Source: a virus. Taken from it: a DNA stretch of 37,895 nucleotides. Made by a program: the position numbers and the translations under genes. Below are positions 1-37,895 of the stretch, piece by piece; position 1 is the first letter of the stretch; each line of letters opens with the position of its first letter. The stretch is taken from positions 1 through 37,895 of IMG/VR virus record IMGVR_UViG_3300046520_000152. One strand, written 5' to 3'. Under the pieces are notes generated by a model. It saw only the letters and a list, made by a program, of their open reading frames with translations. It was not told the origin of the DNA and did no database searches.

Positions 1-2868
1 GTCTGCGAGGTTTGTACCCTGCGGCAGCGCAGTTGTTGCCACCAATGGATCTACTGGCTGACCCAATGAAAGCTGCAGCTCTCGCATTTGCTTTTTGACC
101 TGGGCGACGGCCTCTTCCGAAAGCTCAAGGGTTATTTTGATGACCTTCAAATCCTGCAGATCATCTTTAAGCTGTTTGATCTGATCGAGCGCAGCGCTCT
201 GTTTATCCTCCGCGCGGCTTTTGGTGAGCTGGTCAGCCGCTTGTTCGATGGTTTGCAGCTGCTGTACGAACCCCTTGAACCCGTAGGTATTCGCACCACT
301 TTCCGAAAGTTGCTGGATGATCTTCAGCGCCTGCTGAGCCTTCGTCTTGGCCTGATCAATATCGCCGCTATCCAGCGCCTTTCCTGCAGCAACCTTCAGC
401 GACTGTGCTGCGCCATAGCTAGGGGTGGAAGATCCGGTACCAGCGTCCAGAGCGGCCAGAGCATCTGCATATCGTTTCTTGGTCTCCAGCTGGTCTTTCT
501 GAGCCTTCTTGATCTCCGCCACAGCTGCTCGCTGTGCTTGCACCTGCTTTGCCAGAGCCGCCTTCGTGTCCGTGGTCAACTTGCCCTGAAGATCCGTCAG
601 TGCCTTACTGTTGGTGGCAGCCTCGTCGACTCGGTCCTGCTCATACGAGGTTTCCTGATCAAGCGCCTTGCCGTATTCCCGAGCTCGTTTGAACGCCTCG
701 ATGGCCTCGGCACTGACCGCCGCTGTCGGGCCGTTCTTTTCCGAATCTGCCCGAGCAATCTGTTGTGAAAGCGCGCTGTAATACGTCTGGGATGACCGAA
801 GCCGATCGGTATAGCTCTTTCTTTCTTGGGCGGTCATGTTCGCCAGCGCCTGGGGCGTAGCGATCAGCGTTTCCTGATATTCCTGATTCTTGGTGATGAG
901 ATCAGCTGTCGCTTTTTTCTGATCTTTTTGGGCTTGCTCGAGATCCTCCATTTGCTGATACAGACCGTAAAGCTCTGCCAACTGGGAAATCAGAACGCCG
1001 TACGCCCCGCCACGAACCAGCCCACCTAATGGACTATTGAGGATCCCGCTCAACCGCGTGGCTTTACCGCTGACACCATCCATGGCAGCGCCGGCGATTC
1101 CAAGCTGCGCCGTGGCTCCGGCTGCGCCACCCGACAAAACTTTGAATGCGAGGCGTGCCGCCGTCACAGCGGCGCCAACTGCTTTTGCTCCAACACCAAA
1201 CGCCACGAAAGAGAGGATGCCGAGCTTTACCCTCTCGTCGACTTCGTTGAATGCGTTCAGCAAGTCACGCAGCAGCCCTATCAGTGGCAGACCAGACGCG
1301 ACTGCCTGGCCGAAGGAATTGCTGAGGTCTTCCAGTGCGGCCTTGAATTTCTCAACCTGCGCCTGCGGTGTTGCTTTCATGATGTTGTAAGCACGCTCCG
1401 TGGCACCAGCAGCCCCTTCCACTTTCGAAACTTCGTCAACAAACGAGGCATAGTCCTTGGTCAGAGCCAAGATTGCCGTACGGCCTTCGGTTTCAGGAAT
1501 GATCTGCGCCAGCGCATCGAAGCCGAGCTTTTTATCGGCAATTTGCTGAAGGGTTGCCGACAACCCTTTCCATTCGATACCCAAGCCTGCCATCGCTTTC
1601 CGTGCTTCGACTGCGGGTGAGGCGAGTTGGTTAATCGCGCTGCGAAGCGCCGTGATGGCGATTGGAGCCTGGATACCCTGAACAGTCATGCGCGCAATCG
1701 CGGCAGCGACTTCGGCGAAGCTGACGTTGGCAGCGGCAGCGGTGGGCAACACCTGGCCCAGCCCAGCTGCAAGCTGATCGAAACTGACAACGCCGTCTTG
1801 GATCGCGACGAAAAGTTGATCGTAACGAAGCCCAAGGTTGGACATGCTTTCGCCATAGGCGTTGATGATCGACACGCCCACGCCCGCGGCCGTTTTGGTC
1901 TCGCTCATACCGGCCACTGCTGCTTTGGTGGAAAGCGCCAGCACATCCAGTGCGTCTGCCGTAGCTACGCCACTGCCGAGCAAATCGTAGACTGCTGCTG
2001 CACTTTCACTGGCAGATTTGCCCGTGTCGCGACTGAGTGCGCGAATACCATCGGACAAACCATGAAGTTGGTCCTGAGTCAGATCAGTAATGGTGTTGAT
2101 GCCCGCGATCTGCTGTTGAAAGCTTGCGAACGTCGAGAATGAGCGCGTGGCAGCCAGTGCGAAACCGCCGAATGCGGCTGCACCCGCCAGAATTTGCGTT
2201 TTTACATCATCAAGGCTCGCGCTCCACTGTTTCGTTGCGCCGGTGAGCTGCGAGGTCTGCGCAGATGCGGCAGCAATGCTCTGGCGCAGAGTGTTCTGTG
2301 CGATAGCGATCTCGGTCGACGACAGCTTCCCGGTGGATCGCAGCAACTGAAAGTCGGCCTGAAGCCGCGCAATCTCGGCGCTGGTGTTTGAAAACTTTGC
2401 GATCCCCAGATTGGCCTGGGCGTCTTGGATGCTTTTGTCGCGCTGACCGATGCCCAGCTTTTGAGACAGATCGCCTTGAAGGCGGCGCTGCTCGGCCGAC
2501 AGGTTACGAGTGTCGATGCCGGCCGACTGCAACTCTTTGCGCATGCGTGCGAGTTGCGCGGTTTGGCTCTGCTCCTGCCGCTCAAGGATCTTCAGTTGGT
2601 TGATCGAGTCCCGGTATTCAGCCTGAAGCTGCCGACTTGGCACGGCCGTCGCGGCGAGTTGATCACCGAGCGAGCGGACTGCCTCACGGGCAGACGTGAT
2701 ACTCCTGCCGGTCTTTTCGAGCACGCCCTCAAGCTCGCGGAACGAGGTCACCTGGCGCAGCGGCTTTTCGACCGCACGGACCATCTCTGCATATTCTTTC
2801 CGGAAACCACCAACGTTCTTGGTTGCGGAATCAATGTCAGCTGTGACCTTCAGTTCAATGCTTTGCAC
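1..2868 (-). CDS. Phage tail tape measure protein (3' end outside window)
   Basis: The reading frame stays open from a GTG at 2868 to the window edge (956 codons) and has no stop inside. The tape measure sets tail length and is ejected ahead of the DNA. The N-terminal ~200 residues are helical and Gln/Ala rich. A TMP-core-like stretch follows (SFSTFASFQQQIAGINT, then a DLLGSGVATADALDVL-like segment), then a hydrophobic Ala/Gly/Val segment (complement of ~1080-1240) and long coiled-coil sequence rich in Lys, Gln and Ala. An in-frame TGA lies 6 nt upstream of the GTG, so this start or a later one must be used. The Shine-Dalgarno (SD) site is poor. The frameshifted chaperone ends at 2875, so translational coupling is likely. 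Confidence 0.9.
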   Translation of the reverse strand, partial: MQSIELKVTADIDSATKNVGGFRKEYAEMVRAVEKPLRQVTSFRELEGVLEKTGRSITSAREAVRSLGDQLAATAVPSRQLQAEYRDSINQLKILERQEQSQTAQLARMRKELQSAGIDTRNLSAEQRRLQGDLSQKLGIGQRDKSIQDAQANLGIAKFSNTSAEIARLQADFQLLRSTGKLSSTEIAIAQNTLRQSIAAASAQTSQLTGATKQWSASLDDVKTQILAGAAAFGGFALAATRSFSTFASFQQQIAGINTITDLTQDQLHGLSDGIRALSRDTGKSASESAAAVYDLLGSGVATADALDVLALSTKAAVAGMSETKTAAGVGVSIINAYGESMSNLGLRYDQLFVAIQDGVVSFDQLAAGLGQVLPTAAAANVSFAEVAAAIARMTVQGIQAPIAITALRSAINQLASPAVEARKAMAGLGIEWKGLSATLQQIADKKLGFDALAQIIPETEGRTAILALTKDYASFVDEVSKVEGAAGATERAYNIMKATPQAQVEKFKAALEDLSNSFGQAVASGLPLIGLLRDLLNAFNEVDERVKLGILSFVAFGVGAKAVGAAVTAARLAFKVLSGGAAGATAQLGIAGAAMDGVSGKATRLSGILNSPLGGLVRGGAYGVLISQLAELYGLYQQMEDLEQAQKDQKKATADLITKNQEYQETLIATPQALANMTAQERKSYTDRLRSSQTYYSALSQQIARADSEKNGPTAAVSAEAIEAFKRAREYGKALDQETSYEQDRVDEAATNSKALTDLQGKLTTDTKAALAKQVQAQRAAVAEIKKAQKDQLETKKRYADALAALDAGTGSSTPSYGAAQSLKVAAGKALDSGDIDQAKTKAQQALKIIQQLSESGANTYGFKGFVQQLQTIEQAADQLTKSRAEDKQSAALDQIKQLKDDLQDLKVIKITLELSEEAVAQVKKQMRELQLSLGQPVDPLVATTALPQGTNLAD

Positions 2869-2874
2869 GGGGGC

Positions 2875-3293
2875 TCACTTAGCGGCCGCGATGGCAGCTC
2901 TGTAATAGGACCAGGGGTAATAGAGGGCATTGGCGTGGCCAAGCCGAACCAAGGCATGTAAAGCCTGATCAAGGTTCTTCAGGCTTTGTTTTGGAGAGCT
3001 CCGGTCAGTCTCTCCAGAAGTGCGAAAAAATGAGGGTTGAGCTCCTTACACACGGCGATGACTGCTTCAACCTGCGACGGGCGCAGCGCATCGATCTTGT
3101 CGGGAGTCAGGTCGGTCATCCGAACGATGTCATCGATCGAACAGTCTGCGAACAAGGCGGATGACACTATGTCCATCGTGCTCAGACTGCCCGCCTCTTC
3201 AAGCCACTTGCGAACCTGCATAACGGTGAGCTCTCGACATAGCACCGGAAGTTCGCCAATCAGGAGCTCTTTGGAATTCGTTTGCTGAACCAT
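2875..3293 (-). CDS. Tail assembly chaperone G-T fusion by programmed -1 frameshift
   Basis: Zero-frame reading for 90 codons to the slippery T-TTT-TTC, then the -1 frame for 49 more codons to a TGA at 2875-2877, gives a 139-residue fusion. The -1 extension has no good start of its own. It contains LDQALHALVRLGHANALYYP and then WSYYRAAIAAAK, an aromatic-rich pattern typical of the T domain in lambdoid phages. The stop lies 6 nt before the tape measure start. The fusion is inferred from the heptamer, frame and gene position. A downstream pseudoknot was not evaluated. Confidence 0.75.
2979..3293 (-). CDS. Tail assembly chaperone G-like (zero-frame product)
   Basis: A 104-residue protein lying between the tail tube and tape measure genes, the position of lambda G. 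It should bind the tape measure during tail assembly and be absent from the virion. The ATG at 3293 is preceded by GAGG with a 6-nt spacer, which makes it better than a TTG at 3314. Near its 3' end it carries a run of six T followed by C in the correct frame for -1 slippage. This position and the slippery site together identify it, because the primary sequence of these chaperones is poorly conserved. Confidence 0.8.
   Translation of the reverse strand: MVQQTNSKELLIGELPVLCRELTVMQVRKWLEEAGSLSTMDIVSSALFADCSIDDIVRMTDLTPDKIDALRPSQVEAVIAVCKELNPHFFALLERLTGALQNKA
3024..3030 (-). other. Slippery heptamer TTTTTTC for -1 frameshifting
   Basis: Read on the minus strand the bases are T TTT TTC with zero-frame codons TTT and TTC. 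This fits X XXY YYZ exactly and allows both tRNAs to re-pair after slipping one base. It lies 16 codons (counting the stop) before the zero-frame stop of the G-like gene, as in other tail chaperone pairs. Confidence 0.8.
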
Positions 3294-3349
3294 TGCATAC
3301 CTCAAAGAGAGCAACCCGCCGAAGCGGGCTGGTCAGGGATCTATGAAGC

Positions 3350-4099
3350 TCAGGCGGCCACTTCTTTCATGATCTTCATGTACTTCGACTTGCCGGCGCC
3401 GACCTTGGCCGGGTCGGAAAGCACCTTGGCGGTGACCTCGGAACCCATGAAATCATCGGTGCTGATCCAGTCAGTGCTTGCAGCCGGGCTCAACTGGCAA
3501 CGGAAATACTGGAGGTTCATGCGCTGCTTGGTGCCCGCCCCGTTAGCGCCCTCAAACAGGATCTCGTATATCTTGCCGCTGTTGGTCAGCGCCTCGACAA
3601 CGTCTACCGCCGCAGAGCTGTAGGTGATTTTCAGTTCCGCAGCGTCAGCGATCGCGCCCGCTTCGAGGATTTCGAGGCCGGCACCAGTCATCTGGTAGTC
3701 ATCGCCATCAACGTAGGTGGTGCCGCCTGTGCTGGCAGTGACCGACGTGATGCTCAAGGGCATTTTGTCCAGCAGGATGGTGCCGCCCTTTGTCGCGGTG
3801 TGGGTTTCATCGGTCACGGTGGTGGCCGGGACCTTGGAAACATCACCCCAGTACATCGCAGCCAAGTTGGCGGTGTACAGCTCACGCCAGTTCATGGTCA
3901 GACCCATGCTGGTGATACGGCTGATTGCATCGTACTCGCCGCCCTGAGGGCTGGTGGTGTCAGCCAAAGTGATGTCGGTTTTCTCGATGGCCTGTTGCAG
4001 GGTAGACACCAGGCCAATAGGCATGAACGCACCACCGACACCGTAGGGGCGCATCTTCACCAGACCGCCAACGACGAAAGTTTCGATTTCACGAGCCAT
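3350..4099 (-). CDS. Major tail tube protein
   Basis: A 249-residue protein that should form the hexameric rings of the flexible tail tube. It is rich in beta-strand-type sequence (Thr, Val and Gly patterns such as TSVTASTGGTTYVDGDDYQM) with a conserved-looking C-terminal part (MNLQYFRCQLSPAASTDWI). It sits between the tail terminator region and the chaperone G, where lambda V sits. Length and position fit phage tail tube proteins of Pseudomonas siphoviruses. I read no Ig-like C-terminal domain such as lambda V has. Confidence 0.85.
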   Translation of the reverse strand: MAREIETFVVGGLVKMRPYGVGGAFMPIGLVSTLQQAIEKTDITLADTTSPQGGEYDAISRITSMGLTMNWRELYTANLAAMYWGDVSKVPATTVTDETHTATKGGTILLDKMPLSITSVTASTGGTTYVDGDDYQMTGAGLEILEAGAIADAAELKITYSSAAVDVVEALTNSGKIYEILFEGANGAGTKQRMNLQYFRCQLSPAASTDWISTDDFMGSEVTAKVLSDPAKVGAGKSKYMKIMKEVAA

Positions 4100-4102
4100 G
4101 TT

Positions 4103-4309
4103 TTACTTCTCCGGAGTGTCGCCGGCGATAACACCCAGGCTTTTCAACCAGGTGCGCTGCTCAGCGGTGACTTTGATTTTTGCACCCGGCAGAAGATCTT
4201 CGCGGGCATGGGTGTGAGCCTTGATTAGCTCGACCTCAAACCGAGGCGCAGCGCGCTCGGCGGTCTCGATCGCAGCGGCCGGAGCCACCGAGGTGTCATC
4301 TTTGGGCAT
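4103..4309 (-). CDS. Small conserved tail-region protein (DUF7210-like)
   Basis: A 68-residue protein lying just before the tail tube gene and overlapping the end of the tail terminator gene by 14 nt. It has a Pro/Ala-rich N-terminus and a compact C-terminal part (FEVELIKAHTHAREDLLPGA, then KIKVTAEQRTWL). This resembles small proteins often encoded beside tail tube genes. Function is unknown and the family label comes from pattern memory only. Confidence 0.65.
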   Translation of the reverse strand: MPKDDTSVAPAAAIETAERAAPRFEVELIKAHTHAREDLLPGAKIKVTAEQRTWLKSLGVIAGDTPEK

Positions 4310-4778
4310 TTGGTTTCACCTGGATGATTGTGTGAAGGTGAACAGGGATCAGCACCGTAGCGGCGGAGACCCCGTCGGCAGGAGGAAAAGCTTCGGGAGC
4401 GCCGATGGTGATGCCGGTTATGCCACGTGGGAGCCAGTCGGGCAGAACGGCAAGCGTCGGCATCATGCAGAGCAACAGGTCATGCTCCAGCTCTTCGACA
4501 GCGTCTTCGTAGTCGTCCAGCCCCGCCTTGACGGCGCCGACCACATTGAATCCCTGCATGATTTTGAGTGCATGCGGTCCGGCGACTGGCGCCATTCCTT
4601 TGGCCTTCTGAACAACGATCAAGGGGAAACCAACGTTGTTCTCCTTGAGCACCTCATTGAACCAACCGGAGCGCACGTTGGCCCCCGCAGGGGTTCGGTA
4701 CCCGTTGTCGATGGAGATCGTCGAGAGTCGCTCAATCAAGGCCCTGCGGCCCGCGCTCAGCAAATTAACGGAAGGCAT
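4296..4778 (-). CDS. Tail terminator protein (lambda U-like position)
   Basis: A 160-residue protein that should cap the finished tail tube and present the surface that joins the head. It begins right after the stop of the head-tail joiner and sits in the FII-U-V order of lambda. The alternating hydrophobic strands and the C-terminal strand pair (ATVLIPVHLHTII) agree with the tail terminator fold. The call rests mainly on gene order and size. Confidence 0.7.
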   Translation of the reverse strand: MPSVNLLSAGRRALIERLSTISIDNGYRTPAGANVRSGWFNEVLKENNVGFPLIVVQKAKGMAPVAGPHALKIMQGFNVVGAVKAGLDDYEDAVEELEHDLLLCMMPTLAVLPDWLPRGITGITIGAPEAFPPADGVSAATVLIPVHLHTIIQVKPNAQR

Positions 4779-5101
4779 CAGTCCACCGGTTGCAGTGAGT
4801 AACGGTTGATTTTGCCGTCGGTGCCGAGAAACTCGGCCAGGGTGTAGCGCCGGCAGTTGATGGTGACCAGATCGCCGCGTTGCGGGTTTGGTACCTCGCT
4901 CACGCGCAGATCGACCGCCAGAGCGACGACGACGAAGGTGTCACCGTTCGGCGCACCAACGTTCTCAAGAATGACGGCGCCGACTGTTCCAGCCACGCCG
5001 CCATCTTTGGCCTCGTAAAGCGCGCCGCCCTTGGTGCCGAACACCTCGAAAAGCTCATCGTCCGCATCTTCGAAGATGTCGTCGAACTCCGAGCCTCCCA
5101 T
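4778..5101 (-). CDS. Head-tail joining protein (lambda FII-like)
   Basis: A 107-residue protein that starts by overlapping the stop of the major capsid gene by one base. Size, position and the beta-rich C-terminal half (RGDLVTINCRRYTLAEF) fit the lambda gpFII and head-tail attachment families. These bind under the portal and gpW ring and accept the tail. The N-terminus is acidic (FDDIFEDADDELFEVFG). Confidence 0.7.
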   Translation of the reverse strand: MGGSEFDDIFEDADDELFEVFGTKGGALYEAKDGGVAGTVGAVILENVGAPNGDTFVVVALAVDLRVSEVPNPQRGDLVTINCRRYTLAEFLGTDGKINRYSLQPVD

Positions 5102-6105
5102 TACTTGGTCAGCTTGATGATCGCGCGCGGCAGGGTGCAGAGGCTCAGCGGGTTGCTCTGCGCCTCCATGTCGATACCCTTGTTGTGGCGCAGCGGCTCC
5201 TGGCTGGCATAGAACGGCACGCCGGTGGTGTTGACCGTCTCCATGTAGTCAGCCGGGGCATAGTTGGTGATGAACAGGCCATCAACACCCACGGGGACCA
5301 GGTACGCGGTGTCCGCATCCATGAACTGGACGCCGCCCAGGTTGCCGTAGAATTCTTCCCAGTTCACGCCGCCGAAGCTGAAGCCATCGCGACGATGGTC
5401 GTCACGCAGAAATTGACCGTCGTTCCAGCGGTCGAACGCCTTCTGAACCGAATCATGGTTGGTGAACGAGTCGAACCAGTTGCGACCAGCGATACCCAGC
5501 CAGCCAGCAATGATGCCGGTGCCGCCGATTGCATCTTCGGCTTTGCGCTTGGCTTCGGTGACCTTGGCCAGCAATTTGGTTTCACTCGCGTTCATGGTGA
5601 AGGCGACAGTTTGCTGCTCGATGCCGAAGCGTGCGTACAGGTCCAGCAGCACGCGGGTGCCATCGGCGTCGTACACCTTGCCGGTGATAGCGCCTACACG
5701 CTGATAGCGGATGGTGGCGTCCAAGCGCTTGCGCATTTTGAGCAGGCGCTTTTCAACCATGGCCTGCACGGTCTCAAGCTCGCTCTCGCTGCCGAAGGCG
5801 CGGATGCCCTGCACCTCATCGGCGCGAATGACGGCGCGAGTTGGCAGGTGGATGGTCTGGAACGGGATCATGTCACGGCCCGGACCAGTGGTTGGGTCAC
5901 TCGGCGCGCCACGCTCAGCAGCGGGCACCAAAGTGAGGTTATCGTTTTCGCGTTCGATAAAGACGGCCGTGGTAGTCACGCCCTCTTCTTCGAACAGCGT
6001 ATCCAGGCGAGTGGGAACCGCTTGGCCTTCAACCGGCTGGTTGATGGCGGTGGTCATGGCGATGCGACCAAACTCGTCGCCCGCGAAAATACTCAAATCG
6101 GCCAT
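5101..6105 (-). CDS. Major capsid protein (lambda gpE family)
   Basis: A 334-residue protein that builds the icosahedral shell. It shows the gpE family pattern: an N-terminal region with RIAMTTAINQ, a central PTRAVIRADEVQGIRAFGSE, a helical segment after it, and a C-terminal PADYMETVNTTGVPFYA stretch. An ORF ten codons longer exists. The ATG at 6105 is preferred because GGAG lies 7 nt before it and the longer N-terminus would run through a terminator-like hairpin. It overlaps the head-tail joiner start by one base. Confidence 0.95.
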   Translation of the reverse strand: MADLSIFAGDEFGRIAMTTAINQPVEGQAVPTRLDTLFEEEGVTTTAVFIERENDNLTLVPAAERGAPSDPTTGPGRDMIPFQTIHLPTRAVIRADEVQGIRAFGSESELETVQAMVEKRLLKMRKRLDATIRYQRVGAITGKVYDADGTRVLLDLYARFGIEQQTVAFTMNASETKLLAKVTEAKRKAEDAIGGTGIIAGWLGIAGRNWFDSFTNHDSVQKAFDRWNDGQFLRDDHRRDGFSFGGVNWEEFYGNLGGVQFMDADTAYLVPVGVDGLFITNYAPADYMETVNTTGVPFYASQEPLRHNKGIDMEAQSNPLSLCTLPRAIIKLTK

Positions 6106-6122
6106 TCCGTTCTCCAGAAACG

Positions 6123-6141
6123 AAAAAACCGCCATCGGCGG
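6123..6141 (-). terminator. Intrinsic terminator-like hairpin between decoration and capsid genes
   Basis: On the minus strand, CCGCC-GAT-GGCGG is followed by six T. It lies between the stop of the decoration gene (6168) and the capsid start (6105), inside the late operon. It may act as an attenuator or RNA-end-protecting hairpin, or be passed by antiterminated polymerase. Confidence 0.7.
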
Positions 6142-6167
6142 TCTGTATTAATCGGGTGGTGGTTAAA

Positions 6168-6518
6168 TCAGCGCAGGATGATGCCTGCGGCAGCGAGCGC
6201 AGCGCGGGCGGGATCGGTCAGGCCGATCAGGAGGCTTTCGATCACCTCACAATCGCGCACCACACCCGTCGCATAGCGGTCAGCGGTGGTATCGGCATCA
6301 CGGCCTTCGTAGAGAATTGCCACTTCGACGGTTGCGCCGTCGGCAGGTGCGGCGAATGCCACGTATTTGCCGGCTGCATTCTTTGACAGGATTTGCCCGG
6401 CAGGAAAAGCGGTAGCGCCTTTGAGCAGCAGGATCTGTTCGCGCGAACGTTCGCCGCTCGCTTCATTGAGCAGAAACGCGGCAGTGCGCGCGCCTTGGGT
6501 CACGATGTCGTATTTCAT
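6168..6518 (-). CDS. Head decoration protein (lambda gpD family)
   Basis: A 116-residue protein that trimerises on the expanded capsid and stabilises it. The family pattern is clear: a disordered N-terminus, then ILLLKGATAFPAGQILSK, a strand-rich middle (VAILYEGRDADTTADRYA) and a conserved end (RAALAAAGIILR). It overlaps the end of the protease gene by 4 nt (ATGA) and lies directly before the capsid gene, as in lambda. Confidence 0.93.
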   Translation of the reverse strand: MKYDIVTQGARTAAFLLNEASGERSREQILLLKGATAFPAGQILSKNAAGKYVAFAAPADGATVEVAILYEGRDADTTADRYATGVVRDCEVIESLLIGLTDPARAALAAAGIILR

Positions 6519-6916
6519 GCTTTTGCCCCTTTGCGGCTAGCCCAAATGGTTTTGGTGGAAAACTCTTTTTTGTCCTTGCCACTCGCCGCAGACGCAGCAG
6601 CAGCGGACTTGGAGTCGCGCTGAATGCTGTCGAGGGTTACGCCACGATCCTGCGCAGCCTTGAACAGCGACATGCCGGCCGCGTCAACAGACACACCGCT
6701 GTCGATGGCGGCTTGGACTTCGGTTTCGAAGCCCTTCACACCTAGTGCCTGGATACCGAGGATGCGGGCTTTCTCGTTCGCCGTGGCAGAGGCCGCCACT
6801 TCAGTGCGAAGTGCGTCTGTGTCGATCTGCTCGACGGCGGCAATGGTGATGGTCTTGGGGTCGGTTCCGGCCTCAATAGCTGCGTGCAGCTCCGCCGTGG
6901 TTTTTACAATGGTCAC
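6515..6916 (-). CDS. Candidate internal-start scaffold protein (Nu3-like)
   Basis: Inside the protease gene, a GTG at 6916 is in frame and preceded by GAGGA (6925-6929) with an 8-nt gap. Starting there gives 133 residues, which match the scaffold-like C-terminal region. In lambda, Nu3 is made the same way from within gene C. Use of this start is inferred from the strong internal SD and the domain boundary. Confidence 0.55.
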   Translation of the reverse strand: MTIVKTTAELHAAIEAGTDPKTITIAAVEQIDTDALRTEVAASATANEKARILGIQALGVKGFETEVQAAIDSGVSVDAAGMSLFKAAQDRGVTLDSIQRDSKSAAAASAASGKDKKEFSTKTIWASRKGAKA

Positions 6917-7744
6917 AAGGGATTTCCTCGGTGGGTTGCTGGCAGGACCGGCCAACTCGGCAATAACTGATTCAAGCGATCCGACGCGGTGCGCAAGGCC
7001 CGACGCTACGGCTTCCGCGCCAACTTTCAGGCCGCCATGGCCGCCCATTTCAGGGACCTTGTCGGCAGAGACGTTCAGGTTGCGCGCGACCTTGCTCACG
7101 AAGACTTCAGCCAGAGCGTCAACGGTCTTGGCAATTTCTGCGCGACCTTCATCGGTCTCGACGTTCGGGCGCTTGTTTGGCGCTGTGCCGCTGACAATTT
7201 CATAGCTCTTCTTGCCGTCCTGCGCTTTGGATACGGTGACATTGAGCACTACGCCGATTGAACCCAGCAGCGCCGTATCGTCGACGACGACCTCACTTGC
7301 CGCGCTCGCGATCCAATAGGCGGCACTCGCGCCACTGCCGCCCACATATGCAACGATCCGCTTTCTATCGCGGGCTGCATGGATCATGTCGGCAAGCTCG
7401 TTGATACCGTTGGCTTCACCGCCCGGACTATCGATGTTGAGCACAATCGAGCGAATCGCAGGGTTGTCCAGCGCCGCCTGCAGGTCGGTTGCAATGGTTC
7501 CGGTACTGGTCGCACCGCTGATCCGCGTGAAGAAAGAGGCGTATCGGAAAATTGGCCCGGTCACCGGAATCACCGCAACGTTTCCGCGCTGTGTGACGGT
7601 GTGGGTGTGGTCGAGCTGTCTGCCCAGGCGAGTTTCCAACGCCTCCAGATCGTTCTGCCGATCAGCAATCGACAGGAGATTGTCCAGGGCATCCGGGAGC
7701 ATCAGCCAAGGCTGAGCGCTGGCCAGCTCAAAGGCTCTTGCCAT
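6515..7744 (-). CDS. Prohead protease, S49/SppA family (lambda gpC-like)
   Basis: A 409-residue serine protease fused in frame to a scaffold-like C-terminus. Residues ~55-230 carry the S49 core. VLNIDSPGGE marks the substrate-binding strand, GASAAYWIAS contains the nucleophile Ser (142 of the 411-codon form), and a Lys in the GTAPNKRP region could complete the Ser-Lys dyad. The last ~130 residues are Ala/Thr rich and scaffold-like. The ATG at 7744 has GAGGA upstream. An ATG two codons earlier (7750) overlaps the portal stop but has no usable SD. Confidence 0.9.
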   Translation of the reverse strand: MARAFELASAQPWLMLPDALDNLLSIADRQNDLEALETRLGRQLDHTHTVTQRGNVAVIPVTGPIFRYASFFTRISGATSTGTIATDLQAALDNPAIRSIVLNIDSPGGEANGINELADMIHAARDRKRIVAYVGGSGASAAYWIASAASEVVVDDTALLGSIGVVLNVTVSKAQDGKKSYEIVSGTAPNKRPNVETDEGRAEIAKTVDALAEVFVSKVARNLNVSADKVPEMGGHGGLKVGAEAVASGLAHRVGSLESVIAELAGPASNPPRKSLVTIVKTTAELHAAIEAGTDPKTITIAAVEQIDTDALRTEVAASATANEKARILGIQALGVKGFETEVQAAIDSGVSVDAAGMSLFKAAQDRGVTLDSIQRDSKSAAAASAASGKDKKEFSTKTIWASRKGAKA

Positions 7745-7746
7745 GT

Positions 7747-9363
7747 TCATTCCTCGTCTTCAGGTATTTCGGGTTGTGCCGCCGGCGCCGATGGAGAAGC
7801 CGCTGCGGCTACGGGCGTGGTTCCGTTGTCGCGGCGCTGCTGCAGCTCACGCGCACGCTGACGATTGACCTGCTGCCAGGTCTCTCCGGACATCGCTGCG
7901 GTTTCCATGGTTTCGTTGCTGATGCCGACCTCGATGCGCTCGCGAGCGGCTTTTGCCTCTTTGAGTTCATCAATCGCGCCTCGCGCGGGGCCGATCCAGA
8001 TGGCCTGCGTGTAAGCGCGGCGCATTGCCGGATCGTGAAATCCGGGAGCTCTGATACGACCTGCCGCTACCGCCTCATCGAACATCAATTCGTAGCTTGG
8101 CTGGCAGAAATCGCACACCAGCCACCAGCGGCGCATGGTGTAAAAACGCCAAGCCTGCAACATCGCGGCGCGGGCAGCGCTGTAGCTGCTGCTGTAATGA
8201 AGCATCAGTTCTTCGAGCGGCAGCTCCAGCGCTGCGCCGATCTCTTTCACGATCGCCGAGAAGAAGGGATCGAACTGAGCGTTAGGGCGTGCCGGGTTTG
8301 CAATCATCGGCTCTTCGCCGGGCGCTAGGTCGACAATGGCGCCCTCTCCAAGCTCTAAGGGAGCCGGGCCAAGATCGCCGCCAACGCCGCCATCTTCGTC
8401 GCCGAAAATCGGCTGGCCTTGGCCGCCGTCGCTGAAATTCTCATTCTTCTTGATGAACACGGTGAACATTGCTGAGATCACGGCGGCCATCAGTTCGGCG
8501 CTCGCGTAACGCTCGAGCTTCTGCAGCGGCTCAAGAATCGGCGCTAGGTAGGGAGCGCCGCGTTTGAGCCCAGGCCGCTCTTTGTCGCACCAGACCTGCA
8601 GCAGCCTGCGACGACCAGTTTCTGCTCCAAAGAACTCCACACGATCCCAGCGAAGCGGTGACTTCAGCATCTTGTCGTCGGGGTAACCGTTGCAGATGTA
8701 GGCAGCGACCGGCGCGCCGAGGTCGTCAAACTCGATCCCCTCGACAAGCCTGTCAGTGTCGGGGCGGCCGTTGGGGTTCGATACCCGATCCGTCTCGATC
8801 AGTTGCAGGCGCGTGTTGTAGATCGTGCCTTGACGTTCTGCCCAAGGCGTAGCGACAAAGCAGTCACCGCCAGCCATTGCCGACACCAATGCCAGTGCCT
8901 GAAGCTGGTAGTGATTCAACGTTGCTTCAGCGTCACACTCGCGGGGATCGCCGGCGTACAACTCCCACTCTCGCTGCACCAGCGCGTTGAACTCGTCGGC
9001 CTGCTCTTCAGTTATGCCAAGCGCCACATGGTCGACTTGGGGCCGGCAGATCAACCCTGTGCCGACAACGTTAGTGCGAGACCGAACAATTGCCGCCCGG
9101 GCGATGAGGTGGTTACGCATCGCGTCCCGGGATCGGGCAACGAGCGTTTTCCGCTCCGGCGAGCTGAGGTCACGATTGGGACTGCCGAGAAAAGGAATCC
9201 AACTCGACATGCTACGTAGCATTCGAGAGGCACCGCGCCAGCGTGTTTCGCTTCCTCCACCGCCGCCCTGGGCTCGGGGCTGGCTCTGCACCAGGCCGGT
9301 GACGGCGCGCGTGGCTTCACGCACCATCCGCTCTTCAGGAGTGGTACGTGTCCACCAAGCCAT
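7747..9363 (-). CDS. Portal protein (lambda gpB family)
   Basis: A 538-residue protein that forms the dodecameric DNA-entry ring. It has the gpB-type pattern: an N-terminal Arg-rich lead with SRDAMRNHLIARAAI, then NVVGTGLICRPQVD, HYQLQALALVSAMAGGDCFV, IETDRVSNPNG, and a C-terminal ALELPLEELMLHYSSSYSAA stretch typical of phage_portal_2. The start has GAGGA 7 nt upstream. The stop overlaps the ATG two codons before the preferred protease start. Confidence 0.95.
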   Translation of the reverse strand: MAWWTRTTPEERMVREATRAVTGLVQSQPRAQGGGGGSETRWRGASRMLRSMSSWIPFLGSPNRDLSSPERKTLVARSRDAMRNHLIARAAIVRSRTNVVGTGLICRPQVDHVALGITEEQADEFNALVQREWELYAGDPRECDAEATLNHYQLQALALVSAMAGGDCFVATPWAERQGTIYNTRLQLIETDRVSNPNGRPDTDRLVEGIEFDDLGAPVAAYICNGYPDDKMLKSPLRWDRVEFFGAETGRRRLLQVWCDKERPGLKRGAPYLAPILEPLQKLERYASAELMAAVISAMFTVFIKKNENFSDGGQGQPIFGDEDGGVGGDLGPAPLELGEGAIVDLAPGEEPMIANPARPNAQFDPFFSAIVKEIGAALELPLEELMLHYSSSYSAARAAMLQAWRFYTMRRWWLVCDFCQPSYELMFDEAVAAGRIRAPGFHDPAMRRAYTQAIWIGPARGAIDELKEAKAARERIEVGISNETMETAAMSGETWQQVNRQRARELQQRRDNGTTPVAAAASPSAPAAQPEIPEDEE

Positions 9364-9364
9364 G

Positions 9365-9592
9365 TCAGATCCTCATATAGCTGATTCGGTTGCGGCCGCG
9401 ATTGCGGTTGGCTTCGGCAGCCACGTCGGCCGCGTAGTCGTTTTCGAGCTTGCGCAAGGTTCCCAGATCAGCCCGGGTTACTTGCCGCTCGCCATACCGG
9501 ACGCTTTGACCGCCTTTCAGGATTTTGGCAATGGCCTCCTGAACGGCGGAAAGGCGAACCTGCGCGGCAGTGGTCGGAACAGATGTGCTCAT
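9365..9592 (-). CDS. gpW-type head-tail joining protein
   Basis: A 75-residue protein with the gpW two-helix and hairpin pattern (VQEAIAKILKGGQSVRYG, then a LRKLENDY helix and an Arg-rich tail). It stabilises packaged DNA and joins portal to tail adaptors. The ATG at 9592 has AGAGGA upstream. A second ATG two codons earlier overlaps the terL stop but is too close to the SD. It lies between terL and portal exactly as in lambda. Confidence 0.88.
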   Translation of the reverse strand: MSTSVPTTAAQVRLSAVQEAIAKILKGGQSVRYGERQVTRADLGTLRKLENDYAADVAAEANRNRGRNRISYMRI

Positions 9593-9594
9593 AT

Positions 9595-11502
9595 TCATCC
9601 TCTGGCCCGGCTTCGGGTTCCTCGTTGTGGCAATCGACGTTTAACGCCCGCCAGCATTTCCAGATCCAGACCAAACCGGTGCTGGCTGATGCGCAGCGCC
9701 GCCAAGGCATACACGAAGCAGTCGAGCGCCTCGTTGCGGCGACCTTTGGCCGTCCAGCGATAAACCCGCTTGCCCTTCTCAATTTTCAGTTCTTTGGTTT
9801 CGGCTGTGAGCTGCTTCAGCTCGTCCTCGCCGCAAATCTCATCGTTCGCCGGCAGGTGCACGCAGCCCGGAACCGGCACGCCCGATGTGTCCGGCTGAAT
9901 TTTCAGGCGGCTGTAAATCAGCTCTTTGGCGTTCTCGGTGCCAACCTCGGTCAGGTAGACCTTCTTGGCGTTACGCGACTTAGGCCAGTTGGCAATGGGC
10001 TTCCCGGGAACGTTCGCCCCCTTGACTGGAATGACCCAGGTGTCTCCAAGCAGGCGACTTTCTGCGTACACCTCGTCGGTGTAGTGACCGCCGGAGTCCC
10101 AGCACCAGCGCTCAACGCCCATCTTCGCGCCATCGCCGCGCACGTACTGCTGGCGAATTTTGAGTCTGACCTTCTTACGTAGCTCTTCGCTGGCGGGATC
10201 TCCCATCAGCACCCATTTATCAACCAGCCACGCTTCTTCGCCCTGGCCGAAGGCCCAGACCCTGCCCTCGTAACGGTCGTCCTGGGTATCGATTGAACCC
10301 ATCAGCGTGAGGCCGCGAACCGGCACTTGCGGGTAGACCTCTCGGCGGCCGTACAGCAGCTCCCAGTCAACCTTCTCGCCCTGATCGTCTTCCCACGTTT
10401 CACCCAATGTGGTGTTGACGAAGGCAATCAGGTTTTCCCGGTTGTCCTTGACCTTGTCGAACTCAAGGACCATTTCCAACCAGGTGGTAAAGGTGCTGTA
10501 GGCCGTCCAGATGTGAAAACTGACATTGCGCGGGGTCGCGCGAAGCTCGTCATCTGCGCCGTACCAATCAATACCGTCGCGAGTCCATATGCTGGTCTTC
10601 TCGCAGATCCACCGCCCCTGATGGGCGGCCTCGACCATCTCGTGATACCAGACGACGCACTGGGCGTGCTCGCACAGATACCAGGCTTTGGAGATTTCGC
10701 CGTGCTCGTCGCGCTCCCACTTGATGCCGAAGTCACAATCCTTCCCGCCCCACTTCAGGTGCTGCTCTTTCGAACAGTGCGGGCACGGGATGTTGAATCG
10801 CAGCAGGTAAGGCGACTCGTTCGCCGCCTTTTCGATCTGGCATGTGCCTTTGATCTTGGGTGTAGAGCCGCGAATCGACTTCTTGAACGTGGCGCCTTCA
10901 AGACGCTTGTCACCAAGAAAGGTCGGGGCGCCCTCGCCGTCGACGTTCTGCTCGAAGTTGGATAGCTCGTCGTATACCACCTCATCGGCAGAGATACCGC
11001 GATAGTTCCGGCTCGCCTTCCCGCCTCTGCACCACAGCATCTTCTTGTTCAGAAAGCGCTTGGAACTGAGCGAACTGTCGCGATGTTTTTTCCCGTACCA
11101 GGGCGCAATATCCAGAAGCGTAGGCACGTCACGCACCATCGTCTCGATATGCTGCTTCATCAGGTCTTCAGCGTCTGGGTCGGTAGGCGAAAACACCGCC
11201 ACGCTCCGACGCTTGTGCTGAACCTTGTAGCCCATGTTCGCCATGAGCATCTTGGTGTAACCAACGCGCGCGGACTTCATCAGGTTGAAAAACATGATGA
11301 GGTCGTTGCCCATGCTGTTGAGCAGAGCCACCTGGAACGGAGCGGTTTCCCACTTGCCTTCTTGGTATGAAGACTCAGATGAAAGATAGAAATGTGTGTC
11401 AGCCCAGTCCACGCACGTAAGTGGAGGCTCCTTAAAAAGCGCCTGCAACCCGGCCTTGATCGCTTTACGCAGATCATTCATCCAGGGTGGCGAGGTACTC
11501 AT
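9595..11502 (-). CDS. terL: Terminase large subunit (lambda gpA family)
   Basis: A 635-residue packaging ATPase and cos nuclease. The resemblance to lambda gpA runs along its length: the N-terminal VDWADTHFYLSSESSYQEG, a Walker-A-like KSARVGYTK, the APWYGKKHRDSSL region, SIRGSTPKIKGTCQIEKAA, CPHCSKEQ with Zn-type Cys, HIWTAYSTFTTW, TLGETWED, and the C-terminal RRNEALDCFVYALAALRIS. The start is uncertain. ATG 11502 or ATG 11481, which overlaps the terS stop, are both possible; the first keeps more of the usual N-terminus. Confidence 0.96.
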   Translation of the reverse strand: MSTSPPWMNDLRKAIKAGLQALFKEPPLTCVDWADTHFYLSSESSYQEGKWETAPFQVALLNSMGNDLIMFFNLMKSARVGYTKMLMANMGYKVQHKRRSVAVFSPTDPDAEDLMKQHIETMVRDVPTLLDIAPWYGKKHRDSSLSSKRFLNKKMLWCRGGKASRNYRGISADEVVYDELSNFEQNVDGEGAPTFLGDKRLEGATFKKSIRGSTPKIKGTCQIEKAANESPYLLRFNIPCPHCSKEQHLKWGGKDCDFGIKWERDEHGEISKAWYLCEHAQCVVWYHEMVEAAHQGRWICEKTSIWTRDGIDWYGADDELRATPRNVSFHIWTAYSTFTTWLEMVLEFDKVKDNRENLIAFVNTTLGETWEDDQGEKVDWELLYGRREVYPQVPVRGLTLMGSIDTQDDRYEGRVWAFGQGEEAWLVDKWVLMGDPASEELRKKVRLKIRQQYVRGDGAKMGVERWCWDSGGHYTDEVYAESRLLGDTWVIPVKGANVPGKPIANWPKSRNAKKVYLTEVGTENAKELIYSRLKIQPDTSGVPVPGCVHLPANDEICGEDELKQLTAETKELKIEKGKRVYRWTAKGRRNEALDCFVYALAALRISQHRFGLDLEMLAGVKRRLPQRGTRSRARG

Positions 11503-12007
11503 CAAGAATCTCAGGCAGTTTGTCGCCCAGTTCTGAGGCGATATTGCGGGCCAGCGCGATTTCCCGCTGCATGGCTTCGACGTGGCGTACTTCGATGTCG
11601 GGGTGCTTTCGTTTCACCTTGTGCGTGACGGTGTCGAGCACAGAGCCGATCTGTTCAACGACGCGGGACAGGGCAAACGTACTGAATTCGACGGGCACCA
11701 GTTGCCGGGCAGAAACGGCGTTCTTGTTCTCTTGGCCGATCCGCTGAGCAGCTGTCAGGCCTCGGCGCTCTTCCATGAGCTTGTATTCGATCAGGGGGTC
11801 GATCCCCTCCGTTCCAACAGGGGTGACTTCCGGTTTCACCTGCCCGCTACCAAGGCCTCGCAGATAGGCGATGTAGGCAACTCGGCAGGAGTCGATATCC
11901 ATCCCGCCGCGCCCCTTGGAAGCAGGTAATACGCCGTCTGCAACCAGATTTCGAATCTGACGATCGGTGAGGTCCAGATGGGCTGCGACTTCGATCTGAC
12001 TCGCCAT
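11474..12007 (-). CDS. terS: Terminase small subunit (lambda Nu1-like)
   Basis: A 177-residue DNA-recognition subunit. The N-terminus carries a winged helix-turn-helix like that of Nu1 (VAAHLDLTDRQIRNLVADG, then GRGGMDIDSCRVAYIAYLRG). The C-terminal half is helical and should bind the large subunit. It directly precedes terL and lies downstream of the probable cos region. A short GGGTGA stands just before the ATG. Confidence 0.9.
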   Translation of the reverse strand: MASQIEVAAHLDLTDRQIRNLVADGVLPASKGRGGMDIDSCRVAYIAYLRGLGSGQVKPEVTPVGTEGIDPLIEYKLMEERRGLTAAQRIGQENKNAVSARQLVPVEFSTFALSRVVEQIGSVLDTVTHKVKRKHPDIEVRHVEAMQREIALARNIASELGDKLPEILDEYLATLDE

Positions 12008-12167
12008 TTTTCACCCGAACCGGAACCGGAACCGCCCCGCCCTCAAAAAAAGTCATAAATAATGGAAAATCGGGGCTCGAATTACCCTCACCCCAGGGTG
12101 TGGGCGGAAAGGACCCTTTGTAGCACGTCAACTCCCCCACTCTAGCCGCCCGCCTCATTTTGGTGCG
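12008..12167. other. Probable cos region
   Basis: A 160-bp gene-free stretch immediately upstream of terS, where lambda cos lies. It holds three head-to-tail copies of a CCGGAA-type repeat (12016-12034) and an AT-rich patch (~12043-12070) inside otherwise GC-rich DNA, as expected for IHF-type bending. It also holds a dyad CACCC-CA-GGGTG at 12089-12100. On the minus strand a GGGCGGCTAGAG at ~12140-12151 loosely recalls lambda cosN. The exact nicking site cannot be told by eye. Confidence 0.5.
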
Positions 12168-12893
12168 CTACCGCCTGCGCGTCGCCAGCGCCCGGTCGAA
12201 CGCCTTCGCGAACTGGATGGGTAATTGAGTCTCTGCTTCCCGCTCCCCGATGCCGAAGAAATCGAGTGTCTTCGCATAGCCGGGCTTGCTGGTGAACGCG
12301 ATCAGAATCTGTACGTTGGCTCGCCTGGTGCCAGTGCGCTCTGCGATACCAATGGGCTGCCTGCCTCGCCTCATGACGAAGTAACGGTTGCGGTTGCCAA
12401 TGCTGCGCTTACTATCGGTGCTGTTCTGCAATCGGTCGCCTTGTGCGCCGAGACCTGACAAGACCTTCTGCAGCTGGCCACGACTGATGTTGCCGTAGCT
12501 GTCCAGCTTCATGCCCTTGCCGGGAACGATGAACTTGCCATCAGGCAGGATGCCTCGAGCTCGCAACAGGCCTTCACTACGCTTGTGGTTACGCTCACCG
12601 CCGTAGACCTCAGGCGTAAGCCAACGTGTAGCAGGGGCCGCGCCGTCAGCCTCGTCCTTGATCCATACCCTTGCTTCAAGCTTCTGCTTGGTGGCTGGTA
12701 TCAGCCTGAGGCTATCGAGCGTGTAAGGCGTGGGTCTGTCGAAGACCGTCCGCATCTCTCCTTCGAGCCGCGTCTTCACCAGCTTGGCGGTCTCGGTAAG
12801 GGCGAGGACTGTCGCGAACGGAATCTGATTGCGCTCAATATCTGTCAGCTCAGCGAGATTGCTCGCGAGGCCGGACGACTGAACACGGATCAT
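12168..12893 (-). CDS. Putative virion protein, minor tail Z-like
   Basis: A 241-residue basic protein. The N-terminal region (ERNQIPFATVLALTETAKLV, then a K/R-rich helix) recalls the lambda Z and gp10 type of tail completion proteins. A middle region (VYGGERNHKRSEGLLRARGI) and a basic C-terminus follow. It sits just upstream of cos and terS, where many Pseudomonas siphoviruses carry a gene of this kind. The function is inferred weakly; it could be an unrelated structural protein. Confidence 0.5.
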   Translation of the reverse strand: MIRVQSSGLASNLAELTDIERNQIPFATVLALTETAKLVKTRLEGEMRTVFDRPTPYTLDSLRLIPATKQKLEARVWIKDEADGAAPATRWLTPEVYGGERNHKRSEGLLRARGILPDGKFIVPGKGMKLDSYGNISRGQLQKVLSGLGAQGDRLQNSTDSKRSIGNRNRYFVMRRGRQPIGIAERTGTRRANVQILIAFTSKPGYAKTLDFFGIGEREAETQLPIQFAKAFDRALATRRR

Positions 12894-12905
12894 GGTTGAA
12901 CCTTG

Positions 12906-13265
12906 CTATTGAGTTGCTCGTTCCAAGACTTCCCCAGCCTTGTCGGCGGCCTTGCTTGCGGTGTCAGCGGCCTGTGTTGCCGTGCTTGCTGCCTGGGTCG
13001 CGGTACTCGCAGCGGCCTCGACTTTCTCAGCCGCCTTGCCAGTATTCTCAGCGAGGCGATTGAGCCGAAGGTCTCGCTGATTCAGCGCTTCGTCATAGCC
13101 GCGCCGAACCTCCGCTACCTGTTGGGTGTACCAACTGCCCAATGCCCAATGCCCGACTTGAAATCCGAGCACCGATCCGCCGAAAACGAGTAGCGCAGCG
13201 ATTACCCACACCTCCACTCGACGCCACCAATGGCGAGCAATGAAGTTGACTGCACATCTGTCCAT
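12906..13265 (-). CDS. Membrane-anchored coiled-coil protein at lysis-gene position
   Basis: A 119-residue protein. A hydrophobic segment at ~19-42 follows basic and Trp residues (RHWWRRVEVW), so an N-in, C-out topology is likely. The C-terminal half is a low-complexity helix with repeated TATQAAS/TATQAAD/TASKAAD heptads. Its ATG shares one base with the upstream stop (TGATG). It lies where lambda has Rz. An inner-membrane spanin-like role is conceivable, but no lipoprotein partner was seen. Confidence 0.6.
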   Translation of the reverse strand: MDRCAVNFIARHWWRRVEVWVIAALLVFGGSVLGFQVGHWALGSWYTQQVAEVRRGYDEALNQRDLRLNRLAENTGKAAEKVEAAASTATQAASTATQAADTASKAADKAGEVLERATQ

Positions 13266-13636
13266 CAGTTGGCGCCTCCGAGCTGTGACCGCAACCGTCC
13301 GATCTCCGCACTCTGGGTGGTCACTTTGTCAGTGAGTTGTGCGACCTGGCTGGTAAGGGCTTCGATCTTCCCTTCCATCCGGCCAACTGCGGCAGCAAGT
13401 TCGTTCCGCTCTTTCGCGAACTGGTCGGCTCTCGCCTCAGCTTCCTTACGAGCAGTGCGCTCTGAGTCGAGCAATTCATTCAGTCGCCGGACAGTCCCGA
13501 TATCGGCATTGTCCATGGCTCTGTCTGCTGCGTCGCGTGACAGAAACCTCCTCATCCAGAGGAAGCCAGCAAGCAAGACGGTGCCAGTGCCGCCAAACCA
13601 GGTGGCAGTGCCCGGGCCGAGGTCCGTTGGGTCCAT
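13265..13636 (-). CDS. Small membrane protein with long coiled coil
   Basis: A 123-residue protein. A short Gly-rich N-terminus is followed by one hydrophobic segment (~14-28, TGTVLLAGFLWM) and then RRF, so the C-terminus is probably cytoplasmic. Residues ~45-118 form a strong heptad coiled coil. The ATG at 13636 has GGAG 6 nt upstream; the longer frame runs through a terminator and is rejected. It is translationally coupled to the next gene, which has the opposite predicted topology. Position suggests a lysis or late membrane role; no holin family was recognised. Confidence 0.6.
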   Translation of the reverse strand: MDPTDLGPGTATWFGGTGTVLLAGFLWMRRFLSRDAADRAMDNADIGTVRRLNELLDSERTARKEAEARADQFAKERNELAAAVGRMEGKIEALTSQVAQLTDKVTTQSAEIGRLRSQLGGAN

Positions 13637-13652
13637 CACTACTCCAGAATGC

Positions 13653-13678
13653 AAAAAGCCCCGGCAAATGCCGAGGCT
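13653..13678 (-). terminator. Intrinsic terminator
   Basis: On the minus strand, a 9-bp stem with a GGCATTTGCC core is followed by TTTTT. It separates the DUF3606-like gene from the membrane-protein pair. Confidence 0.75.
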
Positions 13679-13823
13679 CGTATAGGTTTGATGATATTTC
13701 CGCCCGTTGTGCGGAGGACGCCTGTACATCGGGGTATCAGGCTCATAACGACTTTGGGCATTCCGGACCTAGTCAGTGCTGGCCTTCCCCACAGAAAACC
13801 CGACACATCGCCAAACTTTCGAT

Positions 13824-14009
13824 CTACACCAGCGGCTTAGGCTGAAGCTTCTTCTGAACCTCAGTTAATGAGTCGCCCACAGCGTTAACTGCGGATTTCA
13901 CTTCGTCTCTAGAGACGCCAAACTTATTGGACCAATACTTCAGCTCAGTGCTGTCCTGAACATTTATCCTGATGTCATCAGTGCCATTCATAGGCCGACG
14001 CTTCTCCAT
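13824..14009 (-). CDS. DUF3606-type small protein
   Basis: A 61-residue protein (55 if started at the ATG 13991). The core IRINVQDSTELKYWSNKFGV followed by SRDEVKSAVNAVG and SLTEVQKKL is the DUF3606 pattern common in Pseudomonas genomes and prophages. Function is unknown. Both starts have purine-rich sequence upstream. The stop is followed ~150 nt later by a terminator. Confidence 0.75.
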   Translation of the reverse strand: MEKRRPMNGTDDIRINVQDSTELKYWSNKFGVSRDEVKSAVNAVGDSLTEVQKKLQPKPLV

Positions 14010-14072
14010 AAGCTTCCGATCTCTACCCAAACCCAAGAGAGTTCAGGTTAGCAGCCGTCGGAGGGACGGCGT

Positions 14073-14171
14073 ATGTTAATTGTGAAAAGTTCGTACAAAG
14101 TGACCCTTCCCAATGCAAGTGACGGATTTTCTGTTGCTGCCGAATTGAGCGTCACCCTTCCTACTGCGTAA
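14073..14171 (+). CDS. Possible 32-residue protein
   Basis: An ATG at 14073 with GGAGGG 7 nt upstream opens a 32-codon frame with regular composition (SSYKVTLPNASDGFSVAAEL). It is divergent from the DUF3606-like gene and lies upstream of the toxin-antitoxin pair. The strong ribosome site argues for translation; the short length argues against certainty. The rest of 14010-14328 shows nothing else convincing. Confidence 0.35.
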   Translation: MLIVKSSYKVTLPNASDGFSVAAELSVTLPTA

Positions 14172-14328
14172 CCGGAAATAAACGATGTCTCTCCATCAGC
14201 CCGCCGAAGCCGCCCCCAGCACAGAAGAGAAATGAGGCGCTTCAACTGCGGGTGTTTTTCCCGTACTGGTGACGACCGGCGGTACCGCGTCGGGCGCCGC
14301 TCAGGTAAATCCAATGGCGCGACATTCC

Positions 14329-14383
14329 TTAACAAGTATTTTTACCAATAATACTTGTTAATACTTATGGATATACTTATAAT
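14329..14383 (+). promoter_or_regulatory. Toxin-antitoxin promoter with overlapping dyad operator
   Basis: A perfect 12-bp inverted repeat, TTAACAAGTATT (14329-14340) and AATACTTGTTAA (14350-14361), has a 9-bp spacer. ATACTT recurs at 14351, 14361 and 14373. A promoter overlaps it: -35 TTGTTA at 14355-14360, a 17-bp spacer and a perfect -10 TATAAT at 14378-14383. The antitoxin is the likely repressor, as is usual for type II pairs. Confidence 0.75.
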
Positions 14384-14407
14384 TGCCTCACACACAGCGA
14401 GGCAGAC

Positions 14408-14662
14408 ATGAACAAGATCAACTGGACACGGAAAGCATCGAAGCAGCTCGGCAAAATCAACAAAGCCGATCAAGGCAAGATCTACGATGCAGCTCAGGCT
14501 CTGGCCTACATGCCGAATGTCCAGAACATCAAAAGCCTCACCAACCACCAATACGGCTACCGACTCAGGGTAGGAAACTACCGAGTAATGTTCGACTGGG
14601 ACGGCAGCGTGAAGATCGTGAATATCGAAGAGGTGAAAAAGCGCGATGAACACACCTACTAA
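14408..14662 (+). CDS. RelE/ParE-superfamily toxin
   Basis: An 84-residue protein with the RelE fold pattern: an N-terminal helix pair (WTRKASKQLGKINKADQGKI), then ALAYMPNVQNIKSLTN, and the strands YGYRLRVGNYRVMFDWDG and VKIVNIEEVKKRDEHTY. Related toxins cleave mRNA on the ribosome, or poison gyrase. GAGG lies 5 nt before the ATG. It overlaps the antitoxin by 17 nt and comes first, as in higBA-like pairs. Confidence 0.9.
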   Translation: MNKINWTRKASKQLGKINKADQGKIYDAAQALAYMPNVQNIKSLTNHQYGYRLRVGNYRVMFDWDGSVKIVNIEEVKKRDEHTY

Positions 14663-14972
14663 CGTGCAAATTATCAACGGGCCGGATGGAACTCCGGCCT
14701 TTGTGGTTATCCCTTACGCACAGTACGTCAAGGAACATCCCCAAGAGGATCTGGTGCCTAACGAGGTGGTCGGGTACATGGTCAAAGAGGATCTTTCCGC
14801 TGCTGCTGCTTGGCGTAAGCATCTCGGCTTATCTCAGGCGCAAGTGGCCGAACGTATCGGCATCACTCAGTCAGCTTATGCACAGCAGGAACAGGCCTCC
14901 CGTCCGCGCAAGACCACTCGCGATAAGATCGCAGCGGCCTTGGGCATTGCGCCTGATCTGCTCGACATCTGA
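14646..14972 (+). CDS. Xre-type antitoxin
   Basis: A 108-residue protein. The N-terminal ~55 residues (FVVIPYAQYVKEHPQEDLV) probably bind the toxin. Residues ~60-105 are a helix-turn-helix (HLGLSQAQVAERIGITQSAY, then KIAAALGIAPDLLDI). It should neutralise the overlapping toxin gene's product and repress the promoter with the 12-bp dyad upstream. Confidence 0.9.
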   Translation: MNTPTNVQIINGPDGTPAFVVIPYAQYVKEHPQEDLVPNEVVGYMVKEDLSAAAAWRKHLGLSQAQVAERIGITQSAYAQQEQASRPRKTTRDKIAAALGIAPDLLDI

Positions 14973-14977
14973 ATCGG

Positions 14978-15051
14978 TGCCGCCACAAGGAACTAAATCC
15001 TCGGCCCTCCGGCTACGAGGCGGAGGCTCTTACCTCCTTAGCTATGCCGGC
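14978..15051 (-). tRNA. tRNA-like sequence, anticodon CGT (Thr), possibly degenerate
   Basis: The 74 nt fold as a cloverleaf by eye. The acceptor has 6 of 7 pairs. A standard TAGC D-arm with a GGTAAGAGC side gives 3 of 4 pairs. The anticodon arm has 4 of 5 pairs with loop CTCGTAG, and the T-stem has 5 pairs. The T-loop lacks the usual TTCRA motif and has 8 nt, and the 3' end reads ACCG, so CCA is not encoded intact. It may be a decaying phage tRNA. Confidence 0.45.
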
Positions 15052-15057
15052 GGAAAC

Positions 15058-15084
15058 AAAAAAGGCCAGCGCTGCGCTGACCTT
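15058..15084 (-). terminator. Intrinsic terminator
   Basis: On the minus strand, a 10-bp stem (AAGGTCAGCG with CGCTGGCCTT, one T-G pair) and a 3-nt loop are followed by six T. It lies downstream of the 165-residue gene and the Met-like tRNA remnant. By position it could also be the tR'-type terminator that a Q-like protein would have to overcome. Confidence 0.75.
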
Positions 15085-15091
15085 ACGATGA

Positions 15092-15176
15092 CGCAAAGAA
15101 CGATTCGAACCGCCGACGTCCGGTTTATGAGCCCGGCGAAGGGGGTCTCTGCTCTACCATGCATGCCGAACTACAT
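15092..15176 (-). pseudogene. tRNA-Met(CAT)-like remnant
   Basis: It contains a GGTAGAGCAG D-arm side, an anticodon arm CCGGG-CTCATAA-ACCGG with CAT anticodon, and GGTTCGAATC in the T-arm position. About 12 extra nt separate D-arm and anticodon arm, the T-stem is broken and no acceptor stem pairs. A functional tRNA is therefore unlikely. It probably derives from a phage tRNA cluster. Confidence 0.4.
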
Positions 15177-15182
15177 AGCCGA

Positions 15183-15680
15183 TCAGTTCTGAATGAGAAC
15201 CTTGGCGGGGTCGAAATATGCAAGTAGCCGCTCAGTCAGCACGTTGTACAAGGCCGCAAATTGACCCGCCTTGACCTCTTCAGGGCTGATGATCACGGGA
15301 GTAACGTTGTTCTGATAGTGAACAGCAAACTCGTATCCCTGATCGCAGAACTTCGCTGAAATCGGGAAAGTGAGAGTGCATCGCGGGATGGCATCGTCAG
15401 ACCCAAGCACGGTAACCGCAATCGTGAAATCTACAACTCCACCGGTGCTGGTGAGCGCCATCCAGCGTTTTTCCTCAAAACCGGTGCCATTGCCGGTACC
15501 AAGCATTACATACCGCCCAGATTTACCGTCTGTACCTTTCCACAGCTGGTCAGGTGTTCCAAGGTAATTTCCGAACCCTGAGACGATATTGCCAGCCGCT
15601 CTCGCCAAAAGATTCAGCTGCATATTCTGCGCGGCTTCCTGCTCCTGGAATCGGTTCTTTATCTGCTCATACAGCGTCAT
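15183..15680 (-). CDS. Hypothetical phage protein
   Basis: A 165-residue protein with no family recognised. It starts with a helix (LYEQIKNRFQEQEAAQNMQL), then a Gly-rich stretch (GNYLGTPDQLWKGTDGKSG) and a probable beta domain. The ATG at 15680 has GGAGGT 5 nt upstream, the best ribosome site in the neighbourhood; the longer frame is rejected. Terminators flank it on both sides, so it may be a separately transcribed accessory gene. Confidence 0.75.
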   Translation of the reverse strand: MTLYEQIKNRFQEQEAAQNMQLNLLARAAGNIVSGFGNYLGTPDQLWKGTDGKSGRYVMLGTGNGTGFEEKRWMALTSTGGVVDFTIAVTVLGSDDAIPRCTLTFPISAKFCDQGYEFAVHYQNNVTPVIISPEEVKAGQFAALYNVLTERLLAYFDPAKVLIQN

Positions 15681-15735
15681 CGCCACCTCCTTTTTGGATA
15701 ATGGCAAGATGACACAAACAGGAAATTTGCACCAG

Positions 15736-15762
15736 AAAAAAGCCCGACTCAATGGTCGGGCT
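15736..15762 (-). terminator. Intrinsic terminator
   Basis: On the minus strand, the stem AGCCCGAC / GTCGGGCT with a 6-nt loop is followed by six T. It ends the early right operon downstream of the 229-residue gene. Confidence 0.85.
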
Positions 15763-15842
15763 TCGGGGTCAATCCTCGACTTGCGCAGGAATGACAGGAT
15801 GCGGATAATTTCGCTCATCCGCTCACTCATGTCAACTATAAG

Positions 15843-16532
15843 TCACGCGGCGACATCAGACAGAACACCCTCCGTGCGAAGGATCTGCTCAGCGTGCGCC
15901 AACGCTTCGTCAATAATGCCATTGAGCTTTTCATTGATCCCAGCACGCCAACGACGGCGAGTCGACTCACCCGCCGCATCCAGGTCCCAAGTGTTCATGT
16001 CATAGAAGCTGTCCGGCAGCACGATCATGTCGGCAGATCGCGATTCAGCAGTGCGTAGCCGAGCTTTGCCTGCTGCAACAGCCGCACTGACCATTGCCTC
16101 TCGGCGCCAGTCGGGCGCATCAAGCGGGATCTCCACCGATACTGAGGTTGCTCGCTTTGGCCTTGCACCTGGCAATTTAGGAATAGCCCAAGCAGTAACG
16201 GCCTTGTAAAGAAATACGGCAGGCGCAGGCGTCGCGATGACCGCCCTGAGTAGGCTGATTGCCTCGACCTTCTTACCTTTGTGCGTGGAGTACTTCGCCA
16301 CAAGCGCATGCCAGTGGCGAGGGGTGAGAAGGTGGTGAAGACGTGCAGCAATCCAGTAGTCGACCTGGTCGCGATCCAGACTTCCGTCGCTACCGCGTGC
16401 CAGCGTTGAAATGTCACCGCCTTCCTCTTCCACGGAGCTGTACAGCTTTTGCCAGGCCTGCCCCTTAGCGCCGCTCTTGGCCTCAGCCGCAAGAGCGGAC
16501 ACAACAGCACTCGAAACGCTTTGATAAATCAT
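15843..16532 (-). CDS. Conserved phage protein, candidate late regulator by position
   Basis: A 229-residue protein that is the last gene of the early right operon, where lambda has Q. The sequence is helical, with a central basic segment (HLLTPRHWHALVAKYSTHKG) and many Arg and Trp residues in the C-terminal half (ESTRRRWRAGINEKLNGII). GAGGG lies 6 nt before the ATG. No Q family motif was recognised, so an antitermination role is inference from location only. Confidence 0.6.
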   Translation of the reverse strand: MIYQSVSSAVVSALAAEAKSGAKGQAWQKLYSSVEEEGGDISTLARGSDGSLDRDQVDYWIAARLHHLLTPRHWHALVAKYSTHKGKKVEAISLLRAVIATPAPAVFLYKAVTAWAIPKLPGARPKRATSVSVEIPLDAPDWRREAMVSAAVAAGKARLRTAESRSADMIVLPDSFYDMNTWDLDAAGESTRRRWRAGINEKLNGIIDEALAHAEQILRTEGVLSDVAA

Positions 16533-16541
16533 GATGTGCCC

Positions 16542-16856
16542 TCAGTCCCCGGTGTAGTTCGATCCGCCTGCGCCCAGACGGTTGTTCTGTTCGTACTGCT
16601 CGTACGCGCCGCCTTGGGCATGACGAGCACGGTTCAATTCGGCGGCCATGTTGCGCAGCTTCATGTTCAGCTGCGGCACTAGGTCGTCGAGCGGCAAAGC
16701 ATCACCGGTCGCCTGGCAGACCCAGCCCGATGCGTGACAGTTGGCGCAGTCGAGCTGATGAAACACGCCGCTGATAGCGCCAGTGCCACGGCAGGCGCCG
16801 CACTCCATCAGCGGCTTCAATTCCTTGCGGAAGGCAGGGCCATGGCTCTTTCTCAT
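16542..16856 (-). CDS. Zinc-finger phage protein (DnaJ-type CxxCxGxG)
   Basis: A 104-residue protein. Residues ~18-47 hold CGACRGTG and CANCHASGW, two Cys pairs with the Gly pattern of the DnaJ cysteine-rich repeat, which should bind one zinc. The C-terminal half is helical and polar. It precedes the candidate late regulator by 9 nt, so the two may act together. It probably binds nucleic acid or a host protein; the exact role is unknown. Confidence 0.7.
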   Translation of the reverse strand: MRKSHGPAFRKELKPLMECGACRGTGAISGVFHQLDCANCHASGWVCQATGDALPLDDLVPQLNMKLRNMAAELNRARHAQGGAYEQYEQNNRLGAGGSNYTGD

Positions 16857-16875
16857 GCTTTTGAAACCTCGCCTT

Positions 16876-18156
16876 TTACGGATTCTGAATAACGCTAGAG
16901 GCCGCGTGTTTCATGGCCTGAGCAGGGATATGCGAATTTCCGTTTCCGCCGTCTTTCCACCCATGTATCTGGGCGAAACCACATTCGTCTAAACGGTGAT
17001 GCCACTTCTCAAGCGCCTCACGCTTCAGCAGTTCGGCATGGGTATGGATGTAGGTCTGAACGTTGCGGGTCAGCGTGTGGTTCACCAGCATCTCGCCGAT
17101 CAGGTAATCAACCCCGAGATCAGTCCATGCGGTGCGCGCCAGTTTGCGCAGGTCGTGGCTAGTCCACTCACCCTGCCCCAGCCGGGTGAACACCGCACAG
17201 GCCTGGCCTTCGGTCATCGGGCGGCCGTTCTTGCTCGGGAACAGATACGTGCCTTGGTAGCCCTTCGATGCCTGCCATTCGCGATATCGCTTCAGTAGGC
17301 CAACCACCTGCCCAGTCAGCGGCAGACAGTGTTCGCACCGGGTCTTGGTGTTCTCAGCCGGCAGGAACCACTCGCCGCCGTCAGCGATAGCGAAGTGTGA
17401 CCAGCGGGCCTGACGCGTCTCCCCGACCCGGGTGCCGTGGCAGAGCATCAGCAGCGCCAGCATGTGGTCAGAGGGGGCATGATCAAAGCCATCGGCGAAT
17501 GCCTCAACCAATGACTCGATTTGCACGCCGCGCAATCGGGACGTTTTCGGCTTGATCTTGGCCTTGGTGAAGTCGGTGAACCTGAAGCCCGCAATTGGAT
17601 TGGTGGCGATCAGCTTGAGCTTTTCGGCCTGTTTGAATGCCACCACCAGTACGCCCCACATCAGCCGGACATACGAGAGCGATAGCTCTTCCTGCATGGG
17701 CCACATGGCCTCTCGGTCGATGGTAGCCCGCGACACGTCGCATATTTGCATCTCGGCAAGACGTGGCTTCAGATGGCAGTGAATTGCTGACTTGGCCGAG
17801 GTTCGGCGCTTATCCGAAAGGCTGCGGTCGCGGGATTGGCGCTCCGAGTACCAGTCGAGCAACTCGCCGACCGTTTGGAGCGTGCCAGCCGCAGCAGATG
17901 CAGCAGGATCGGCAGCCAGGCGCGCATGGATCTGCGGCATCACGCCGGCCAGCGCCTTAAAACTCAAAGCTGGATAGCCGCCCACCTTGTTCCACTTTTT
18001 CTTGGTCACCAGATACCAGGTGCCACGATCGCGCTTCAGGTTGAAACGCAAGTACAGCCCTGGGTGACGCGGGTCGCGGATTGATTCGTACTGGCCGGTC
18101 GCGGCTTGCCTGCGAATCTCAGCGTCGGAGAATGAAACGATGCCGGTCTTGCTCAT
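16876..18156 (-). CDS. Second tyrosine recombinase, inside the early right operon
   Basis: A 426-residue, apparently complete integrase-family enzyme. The N-terminal ~90 residues resemble the P4-type arm-binding domain (GLYLRFNLKRDRGTWYLV, then VGGYPALSFKAL). Residues ~95-190 form a SAM-like core-binding domain. The catalytic set is present: R243 (HGTRVGETR), K271, H334 and R337 (SHDLRKLART), H360 (NHTLTRNV) and Y369. ATG 18156 overlaps the VRR-NUC stop by ATGA. It is far from the attachment site, so its role may be resolution or a relic of another element. Confidence 0.9.
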   Translation of the reverse strand: MSKTGIVSFSDAEIRRQAATGQYESIRDPRHPGLYLRFNLKRDRGTWYLVTKKKWNKVGGYPALSFKALAGVMPQIHARLAADPAASAAAGTLQTVGELLDWYSERQSRDRSLSDKRRTSAKSAIHCHLKPRLAEMQICDVSRATIDREAMWPMQEELSLSYVRLMWGVLVVAFKQAEKLKLIATNPIAGFRFTDFTKAKIKPKTSRLRGVQIESLVEAFADGFDHAPSDHMLALLMLCHGTRVGETRQARWSHFAIADGGEWFLPAENTKTRCEHCLPLTGQVVGLLKRYREWQASKGYQGTYLFPSKNGRPMTEGQACAVFTRLGQGEWTSHDLRKLARTAWTDLGVDYLIGEMLVNHTLTRNVQTYIHTHAELLKREALEKWHHRLDECGFAQIHGWKDGGNGNSHIPAQAMKHAASSVIQNP

Positions 18157-18584
18157 GCAGCCACCACGGTTTTCGGAAGTCGGAGGTATGCCCGGATGTG
18201 CTCCATGGCGTCGAAGTGGCCACGGCACACGATGGCGAGATAGCCCTGCTCGTTCAGGCGGCGAATGCAGGCGTGCTGGCTGGCCGATATCGGGGCGTCG
18301 TTCGGCGGCGTGGCCTTGAACTCCAGGTACAGGCCGAAATAACCGCCACGGGCCATGGTCAGCACCAGATCAGGAATACCCGCCTTCACGCCTTGGGCCT
18401 TCAACTTTGCGGCGACAGCCTTGTGCCGCTGTCCGCCGTTCGGAACGTGATGGATGTGCTCCCACGCTTCGGGGTGACGTACTCGGAGCTCAGCGAGCAG
18501 AGCCGCCTGCTCCAGCCCCTCGCGGTCGATCCTTGGCGCCCGCACAGCCCTTGGCTTGTAGGTTTTCAGCTTGAACGCTGTCAC
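18153..18584 (-). CDS. VRR-NUC domain nuclease
   Basis: A 143-residue protein with the VRR-NUC pattern: VPNGGQRHKAVAAKLKAQGV, then GIPDLVLTMARGG, GLYLEFKA (the D and ExK of the PD-(D/E)xK site), ASQHACIRRLNEQGYLAIV and a C-terminal helix. Stand-alone VRR-NUC proteins in phages are thought to act on branched DNA during recombination, taking the place of RusA or NinG. It is coupled by 4-nt overlaps to both neighbours. Confidence 0.9.
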   Translation of the reverse strand: MTAFKLKTYKPRAVRAPRIDREGLEQAALLAELRVRHPEAWEHIHHVPNGGQRHKAVAAKLKAQGVKAGIPDLVLTMARGGYFGLYLEFKATPPNDAPISASQHACIRRLNEQGYLAIVCRGHFDAMEHIRAYLRLPKTVVAA

Positions 18585-18886
18585 GCCGCCACCCTGCCTT
18601 CGGCTACCAGGATGTCTAGCGTCCGAATGATGCCTTCGAGGTGCATCCGGCGAAGTTCGTCGTGGCTGAACTCGGTCCGGCTGCGCGCATCAACAGCGTC
18701 GTGGCAAGCTGAGCATGCCCAGGCGGCCTGCAGGTCGTTTGGCTTGATCCCCATGCCGCTGCGCGTGCCTGCCAGGCGGAAGTGGGCCAGCACTGTGGTT
18801 TCGGGGTTGCCATTGCACACGCCCGGCACGCGGATCTGGCAGTCACGCCCGCGGGCGGCCTTGGTCAGCTTGGTCTGCTTACTCAA
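18581..18886 (-). CDS. YbcO-like (DUF1364) nuclease-type protein
   Basis: A 101-residue protein with the DUF1364 pattern: KAARGRDCQIRVPGVCNGNP, then TTVLAHFRLAG, GIKPNDLQAAWACSACHDAV and a closing helix. The Cys/His set suggests an HNH-like metal site. Related E. coli prophage protein YbcO lies in the nin region. TTG at 18886 is chosen because GGGAG lies 6 nt upstream and it overlaps the stop of the small ORF before it. The frame is open further upstream. Confidence 0.85.
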   Translation of the reverse strand: MSKQTKLTKAARGRDCQIRVPGVCNGNPETTVLAHFRLAGTRSGMGIKPNDLQAAWACSACHDAVDARSRTEFSHDELRRMHLEGIIRTLDILVAEGRVAA

Positions 18887-18996
18887 AGGCCGCTCCCGAA
18901 CTGGTATTCGAACGGCGCCACCTGGCTGGAGTAGGCGCACTGAATCAGTGAACAGGCGCTGCGGGCCACGCCGATCAGAGCGATTACGGTTTTCAT
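18883..18996 (-). CDS. 37-residue small phage protein
   Basis: ATG at 18996 has AAGGAG 6 nt upstream and overlaps the stop of the DUF3310 gene (ATGA). Its own TGA overlaps the TTG start of the YbcO-like gene. The predicted peptide begins MKTVIALIGVARSACSLIQC and ends FEYQFGSGL. Tight coupling on both sides and a strong SD argue that it is translated. Function unknown. Confidence 0.65.
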   Translation of the reverse strand: MKTVIALIGVARSACSLIQCAYSSQVAPFEYQFGSGL

Positions 18997-19211
18997 GCGG
19001 ACTCCTTTTTCGATTCAAGCTCGATCAAGAGCTCGAGGAAGTGCTTCGCTTTCTCCAGATCAGCAAGGCCACCCTTCTCGCGCCAGCGGGTTACGTACTT
19101 GATGACGCTGCCTTCGGCGAAAGGAATGCCGTTGGCATGGATGTATTCGATCGGCTGGATCCTCAGCGACTTGTAATGGCCGCCGGCTACTTGCGTGTCG
19201 AGGGCGCTCAT
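18993..19211 (-). CDS. DUF3310 protein
   Basis: A 72-residue protein with the classic pattern GGHYKSLRIQPIEYIHANGI, then EGSVIKYVTRWREKGGLADL and EKAKHFLELLIE. DUF3310 proteins are common in phage replication regions and have been linked to nucleotide or MazG-like metabolism; activity here is unproven. The ATG shares a base with the upstream stop (TAATG). Confidence 0.92.
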   Translation of the reverse strand: MSALDTQVAGGHYKSLRIQPIEYIHANGIPFAEGSVIKYVTRWREKGGLADLEKAKHFLELLIELESKKESA

Positions 19212-19729
19212 TACGCCGCACCTCCGATTTCCTTGAGCAGGCTCTGCAGCTGTTTCAGCTTTGCCGTTGCCTGGGCACTGCCCTCGCGCTCAGCCTCGAC
19301 AGAGAGAGCAACTTCCTCTATGCGAGTGGCCATCGCCTTCATTCGGGCGCTAAATTCATTCGCTAGGGTCACGACCTCGGCCGACAGCCCCGCAAGGGCG
19401 TCAAGCGCGTTGATTTCGGCCTTTTTGGTGGGAGTTACGACTTCGACTGCTGGCTTCGACATGGGCTTTTCGATCCTGAGTTTTATGGTTACGGCGTCTC
19501 GCTGAAACTTGCTGCCCACGGGTTCGCGGATGATTCCGGCATCTTTCAATTCGCCCAGCGCGCGGCGAACCGCATGCACGGATACCGAAGTCGCGTTGAC
19601 GGCCAGCGCGGCGCAGTGGATGTCGTGCGCGCTCCACGCTTGCTGGATGGGTACGTGTTCGAAGACTTTTCGGGCGGTGGATGACTGCCCAGCGAGAAGC
19701 TGCTGAATGCGGGAATCGGTAAAAGCCAT
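19211..19729 (-). CDS. Hypothetical replication-region protein with N-terminal winged helix
   Basis: A 172-residue protein. Residues ~15-80 read as a winged helix (KVFEHVPIQQAWSAHDIHCA, then HAVRRALGELKDAGIIREPV). The C-terminal ~80 residues are coiled coil (AKLKQLQSLLKEIGG at the end). It starts on the stop of the P-like gene. Probably DNA-binding; no named family was recognised. Confidence 0.75.
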   Translation of the reverse strand: MAFTDSRIQQLLAGQSSTARKVFEHVPIQQAWSAHDIHCAALAVNATSVSVHAVRRALGELKDAGIIREPVGSKFQRDAVTIKLRIEKPMSKPAVEVVTPTKKAEINALDALAGLSAEVVTLANEFSARMKAMATRIEEVALSVEAEREGSAQATAKLKQLQSLLKEIGGAA

Positions 19730-20409
19730 CAGCTGACCTCCTTCGGTGCTTCGGCTGGATTGACCCCGGATCGGCGGGCGCGCAGTTCGGCCAAGGCCTG
19801 GTTTCCGATATCGGGTGTGCGGCGCGCTTCGGCCTTGGCCGGCAGTGCCAGCGGCATCGCCTGAAGCGGCAAGCCTTCAACCATCCGCCGAATCGTGATC
19901 ACGTAATTGCGCTCGAACAGCTTCAGAGCCAGCGAGGTTTCCAGCCTGTTCAATGGCTCGAATCCGCATTCTTTGGCCGTATGCCAGACGGCGTCGTGGC
20001 TCCACTTGCCCTGCCCCGCCATGGATGGGTGAGCATTGCGGCAGGCTTCGCGGAATGCCTTTTCCAACGGAGGAATGCCGAGCATCTCCGGCGTTGGCTG
20101 GCACATCGCGACGAACTCACCGGAGCTTGGAGCGAAGGGTTTTTTCATCTTCCGGCACTGCTCGATCCCGAAGCGGACCTGCTCAATCTTTTGGATGCCT
20201 TCAGCCATGAAGGCCTTGGTCCACGACGCTTTTGCAGCCTTCAGCGCATCGTCGTCCGGCCATGCCTGTTTCCACGCTGGGAATATCGCCATCAGCTCGC
20301 GGAATAGCGCATTGATGACCTGGACAGTCCCGGCGTCAGCCTTGAGAGGCACGACGGCAGCGGTCGGTACGTTTGGCATTTGCTGCAGCATGTTGGAAAC
20401 GGATTTCAT
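19729..20409 (-). CDS. Replication protein P-like (helicase loader)
   Basis: A 226-residue protein. It shows the lambda P family pattern in the middle: INALFRELMAIFPAWKQAWP, then WTKAFMAEGIQKIEQVRFGI, and KPFAPSSGEFVAMCQP. Members recruit the host DnaB helicase to O bound at the origin. ATG 20409 shares its A with the stop of the O-like gene (TGATG). One codon earlier a TTG also exists. Confidence 0.88.
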   Translation of the reverse strand: MKSVSNMLQQMPNVPTAAVVPLKADAGTVQVINALFRELMAIFPAWKQAWPDDDALKAAKASWTKAFMAEGIQKIEQVRFGIEQCRKMKKPFAPSSGEFVAMCQPTPEMLGIPPLEKAFREACRNAHPSMAGQGKWSHDAVWHTAKECGFEPLNRLETSLALKLFERNYVITIRRMVEGLPLQAMPLALPAKAEARRTPDIGNQALAELRARRSGVNPAEAPKEVS

Positions 20410-21200
20410 CAAAGACCTCCCAGGTCATCGCCCCAGCTGGTGTCGTTGAAGTCAGGAGCTTTGCCCTGCCCGGATGCCTTCACGCGCTCACGCTTCACCC
20501 ACTGCACCAGCCGGTAGCACCAGCCCGCTCCCGAATCCACCGTGGTCGGTTTGGCGATGAAGAAACCCATGAACGCTCGGATCGCTGCGTCAGGTACTGC
20601 GTCGGCTGGCAGGCCCGCGATTGCTATCTGGTCAGCCAGAGATTTCGCGTTTGGCTCCCACTTGGCGAACATGGCGAAGCGCTGGTTTGGCGATTGGCAC
20701 TCAGCGGCGACGCTCTCTTGCCGGTCAATCTCGTCAGCCAACTCGCGCTGCTGCAGCTGCTCTTCGGTTACCTGATGGTTAAGTGGTGTATTGGGTGCAG
20801 CTGCTGCACCCCGTTCTGCGTTTTCCTGCACCCCGTTCTGCTGTGAGCTGCACCCCGTGCGGTTATCTGCACCCCGTTCCTTGCGGGGTGCAGCATTTGC
20901 ACCCCGTTTAAGCTGAAGGTCGTACACCACCGGGCGGCGGTCGCGACGGTCGATGTAGGCCGCGGCGATTGCCTGATTGCCTTCGGTGATGAAGCCAGCC
21001 TTCTCCAGCTCATCGAGTTTCAGGCGAACGGTGCGCTCGGAAAGACCAGTGTCTTCGGACAGAGTCAGTGCAGATGGGAATGCGCCACGACCATCGCTAC
21101 CGGCGTAGTTGGCCAGGCAAAGCAGTACATGACGGGCAGCAGGGTTCTCGAGGGAAGCCTTCGGCAGTGCGAGAGCCCATGACATTGCTTGAACGCTCAC
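20409..21200 (-). CDS. Replication initiator O-like, helix-turn-helix protein
   Basis: A 263-residue protein. Residues ~15-90 are a winged helix (ARHVLLCLANYAGSDGRGAF, then LSEDTGLSERTVRLKLDELE). A linker containing the iterons at DNA level follows (~100-150). The C-terminal part (~170-250) matches the DnaT-like domain (AIRAFMGFFIAKPTTVDSGA, WCYRLVQWVKRE). It should bind the origin and P. The GTG overlaps the antirepressor stop; an ATG five codons in is an alternative. Confidence 0.85.
   Translation of the reverse strand: MSVQAMSWALALPKASLENPAARHVLLCLANYAGSDGRGAFPSALTLSEDTGLSERTVRLKLDELEKAGFITEGNQAIAAAYIDRRDRRPVVYDLQLKRGANAAPRKERGADNRTGCSSQQNGVQENAERGAAAAPNTPLNHQVTEEQLQQRELADEIDRQESVAAECQSPNQRFAMFAKWEPNAKSLADQIAIAGLPADAVPDAAIRAFMGFFIAKPTTVDSGAGWCYRLVQWVKRERVKASGQGKAPDFNDTSWGDDLGGL
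20804..20909. other. Probable phage replication origin with iterons inside the O-like gene
   Basis: Direct copies of TGCACCCCGT begin at 20805, 20827, 20849, 20868 and 20898 (last copy preceded by T rather than C), with spacings of 22, 22, 19 and 30 bp. An inverted copy (GGGGTGCA) lies at 20885-20892. They fall in the linker-coding part of the O-like gene, as in lambda ori. The repeats shift reading frame between copies, so selection is on DNA, not protein. Confidence 0.8.
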
Positions 21201-21937
21201 TGCGCGACTCCAATGTTCTTTTCGGCCAGCACGGCCAGTCCTTTCGGGGTTACGAGGGGTTGAAACGCAGCGCGCTCTACGCCGGTTTCGGTGTCGGGTT
21301 TGAGCGCGGTCACCTTGTGCTTCAGGAAACCGGAGCGAATACGCGGCTCCATAGCGATCCAGCGAGTGGAACCACCACGGCGGTATATCCAGCGGTTGGC
21401 CTGCAGCCAGTCGAAGAGCTTCGACGGCGGTACGCCCAGTTGCTTGGCCGCGTCGGTGATGCAGATCGCGCCCTCGGCAGCAGCAAGGCGGCGTATGGCG
21501 GCGACCTTTGGAGCCTGCAACTCAATCACTCCGAGGAGCCGACTGTTTTCGCGGGCTTGGTCAGCAGCCAGTTGGAGCGCTTCGGCGTAGTTCGCGGGAA
21601 TGCGCGGGCCGGCCTGTTCTTCCAGTTCCTGCCAGCGGTCAACCAGGCGAGCGGTGAATTCGGGGCTGAGCTGTGCGACGACTACGAAACTGTCGCGCTT
21701 GCCGATGAGGTAGTGCTTACCTGGACGACCAACACTGGCAGGGTATTCCTCAATCTGAGGAGAACTTATTACCCGGTCGCCCACCAACGTATCGATGGTG
21801 CGCTTGACGTTGTCGTGACGCTTGCCAGTCAGCTCCGCGATCTCCCGGGACGACATCACCTGACGCGACAGGTCTGGTTGAGCGGTGAAAACTGACGAAT
21901 CAGGTGGGCTCTTGCTCTGGGTAGTCGTGGTGTGCAT
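21197..21937 (-). CDS. Phage antirepressor-type protein (Rha N-terminus, KilAC-like C-terminus)
   Basis: A 246-residue protein. Residues ~25-100 match the Rha regulatory domain (MSSREIAELTGKRHDNVKRT, YLIGKRDSFVVVAQLSPEFT, RLVDRWQELE). The C-terminal ~110 residues match the antirepressor KilAC domain (ITDAAKQLGVPPSKLFDWLQ, then NRWIYRRGG). It is probably a DNA-binding regulator of lytic or lysogenic choice. ATG 21937 has GAGG 8 nt upstream; the longer frame reads through a hairpin and is rejected. Confidence 0.85.
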   Translation of the reverse strand: MHTTTTQSKSPPDSSVFTAQPDLSRQVMSSREIAELTGKRHDNVKRTIDTLVGDRVISSPQIEEYPASVGRPGKHYLIGKRDSFVVVAQLSPEFTARLVDRWQELEEQAGPRIPANYAEALQLAADQARENSRLLGVIELQAPKVAAIRRLAAAEGAICITDAAKQLGVPPSKLFDWLQANRWIYRRGGSTRWIAMEPRIRSGFLKHKVTALKPDTETGVERAAFQPLVTPKGLAVLAEKNIGVAQ

Positions 21938-21964
21938 AATCAGCCTCACAAGTGTTGTTGAAGA

Positions 21965-21990
21965 AGCCGGGCCGCAATCCCGGCTTTTTT
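21965..21990 (+). terminator. Intrinsic terminator, plus orientation
   Basis: AGCCGGG / CCCGGCT with a 7-nt loop is followed by a T run to 21990. It points rightward although the surrounding operon runs leftward. It may stop antisense transcription entering the region, or lie upstream of the small plus-strand ORF as an insulator. Confidence 0.7.
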
Positions 21991-22065
21991 GTGTCTGCGA
22001 TTTAGGTGTCCGGCGCATCCGTGGTAGCTTTTTGCTTCCACACGAAAAGGCCTCGGAGGCCGGAC

Positions 22066-22311
22066 ATGAAACTCAAAGGGTTGGTTTATCGAAGCTTTGC
22101 TCAGCGTCATATACTTCGTATGGAGGCTGGCTACACCGTGGTCGACGCTGTGGATGGGGAACTCCAAGCGCATGACACAGTGACTGGATGTCTTGAGGAT
22201 CACGGTCAGGTTTTTTTGAAAAACCACAGAAGCGAAGAAACCGTCGAAGTTGACGTCTTAGCCTTTCATGCCACCCTAGAAAGCGCTTTAGCTCTGCTTC
22301 GGAGTAGTTGA
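22066..22311 (+). CDS. Possible 81-residue protein convergent with the early operon
   Basis: ATG at 22066 has GGAGG 7 nt upstream. The peptide looks protein-like (MEAGYTVVDAVDGELQAHDT, then VEVDVLAFHATLESALALL). It overlaps, on the opposite strand, the poorly conserved-looking C-terminal half of the next minus gene. It could be an inserted accessory gene that extended its neighbour's frame by chance. No promoter was recognised. Confidence 0.45.
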   Translation: MKLKGLVYRSFAQRHILRMEAGYTVVDAVDGELQAHDTVTGCLEDHGQVFLKNHRSEETVEVDVLAFHATLESALALLRSS

Positions 22312-22486
22312 CGCCCCCTACCATGTCCTCGCGCAGAACGTGGTCCGCGATTCGTACTGCACCAGCGATCCGATAAGCGCGCTCAGCTGGGCTATGCCCT
22401 CGCGTTCTCAATGCTTCTTCAGTCAGGGCAATCGTTGAAGCGACAACGGCGTCGTAGGTGGCTTGGTCAACCTTCAGGGGCTTCAT
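22073..22486 (-). CDS. Short conserved phage protein, C-terminus doubtful
   Basis: A 137-codon frame. The first ~80 residues look conserved in Pseudomonas phages (AYRIAGAVRIADHVLREDMV, then NYSEAELKRFLGW). The remainder is rich in Arg, Pro and Gln, lacks protein-like periodicity and lies antisense to the plus-strand ORF starting at 22066. The true protein may once have ended near residue 85. Start and upstream gene are 2 nt apart, so it belongs to the early operon. Function unknown. Confidence 0.65.
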   Translation of the reverse strand: MKPLKVDQATYDAVVASTIALTEEALRTRGHSPAERAYRIAGAVRIADHVLREDMVGGVNYSEAELKRFLGWHERLRRQLRRFLRFCGFSKKPDRDPQDIQSLCHALGVPHPQRRPRCSQPPYEVYDAEQSFDKPTL

Positions 22487-22488
22487 GA

Positions 22489-23145
22489 TTAGGCGACCTT
22501 TACGGAATGCGGGACGGGACGAGCGCTCGCTGCGATGAATGCCTCAGCCTTACGGCCCAGCTCCCCAGCCTTCGCTTCCGCCTGACGGCAGTGCTTGGCG
22601 AATTCGGGCAAAAGGTGCAGGTCCTTTTCACACATCACCTGGTCGTCGAACACCTCGCTACCCGAATCGATCAGGTTGCCCATCGCGCGAATCAATGAGC
22701 CGAAGCTCAGGTTTGCGCATGCCTCGCTTTGGATACGGCGAGCACCGGTCAACCCGTGGCGACTCGCCAACTCATTCAGGCAGTGATCGCGGAACGAAGG
22801 CTCTAGAGCGTTCACCCAGGACTCTTCCAGCCACGAAGGCATCTCTGATTCACCTGATAGCCAACGCTGAACGCGTTTGAGCCAGCGGCCTGTCGCTTTC
22901 ATGAATTCGGAAGCGTCGTTGGTCGTAGCTAATGCTTCAAAATCAGGGACTACCTTGTCTTTGGCCTGATCAGCACAAGCCAAATGAAGCTGACGGCTGA
23001 GCGCCTGGGCGAAATCGTCCTGGCTCAGGTTCGTGCGGGCAATCTGGTTTTGTGCATGCGCGATCAGCACTTGGTCACGGGTAAGCGGTGCATGTCTTGA
23101 ACTGGACGTTTCCATAGGGCTCTCTCGTTCGTAATCTGTGGTCAT
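22489..23145 (-). CDS. Hypothetical early regulator-region protein
   Basis: A 218-residue protein that overlaps the cro stop by ATGA. It reads as mostly helical (TRDQVLIAHAQNQIARTNLS, then DDFAQALSRQLHLACADQA; later EAKAGELGRKAEAFIAASAR). It occupies the place of cII in lambda, but no CII-type HTH was recognised. A role in replication or lysogeny control is possible by position only. Confidence 0.7.
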   Translation of the reverse strand: MTTDYERESPMETSSSRHAPLTRDQVLIAHAQNQIARTNLSQDDFAQALSRQLHLACADQAKDKVVPDFEALATTNDASEFMKATGRWLKRVQRWLSGESEMPSWLEESWVNALEPSFRDHCLNELASRHGLTGARRIQSEACANLSFGSLIRAMGNLIDSGSEVFDDQVMCEKDLHLLPEFAKHCRQAEAKAGELGRKAEAFIAASARPVPHSVKVA

Positions 23146-23333
23146 GCCACTTCGCTACCACTGACCAGTGCTTCTTCGTACAAAGCCTCGATCGCCTTGC
23201 CGGTCTCGTAACGAACACCGGCGCCTTTACTGGCGCGGTGAATTGTTGGCTGGGTTGTTTCTGTGCGGTCCGCGATCGCCTGTTGGGAAAAGCCCATGGC
23301 GAACAAGTCACACAGCATTTGTTGAATCGTCAT
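23142..23333 (-). CDS. cro: Cro-type repressor
   Basis: A 63-residue helix-turn-helix protein (DLFAMGFSQQAIADRTETTQ, then PTIHRASKGAG). It is divergent from cI across the operator region and is the first gene of the early right operon. GGAGGG lies 6 nt before the ATG. It should bind the 16-bp dyads upstream and shut off cI. Confidence 0.88.
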   Translation of the reverse strand: MTIQQMLCDLFAMGFSQQAIADRTETTQPTIHRASKGAGVRYETGKAIEALYEEALVSGSEVA

Positions 23334-23344
23334 AGGTGCCCTCC

Positions 23345-23422
23345 AATCCGGCAGCGTATTAATTTTATGATACGCAAGCGTATTGGAACAGGCAATACAC
23401 TTCCGTAATACGTTTTTCTATT
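23345..23422. promoter_or_regulatory. OR-like operator cluster with PR and PRM
   Basis: Three dyads fit AATACG-N4-CGTATT: 23345-23360 (left half AATCCG), 23369-23384 (GATACG) and 23394-23409 (right half CGTAAT), centred 24 and 25 bp apart. A weaker fourth is at 23407-23422. The cro promoter on the minus strand reads -35 TTGCCT (23395-23390), 17 bp, -10 TATCAT (23372-23367), both under operators. A weak cI promoter with -35 TTGGAA (23383-23388) and -10 near 23406-23411 is possible. Confidence 0.8.
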
Positions 23423-23430
23423 GGTGGCCA

Positions 23431-24099
23431 ATGCACATCGGGGACCGGATATTTTCCGAAATGAGCGCGAAGGGATGGAGCGAGGGCGAACTGGCCAGAC
23501 AAGCTGGAGTGACCCAGCCGACCGTCCACAGAATCATTACCGGCGAATCGAAATCGCCGAAGCGCGATAATGTAGAGCGCATCGCTAAAGCGCTTCGAAT
23601 TCCCAGCAAATGGCTATGGGACGGCGGGCCGAAACCAGATCTTGTCGGGGTTTTCGACGCCAACGTCGAACCTGCTTCGGGCCCGGTGCGGTATTACGAG
23701 TATCCAGAAATCAGCTGGGTGCAGGCCGGCACAGCCACGGAGGCGCTGGAGTTGTCGAATATCGCAATGTGTGAAGTACACCCATCAGATGCATGGGCGG
23801 GGCCGAACGGTTTTTGGCTGAAGGTCAAGGGGCCGTCCATGACCACTACGAACGGCATGTCTTTCCCTGAGGGTATGGTGATTCTGGTCGCGCCAGGCTT
23901 CGACGTGGAGAGCGGACAGTATGTCGTGGCTAAAATGGTTGACACCAACGAGGCGACATTCAAACAGTTTGTATGGGACTCTGGTCGGGCATTCCTCAAG
24001 CCTCTTAACTCAGCATTCCCTACCGTGGAAGTTGATAGCGAGTGGCTGATTGTAGGTAAGGTCATTGATGCTAAGTGGCCTCGATCGGTTCTGGCTTGA
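23431..24099 (+). CDS. cI: CI-type repressor with S24/LexA autoprotease domain
   Basis: A 222-residue protein. Residues ~10-60 are an Xre helix-turn-helix (GELARQAGVTQPTVHRIITG). The C-terminal domain is an S24 peptidase: cleavage-site A99-G100 in WVQAGT, nucleophile S136 in KGPSM and K168 in YVVAKMV. It should keep the prophage silent and self-cleave with RecA after DNA damage. ATG 23431 has only a weak GGTGG upstream; the frame is open 16 codons further up but through the operators. Confidence 0.95.
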   Translation: MHIGDRIFSEMSAKGWSEGELARQAGVTQPTVHRIITGESKSPKRDNVERIAKALRIPSKWLWDGGPKPDLVGVFDANVEPASGPVRYYEYPEISWVQAGTATEALELSNIAMCEVHPSDAWAGPNGFWLKVKGPSMTTTNGMSFPEGMVILVAPGFDVESGQYVVAKMVDTNEATFKQFVWDSGRAFLKPLNSAFPTVEVDSEWLIVGKVIDAKWPRSVLA

Positions 24100-24144
24100 C
24101 GCTTACGAAATATCACAATCACTATTGGGCAATGGAGAGCTCGG

Positions 24145-24783
24145 ATGAAAACTGTTACGGCCGGCGTGTTCGCCATTCTTGTTTTGGGCGTCGGGTGGCT
24201 ATCTTGGAATAAATACCAATCTGTTCAAGAGACAGAAGCAGCGGCGCAAGCTGCACAGACAACAGCGGTACAGACCGAGCGACAGCTCAAGGCCAAGGGT
24301 GAAGACGGAATCACCTTTGCAGAGTACTTCAAGCGAGCTACATCTTCCATTGATAGCCTTGATGAGATTGAAGCCGGCCTCCAGGCCAGGGCATGGCAGC
24401 ATAAGCCCACAGACCGAGATGTCGCCGTTGCATTTATAGAGCAATGTAAAGCCATCATTCGCTCCGAGCAGGCCAACACTCGGTTGCTCATGAATGTAAA
24501 TAGCGCTCAGAAAATAAATGACTCTGCAAAAAAAGAGCTAAGTCAGGCTAATACCTCTGTCTCGATAGATTGGGCGCTTAAGAGATATAAGCAAACGAGT
24601 GACGAACTGATCGCAGCACTACAAGAGCAAATCGCCAGCTCCAAAGCAAGTGCAGCCAAAGTCGAAAAGCTTTTAGCGGCAGATGACGTAGTGAAAAAAG
24701 CATTTGGCAAAGGTAACGGGCTGAGCGCCGCCGTTTCCGAAACCCTCAGAAAGGCGGTTGCAGCCGATAAATCTGATAGCTGA
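24145..24783 (+). CDS. Membrane-anchored helical protein co-transcribed with cI
   Basis: A 212-residue protein. Residues ~5-20 are an uncleaved-looking membrane anchor, followed by Gln/Ala-rich coiled coil and a helical domain (FAEYFKRATSSIDSLDEIEA, later SIDWALKRYKQTSDELIAAL). GGAG stands before the ATG and a terminator follows, so it is expressed with cI in the lysogen. Genes at this place often give lysogenic conversion or superinfection exclusion. No family was recognised. Confidence 0.75.
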   Translation: MKTVTAGVFAILVLGVGWLSWNKYQSVQETEAAAQAAQTTAVQTERQLKAKGEDGITFAEYFKRATSSIDSLDEIEAGLQARAWQHKPTDRDVAVAFIEQCKAIIRSEQANTRLLMNVNSAQKINDSAKKELSQANTSVSIDWALKRYKQTSDELIAALQEQIASSKASAAKVEKLLAADDVVKKAFGKGNGLSAAVSETLRKAVAADKSDS

Positions 24784-24805
24784 AGGCCCGTTGCCCACCC
24801 CCGAG

Positions 24806-24830
24806 ACCCGCTGACGAGCGGGTTTTTTTT
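24806..24830 (+). terminator. Intrinsic terminator of the cI operon
   Basis: ACCCGCT / AGCGGGT with a 4-nt loop is followed by eight T (24823-24830). Confidence 0.9.
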
Positions 24831-24846
24831 CGCCCACCAAAAAAAT

Positions 24847-24890
24847 AATACGTAGGCGTATTGACGCGTGTTAATACGCTCACGTATTGT
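24847..24890 (+). promoter_or_regulatory. OL-like operators and PL promoter
   Basis: Two perfect copies of the dyad AATACG-N4-CGTATT, at 24847-24862 and 24873-24888, are centred 26 bp apart. A promoter overlaps both: -35 TTGACG (24861-24866), 18 bp, -10 TATTGT (24885-24890), firing rightward into the early left operon. The same consensus appears upstream of cro, so CI and Cro should control both. Confidence 0.85.
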
Positions 24891-24917
24891 TTACCCATCG
24901 CAGCGGCAACGCCGCGA

Positions 24918-24945
24918 GCAGGGTGAGAGCCCTGCCGCTCTTTAA
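24918..24945 (+). promoter_or_regulatory. Hairpin plus boxA, antitermination (nut/rrn-like) site
   Basis: The hairpin GCAGGG-TGAGAG-CCCTGC (24918-24935) is followed at once by CGCTCTTTAA (24936-24945), a full boxA consensus. It is ~20 nt from the expected PL start. The order hairpin then boxA is that of rRNA operon leaders rather than lambda nut, where boxB follows. It should load NusB/NusE so that polymerase passes terminators further down. Confidence 0.65.
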
Positions 24946-25448
24946 AAACCAGCGCAACAAATCAACAGACCGCATTGCCTCTACCGGCGACCGGTGATCA
25001 GACAGGCGAACGAGGAAAGCCTGCCAACGACAGGGAAAACCCTGGACGGCTGATCAAGGGCGAAATGCCCGAACCGCGTGAATGACCCGGCAAGCGATGC
25101 GCCCCGCCACTCCGGCGGTAATGGAGAAGATTTGAAGAATTAGCGCACCCGACAGCTTCGGCTGGGAGCGCCGGACCTCATGCACCCTGCCCCATTCCCC
25201 CGGGCACATCGCGCTGCAGCGTGCATGTTGTAAGGACCCGTGATCCGCCACCAACAGATGCTCATTGAGGTGGCGAGTAGGAAGCGCAACGCCCAACCAA
25301 CCGACGACCTGGAGCCTGCAATCAGCAGCGGGTAAAGGGCGGCGCCAGTGCCGAGGACTGGATGACAGCCGGGAAAAGACCGGCACCTGATTTCACTGGC
25401 TGGCCTTCGAGGTTGAGGGCCAGACGGGAAATCAACAGGAGCAACACC
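24946..25448 (+). other. Long structured leader of the early left operon
   Basis: Apart from a short possible ORF it holds a series of stem-loops: 24983-24995 (ACCGG/CCGGT), 25003-25023 (CAGGC/GCCTG), 25031-25044 (CAGGG-AAAA-CCCTG), 25058-25070 (GGGC-GAAAT-GCCC), 25368-25384 (GCCGG-GAAAAGA-CCGGC) and 25400-25423 (CTGGCC/GGCCAG). Several have A-rich GAAA-type loops as in boxB. It may be an RNA element for antitermination or control. Confidence 0.45.
25240..25335 (+). CDS. Possible 31-residue peptide in the leader
   Basis: A GTG at 25240 with AAGGA upstream opens a short frame (MLIEVASRKRNAQPTDDLEP inside). It has a basic centre and an acidic end. It is in roughly the position of lambda N, but is too short to call. 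Weak evidence only. Confidence 0.25.
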   Translation: MIRHQQMLIEVASRKRNAQPTDDLEPAISSG

Positions 25449-25636
25449 ATGATCTCCATTCGTGAAGTCGCCGATTCAACGCTTTATGCCCTGGGATTCC
25501 GGGACTACATGCTGAAGTAAAGGAAAACCGTGGATCGAAGCTGTTCCCAGCCTACGACGTGTTTGTCCGCGAGGCGGGCGCAAAACGTGGTCGCCAGGTG
25601 CTCACGCTGGTGTGCCCTGATTTCCGGATCGGTTGA
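25449..25636 (+). pseudogene. Small phage gene interrupted by a frameshift
   Basis: ATG at 25449 (AGGAG 7 nt upstream) reads 23 codons, REVADSTLYALGFRDYMLK then TAA at 25518. Shifting by -1 at that stop opens a second 39-codon frame with protein-like sequence (KLFPAYDVFVREAGAKRGRQ, VLTLVCPDF) ending at 25634-25636. Joined, they make a plausible 62-residue protein. There is no canonical slippery heptamer, so a one-base insertion is more likely than programmed shifting. Confidence 0.5.
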
Positions 25637-25700
25637 GCATTTCGCTGATGCAGCTTGGCAACAGGATGCATTGGGAAATCCCCCAACCTGAGGAACACCC

Positions 25701-26570
25701 ATGAAATCAAAAGTGTTACTACTGGCCGTGCTGCTGAATATTTCAGCTGTCGCCAGCGCGGCACCACCTACCCTCCGTTTCTGCACCGGCGGTGAAGGCG
25801 GCTTCTACGAAAGCCTCGGCACCAGCATCGGCAACACGATTGCCAAACAGGACGGTGGCGAGGTCAAAGTGATCAATACCGGCGGCTCAGTGGAGAACGC
25901 CGAGAAGCTGAAGGACGGCGCCTGCGACATCGCGGTCATCCAGAACGACGCGGTGATCAGTCTGCCGATGCCTGCCGATCTGAAGGTCAGCGATGCGCAT
26001 CAGGAGGTCATCTACTGGCTCCACGGCAAGGCCGGTGTCGATGACTTCGGCAAGATGGAAAAAGACAGCGTTGCTGCGAAGTATGCGTTCGCTGCGGTTT
26101 CCGGCTCTGGCGCCTTGGTGACTGTGCGCAACTGGATCAAGACCGACAAGGACTACGAAGGCGCCCGCATCGTCGAGTTTGACGACTGGTACAGCGCTGC
26201 TGAAGCAGTCGCCCAGGGCTACGTGACCAAGGCCGGTGTCCGGATTGAAATTGCCGGGATGCTGTACATCGGACGATCCGGGAAGATCCCGAGCGACATC
26301 ACTGCCGACTTCAGCAAGCAGATCATGATCGGCGAGGTGAACGACAACTCGTTCGAGGATGCCAAGGACGCCAACAACAATCCGCTTTACACGCACTGCG
26401 CGGTCGACAAGGAAGGCCAGAGCGGACTCGAAACGTCGACCATGGGCAAGCCTGACACCTACTGCCTGCGCGCTCAGATCGTCTTCAACAATGACTACCT
26501 GAAAAGCATGCAGCCTGATGAAGCCAAGAAGGTTCGCCGCGCGGTCGATAAGGGGATCACAGCGTTGTGA
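25701..26570 (+). CDS. Secreted TAXI-type solute-binding protein
   Basis: A 289-residue protein. Residues 1-20 are a signal peptide with VASA before a cut at A21. The mature part starts with the TAXI pattern (FCTGGEGGFYESLGTSIGNT, VINTGGSVENAEKLKDGACD, IAVIQNDAV). Four Cys may form disulfides. TAXI proteins feed TRAP transporters, but no permease gene is nearby; only a tiny membrane protein follows. It is probably an accessory gene acting in the periplasm, on a ligand or as an envelope modifier. Confidence 0.88.
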   Translation: MKSKVLLLAVLLNISAVASAAPPTLRFCTGGEGGFYESLGTSIGNTIAKQDGGEVKVINTGGSVENAEKLKDGACDIAVIQNDAVISLPMPADLKVSDAHQEVIYWLHGKAGVDDFGKMEKDSVAAKYAFAAVSGSGALVTVRNWIKTDKDYEGARIVEFDDWYSAAEAVAQGYVTKAGVRIEIAGMLYIGRSGKIPSDITADFSKQIMIGEVNDNSFEDAKDANNNPLYTHCAVDKEGQSGLETSTMGKPDTYCLRAQIVFNNDYLKSMQPDEAKKVRRAVDKGITAL

Positions 26571-26580
26571 AGGTGGTGCG

Positions 26581-26730
26581 GTGATCAGCCGCCTACTTGC
26601 CGTTCTCCTGCTCGGCTTCGCTCTTCTCGTCGCCGCCAGCGCTATCCACATCATATCCATGGCCTACCTGGTCGGCGTTCTGTCTGGCCTGCTCTTGGGC
26701 ATGGCGATGTGGTTCCGTTTGAGTCGCTGA
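26581..26730 (+). CDS. 49-residue two-helix membrane protein
   Basis: A GTG at 26581 follows AAGGTGG closely. Two hydrophobic helices (LLAVLLLGFALLVAASAIHI and YLVGVLSGLLLGMAMWF) end in RLSR. It begins 10 nt after the TAXI stop and is surely co-transcribed with it. It might anchor or partner that protein. Too small to be a TRAP permease. Confidence 0.6.
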   Translation: MISRLLAVLLLGFALLVAASAIHIISMAYLVGVLSGLLLGMAMWFRLSR

Positions 26731-26993
26731 GCATCGCATCACTTCTGCCCATTCAGCGAGTGGGCAGCGGGATGCGGACGAAACTGCGGCCTATAACCGC
26801 CCACCTGCTCCACCCGTGCGACGGGTGCGCCCCGCAATACTCGCGTCATAAAAAGCGTGGCAACAACTTCCCAACATCACTCGGGAAAGAGGATTTGCAG
26901 CCATGTAAACGACATTGAACCCGGCCTACTGCCTCACGCAGCGCCAGGCGAACTGGTTCACGTACGGAGGCGTTGTGAACCTGCATCAAGGAA

Positions 26994-27020
26994 AAGCCCT
27001 GTCTTGGCGGGGCTTTTTTT
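26994..27020 (+). terminator. Intrinsic terminator
   Basis: AAGCCCTG / CGGGGCTT with a 6-nt loop is followed by seven T. It lies in the otherwise gene-poor 26,731-27,119 stretch, within the early left operon, so it is a site antitermination would have to overcome. The stretch also holds an open frame 26,915-27,070 of uncertain meaning. Confidence 0.85.
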
Positions 27021-27119
27021 CACCCGGCGTTTACCCGCCAGCGCTCTCCCCTGCGCCCAACGGCAAATAGCAGGCGGTCAGAGCGCTGACGAGTACACGC
27101 AACCATCTGAGGAAAGGAC

Positions 27120-27407
27120 ATGCACCCCATCATTCAGCAGCGCGTGGATGGCCTGAACGCCATGCGCGCCCGCACTCATCTTGCCACCGCGGAGTTCTAC
27201 GCCATGATCGGTAAAGAGCCACCAGCCCAAAAGATTCGCTATCAGGTTGTCGCCAAGGGAGTTAGCGCCTACCACGTCGTGGAAATCGAAACCGGAAAGG
27301 TGCGCGGCTTCCGCTTCAACTGGAAGGATGCGGTCAACTTTGCCCAGGCCCTTGAGGCGCGCGCAGACGGTGTGAAGGTCACGCTGTCACAGGCGGTGCT
27401 GCAATGA
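27120..27407 (+). CDS. Hypothetical early phage protein
   Basis: A 95-residue protein with GAGGAAAGG before the ATG. The sequence reads AQKIRYQVVAKGVSAYHVVE, then IETGKVRGFRFNWKDAVNFA, which suggests a small alpha/beta domain. It is coupled by ATGA to the next gene. No family recognised. Confidence 0.75.
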   Translation: MHPIIQQRVDGLNAMRARTHLATAEFYAMIGKEPPAQKIRYQVVAKGVSAYHVVEIETGKVRGFRFNWKDAVNFAQALEARADGVKVTLSQAVLQ

Positions 27408-27718
27408 TTGGCGAAAGCGTGCCAGACCAGCACAAGCAGGTCGTTGCGCAGCTGTCGGCCCAGATCGATCACTACCTTGCGACCGGGCACCGAATCGAAC
27501 TGGTTCCGGCTGGGAAAAGCGGCGAGGTGCCGTTTACCGCGATCGGCAACCACCCGAAGAACCTCAAGGCAAAGCGCGACAGGCACGAGCCTCGCGTCCG
27601 TGAGCTGGCAGCCCAGGGCAACACCGCATCGGCAATCGCCACTGCCGTCGGCATCGACAGCCGCACCGTCCGGCGCATTGCCAAAGAACACAGCATCACC
27701 TTGGCCGAACCCACTTGA
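27404..27718 (+). CDS. Small helix-turn-helix protein
   Basis: A 104-residue protein. The C-terminal ~45 residues are a resolvase-type HTH (RVRELAAQGNTASAIATAVG, then IDSRTVRRIAKEHSITL). The N-terminal half may form a dimer part. Probably a DNA-binding regulator of the left operon. It starts on the stop of the previous gene. Confidence 0.8.
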   Translation: MIGESVPDQHKQVVAQLSAQIDHYLATGHRIELVPAGKSGEVPFTAIGNHPKNLKAKRDRHEPRVRELAAQGNTASAIATAVGIDSRTVRRIAKEHSITLAEPT

Positions 27719-28014
27719 TGCGCAAGATCAACAACCGCGTGCACCAGCGCCGCCGGCAAGCCTGGCTGGACTTGCCAGCGCAGCAGATCAAAGAGGCATC
27801 CCATGGAAAAGACAGCAGCCGCGAAGCACTCGGCGGCGTACCGGGCAAGGAAGAAAGCCGAGAAGAACAAGCTGGGCATCGAGAAACTGTCGGTGGATGT
27901 TCCGCTAGGAATCAACAAAAAGTTGCGCCAGCTGATGAAGACTCACGGATTCGACAACCGGCAGGAGCTGTATCAAACGATGGTGCTGTACCTGGTGGAT
28001 GCGTCGCCCGATGA
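27718..28014 (+). pseudogene. Possible gene remnant running into the next gene
   Basis: An ATG shares a base with the previous stop (TGATG) and opens a frame whose first 29 codons look natural (MRKINNRVHQRRRQAWLDLP). The rest is out of frame with the gene at 27,803 and has shadow-like composition. It may be the 5' part of a gene whose downstream part was replaced. Confidence 0.25.
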
Positions 28015-28129
28015 GGCTAAACGAATTCTGACGCCAGCGCCGTCAGGTTTTGTCGTAACTGAAAAACTAGCGCGTCAGTTGCGCGAGCTTGGAATGGCGG
28101 AGGACGATCCAGATGCAGACGAAGAATGA
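27803..28129 (+). CDS. Small basic protein, possible ribbon-helix-helix type
   Basis: A 108-residue protein with GAGG 6 nt before the ATG. A Lys/Ala/Arg-rich N-terminus (KHSAAYRARKKAEKNKLGIE) is followed by KLSVDVPLGINKKLRQLMKT and FDNRQELYQTMVLYLVDA. Strand-helix-helix with this spacing recalls Arc/MetJ-type DNA-binding proteins. The C-terminus is acidic. A regulatory role is likely but unproven. Confidence 0.75.
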   Translation: MEKTAAAKHSAAYRARKKAEKNKLGIEKLSVDVPLGINKKLRQLMKTHGFDNRQELYQTMVLYLVDASPDEAKRILTPAPSGFVVTEKLARQLRELGMAEDDPDADEE

Positions 28130-28349
28130 ACTGACCCGGGTACAGGCCGAAACCCTGACCTTCATCGCGGAGTACCGCAAGAAGAACGGTTATTCGCCGA
28201 CAGTTGCCGAGATGGCGAAAGCCGCCAATGTGAACGGCAATGCGATCTCAGACCGCATCACCGCGATGATCAAGAAAGGCGCGATCACCAAAACGCCTGG
28301 CATCGCGCGCAGTATACGGCCGACATCTGCAAGCCGCGATCAGGGTTAG
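28113..28349 (+). CDS. LexA-type DNA-binding domain protein
   Basis: A 78-residue protein matching the LexA winged helix: LTRVQAETLTFIAEYRKKNG, then YSPTVAEMAKAANVNGNAIS and a wing (AITKTPGIARSIRP). It lacks the protease domain. It might compete with host LexA at SOS boxes or control phage genes. The start at 28113 follows GGAGGA and overlaps the previous gene by 17 nt. Confidence 0.8.
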   Translation: MQTKNELTRVQAETLTFIAEYRKKNGYSPTVAEMAKAANVNGNAISDRITAMIKKGAITKTPGIARSIRPTSASRDQG

Positions 28350-28561
28350 ATGGTATCGACTCCTATTGATCCACCATCCTCGAAGCGTGCTTTGAAATTC
28401 TCTTTGTTGCACGGAGTCATTTTCCCGCATTTTGGGCATTGCTGTTGATTGCCGAACAAATGACTACCTTCAAAGCCAGCACGGTCGCCGATCCAAATCG
28501 CGGACTTGAACCAGGTTTTGCAGTACAGGCAACGCACCTGTATGTCTGTCGTCTTTGACAT
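28346..28561 (-). CDS. Zinc-ribbon protein on the opposite strand
   Basis: A 71-residue protein with VRCLYCKTWF and QCPKCGKMTPC, two CxxC knuckles 37 residues apart, expected to bind zinc. The ATG at 28561 has AAGGAG 6 nt upstream. It overlaps the LexA-like gene's end by 4 nt on the other strand. An accessory (moron-like) gene of unknown role. Confidence 0.7.
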   Translation of the reverse strand: MSKTTDIQVRCLYCKTWFKSAIWIGDRAGFEGSHLFGNQQQCPKCGKMTPCNKENFKARFEDGGSIGVDTI

Positions 28562-28660
28562 CTTCGCTCCTTCACCCGGCCCCATGCCGGTCACCACGTA
28601 TAGCCCACCACCAACCTATTCGCCACCGAACTTTCGGAGGCTTTCGCATGGAGCATTGCC

Positions 28661-29188
28661 ATGAGTGAATTTCAAATCAGCGAGGCCCAACTCGGCCTGC
28701 TGTGGCACACGCTGGGTATCCGGCCGGAGAGTCGGTATCACCGGGAAGTGTCTCGCAATTACTTCCTGACAAGCCCCGGCTATGACGATGCGAACAACCT
28801 GGACGTGCTGGTTGCGCAAGACCTGATGAAATGCGGAAAGCCACCGGGGTTCTGTGATCAGTCCGAAGTGGTTTACCGGGCGACTGACGCTGGCGAGATC
28901 TTCGCGCTGCGAAAGATGCCACCACTCCCCAAGCTTACGAAGTATCAGCAGTACCTGGACGAGGATATCGACTGCTCTTTTGCGGTGTGGCTGGGGATAG
29001 AAAAGCCAAAGCTGGAGCATCGAGGAACAAGCTGGTGGAGCAAGGATCGCCAGTTCAGGTTCAAGACCAGCCGGGCGACGGGCGATTGGTGCGCGACGCA
29101 AAAGGATGCGAAGGCCAGCTATAAAGCGGCGCTGAAGACCTCGCCCAAGCCTGGGCGGAGCGGGCAAGCCTGTTACAGCGAATTCTGA
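28661..29188 (+). CDS. Hypothetical phage protein
   Basis: A 175-residue protein. The N-terminal half (FQISEAQLGLLWHTLGIRPE, then YRATDAGEIFALRKM) recalls small phage proteins with a winged-helix-like start. The end is basic. GGAG stands 7 nt before the ATG. A six-codon frame with a stronger GGAGG starts at 28648 and overlaps this start. No function assigned. Confidence 0.75.
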   Translation: MSEFQISEAQLGLLWHTLGIRPESRYHREVSRNYFLTSPGYDDANNLDVLVAQDLMKCGKPPGFCDQSEVVYRATDAGEIFALRKMPPLPKLTKYQQYLDEDIDCSFAVWLGIEKPKLEHRGTSWWSKDRQFRFKTSRATGDWCATQKDAKASYKAALKTSPKPGRSGQACYSEF

Positions 29189-29215
29189 TCACACCAGCGT
29201 ATCAGCCGCCAGACC

Positions 29216-29494
29216 TCATCCTTCGCTCTCTCGGTGCTTGGAAATATTACGATACCCTCCCTGCACCATGCGGCTTAGCTGGTATTCCTCCCGGATCTGC
29301 GCAATGAGGTCGGAAATAAACCTGATAGACGTCAGGTCGGACACCGGGATACCTGGCACCGTCATGCCAATCTCATGGGTATCGGGATCGATCAATTGAA
29401 TTGTCATGACTCTCGTCGGGGAAATGCTGCAAATGCATTTCACTGGCAAAAAGCCTGACTCGACGATGTGTCGCAGCTCCAAATCGGAAATCAT
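29216..29494 (-). CDS. DUF1652 protein
   Basis: A 92-residue protein with the Pseudomonas DUF1652 pattern: MISDLELRHIVESGFLPVKC, then SISPTRVMTIQLIDPDTHEI, MTVPGIPVSDLTSIRFISDL. Function unknown. These genes are numerous in Pseudomonas chromosomes, so this one may be host-derived cargo. ATG 29494 is preferred to the longer frame from the match. Confidence 0.85.
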   Translation of the reverse strand: MISDLELRHIVESGFLPVKCICSISPTRVMTIQLIDPDTHEIGMTVPGIPVSDLTSIRFISDLIAQIREEYQLSRMVQGGYRNISKHRESEG

Positions 29495-29619
29495 CTCTGT
29501 GCCCTTAATGCGTGGGTGTATAGAGACGACAAAACCCGCCACTTGGCATTCGCCCTAATGGACGAGTGGTCAGAAATTACCAGACGACCCAACCATGCCG
29601 GCCTAATCACACCAGCGCA

Positions 29620-29835
29620 TCAGCCGCCTGCAGAATCACCGAAATCAAGCGCATCAGCCGCAACCTCGATCTCTCGGATAGCGGCAACAACAGATGGCGA
29701 TACGTTCTTAGGCAGAAGTGTCAGCGACCCAATTGCCTGCTCGCAAAGCTCATCGACATCAACGTGAAGCTCGCGAGCTGCGTTCAGTACAGCTTCAAGC
29801 GCGATAGATAGCGCCAATTCCCGGTTCTCGCTCAT
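29620..29835 (-). CDS. Hypothetical small helical protein
   Basis: A 71-residue acidic protein (LALSIALEAVLNAARELHVD, then VDELCEQAIGSLTLLP). ATG 29835 has GGGAGAAGG upstream. Its 5' end faces the methyltransferase gene, so a divergent promoter lies in 29,836-29,897. Function unknown. Confidence 0.6.
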   Translation of the reverse strand: MSENRELALSIALEAVLNAARELHVDVDELCEQAIGSLTLLPKNVSPSVVAAIREIEVAADALDFGDSAGG

Positions 29836-29897
29836 GACCTTCTCCCTTCCTGTGGAGAGGTAAGCGTAGGCCATTCCCAACCGCATGGAATCGAACC

Positions 29898-31028
29898 ATG
29901 AGCCAGCAGCACCAGATTCTGGTTGGCGACTGCATCGAGATGATGCGGACGCTGCCGGAGAAGTCAGTTCACACCTGCGTTACAAGCCCACCCTACTTCG
30001 GTCTGCGCGACTACGGGGTCGACGGGCAGATCGGTCTGGAGGAAACGCCTGCCGAATTTCTCGCCCGCCTCGTCGCCGTGTTTCGCGAAGTGCGTCGAGT
30101 ACTCCGCGACGACGGCACCATCTGGGTGAACATGGGCGACAGCTATGCCGGAAGCTGGGGCGCGCAAGGCAGGCCTCAAGGCGACGGCCAGATGTCAGGG
30201 CGCAGCGTCACATCGGCCCGCCAGATCAACGAACACCCACGATTCAAATCCGGTACCGGAGTGCGTGGCCGCGAGATGGGCATGAAGTCCAAGGACCTGA
30301 TGGGCATGCCTTGGCGCCTTGCCTTCGCGCTACAGGACGATGGCTGGTATTTACGGCAGGACATCATCTGGAACAAGCCGAACCCGATGCCGGAAAGCGT
30401 GCGCGACCGCTGCACCAAGTCGCACGAATACATCTTCCTGCTGAGCAAATCGAAGAAGTACTACTTCGACCAGGCGGCGATTCTCGAACCCTGCTCACCC
30501 AACACTCACGCCCGACTGTCTCAGGATGTTCAGGCGTTGATCGGCAGCGAGCGGGCCAACGGTGGCGCCAAGAGCAACGGGAACATGAAAGCGACGGCCC
30601 GGAAGTCGAACGGCGTTGGCTGGGGCCATGGCACTGACGCCGATGAGCGCCAGCGCGGCAGGATTAAGGACAACGAGTCGATGAACTCAGCGCTCGCGAT
30701 CATGCCCACCGAACGAAACAAGCGCAGCGTTTGGACTGTGGCCACACACAGTTTCAAGGGCGCCCACTTCGCCACCTTCCCGCCTGACCTGATCAGGCCC
30801 TGCATTCTGGCTGGCGCGCCGCGCGGCGGTTTGGTGCTTGACCCGTTTGGCGGCGCCGGAACCACGTCGCTGGTTTCGATGCAGGAAGGCCGGCGGTCGA
30901 TCCTGTGTGAGCTGAACCCAGAATATGCCGCTATGGCCAGAGCGCGAATCGACGCGGCCTGGCTGGACGGCGCGGCGCAGATGGACGTTTTTTACGATTC
31001 GATACCGCTAAAGTGTAACGAAGGTTAG
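29898..31028 (+). CDS. DNA methyltransferase, SPPY type (N4-cytosine or N6-adenine)
   Basis: A 376-residue methyltransferase of circularly permuted beta-type order. The catalytic motif TSPPYFGLRDYG (SPPY at 30-33) comes first, a target-recognition region lies between (~90-290), and the AdoMet site DPFGGAGTT (315-323) follows. SPPY most often marks N4-cytosine enzymes. No restriction enzyme gene is adjacent, so it is a solitary phage enzyme likely to protect phage DNA or alter host methylation. Confidence 0.93.
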   Translation: MSQQHQILVGDCIEMMRTLPEKSVHTCVTSPPYFGLRDYGVDGQIGLEETPAEFLARLVAVFREVRRVLRDDGTIWVNMGDSYAGSWGAQGRPQGDGQMSGRSVTSARQINEHPRFKSGTGVRGREMGMKSKDLMGMPWRLAFALQDDGWYLRQDIIWNKPNPMPESVRDRCTKSHEYIFLLSKSKKYYFDQAAILEPCSPNTHARLSQDVQALIGSERANGGAKSNGNMKATARKSNGVGWGHGTDADERQRGRIKDNESMNSALAIMPTERNKRSVWTVATHSFKGAHFATFPPDLIRPCILAGAPRGGLVLDPFGGAGTTSLVSMQEGRRSILCELNPEYAAMARARIDAAWLDGAAQMDVFYDSIPLKCNEG

Positions 31029-31030
31029 TG

Positions 31031-31657
31031 TCAAAGAGCATCCATGCCCTTCACCTTGACCCACTCGTCATAAAGTATCTTTTGCGTGATTTCGACTACT
31101 CGCTGGCCCTTGTCAACGATTGGTTTATACGCGGATGCAGCAGTAATATATTTACTCATCGCATCAATCAGATCTGAAGAATCATCTCTGCTTCGGCTCA
31201 CTAAAAGTTCTAACTGTGCAAAGTGCAGTCGAGCTTGCGCCATCTTGTCAGCGAATTCTGTGTACCTAATGTCGTAAAGCTCCTTCGACTTATTGAAATC
31301 CTGCGGAGTGTCACCTCTTACCCAAGATACATCGACAATATACTGCGAAACGCTGTGGACACTAGTCCCCATGGCTAGAAATGCCGCGACGTGCTCCCTG
31401 AAGATCGCAATCCACTCCAACCGACTCTTCGCTAGAAACTCGCCTTTGCTCTGATTCCTTAAGAAGTCGAAGTTGCTATTAGCAATTCTTTCTTGGCTGC
31501 TTATGGTTTTCTTGAAGGCGTAGGCGTTATAGATGGAACCAGCAACCACCGCCACGATAGCGGCCAGCGAACTTAAGATAGCAACCCAGTCCGTACCGGT
31601 ATCAACCACCAACTCAGGGAGACGGCTAACTGCGACCATCAAGTTTTCAATTCCCAC
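31031..31657 (-). CDS. Membrane protein with large helical domain, candidate exclusion/defence gene
   Basis: A 208-residue protein. One hydrophobic segment (WVAILSSLAAIVAVVAGSIY, ~25-44) is followed by a long cytoplasmic helical part beginning KSRLEWIAIFREHVAAFLAM. That motif recalls membrane proteins found in defence and abortive-infection loci. GTG 31657 has GGAGAG upstream; the frame is open 16 codons further. It is on the opposite strand between two methyltransferase genes and is AT-richer than they are. Function inferred weakly. Confidence 0.65.
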   Translation of the reverse strand: MGIENLMVAVSRLPELVVDTGTDWVAILSSLAAIVAVVAGSIYNAYAFKKTISSQERIANSNFDFLRNQSKGEFLAKSRLEWIAIFREHVAAFLAMGTSVHSVSQYIVDVSWVRGDTPQDFNKSKELYDIRYTEFADKMAQARLHFAQLELLVSRSRDDSSDLIDAMSKYITAASAYKPIVDKGQRVVEITQKILYDEWVKVKGMDAL

Positions 31658-31731
31658 CTGCCACTCTCCATAAAAGATTTGATCCCCTACATACCCCACT
31701 TTCACGAATCACGCCACTGGCGAGGATCAGC

Positions 31732-32655
31732 ATGACTACTGCAATCGATTTGTTCGCCGGGCTCGGCGGATGGTCTACCGGTGCCCGCGCGGCGGGTGTC
31801 GAAGTTCTCTGGGCTGCAAACCACTGGCCGGTCGCGGTCGAGTGGCACGCAGCCAACCACCCGGACACCCAGCACATCTGCCAAGACCTGCACCAGGCGC
31901 GCTGGGAGTTGGTGCCCGCTCACGACATGCTGCTGGCGTCGCCCTGCTGCCAAGGTCACTCGAAGGCCCGCGGCCAAGCGAACGGCAACCCACAACACGA
32001 CGCCTCACGCTCTACAGCCTGGGCTGTTGTGTCGGCCTTGGAGTTTCACCGGCCGGGTGTGGCATTGGTCGAGAACGTTCAGGAGTTCACCGACTGGGCG
32101 CTCTACCCTGCCTGGGTCTCCGCTGTTCAGGCGCTTGGATACCAGGTCGCGCCGCACGTCGTTGACTGTGCAGATCTGGGCGTTCCCCAGCACCGCGTCA
32201 GGTTGTTTCTGGTGCTGACCCTCAGCAAGGCGCCTTTGATGCTCGAACTGCACCGGCACCAGCACGTGCCCGCCGCCAGCTTCCTGGACTTTAACGCAGG
32301 GAAATGGTCACCGATCGACAAACCGGGCCGAGCACAGGCCACTCTCAATCGAGTCCGTAACGGCCGTGAGCGCTACGGCGATCAGTTCATCATGCCGTAC
32401 TACGGGAAAGGATCAGGTCTAACCGGGCGCGACATGAACAGGCCGATAGGCACCATCACTACGCTGGATCGCTGGGCCTTGGTGCGGGGCCAAGAGATGC
32501 GAATGCTCAGCGCCGACGAGGCCCTGGCCGCCATGTCTTTCCCCGCCGGCACGCTGCGCCCGAATAACCACCGCCAGACCATGCATATGGCCGGCAACGC
32601 TGTTCCCCCGCTCGCTGGACAGCGCGTGATCGAAGCGCTGATGGCAGCCATTTGA
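31732..32655 (+). CDS. C5-cytosine DNA methyltransferase
   Basis: A 307-residue Dcm-family enzyme. Motif I is DLFAGLGGWS. Motif IV is SPCCQGHS with catalytic C73, the residue before it being Cys instead of the usual Pro. Motif VI is ENV (114-116), motif VIII QHRVR (153-157), and the motif X region is GNAVPP. The target region is short. GAGGA precedes the ATG. No cognate nuclease is seen. It may guard phage DNA against host restriction. Confidence 0.95.
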   Translation: MTTAIDLFAGLGGWSTGARAAGVEVLWAANHWPVAVEWHAANHPDTQHICQDLHQARWELVPAHDMLLASPCCQGHSKARGQANGNPQHDASRSTAWAVVSALEFHRPGVALVENVQEFTDWALYPAWVSAVQALGYQVAPHVVDCADLGVPQHRVRLFLVLTLSKAPLMLELHRHQHVPAASFLDFNAGKWSPIDKPGRAQATLNRVRNGRERYGDQFIMPYYGKGSGLTGRDMNRPIGTITTLDRWALVRGQEMRMLSADEALAAMSFPAGTLRPNNHRQTMHMAGNAVPPLAGQRVIEALMAAI

Positions 32656-32685
32656 GTAACCACGATTTGTGGTGCTTCAAAGTGC

Positions 32686-33330
32686 CTAATTTACTACCTC
32701 CGCTTCAAGCCCTTCTAACTCTTTCATCCAACGAATTAAAAGCTCGTGATTAGCGACGACCTTGCTGCGATAGCTTAATGCATCAGTTTGGTTAACCATT
32801 CCAGCCTCAATAGCATTAGCTACAAATTCACCATAATTTGCAACTTCCCTTAAACCTATAACAAAGAAAACCATCTCATTTGAAATGGCGGTTACTGGAA
32901 TTTCTCTAAGCATCGAGGCGGCCTGCTTTAACTCGTGTAGCAAGGAATCTACACGCAGACCTCGTATAGGCCCGCCGAATAAAGAATGTGATGGATAAAC
33001 ATACACTTTTAGCCTTTTATATAAAGTTTCCATATGTTGCATCAACGCGTAGGTCGCATTGATACCATCGAGACGCTCTCGCAAAGCGGCAGCTCTAAGA
33101 TCAGCCTGTTGCTGGCGGCTTTGAAAGTAAGGGAGCGCTATTGCAACGACGATGGCGACGAACGCACCTATTGCTTGGGCCCATCCAGCCGAATCTGCCG
33201 GCAGCCATCCGTCACGAACCCAATATGCGACTGATCCGACAAGGAGCCAAAGCACGGCGCCCATGACCAGAACAGCCCACAGCACCCAAATTGAGTAGAG
33301 AGCCAGCGGTTCTGACAACGTCCTTTTCAC
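32686..33330 (-). CDS. Two-helix membrane protein with helical domain, candidate exclusion gene
   Basis: A 214-residue protein. Two N-terminal membrane helices (~10-36 and ~47-67) are followed by helical sequence (RLDGINATYALMQHMETLYK, then LRVDSLLHELKQAASMLREI). The layout, N-terminal helices plus a soluble helical part, resembles the other reverse-strand membrane gene 1 kb away. The GTG has AGGGA 6 nt upstream. It is AT-rich compared with neighbours, suggesting separate acquisition. No family recognised. Confidence 0.65.
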   Translation of the reverse strand: MKRTLSEPLALYSIWVLWAVLVMGAVLWLLVGSVAYWVRDGWLPADSAGWAQAIGAFVAIVVAIALPYFQSRQQQADLRAAALRERLDGINATYALMQHMETLYKRLKVYVYPSHSLFGGPIRGLRVDSLLHELKQAASMLREIPVTAISNEMVFFVIGLREVANYGEFVANAIEAGMVNQTDALSYRSKVVANHELLIRWMKELEGLEAEVVN

Positions 33331-33382
33331 GATATGTCCCTACAAATTTGTCGTCTTTACACTACCACTGCCTAACCACAAA

Positions 33383-33428
33383 GTAACCTCTATCGGTTAC
33401 ATCTCGAAAAGTAACCTGCATGGGTTAC
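33383..33428. promoter_or_regulatory. Tandem 18-bp dyads GTAACC-N6-GGTTAC
   Basis: Two perfect inverted repeats, at 33383-33400 and 33411-33428, are centred 28 bp apart. They lie between the divergent genes at 33330 (minus) and 33441 (plus). They differ from the CI operators, so another regulator must read them. Confidence 0.7.
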
Positions 33429-33440
33429 AGGGATATCTCA

Positions 33441-34016
33441 ATGCTTGAACAAATGAAAAATTCCGCAGCGAGCGGAGAGTGGAAGCTTGTTCCCGTGACG
33501 CAGCTGAAGAAGTGGCATCGCGACCTGGATGCCTGCCAGAAAGTGATGTGGTTGCGCGGCGGATTTGATCCGGCGTACTGCTTGGATGCGCAGGACTGCC
33601 TGAAGGAAATGGAAGGTGTGCTGGCTACCGCTTTGCCGCCTTATGGTCCAGCGCCAAAGGTACATCGCTACAGCGTCGTGAAAATGCTGTCCGAGGACGG
33701 AAACAAGATCGATTACAAGCCGCACGGTCCATCGGTGGTGATGGCTGATGTGCATGATGCTCACGTCACCCGCCTGCAGGCCAAGAACGCCGCACTCCAG
33801 CAGCGCCTGACCATCGCCGATCAGCAGGTAGACGATCTGACCACGCTGGCGAAACAGGCCTATATGGAAGGCTGGGAACTAGGATGGGTCGAGCGTCACA
33901 CCGACGCCAACAATGACAAGCGGGTTTCGCCTTGGGCACCGCCGAGGAACGTCATGGAGAGGGAGTGGCTGACCTCAGAAGCCTACACGGGGCTCAAAGG
34001 GATTTCTAAGAAGTAA
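33441..34016 (+). CDS. Hypothetical early phage protein
   Basis: A 191-residue protein. The N-terminal part contains SGEWKLVPVTQLKKWHRDLD, then a coiled coil (THVTRLQAKNAALQQRL-type, ~105-145) and a C-terminal YMEGWELGWVER. It resembles phage proteins with a W-x-L-VP start next to recombination genes. An ATG at 33420 lies inside the second dyad, so 33441 is preferred, with AGGGA upstream. Confidence 0.7.
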   Translation: MLEQMKNSAASGEWKLVPVTQLKKWHRDLDACQKVMWLRGGFDPAYCLDAQDCLKEMEGVLATALPPYGPAPKVHRYSVVKMLSEDGNKIDYKPHGPSVVMADVHDAHVTRLQAKNAALQQRLTIADQQVDDLTTLAKQAYMEGWELGWVERHTDANNDKRVSPWAPPRNVMEREWLTSEAYTGLKGISKK

Positions 34017-34245
34017 GCGGGTCATCAGGAGGTCGAGCGTCGAGCACTGGCATCGGATCGATGCGAATGCCCGCAACGGCAGTCATCCAGGCTTCATAGG
34101 CCGAGCTCTGGAGAGCGAGAGCTTCATCCCACCGGTTGCCTGAGAGCTCACCAGCCACGACTAACATCATCAATTTGGTTGTCGCAGCATCTAATTCCAC
34201 GAGAAGGAGGTGTGATTGAAAACGAAAATCCTCATTGGGATTCAT
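34006..34245 (-). CDS. Hypothetical small protein
   Basis: A 79-residue frame (FRFQSHLLLVELDAATTKLM, then RWDEALALQSSAYEAWMTAV) that is helical. The frame is open to 34338 with other ATGs, and none has a strong SD, so the start is uncertain. It overlaps the previous plus gene by 11 nt at its end. Upstream, CTATAC (34325-34330) and GTATAG (34345-34350) form a dyad that may control it. Confidence 0.5.
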   Translation of the reverse strand: MNPNEDFRFQSHLLLVELDAATTKLMMLVVAGELSGNRWDEALALQSSAYEAWMTAVAGIRIDPMPVLDARPPDDPLTS

Positions 34246-34464
34246 GATAATTCTCGGTTTTTCGCATAGCTGATAAGCGTGCAGTCTCACGCCGGTTTCA
34301 CCCTTCATCAGTATGGCGCAAAACCTATACATAGACATTTTTTTGTATAGAAATTTTGGGCAGATGGCGCCACAAAGCGCGCCTTAAACTCTCACTTCTT
34401 TTCACATTCATGCCGGTACCCCCTATCCCAATTGCCTGCTGCGTATGCGGCGAGGAGCTTTGCT

Positions 34465-34821
34465 GTGTCCGATTTCATAACAGATAGCACGCCAAGGGCA
34501 AAGCGGCCCCATACGTGCTGCGAATGCCAAGGGCTTATCCGCCCAGGCGAGAAATACCAGCGTACGGCCGGGCGCTGGGATGGCCGAATGGACGTGTTCA
34601 AGACCTGCACTCCGTGCCTCGAGACGCGTGACTGGGCCACCAGTCAGATGGAGTGGGGAGGCGGTGACGACCATCTCTTCTACTTCGAGATGTTGGAAGA
34701 TGACCTCCACAATATGGCGATGGAGATTCATCTCGGATCTGGCCGTCGATTCAAGGCCTATCGACTGCAGATCCTCATGGCTCGCCGACGTGAAGCAGCG
34801 CGCCTGGAGCAAGCAGCATGA
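34465..34821 (+). CDS. Zinc-binding phage protein
   Basis: A 118-residue protein. HTCCECQGLIRPGEKYQR followed by FKTCTPCLETRDW gives two Cys pairs of zinc-ribbon type. The C-terminal half is helical. GTG 34465 has GAGGAG 7 nt upstream; the longer frame from 34432 lacks an SD. It is coupled by ATGA to the next gene. Such proteins are common near int in Pseudomonas phages; role unknown. Confidence 0.75.
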   Translation: MSDFITDSTPRAKRPHTCCECQGLIRPGEKYQRTAGRWDGRMDVFKTCTPCLETRDWATSQMEWGGGDDHLFYFEMLEDDLHNMAMEIHLGSGRRFKAYRLQILMARRREAARLEQAA

Positions 34822-35036
34822 GCGGCCGTGACCAGTTTGAACATGCCTACGCCGAGGACAACAGCTGCACGCTGGACTGGTGCCAATCCCAGCGCCTGAG
34901 CAATGGCAGCTATCTGGATCGATACATGGCCCGCGCCTGGTTCTGGTGGCAGCGCGGCAAGGAGGCGGCACGATCCACCTCGTTTTCTTCCCGGCCCAGT
35001 ACGGTACCCCTGACCGCTGGATGCCCTGCACTGTAG
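34818..35036 (+). CDS. Small phage protein with probable lost stop codon
   Basis: A 72-codon frame. The first 51 residues look natural (EDNSCTLDWCQSQRLSNGSY, then ARAWFWWQRGKEAA). The last 21 are out of frame with the following gene and look random. A TGA at 34971-34973 would end it exactly at KEAA if one C were T. It starts by ATGA overlap with the zinc protein gene. Confidence 0.6.
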   Translation: MSGRDQFEHAYAEDNSCTLDWCQSQRLSNGSYLDRYMARAWFWWQRGKEAARSTSFSSRPSTVPLTAGCPAL

Positions 35037-35113
35037 ATGCCTTCGGCGTCTGGCGCTGCAATGGGATGTATATGCCGGCGCCAGTCGCGGACCGGATTAA
35101 GGGGGCCGCATGA
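34970..35113 (+). pseudogene. Small phage gene with ACG in place of its ATG
   Basis: The frame after ACG (34970) reads IHLVFFPAQYGTPDRWMPCT, then FGVWRCNGMYMPAPVADRI, clearly protein-like, and ends by ATGA overlap with the next gene. GGAGG stands at 34961-34965. A single T-to-C change would turn an ATGA overlap into ACGA, removing this start and the upstream stop together. Some initiation at ACG is possible. Confidence 0.55.
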
Positions 35114-35304
35114 GGCTGATCCCGCGCACCGGTTTCGTCCGGCGGCGACTCGAGGCTGCGCTGATCCTTCTGGCGGCATGGCTGTTGGCCGGACGCAACG
35201 TCCAGCGCTCCGGCGTCGTTTCCCGGCGCGATAACAACGACATTGGCTACATGGCCGAAAAGCTGGAAGGCATCGCCGACCGCATCAAGCGCAAGTACTC
35301 GTAA
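35110..35304 (+). CDS. Small membrane-associated phage protein
   Basis: A 64-residue protein. A basic N-terminus, one hydrophobic segment (LEAALILLAAWLLAG, ~14-28) and a charged C-terminal helix (YMAEKLEGIADRIKRKYS) suggest an N-in or peripheral membrane protein. It starts on the previous stop by ATGA. Function unknown. Confidence 0.65.
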   Translation: MRLIPRTGFVRRRLEAALILLAAWLLAGRNVQRSGVVSRRDNNDIGYMAEKLEGIADRIKRKYS

Positions 35305-35359
35305 CCCCTTCCCCATCTATCCACATGCCCGCCGGTGTACGGCGGGCGAGGAATTCTGC

Positions 35360-35740
35360 ATGCCTGAAATTAAACACACCCCCGGCCCGTGGCGAATCGT
35401 TAAAGGCTTCATGGGCGAAATCGAGATCGAGTCCGACAATGATCGAGACAATGCGGACGATAGTCAGGTGTACGTACTGGCCCGAGATATCGGCGGGAAA
35501 ATCCATGGTGAGACGTTCGACGACTACAGCGAGCAGGAGGCGAATGTAAGCCTGATTGCAGCAGCACCGGACATGCTTGCCGACCTTGTCGAGGCAGCCG
35601 CCACCCTGCGCCGGTACGAAACCCTGCACCGAGCCAAAGGCACAGACGAAAGCACCGCGAAGGCCGAGTTTAACGCGGCGCTCGCCACGCGCTTCGAGGC
35701 GACCATCGCTAAAGCCACGCAACCACTCAACCCCGCATAG
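35360..35740 (+). CDS. HTPGPW-type phage protein
   Basis: A 126-residue protein that starts EIKHTPGPWRIVKG and contains DIGGKIHGETFDDY, ANVSLIAAAPDMLADLVEAA and a helical end. The HTPGPW start with a later LIAAAPDML is a widespread phage and prophage signature of unknown function. ATG 35360 has GAGGA upstream. Confidence 0.85.
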   Translation: MPEIKHTPGPWRIVKGFMGEIEIESDNDRDNADDSQVYVLARDIGGKIHGETFDDYSEQEANVSLIAAAPDMLADLVEAAATLRRYETLHRAKGTDESTAKAEFNAALATRFEATIAKATQPLNPA

Positions 35741-35762
35741 AGCCCGGACGGAGGTAGCCAAC

Positions 35763-35975
35763 ATGAAGCGCGAACTGATCAAGATCAGCGAATTCCGCCG
35801 CCGGCGTTGGGGAGAGAACGGCACGCCGCCCTGCTCCCAAGCGATCCGCAATTACATCCGAGACGGTAAGCTTCCGGGCGAGCAGATCGGAAAACTCTGG
35901 TATATCGATTGGGCGGCTTTCAACAAATCCGCCGGCAACGAGCTCGTAGCGATGGTATTGAAAGGAGCTGCATGA
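35763..35975 (+). CDS. xis: Excisionase (MerR-like winged helix)
   Basis: A 70-residue DNA-binding protein (ISEFRRRRWGENGTPPCSQA, then IRNYIRDGKLPGEQIGKLWY) of the small excisionase and AlpA-like fold. It should bend DNA at the att site to drive excision. GGAGG is 8 nt before the ATG. Its stop overlaps the integrase start (ATGA), so both are made together from the early left transcript. Confidence 0.85.
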   Translation: MKRELIKISEFRRRRWGENGTPPCSQAIRNYIRDGKLPGEQIGKLWYIDWAAFNKSAGNELVAMVLKGAA

Positions 35976-37087
35976 TGGTCCCACGGCCGCGCAATAAGTC
36001 GAACAGAGGCTTGCCGCCGAATCTCTACCTGGATGATCGGCGCGGGACCTACCGGTACCGCAGGCCAACCGATGGCAAATGGTTTCCGTTCGGAGCCGAT
36101 CGGGTCAAGGCGGTAGACGCGGCCAAGCAATTGAACCTCGCGTTCATGCAGGGCGCCGACCTGGTTAGCGCAGTGATGGGCGAGTCTGCCGAGCTGTTCA
36201 CAGCATTCCTGACCCAGTATGAAGAGAAGGTGCTGCCTCCGCGCGAGCTCTCCGAAGGTACGCTGGGTCTGTACGCCGTCCACTTCCGGCGTTTCCGGAA
36301 GGCGTTCGAAGGAAAAGCGATCGACCAGATAACGATTCGCATGATCGCTGAACTGCTGGACTCTGTAACACCTCGCACTGCGAACCAGTGCCGGGCGCTG
36401 CTGATCGACATATTCAACCACGCTGCTGCGAAGGGGCTATGTCCCGACAACCCAGCGATGAGCACTATCAGCCGGATCGAAAAGAAAGCCCGCAAGCGCC
36501 ACACCGTCGAAGGCCTGAAAGCCATCCGGGAGAAATCGCCCGCTTGGCTGCAGAACGCAATTGATCTTGCGCTGATTACAGCGCAGCGGCGCACCGACAT
36601 TCTGTCCATGAAGTTCGAAGACGTGAAGGATGGATACCTCTACGTGGTCCAGCAGAAGACTGCCAAAGCGTCGGACATGGCATGGATCAGGTTTAGGGTT
36701 ACACCGGAGCTTCAGCGGGTCATCAGCCACTGCCGAGATAACATCGTCTCGCCATTTCTGATCCACCGACGGCCGGAACGAAAGAAACAGAAGCAGGCTG
36801 AAACGAAAGAGCATTGGACCAAGATTGAGGAACGGTATCTGACCAGGGCTTTCAAGGAAGCGCGGGAAGCGGCGGATTGTTACAAGGGATGGAAGGAAGA
36901 AGAGATGCCGGGCTTCCACGAAGTCAGAGCGCTGTCGCTGCATCTGTACAAGAAAGCCGGAAAGGATGGGCAGAAGATCGCCGGCCACGCCAGCGAGGAG
37001 ATGACCAAAAACTATCAGAAGGATCACGCAGAAGTGGTCTGGTCAGAGGCAGTACCCGACCTCGATATCAGCGAAATCGCCGGATAG
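35972..37087 (+). CDS. int: Integrase, lambda-Int type tyrosine recombinase
   Basis: A 371-residue protein. The N-terminal ~65 residues are a lambda-type arm-binding domain (PNLYLDDRRGTYRYRRPTDG). Residues ~70-175 are core-binding. The catalytic residues are R206 (TAQRRTDIL), K229, H316 and R319 (FHEVRALSLHLYKK), H339 (AGHAS) and Y348. ATG 35972 has GGAG 5 nt upstream. It ends 88 bp before the tRNA-Pro 3' end, its probable attB. Confidence 0.96.
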   Translation: MMVPRPRNKSNRGLPPNLYLDDRRGTYRYRRPTDGKWFPFGADRVKAVDAAKQLNLAFMQGADLVSAVMGESAELFTAFLTQYEEKVLPPRELSEGTLGLYAVHFRRFRKAFEGKAIDQITIRMIAELLDSVTPRTANQCRALLIDIFNHAAAKGLCPDNPAMSTISRIEKKARKRHTVEGLKAIREKSPAWLQNAIDLALITAQRRTDILSMKFEDVKDGYLYVVQQKTAKASDMAWIRFRVTPELQRVISHCRDNIVSPFLIHRRPERKKQKQAETKEHWTKIEERYLTRAFKEAREAADCYKGWKEEEMPGFHEVRALSLHLYKKAGKDGQKIAGHASEEMTKNYQKDHAEVVWSEAVPDLDISEIAG

Positions 37088-37117
37088 TTTTGCGCCAGTT
37101 TTGCGCGGGTTTTGCGC
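37087..37117 (+). repeat. Three tandem integrase arm-type sites
   Basis: GTTTTGCGC occurs at 37087-37095, 37098-37106 and 37109-37117, an exact 11-bp period. They begin on the last base of the int stop and lie between int and the tRNA. The period places them on one face of the helix, as expected for arm sites of a tyrosine integrase. Confidence 0.7.
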
Positions 37118-37131
37118 CGTCCAGAAATGAA

Positions 37132-37167
37132 AAAGGGAATCAAACCTGTAAGTGGCTGATTCCCTTT
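37132..37167 (-). terminator. Terminator downstream of tRNA-Pro, also follows int
   Basis: An 11-bp perfect stem, AAAGGGAATCA / TGATTCCCTTT, has a 14-nt loop. On the minus strand it runs on into TTTTT and lies just past the tRNA 3' end. In the plus direction the T tract is poor, so it mainly ends the tRNA transcript. Confidence 0.7.
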
Positions 37168-37175
37168 ACAAAATA

Positions 37176-37252
37176 TGGTCGGGACGGAGTGATTCGAACA
37201 CTCGACCCCTAGCACCCCATGCTAGTGCGCTACCGGACTGCGCTACGCCCCG
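37176..37252 (-). tRNA. tRNA-Pro (GGG), prophage attachment site
   Basis: A 77-nt cloverleaf. The acceptor CGGGGCG pairs with CGTCCCG (one G-T), a D-arm is present, the anticodon arm CTAGC-ATGGGGT-GCTAG gives anticodon GGG, the T-arm is GAGTG-TTCGAAT-CACTC, and CCA is encoded. Its 3' end faces the integrase gene, so the phage appears to have integrated there and restored the tRNA end. The att core is within its 3' half; the partner copy would be outside the window. Confidence 0.95.
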
Positions 37253-37295
37253 ACTAGGCGTGAAACTGTTTGCACTTCTTGCGAAGGCGTCGAGG

Positions 37296-37301
37296 AATAT
37301 A
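37296..37301 (-). promoter_or_regulatory. Possible -10 of a tRNA-Pro promoter
   Basis: TATATT on the minus strand lies 43 nt before the mature tRNA 5' end. A TTCCAT 17 bp upstream would be a weak -35. Transcription may also come through from the upstream gene. Confidence 0.35.
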
Positions 37302-37343
37302 CCCTAAGCGTTTGAATGATGGAAGTATTTTGATGTGACTGCG

Positions 37344-37700
37344 CTATTTGCGCAGCACGACCAGAACGTCTTCCAGCTCAGCAATCATCTGCTTGATCAA
37401 CTGCTTGTATTGCAGGGAATCGTCCTTGACCTCATCGCTAGACATGCGCAGGCGGGCGCCACCGATGGTGAAGCCCTGATCGTAAAGCAGCGCGCGGATC
37501 TGTCGGATCATCAGCACATCCTGTCGCTGATAATACCGACGATTCCCGCGGCGCTTGACCGGGTTGAGTTGAGGAAACTCCTGCTCCCAATAACGCAGAA
37601 CGTGCGGTTTTACCGCGCAGAGCTCGCTGACTTCACCAATGGTGAAATAGCGTTTGCCGGGAATGGGCGGTAGCTCGTCGTTATGACTTGGTTCCAGCAT
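37344..37700 (-). CDS. MerR-family regulator next to ihfA (host gene)
   Basis: A 118-residue protein. The winged helix reads [20 protein letters not shown], then [20 protein letters not shown]; a dimerisation helix follows ([19 protein letters not shown]). It is the conserved MerR-like gene that follows ihfA in Pseudomonas and related genera. Its ligand is unknown. ATG 37700 overlaps the end of ihfA by 20 nt. Confidence 0.93.
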
Positions 37701-37895
37701 AAGCCTCAACTCGGGCCTTCAATTTCTGCCCTGGGCGAAAGGTGACCACACGGCGAGCCGTAATCGGAATTTCTTCCCCTGTCTTGGGATTTCGACCCGG
37801 TCGCTGGCGTTTATCTCGCAGGTCAAAATTGCCGAATCCGGACAATTTGACCTGCTCGTTATCTTCCAGAGCGTGCCTGATTTCCTCAAAGAACA
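37681..37895 (-). CDS. ihfA: Integration host factor alpha subunit, 5' part outside window
   Basis: The C-terminal 71 residues are present: [40 protein letters not shown], then [20 protein letters not shown]. These include the DNA-intercalating arm with the RPGRNPKTG and Pro tip typical of IHF and HU. IHF bends DNA at phage att and cos sites, so it is a host factor this prophage is likely to use. Confidence 0.97.

What the first reader, a model, noticed from the sequence alone, without database searches (positions are those of the whole stretch)
29898..33330. Candidate defence or exclusion island: two solitary methyltransferases alternating with reverse-strand membrane proteins
Order is SPPY methyltransferase (+), membrane-helical protein (-), C5 methyltransferase (+), two-helix membrane protein (-). 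The membrane genes are AT-richer and run against the operon, so they probably have their own promoters and act in the lysogen. N-terminal helices plus a helical cytoplasmic part is common among abortive infection and exclusion proteins. Membrane effectors could sense invading DNA that lacks the phage's two methyl marks; this last step is speculation.
Basis: inference. Interest (0 to 1): 0.65.

Follow-up and report, generated by a model that had tools for sequence, protein, structure and literature searches.

The report
Swappable prophage membrane-gene slots around methyltransferases
Two unrelated membrane-protein genes that run backwards between two DNA-methylation genes of a Pseudomonas prophage are not one four-part system but independent, interchangeable add-on genes in a swapping hotspot, most likely a shelf of ever-changing proteins that protect the infected cell from other phages.

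Summary
In detail: N4/N6 methyltransferase (+, 29898-31028), membrane protein (-, 31031-31657, 208 aa by homology), C5 methyltransferase (+, 31732-32655), two-helix membrane protein (-, 32686-33330); the membrane genes are ~47% GC against 62-64%. The reading as one methylation-sensing unit is not supported. A sister prophage 99.97% identical from 31691 rightwards lacks the 208-aa gene. Only 5 of 113 C5-methyltransferase loci have a full-length N4 relative nearby. Another phage keeps the same order with an unrelated protein in the first slot. Both membrane families occur far from these methyltransferases. The flanks of the C5 gene are hypervariable slots: 156 reverse-strand genes in about 90 clusters, 58% of those >=120 aa with a membrane helix against 8% of forward genes. 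Some occupants match AbiC, AbiU2, PD-T7-4 or PDC-S31 defence families. In a subset, the reverse gene's sigma-70 promoter overlaps the C5 start codon. Short stop-to-start linkers, one with twin palindromes, recur next to unrelated genes and mark exchange points. Best reading: two independent lysogenic 'moron' cassettes, probably exclusion or abortive-infection proteins, beside orphan methyltransferases. The function is inferred; no experiment was possible.

The parts
29898..31028 (+). orphan N4-cytosine/N6-adenine DNA methyltransferase (TSPPY), 376 aa
   Evidence: PF01555 1.7e-49; motifs; 58-69% identical relatives in Pseudomonas phages without the rest of the set
31031..31657 (-). membrane-anchored helical protein 'TM208' (listed ORF 31031-31705, 224 aa; start by homology at 31657), slot A moron
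   Evidence: family in 18 of 399 Pseudomonas genomes; absent from the sister prophage
31732..32655 (+). orphan C5 DNA methyltransferase, 307 aa; anchor gene of the two slots
   Evidence: PF00145 4.3e-36; 115 loci fetched with flanks
32686..33330 (-). two-helix membrane protein 'TM214', slot B moron
   Evidence: superfamily in 64 of 399 Pseudomonas genomes, many weakly; empty site in L007, L042, L046
31691..31731 (.). 41-bp linker before C5; left edge of 99.97% identity with the sister prophage; also found at another place in L004, L028 and L046
   Evidence: conservation peak
33368..33444 (.). stop-to-start linker with twin palindromes GTAACC-N6-GGTTAC (33383-33400, 33411-33428) and Shine-Dalgarno AGGGAT before the ATG at 33441
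   Evidence: 58 viral contigs, many unrelated downstream genes
29828..29896 (.). linker before the N4/N6 methyltransferase; 100% identical in L007
28541..28660 (.). another conserved linker further left, between reverse ORF 28346-28561 and forward gene 28661-29188
   Evidence: up to 41 short matches among fetched loci
33441..34016 (+). forward gene of unknown function that follows the twin-palindrome linker (191 aa)
   Evidence: no family; same linker precedes other genes elsewhere

Best explanation
The four genes are independent modules in a recombination-prone early region of a Pseudomonas temperate phage. The two methyltransferases are forward-strand orphan enzymes, probably protecting phage DNA from host restriction (inferred). 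The two reverse-strand genes are separately acquired single-gene morons sitting in slots on either side of the C5 gene. Each encodes an inner-membrane anchor joined to a cytoplasmic helical domain. Shown: they are swapped or lost as units, and reverse-slot occupants as a class are rich in membrane proteins. In a subset of loci the reverse gene has its own sigma-70-like promoter overlapping the C5 start. Conserved linkers running from the stop codon of one gene to the start codon of the next recur next to unrelated genes and offer homology for exchange (exchange mechanism inferred). Inferred: they are expressed from the prophage and stop other phages at the membrane, by exclusion of DNA entry or by membrane-level abortive infection.
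For: Swap: window 31691-37895 is 99.97% identical to L041, with different genes left of the linker. Empty slot B in L007, L042, L046. Same order N4/TM/C5/TM in L004 with an unrelated slot A protein. Slot survey: 156 reverse genes, 90 clusters; membrane helix in 45/77 reverse slot proteins against 55/705 forward genes, p=6.6e-25, and 32/58 clusters against 31/298, p=3.6e-13. Promoter: median score 8.9 with a reverse gene against 5.0 without, p=1.8e-8; a -10 at the fixed place in 13/42 against 3/42, p=0.011. Defence families among occupants: putAbiC/AbiC, HEPN_AbiU2, PD-T7-4, PDC-S31. Charge pattern puts the helical part in the cytoplasm. Known parallel: the Tab defence moron of P. aeruginosa phage JBD26 is minus-strand with its own promoter (PMC10884400).
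Against: Neither protein is itself related to a known defence or exclusion protein by sequence or fold. Forward genes of the same loci also hit PADLOC, mostly generic methyltransferases, so raw PADLOC counts do not show enrichment. The window's own slot A lacks the canonical fixed-position promoter (best 8.5, not special against shuffles), and the consensus scan of the region found none on the minus strand. Gene calls in the survey are from my own script and some short ORFs may be spurious.
Confidence: 0.6

Rival explanations
1. One reading: the two methyltransferases and the two membrane proteins form one system in which membrane effectors attack DNA lacking the phage's two methyl marks.
For: The four genes are adjacent and some membrane relatives do lie beside a C5 or N4 gene (L181-L183, L185).
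Against: Full combination seen only in the window; L004/L003 keep the order with an unrelated slot A protein. N4 and C5 co-occur in 5 of 113 loci. Membrane families occur without these MTases. 28 of 113 C5 loci have no reverse gene in either slot. No recognisable nuclease or DNA-sensing domain.
Confidence: 0.04
2. The reverse-strand genes are lysogenic conversion genes with host-directed roles (stress, envelope or signalling changes) rather than phage defence.
For: Morons in general need not be defensive; the slot also holds a MltR-like protein, transposase pieces and many orphan families. Weak, non-significant fold resemblance of TM208 to chemoreceptor four-helix sensor domains.
Against: Several occupants belong to known or candidate defence families; the high turnover fits an arms race.
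Confidence: 0.25
3. The membrane proteins act in the lytic cycle or in establishing lysogeny (for example membrane signalling for lysis timing or injection), with opposite orientation only a by-product of insertion.
For: Both lie in the early region; their expression was not measured.
Against: Opposite strand to the operon; reverse promoters in related loci; absent from close relatives, so not essential.
Confidence: 0.07
4. Neutral or decaying hitchhikers maintained only by recombination at the linkers.
For: Some relatives are truncated or frameshifted (L014, L017), and the C5 gene itself is broken in L021/L105 and L029.
Against: Full-length ORFs conserved at 25-67% (TM208) and 27-81% (TM214) identity with invariant positions across 15 and 11 family members.
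Confidence: 0.04

Closest known systems
Phage morons with own promoter; e.g. Tab of P. aeruginosa phage JBD26 (PMC10884400) and accessory genes in 'regions of genomic plasticity' of Mu-like Pseudomonas phages (PMC4378225)
   Same: single gene inserted between core phage genes, deviating base composition, own promoter, opposite strand (Tab)
   Different: Tab is an 83-residue protein between terminase genes that blocks virion assembly; here membrane-anchored helical proteins in the early region, and different phages
Prophage defence hotspots of P2-like phages (PMC9519451)
   Same: fixed position flanked by conserved phage genes with dozens of unrelated single-gene cassettes, some known defence systems
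   Different: anchored on a C5 methyltransferase gene in Pseudomonas phages, strongly biased to membrane proteins; activity of occupants untested
Membrane exclusion proteins: RexB-like, CarolAnn gp43/Sbash gp31, Charlie single membrane protein (PMC6426606); HK97 gp15 (cited in PMC10884400)
   Same: small prophage membrane proteins acting in the lysogen
   Different: CarolAnn/Sbash are four-helix membrane proteins paired with a partner gene; no homology of TM208 or TM214 to a named exclusion family was seen in the family searches
Start-associated sequences (SAS/ESAS) of cluster K mycobacteriophages (PMC3203893)
   Same: conserved element with ribosome-binding site next to start codons of genes of different families, about half with inverted repeats
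   Different: here the twin-palindrome linker occurs once in the window and was compared across genomes; sequence unrelated (GTAACC-N6-GGTTAC twice)
AbiC / Pfam putAbiC
   Same: other occupants of the same slots match it, with two N-terminal helices and a long remainder
   Different: the two window proteins do not match it

Membership tests
Phage moron / lysogenic conversion cassette | present or absent between the same two genes in close relatives | tested here: met
   slot A swapped in L041, slot B empty in L007/L042/L046
Phage moron / lysogenic conversion cassette | base composition unlike neighbours | tested here: met
   47% against 62-64% GC
Phage moron / lysogenic conversion cassette | own promoter | tested here: inconclusive
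   met for the slot A class across loci; no convincing consensus promoter for the window's two genes
Phage moron / lysogenic conversion cassette | own terminator | tested here: inconclusive
   terminator-like sites no more than expected by chance
Phage moron / lysogenic conversion cassette | expression in the lysogen | not testable with these tools
   needs RNA-seq
Prophage superinfection exclusion / Abi protein | reduces infection by other phages | not testable with these tools
   needs plaque assays
Prophage superinfection exclusion / Abi protein | homology to a known family (AbiC, PADLOC models) | tested here: not met
   only weak hits, PADLOC E>=0.0038 and Pfam DUF4381 0.0029 below its cut-off; no significant fold match
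Restriction-modification or DISARM-like system | cognate nuclease/helicase gene next to the methyltransferases | tested here: not met
   neighbours scanned have no such domain; C5 scores DrmMII 9.1e-46 in PADLOC but no other DISARM gene is among the neighbours scanned
Phage defence hotspot | conserved flank with many unrelated occupants including known defence genes | tested here: met
   caution from control

The most novel reading that the evidence does not exclude
Pseudomonas temperate phages share a standardised cassette-exchange layout. Stop-to-start linkers (one with twin operator-like palindromes) let whole genes be traded by homologous recombination, and the C5 methyltransferase gene anchors two slots reserved for lysogen-expressed membrane exclusion proteins. 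In some of these the methyltransferase's own second codon supplies the -35 box of the opposite gene. The slots would then be a large, mostly undescribed reservoir of membrane-acting anti-phage proteins.
Probability: 0.3. Interest if true: 0.72.

Novelty: new member of a known kind. Interest (0 to 1): 0.5.

Why it matters
If true, the flanks of one easily found gene (the C5 methyltransferase of Pseudomonas temperate phages) point to dozens of unrelated, mostly unnamed small membrane proteins that are good candidates for prophage-encoded exclusion or abortive infection. It would also explain how such genes are traded between phages and kept switched on in the lysogen. It removes a tempting but unsupported idea, that membrane effectors read phage methylation.

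Tried and rejected
Looked for the 224-aa protein as a single query in phage records, viral contigs and genomes: no hit; relatives only appeared after the slot survey gave a family profile. Tested whether the two membrane families are one family: no, profile comparison 0.5% probability. Fold search of both models: nothing at E<=0.001; the chemoreceptor-like four-helix hits for TM208 are not significant. PADLOC enrichment of slot genes: not usable, because forward genes hit PADLOC too. Twin palindromes as a repeated operator inside the window: only the one pair at zero mismatches; looser matches equal chance. Consensus promoter/terminator scan of the window: at or below chance.

Full report
1. 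What is there. The window is a 37,895-bp IMG/VR virus record ending on the right with an integrase and a tRNA-Pro gene, so it is a Pseudomonas-type prophage. All four genes of the finding are present: an N4/N6 methyltransferase (29898-31028, +), a reverse-strand membrane protein, a C5 methyltransferase (31732-32655, +) and a second reverse-strand membrane protein (32686-33330, -). Both methyltransferases keep their catalytic motifs. The membrane genes are 47% GC against 62-64% for the methyltransferases. The first membrane ORF is 224 aa as listed, but relatives start at the codon at 31657, giving 208 aa; I call it TM208, the other TM214.

2. The four genes do not travel together. A sister prophage (L041) is 99.97% identical from 31691 to the right end, including the C5 gene and TM214, but carries different genes to the left of 31691; TM208 is gone. 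L007, L042 and L046 have the C5 stop codon followed directly by the next linker, an empty TM214 site. L004 has the same order N4 / membrane / C5 / membrane, but its first membrane protein is unrelated to TM208. Of 113 C5 loci, five have a full-length N4 relative within 4.5 kb, and 28 have no reverse gene of 80 aa or more on either side. TM208 relatives occur in 18 of 399 Pseudomonas genomes and the TM214 superfamily in 64 of 399, many weakly. Some lie beside a C5 or N4 gene (L181-L183, L185) and others have neither within about 8 kb (L177-L180); most TM208 relatives on viral contigs likewise have no N4 or C5 gene within 4 kb.

3. The flanks of the C5 gene are hypervariable slots. I called genes with a simple script around 113 C5 relatives. 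Between C5 and its nearest forward neighbours lie 156 reverse-strand ORFs of at least 80 aa in 90 clusters. Families recur in either slot (for example L061_A0 with L110_B0, L042_A0 with L100_B0). A membrane helix is predicted in 45 of 77 non-redundant slot proteins of 120 aa or more against 55 of 705 forward genes (p=6.6e-25); by cluster 32 of 58 against 31 of 298 (p=3.6e-13). Occupants include putAbiC/AbiC, HEPN_AbiU2, DUF4145/PD-T7-4, PDC-S31, DUF2971 and NarE-like proteins. A control set of 94 forward genes also hits PADLOC, chiefly generic methyltransferases, so these named hits are suggestive and not an enrichment test.

4. Promoters. Upstream of slot A reverse genes the best sigma-70 score is higher than in loci without one (median 8.9, n=46, against 5.0, n=50; p=1.8e-8). 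In a subset the -35 (TGGGCA or TGGTCA) lies on the C5 start codon, 17 bp from a -10 such as TATAGT or TATATT. At that fixed place a 4-of-6 -10 is found in 13 of 42 loci with a reverse gene and 3 of 42 without (p=0.011). Two of the three exceptions (L089, L118) do have a reverse ORF there that my cut-offs excluded. Where this promoter is present the second C5 codon is usually proline (CCC), which supplies TGGGCA (p=1.3e-4); shared ancestry may contribute. The window's own slot A uses a different leader and has no convincing promoter, and no consensus promoter was found on its minus strand.

5. Linkers. Comparison with other loci shows short conserved stretches at gene junctions with little-conserved sequence between them: 28541-28660, 29801-29896, 31691-31731, 33368-33444, 34421-34456, 35261-35380, 35681-35765 (the 33368 peak is inflated because loci were also fetched by that motif). 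The one after TM214 contains two GTAACC-N6-GGTTAC palindromes, 28 bp apart, and a Shine-Dalgarno site. In relatives it runs from the stop codon of one gene to the start codon of the next, and it precedes many unrelated genes in 58 viral contigs. Start-associated sequences of cluster K mycobacteriophages are the nearest parallel (PMC3203893). Exchange by homologous recombination at such linkers is my inference; the L041 breakpoint at 31691 fits it.

6. The proteins. AlphaFold gives TM208 a membrane helix continuing into a long helix and three more helices (pLDDT 80), and TM214 two N-terminal helices and a helical remainder (pLDDT 72). The two families are not detectably related, and neither model has a significant fold match. 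The charge pattern puts the C-terminal part in the cytoplasm.

7. Interpretation. Shown: independence of the modules, slot turnover, bias to membrane proteins, a reverse promoter class, shared linkers. Inferred: expression in the lysogen, and a role in excluding or aborting other phages. The Tab moron of phage JBD26, on the minus strand with its own promoter (PMC10884400), prophage hotspots of P2-like phages (PMC9519451) and membrane exclusion proteins such as CarolAnn gp43 (PMC6426606) make this the most likely function. The methyltransferases are best read as orphan, probably anti-restriction enzymes; the link between methyl marks and membrane proteins has no support. I did not find this C5-anchored slot described in the open-access library, but most subscription papers are not held there.

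Noticed in passing
window 33383-33428; L004, L007, L028, L041-L043, L046, L234-L291: Twin GTAACC-N6-GGTTAC palindromes 28 bp apart in a stop-to-start linker before many unrelated genes; could be operator, RNA hairpins or recombination site. Binding factor unknown.
   Followed up: partly
L012 5836-6993; similar-sized forward genes directly before C5 in L013, L019, L065: Forward reverse-transcriptase gene (PF00078 1.1e-16 in L012) directly before the C5 gene, preceded by ORFs of about 118 and 200 aa; looks like a diversity-generating retroelement or defence RT.
   Followed up: partly
L021/L105 and L029 (C5 gene, near 7001 or 4140): C5 gene carries in-frame stops or frameshift-like stretches in some prophages, so the enzyme is dispensable there.
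   Followed up: partly
L205, L210, L212, L198: Short C5 gene fragments (for example residues 281-303 at 91%) next to membrane-gene relatives: possible scars of gene replacement.
   Followed up: no
L014 7001-7918 and 10056-10979: Two C5 genes in one prophage, the second followed by a TM214 relative that is not one intact ORF in my calls.
   Followed up: no
window 34006-34338 (-), 29216-29542 (-), 29620-29886 (-), 28346-28561 (-): Further reverse-strand ORFs alternating with forward genes; 29216-29542 is DUF1652 (2.2e-18), 28346-28561 has paired cysteines like a zinc ribbon.
   Followed up: partly
L122 3578-4968 (phage Cruim01): Retron-type reverse transcriptase with annotated RT-15 RNA a little upstream of the N4/N6 methyltransferase relative.
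   Followed up: no
L187 498-2113: Closest TM208 relative (about 66%) followed by a second membrane protein resembling L006_A0: two morons in tandem.
   Followed up: no
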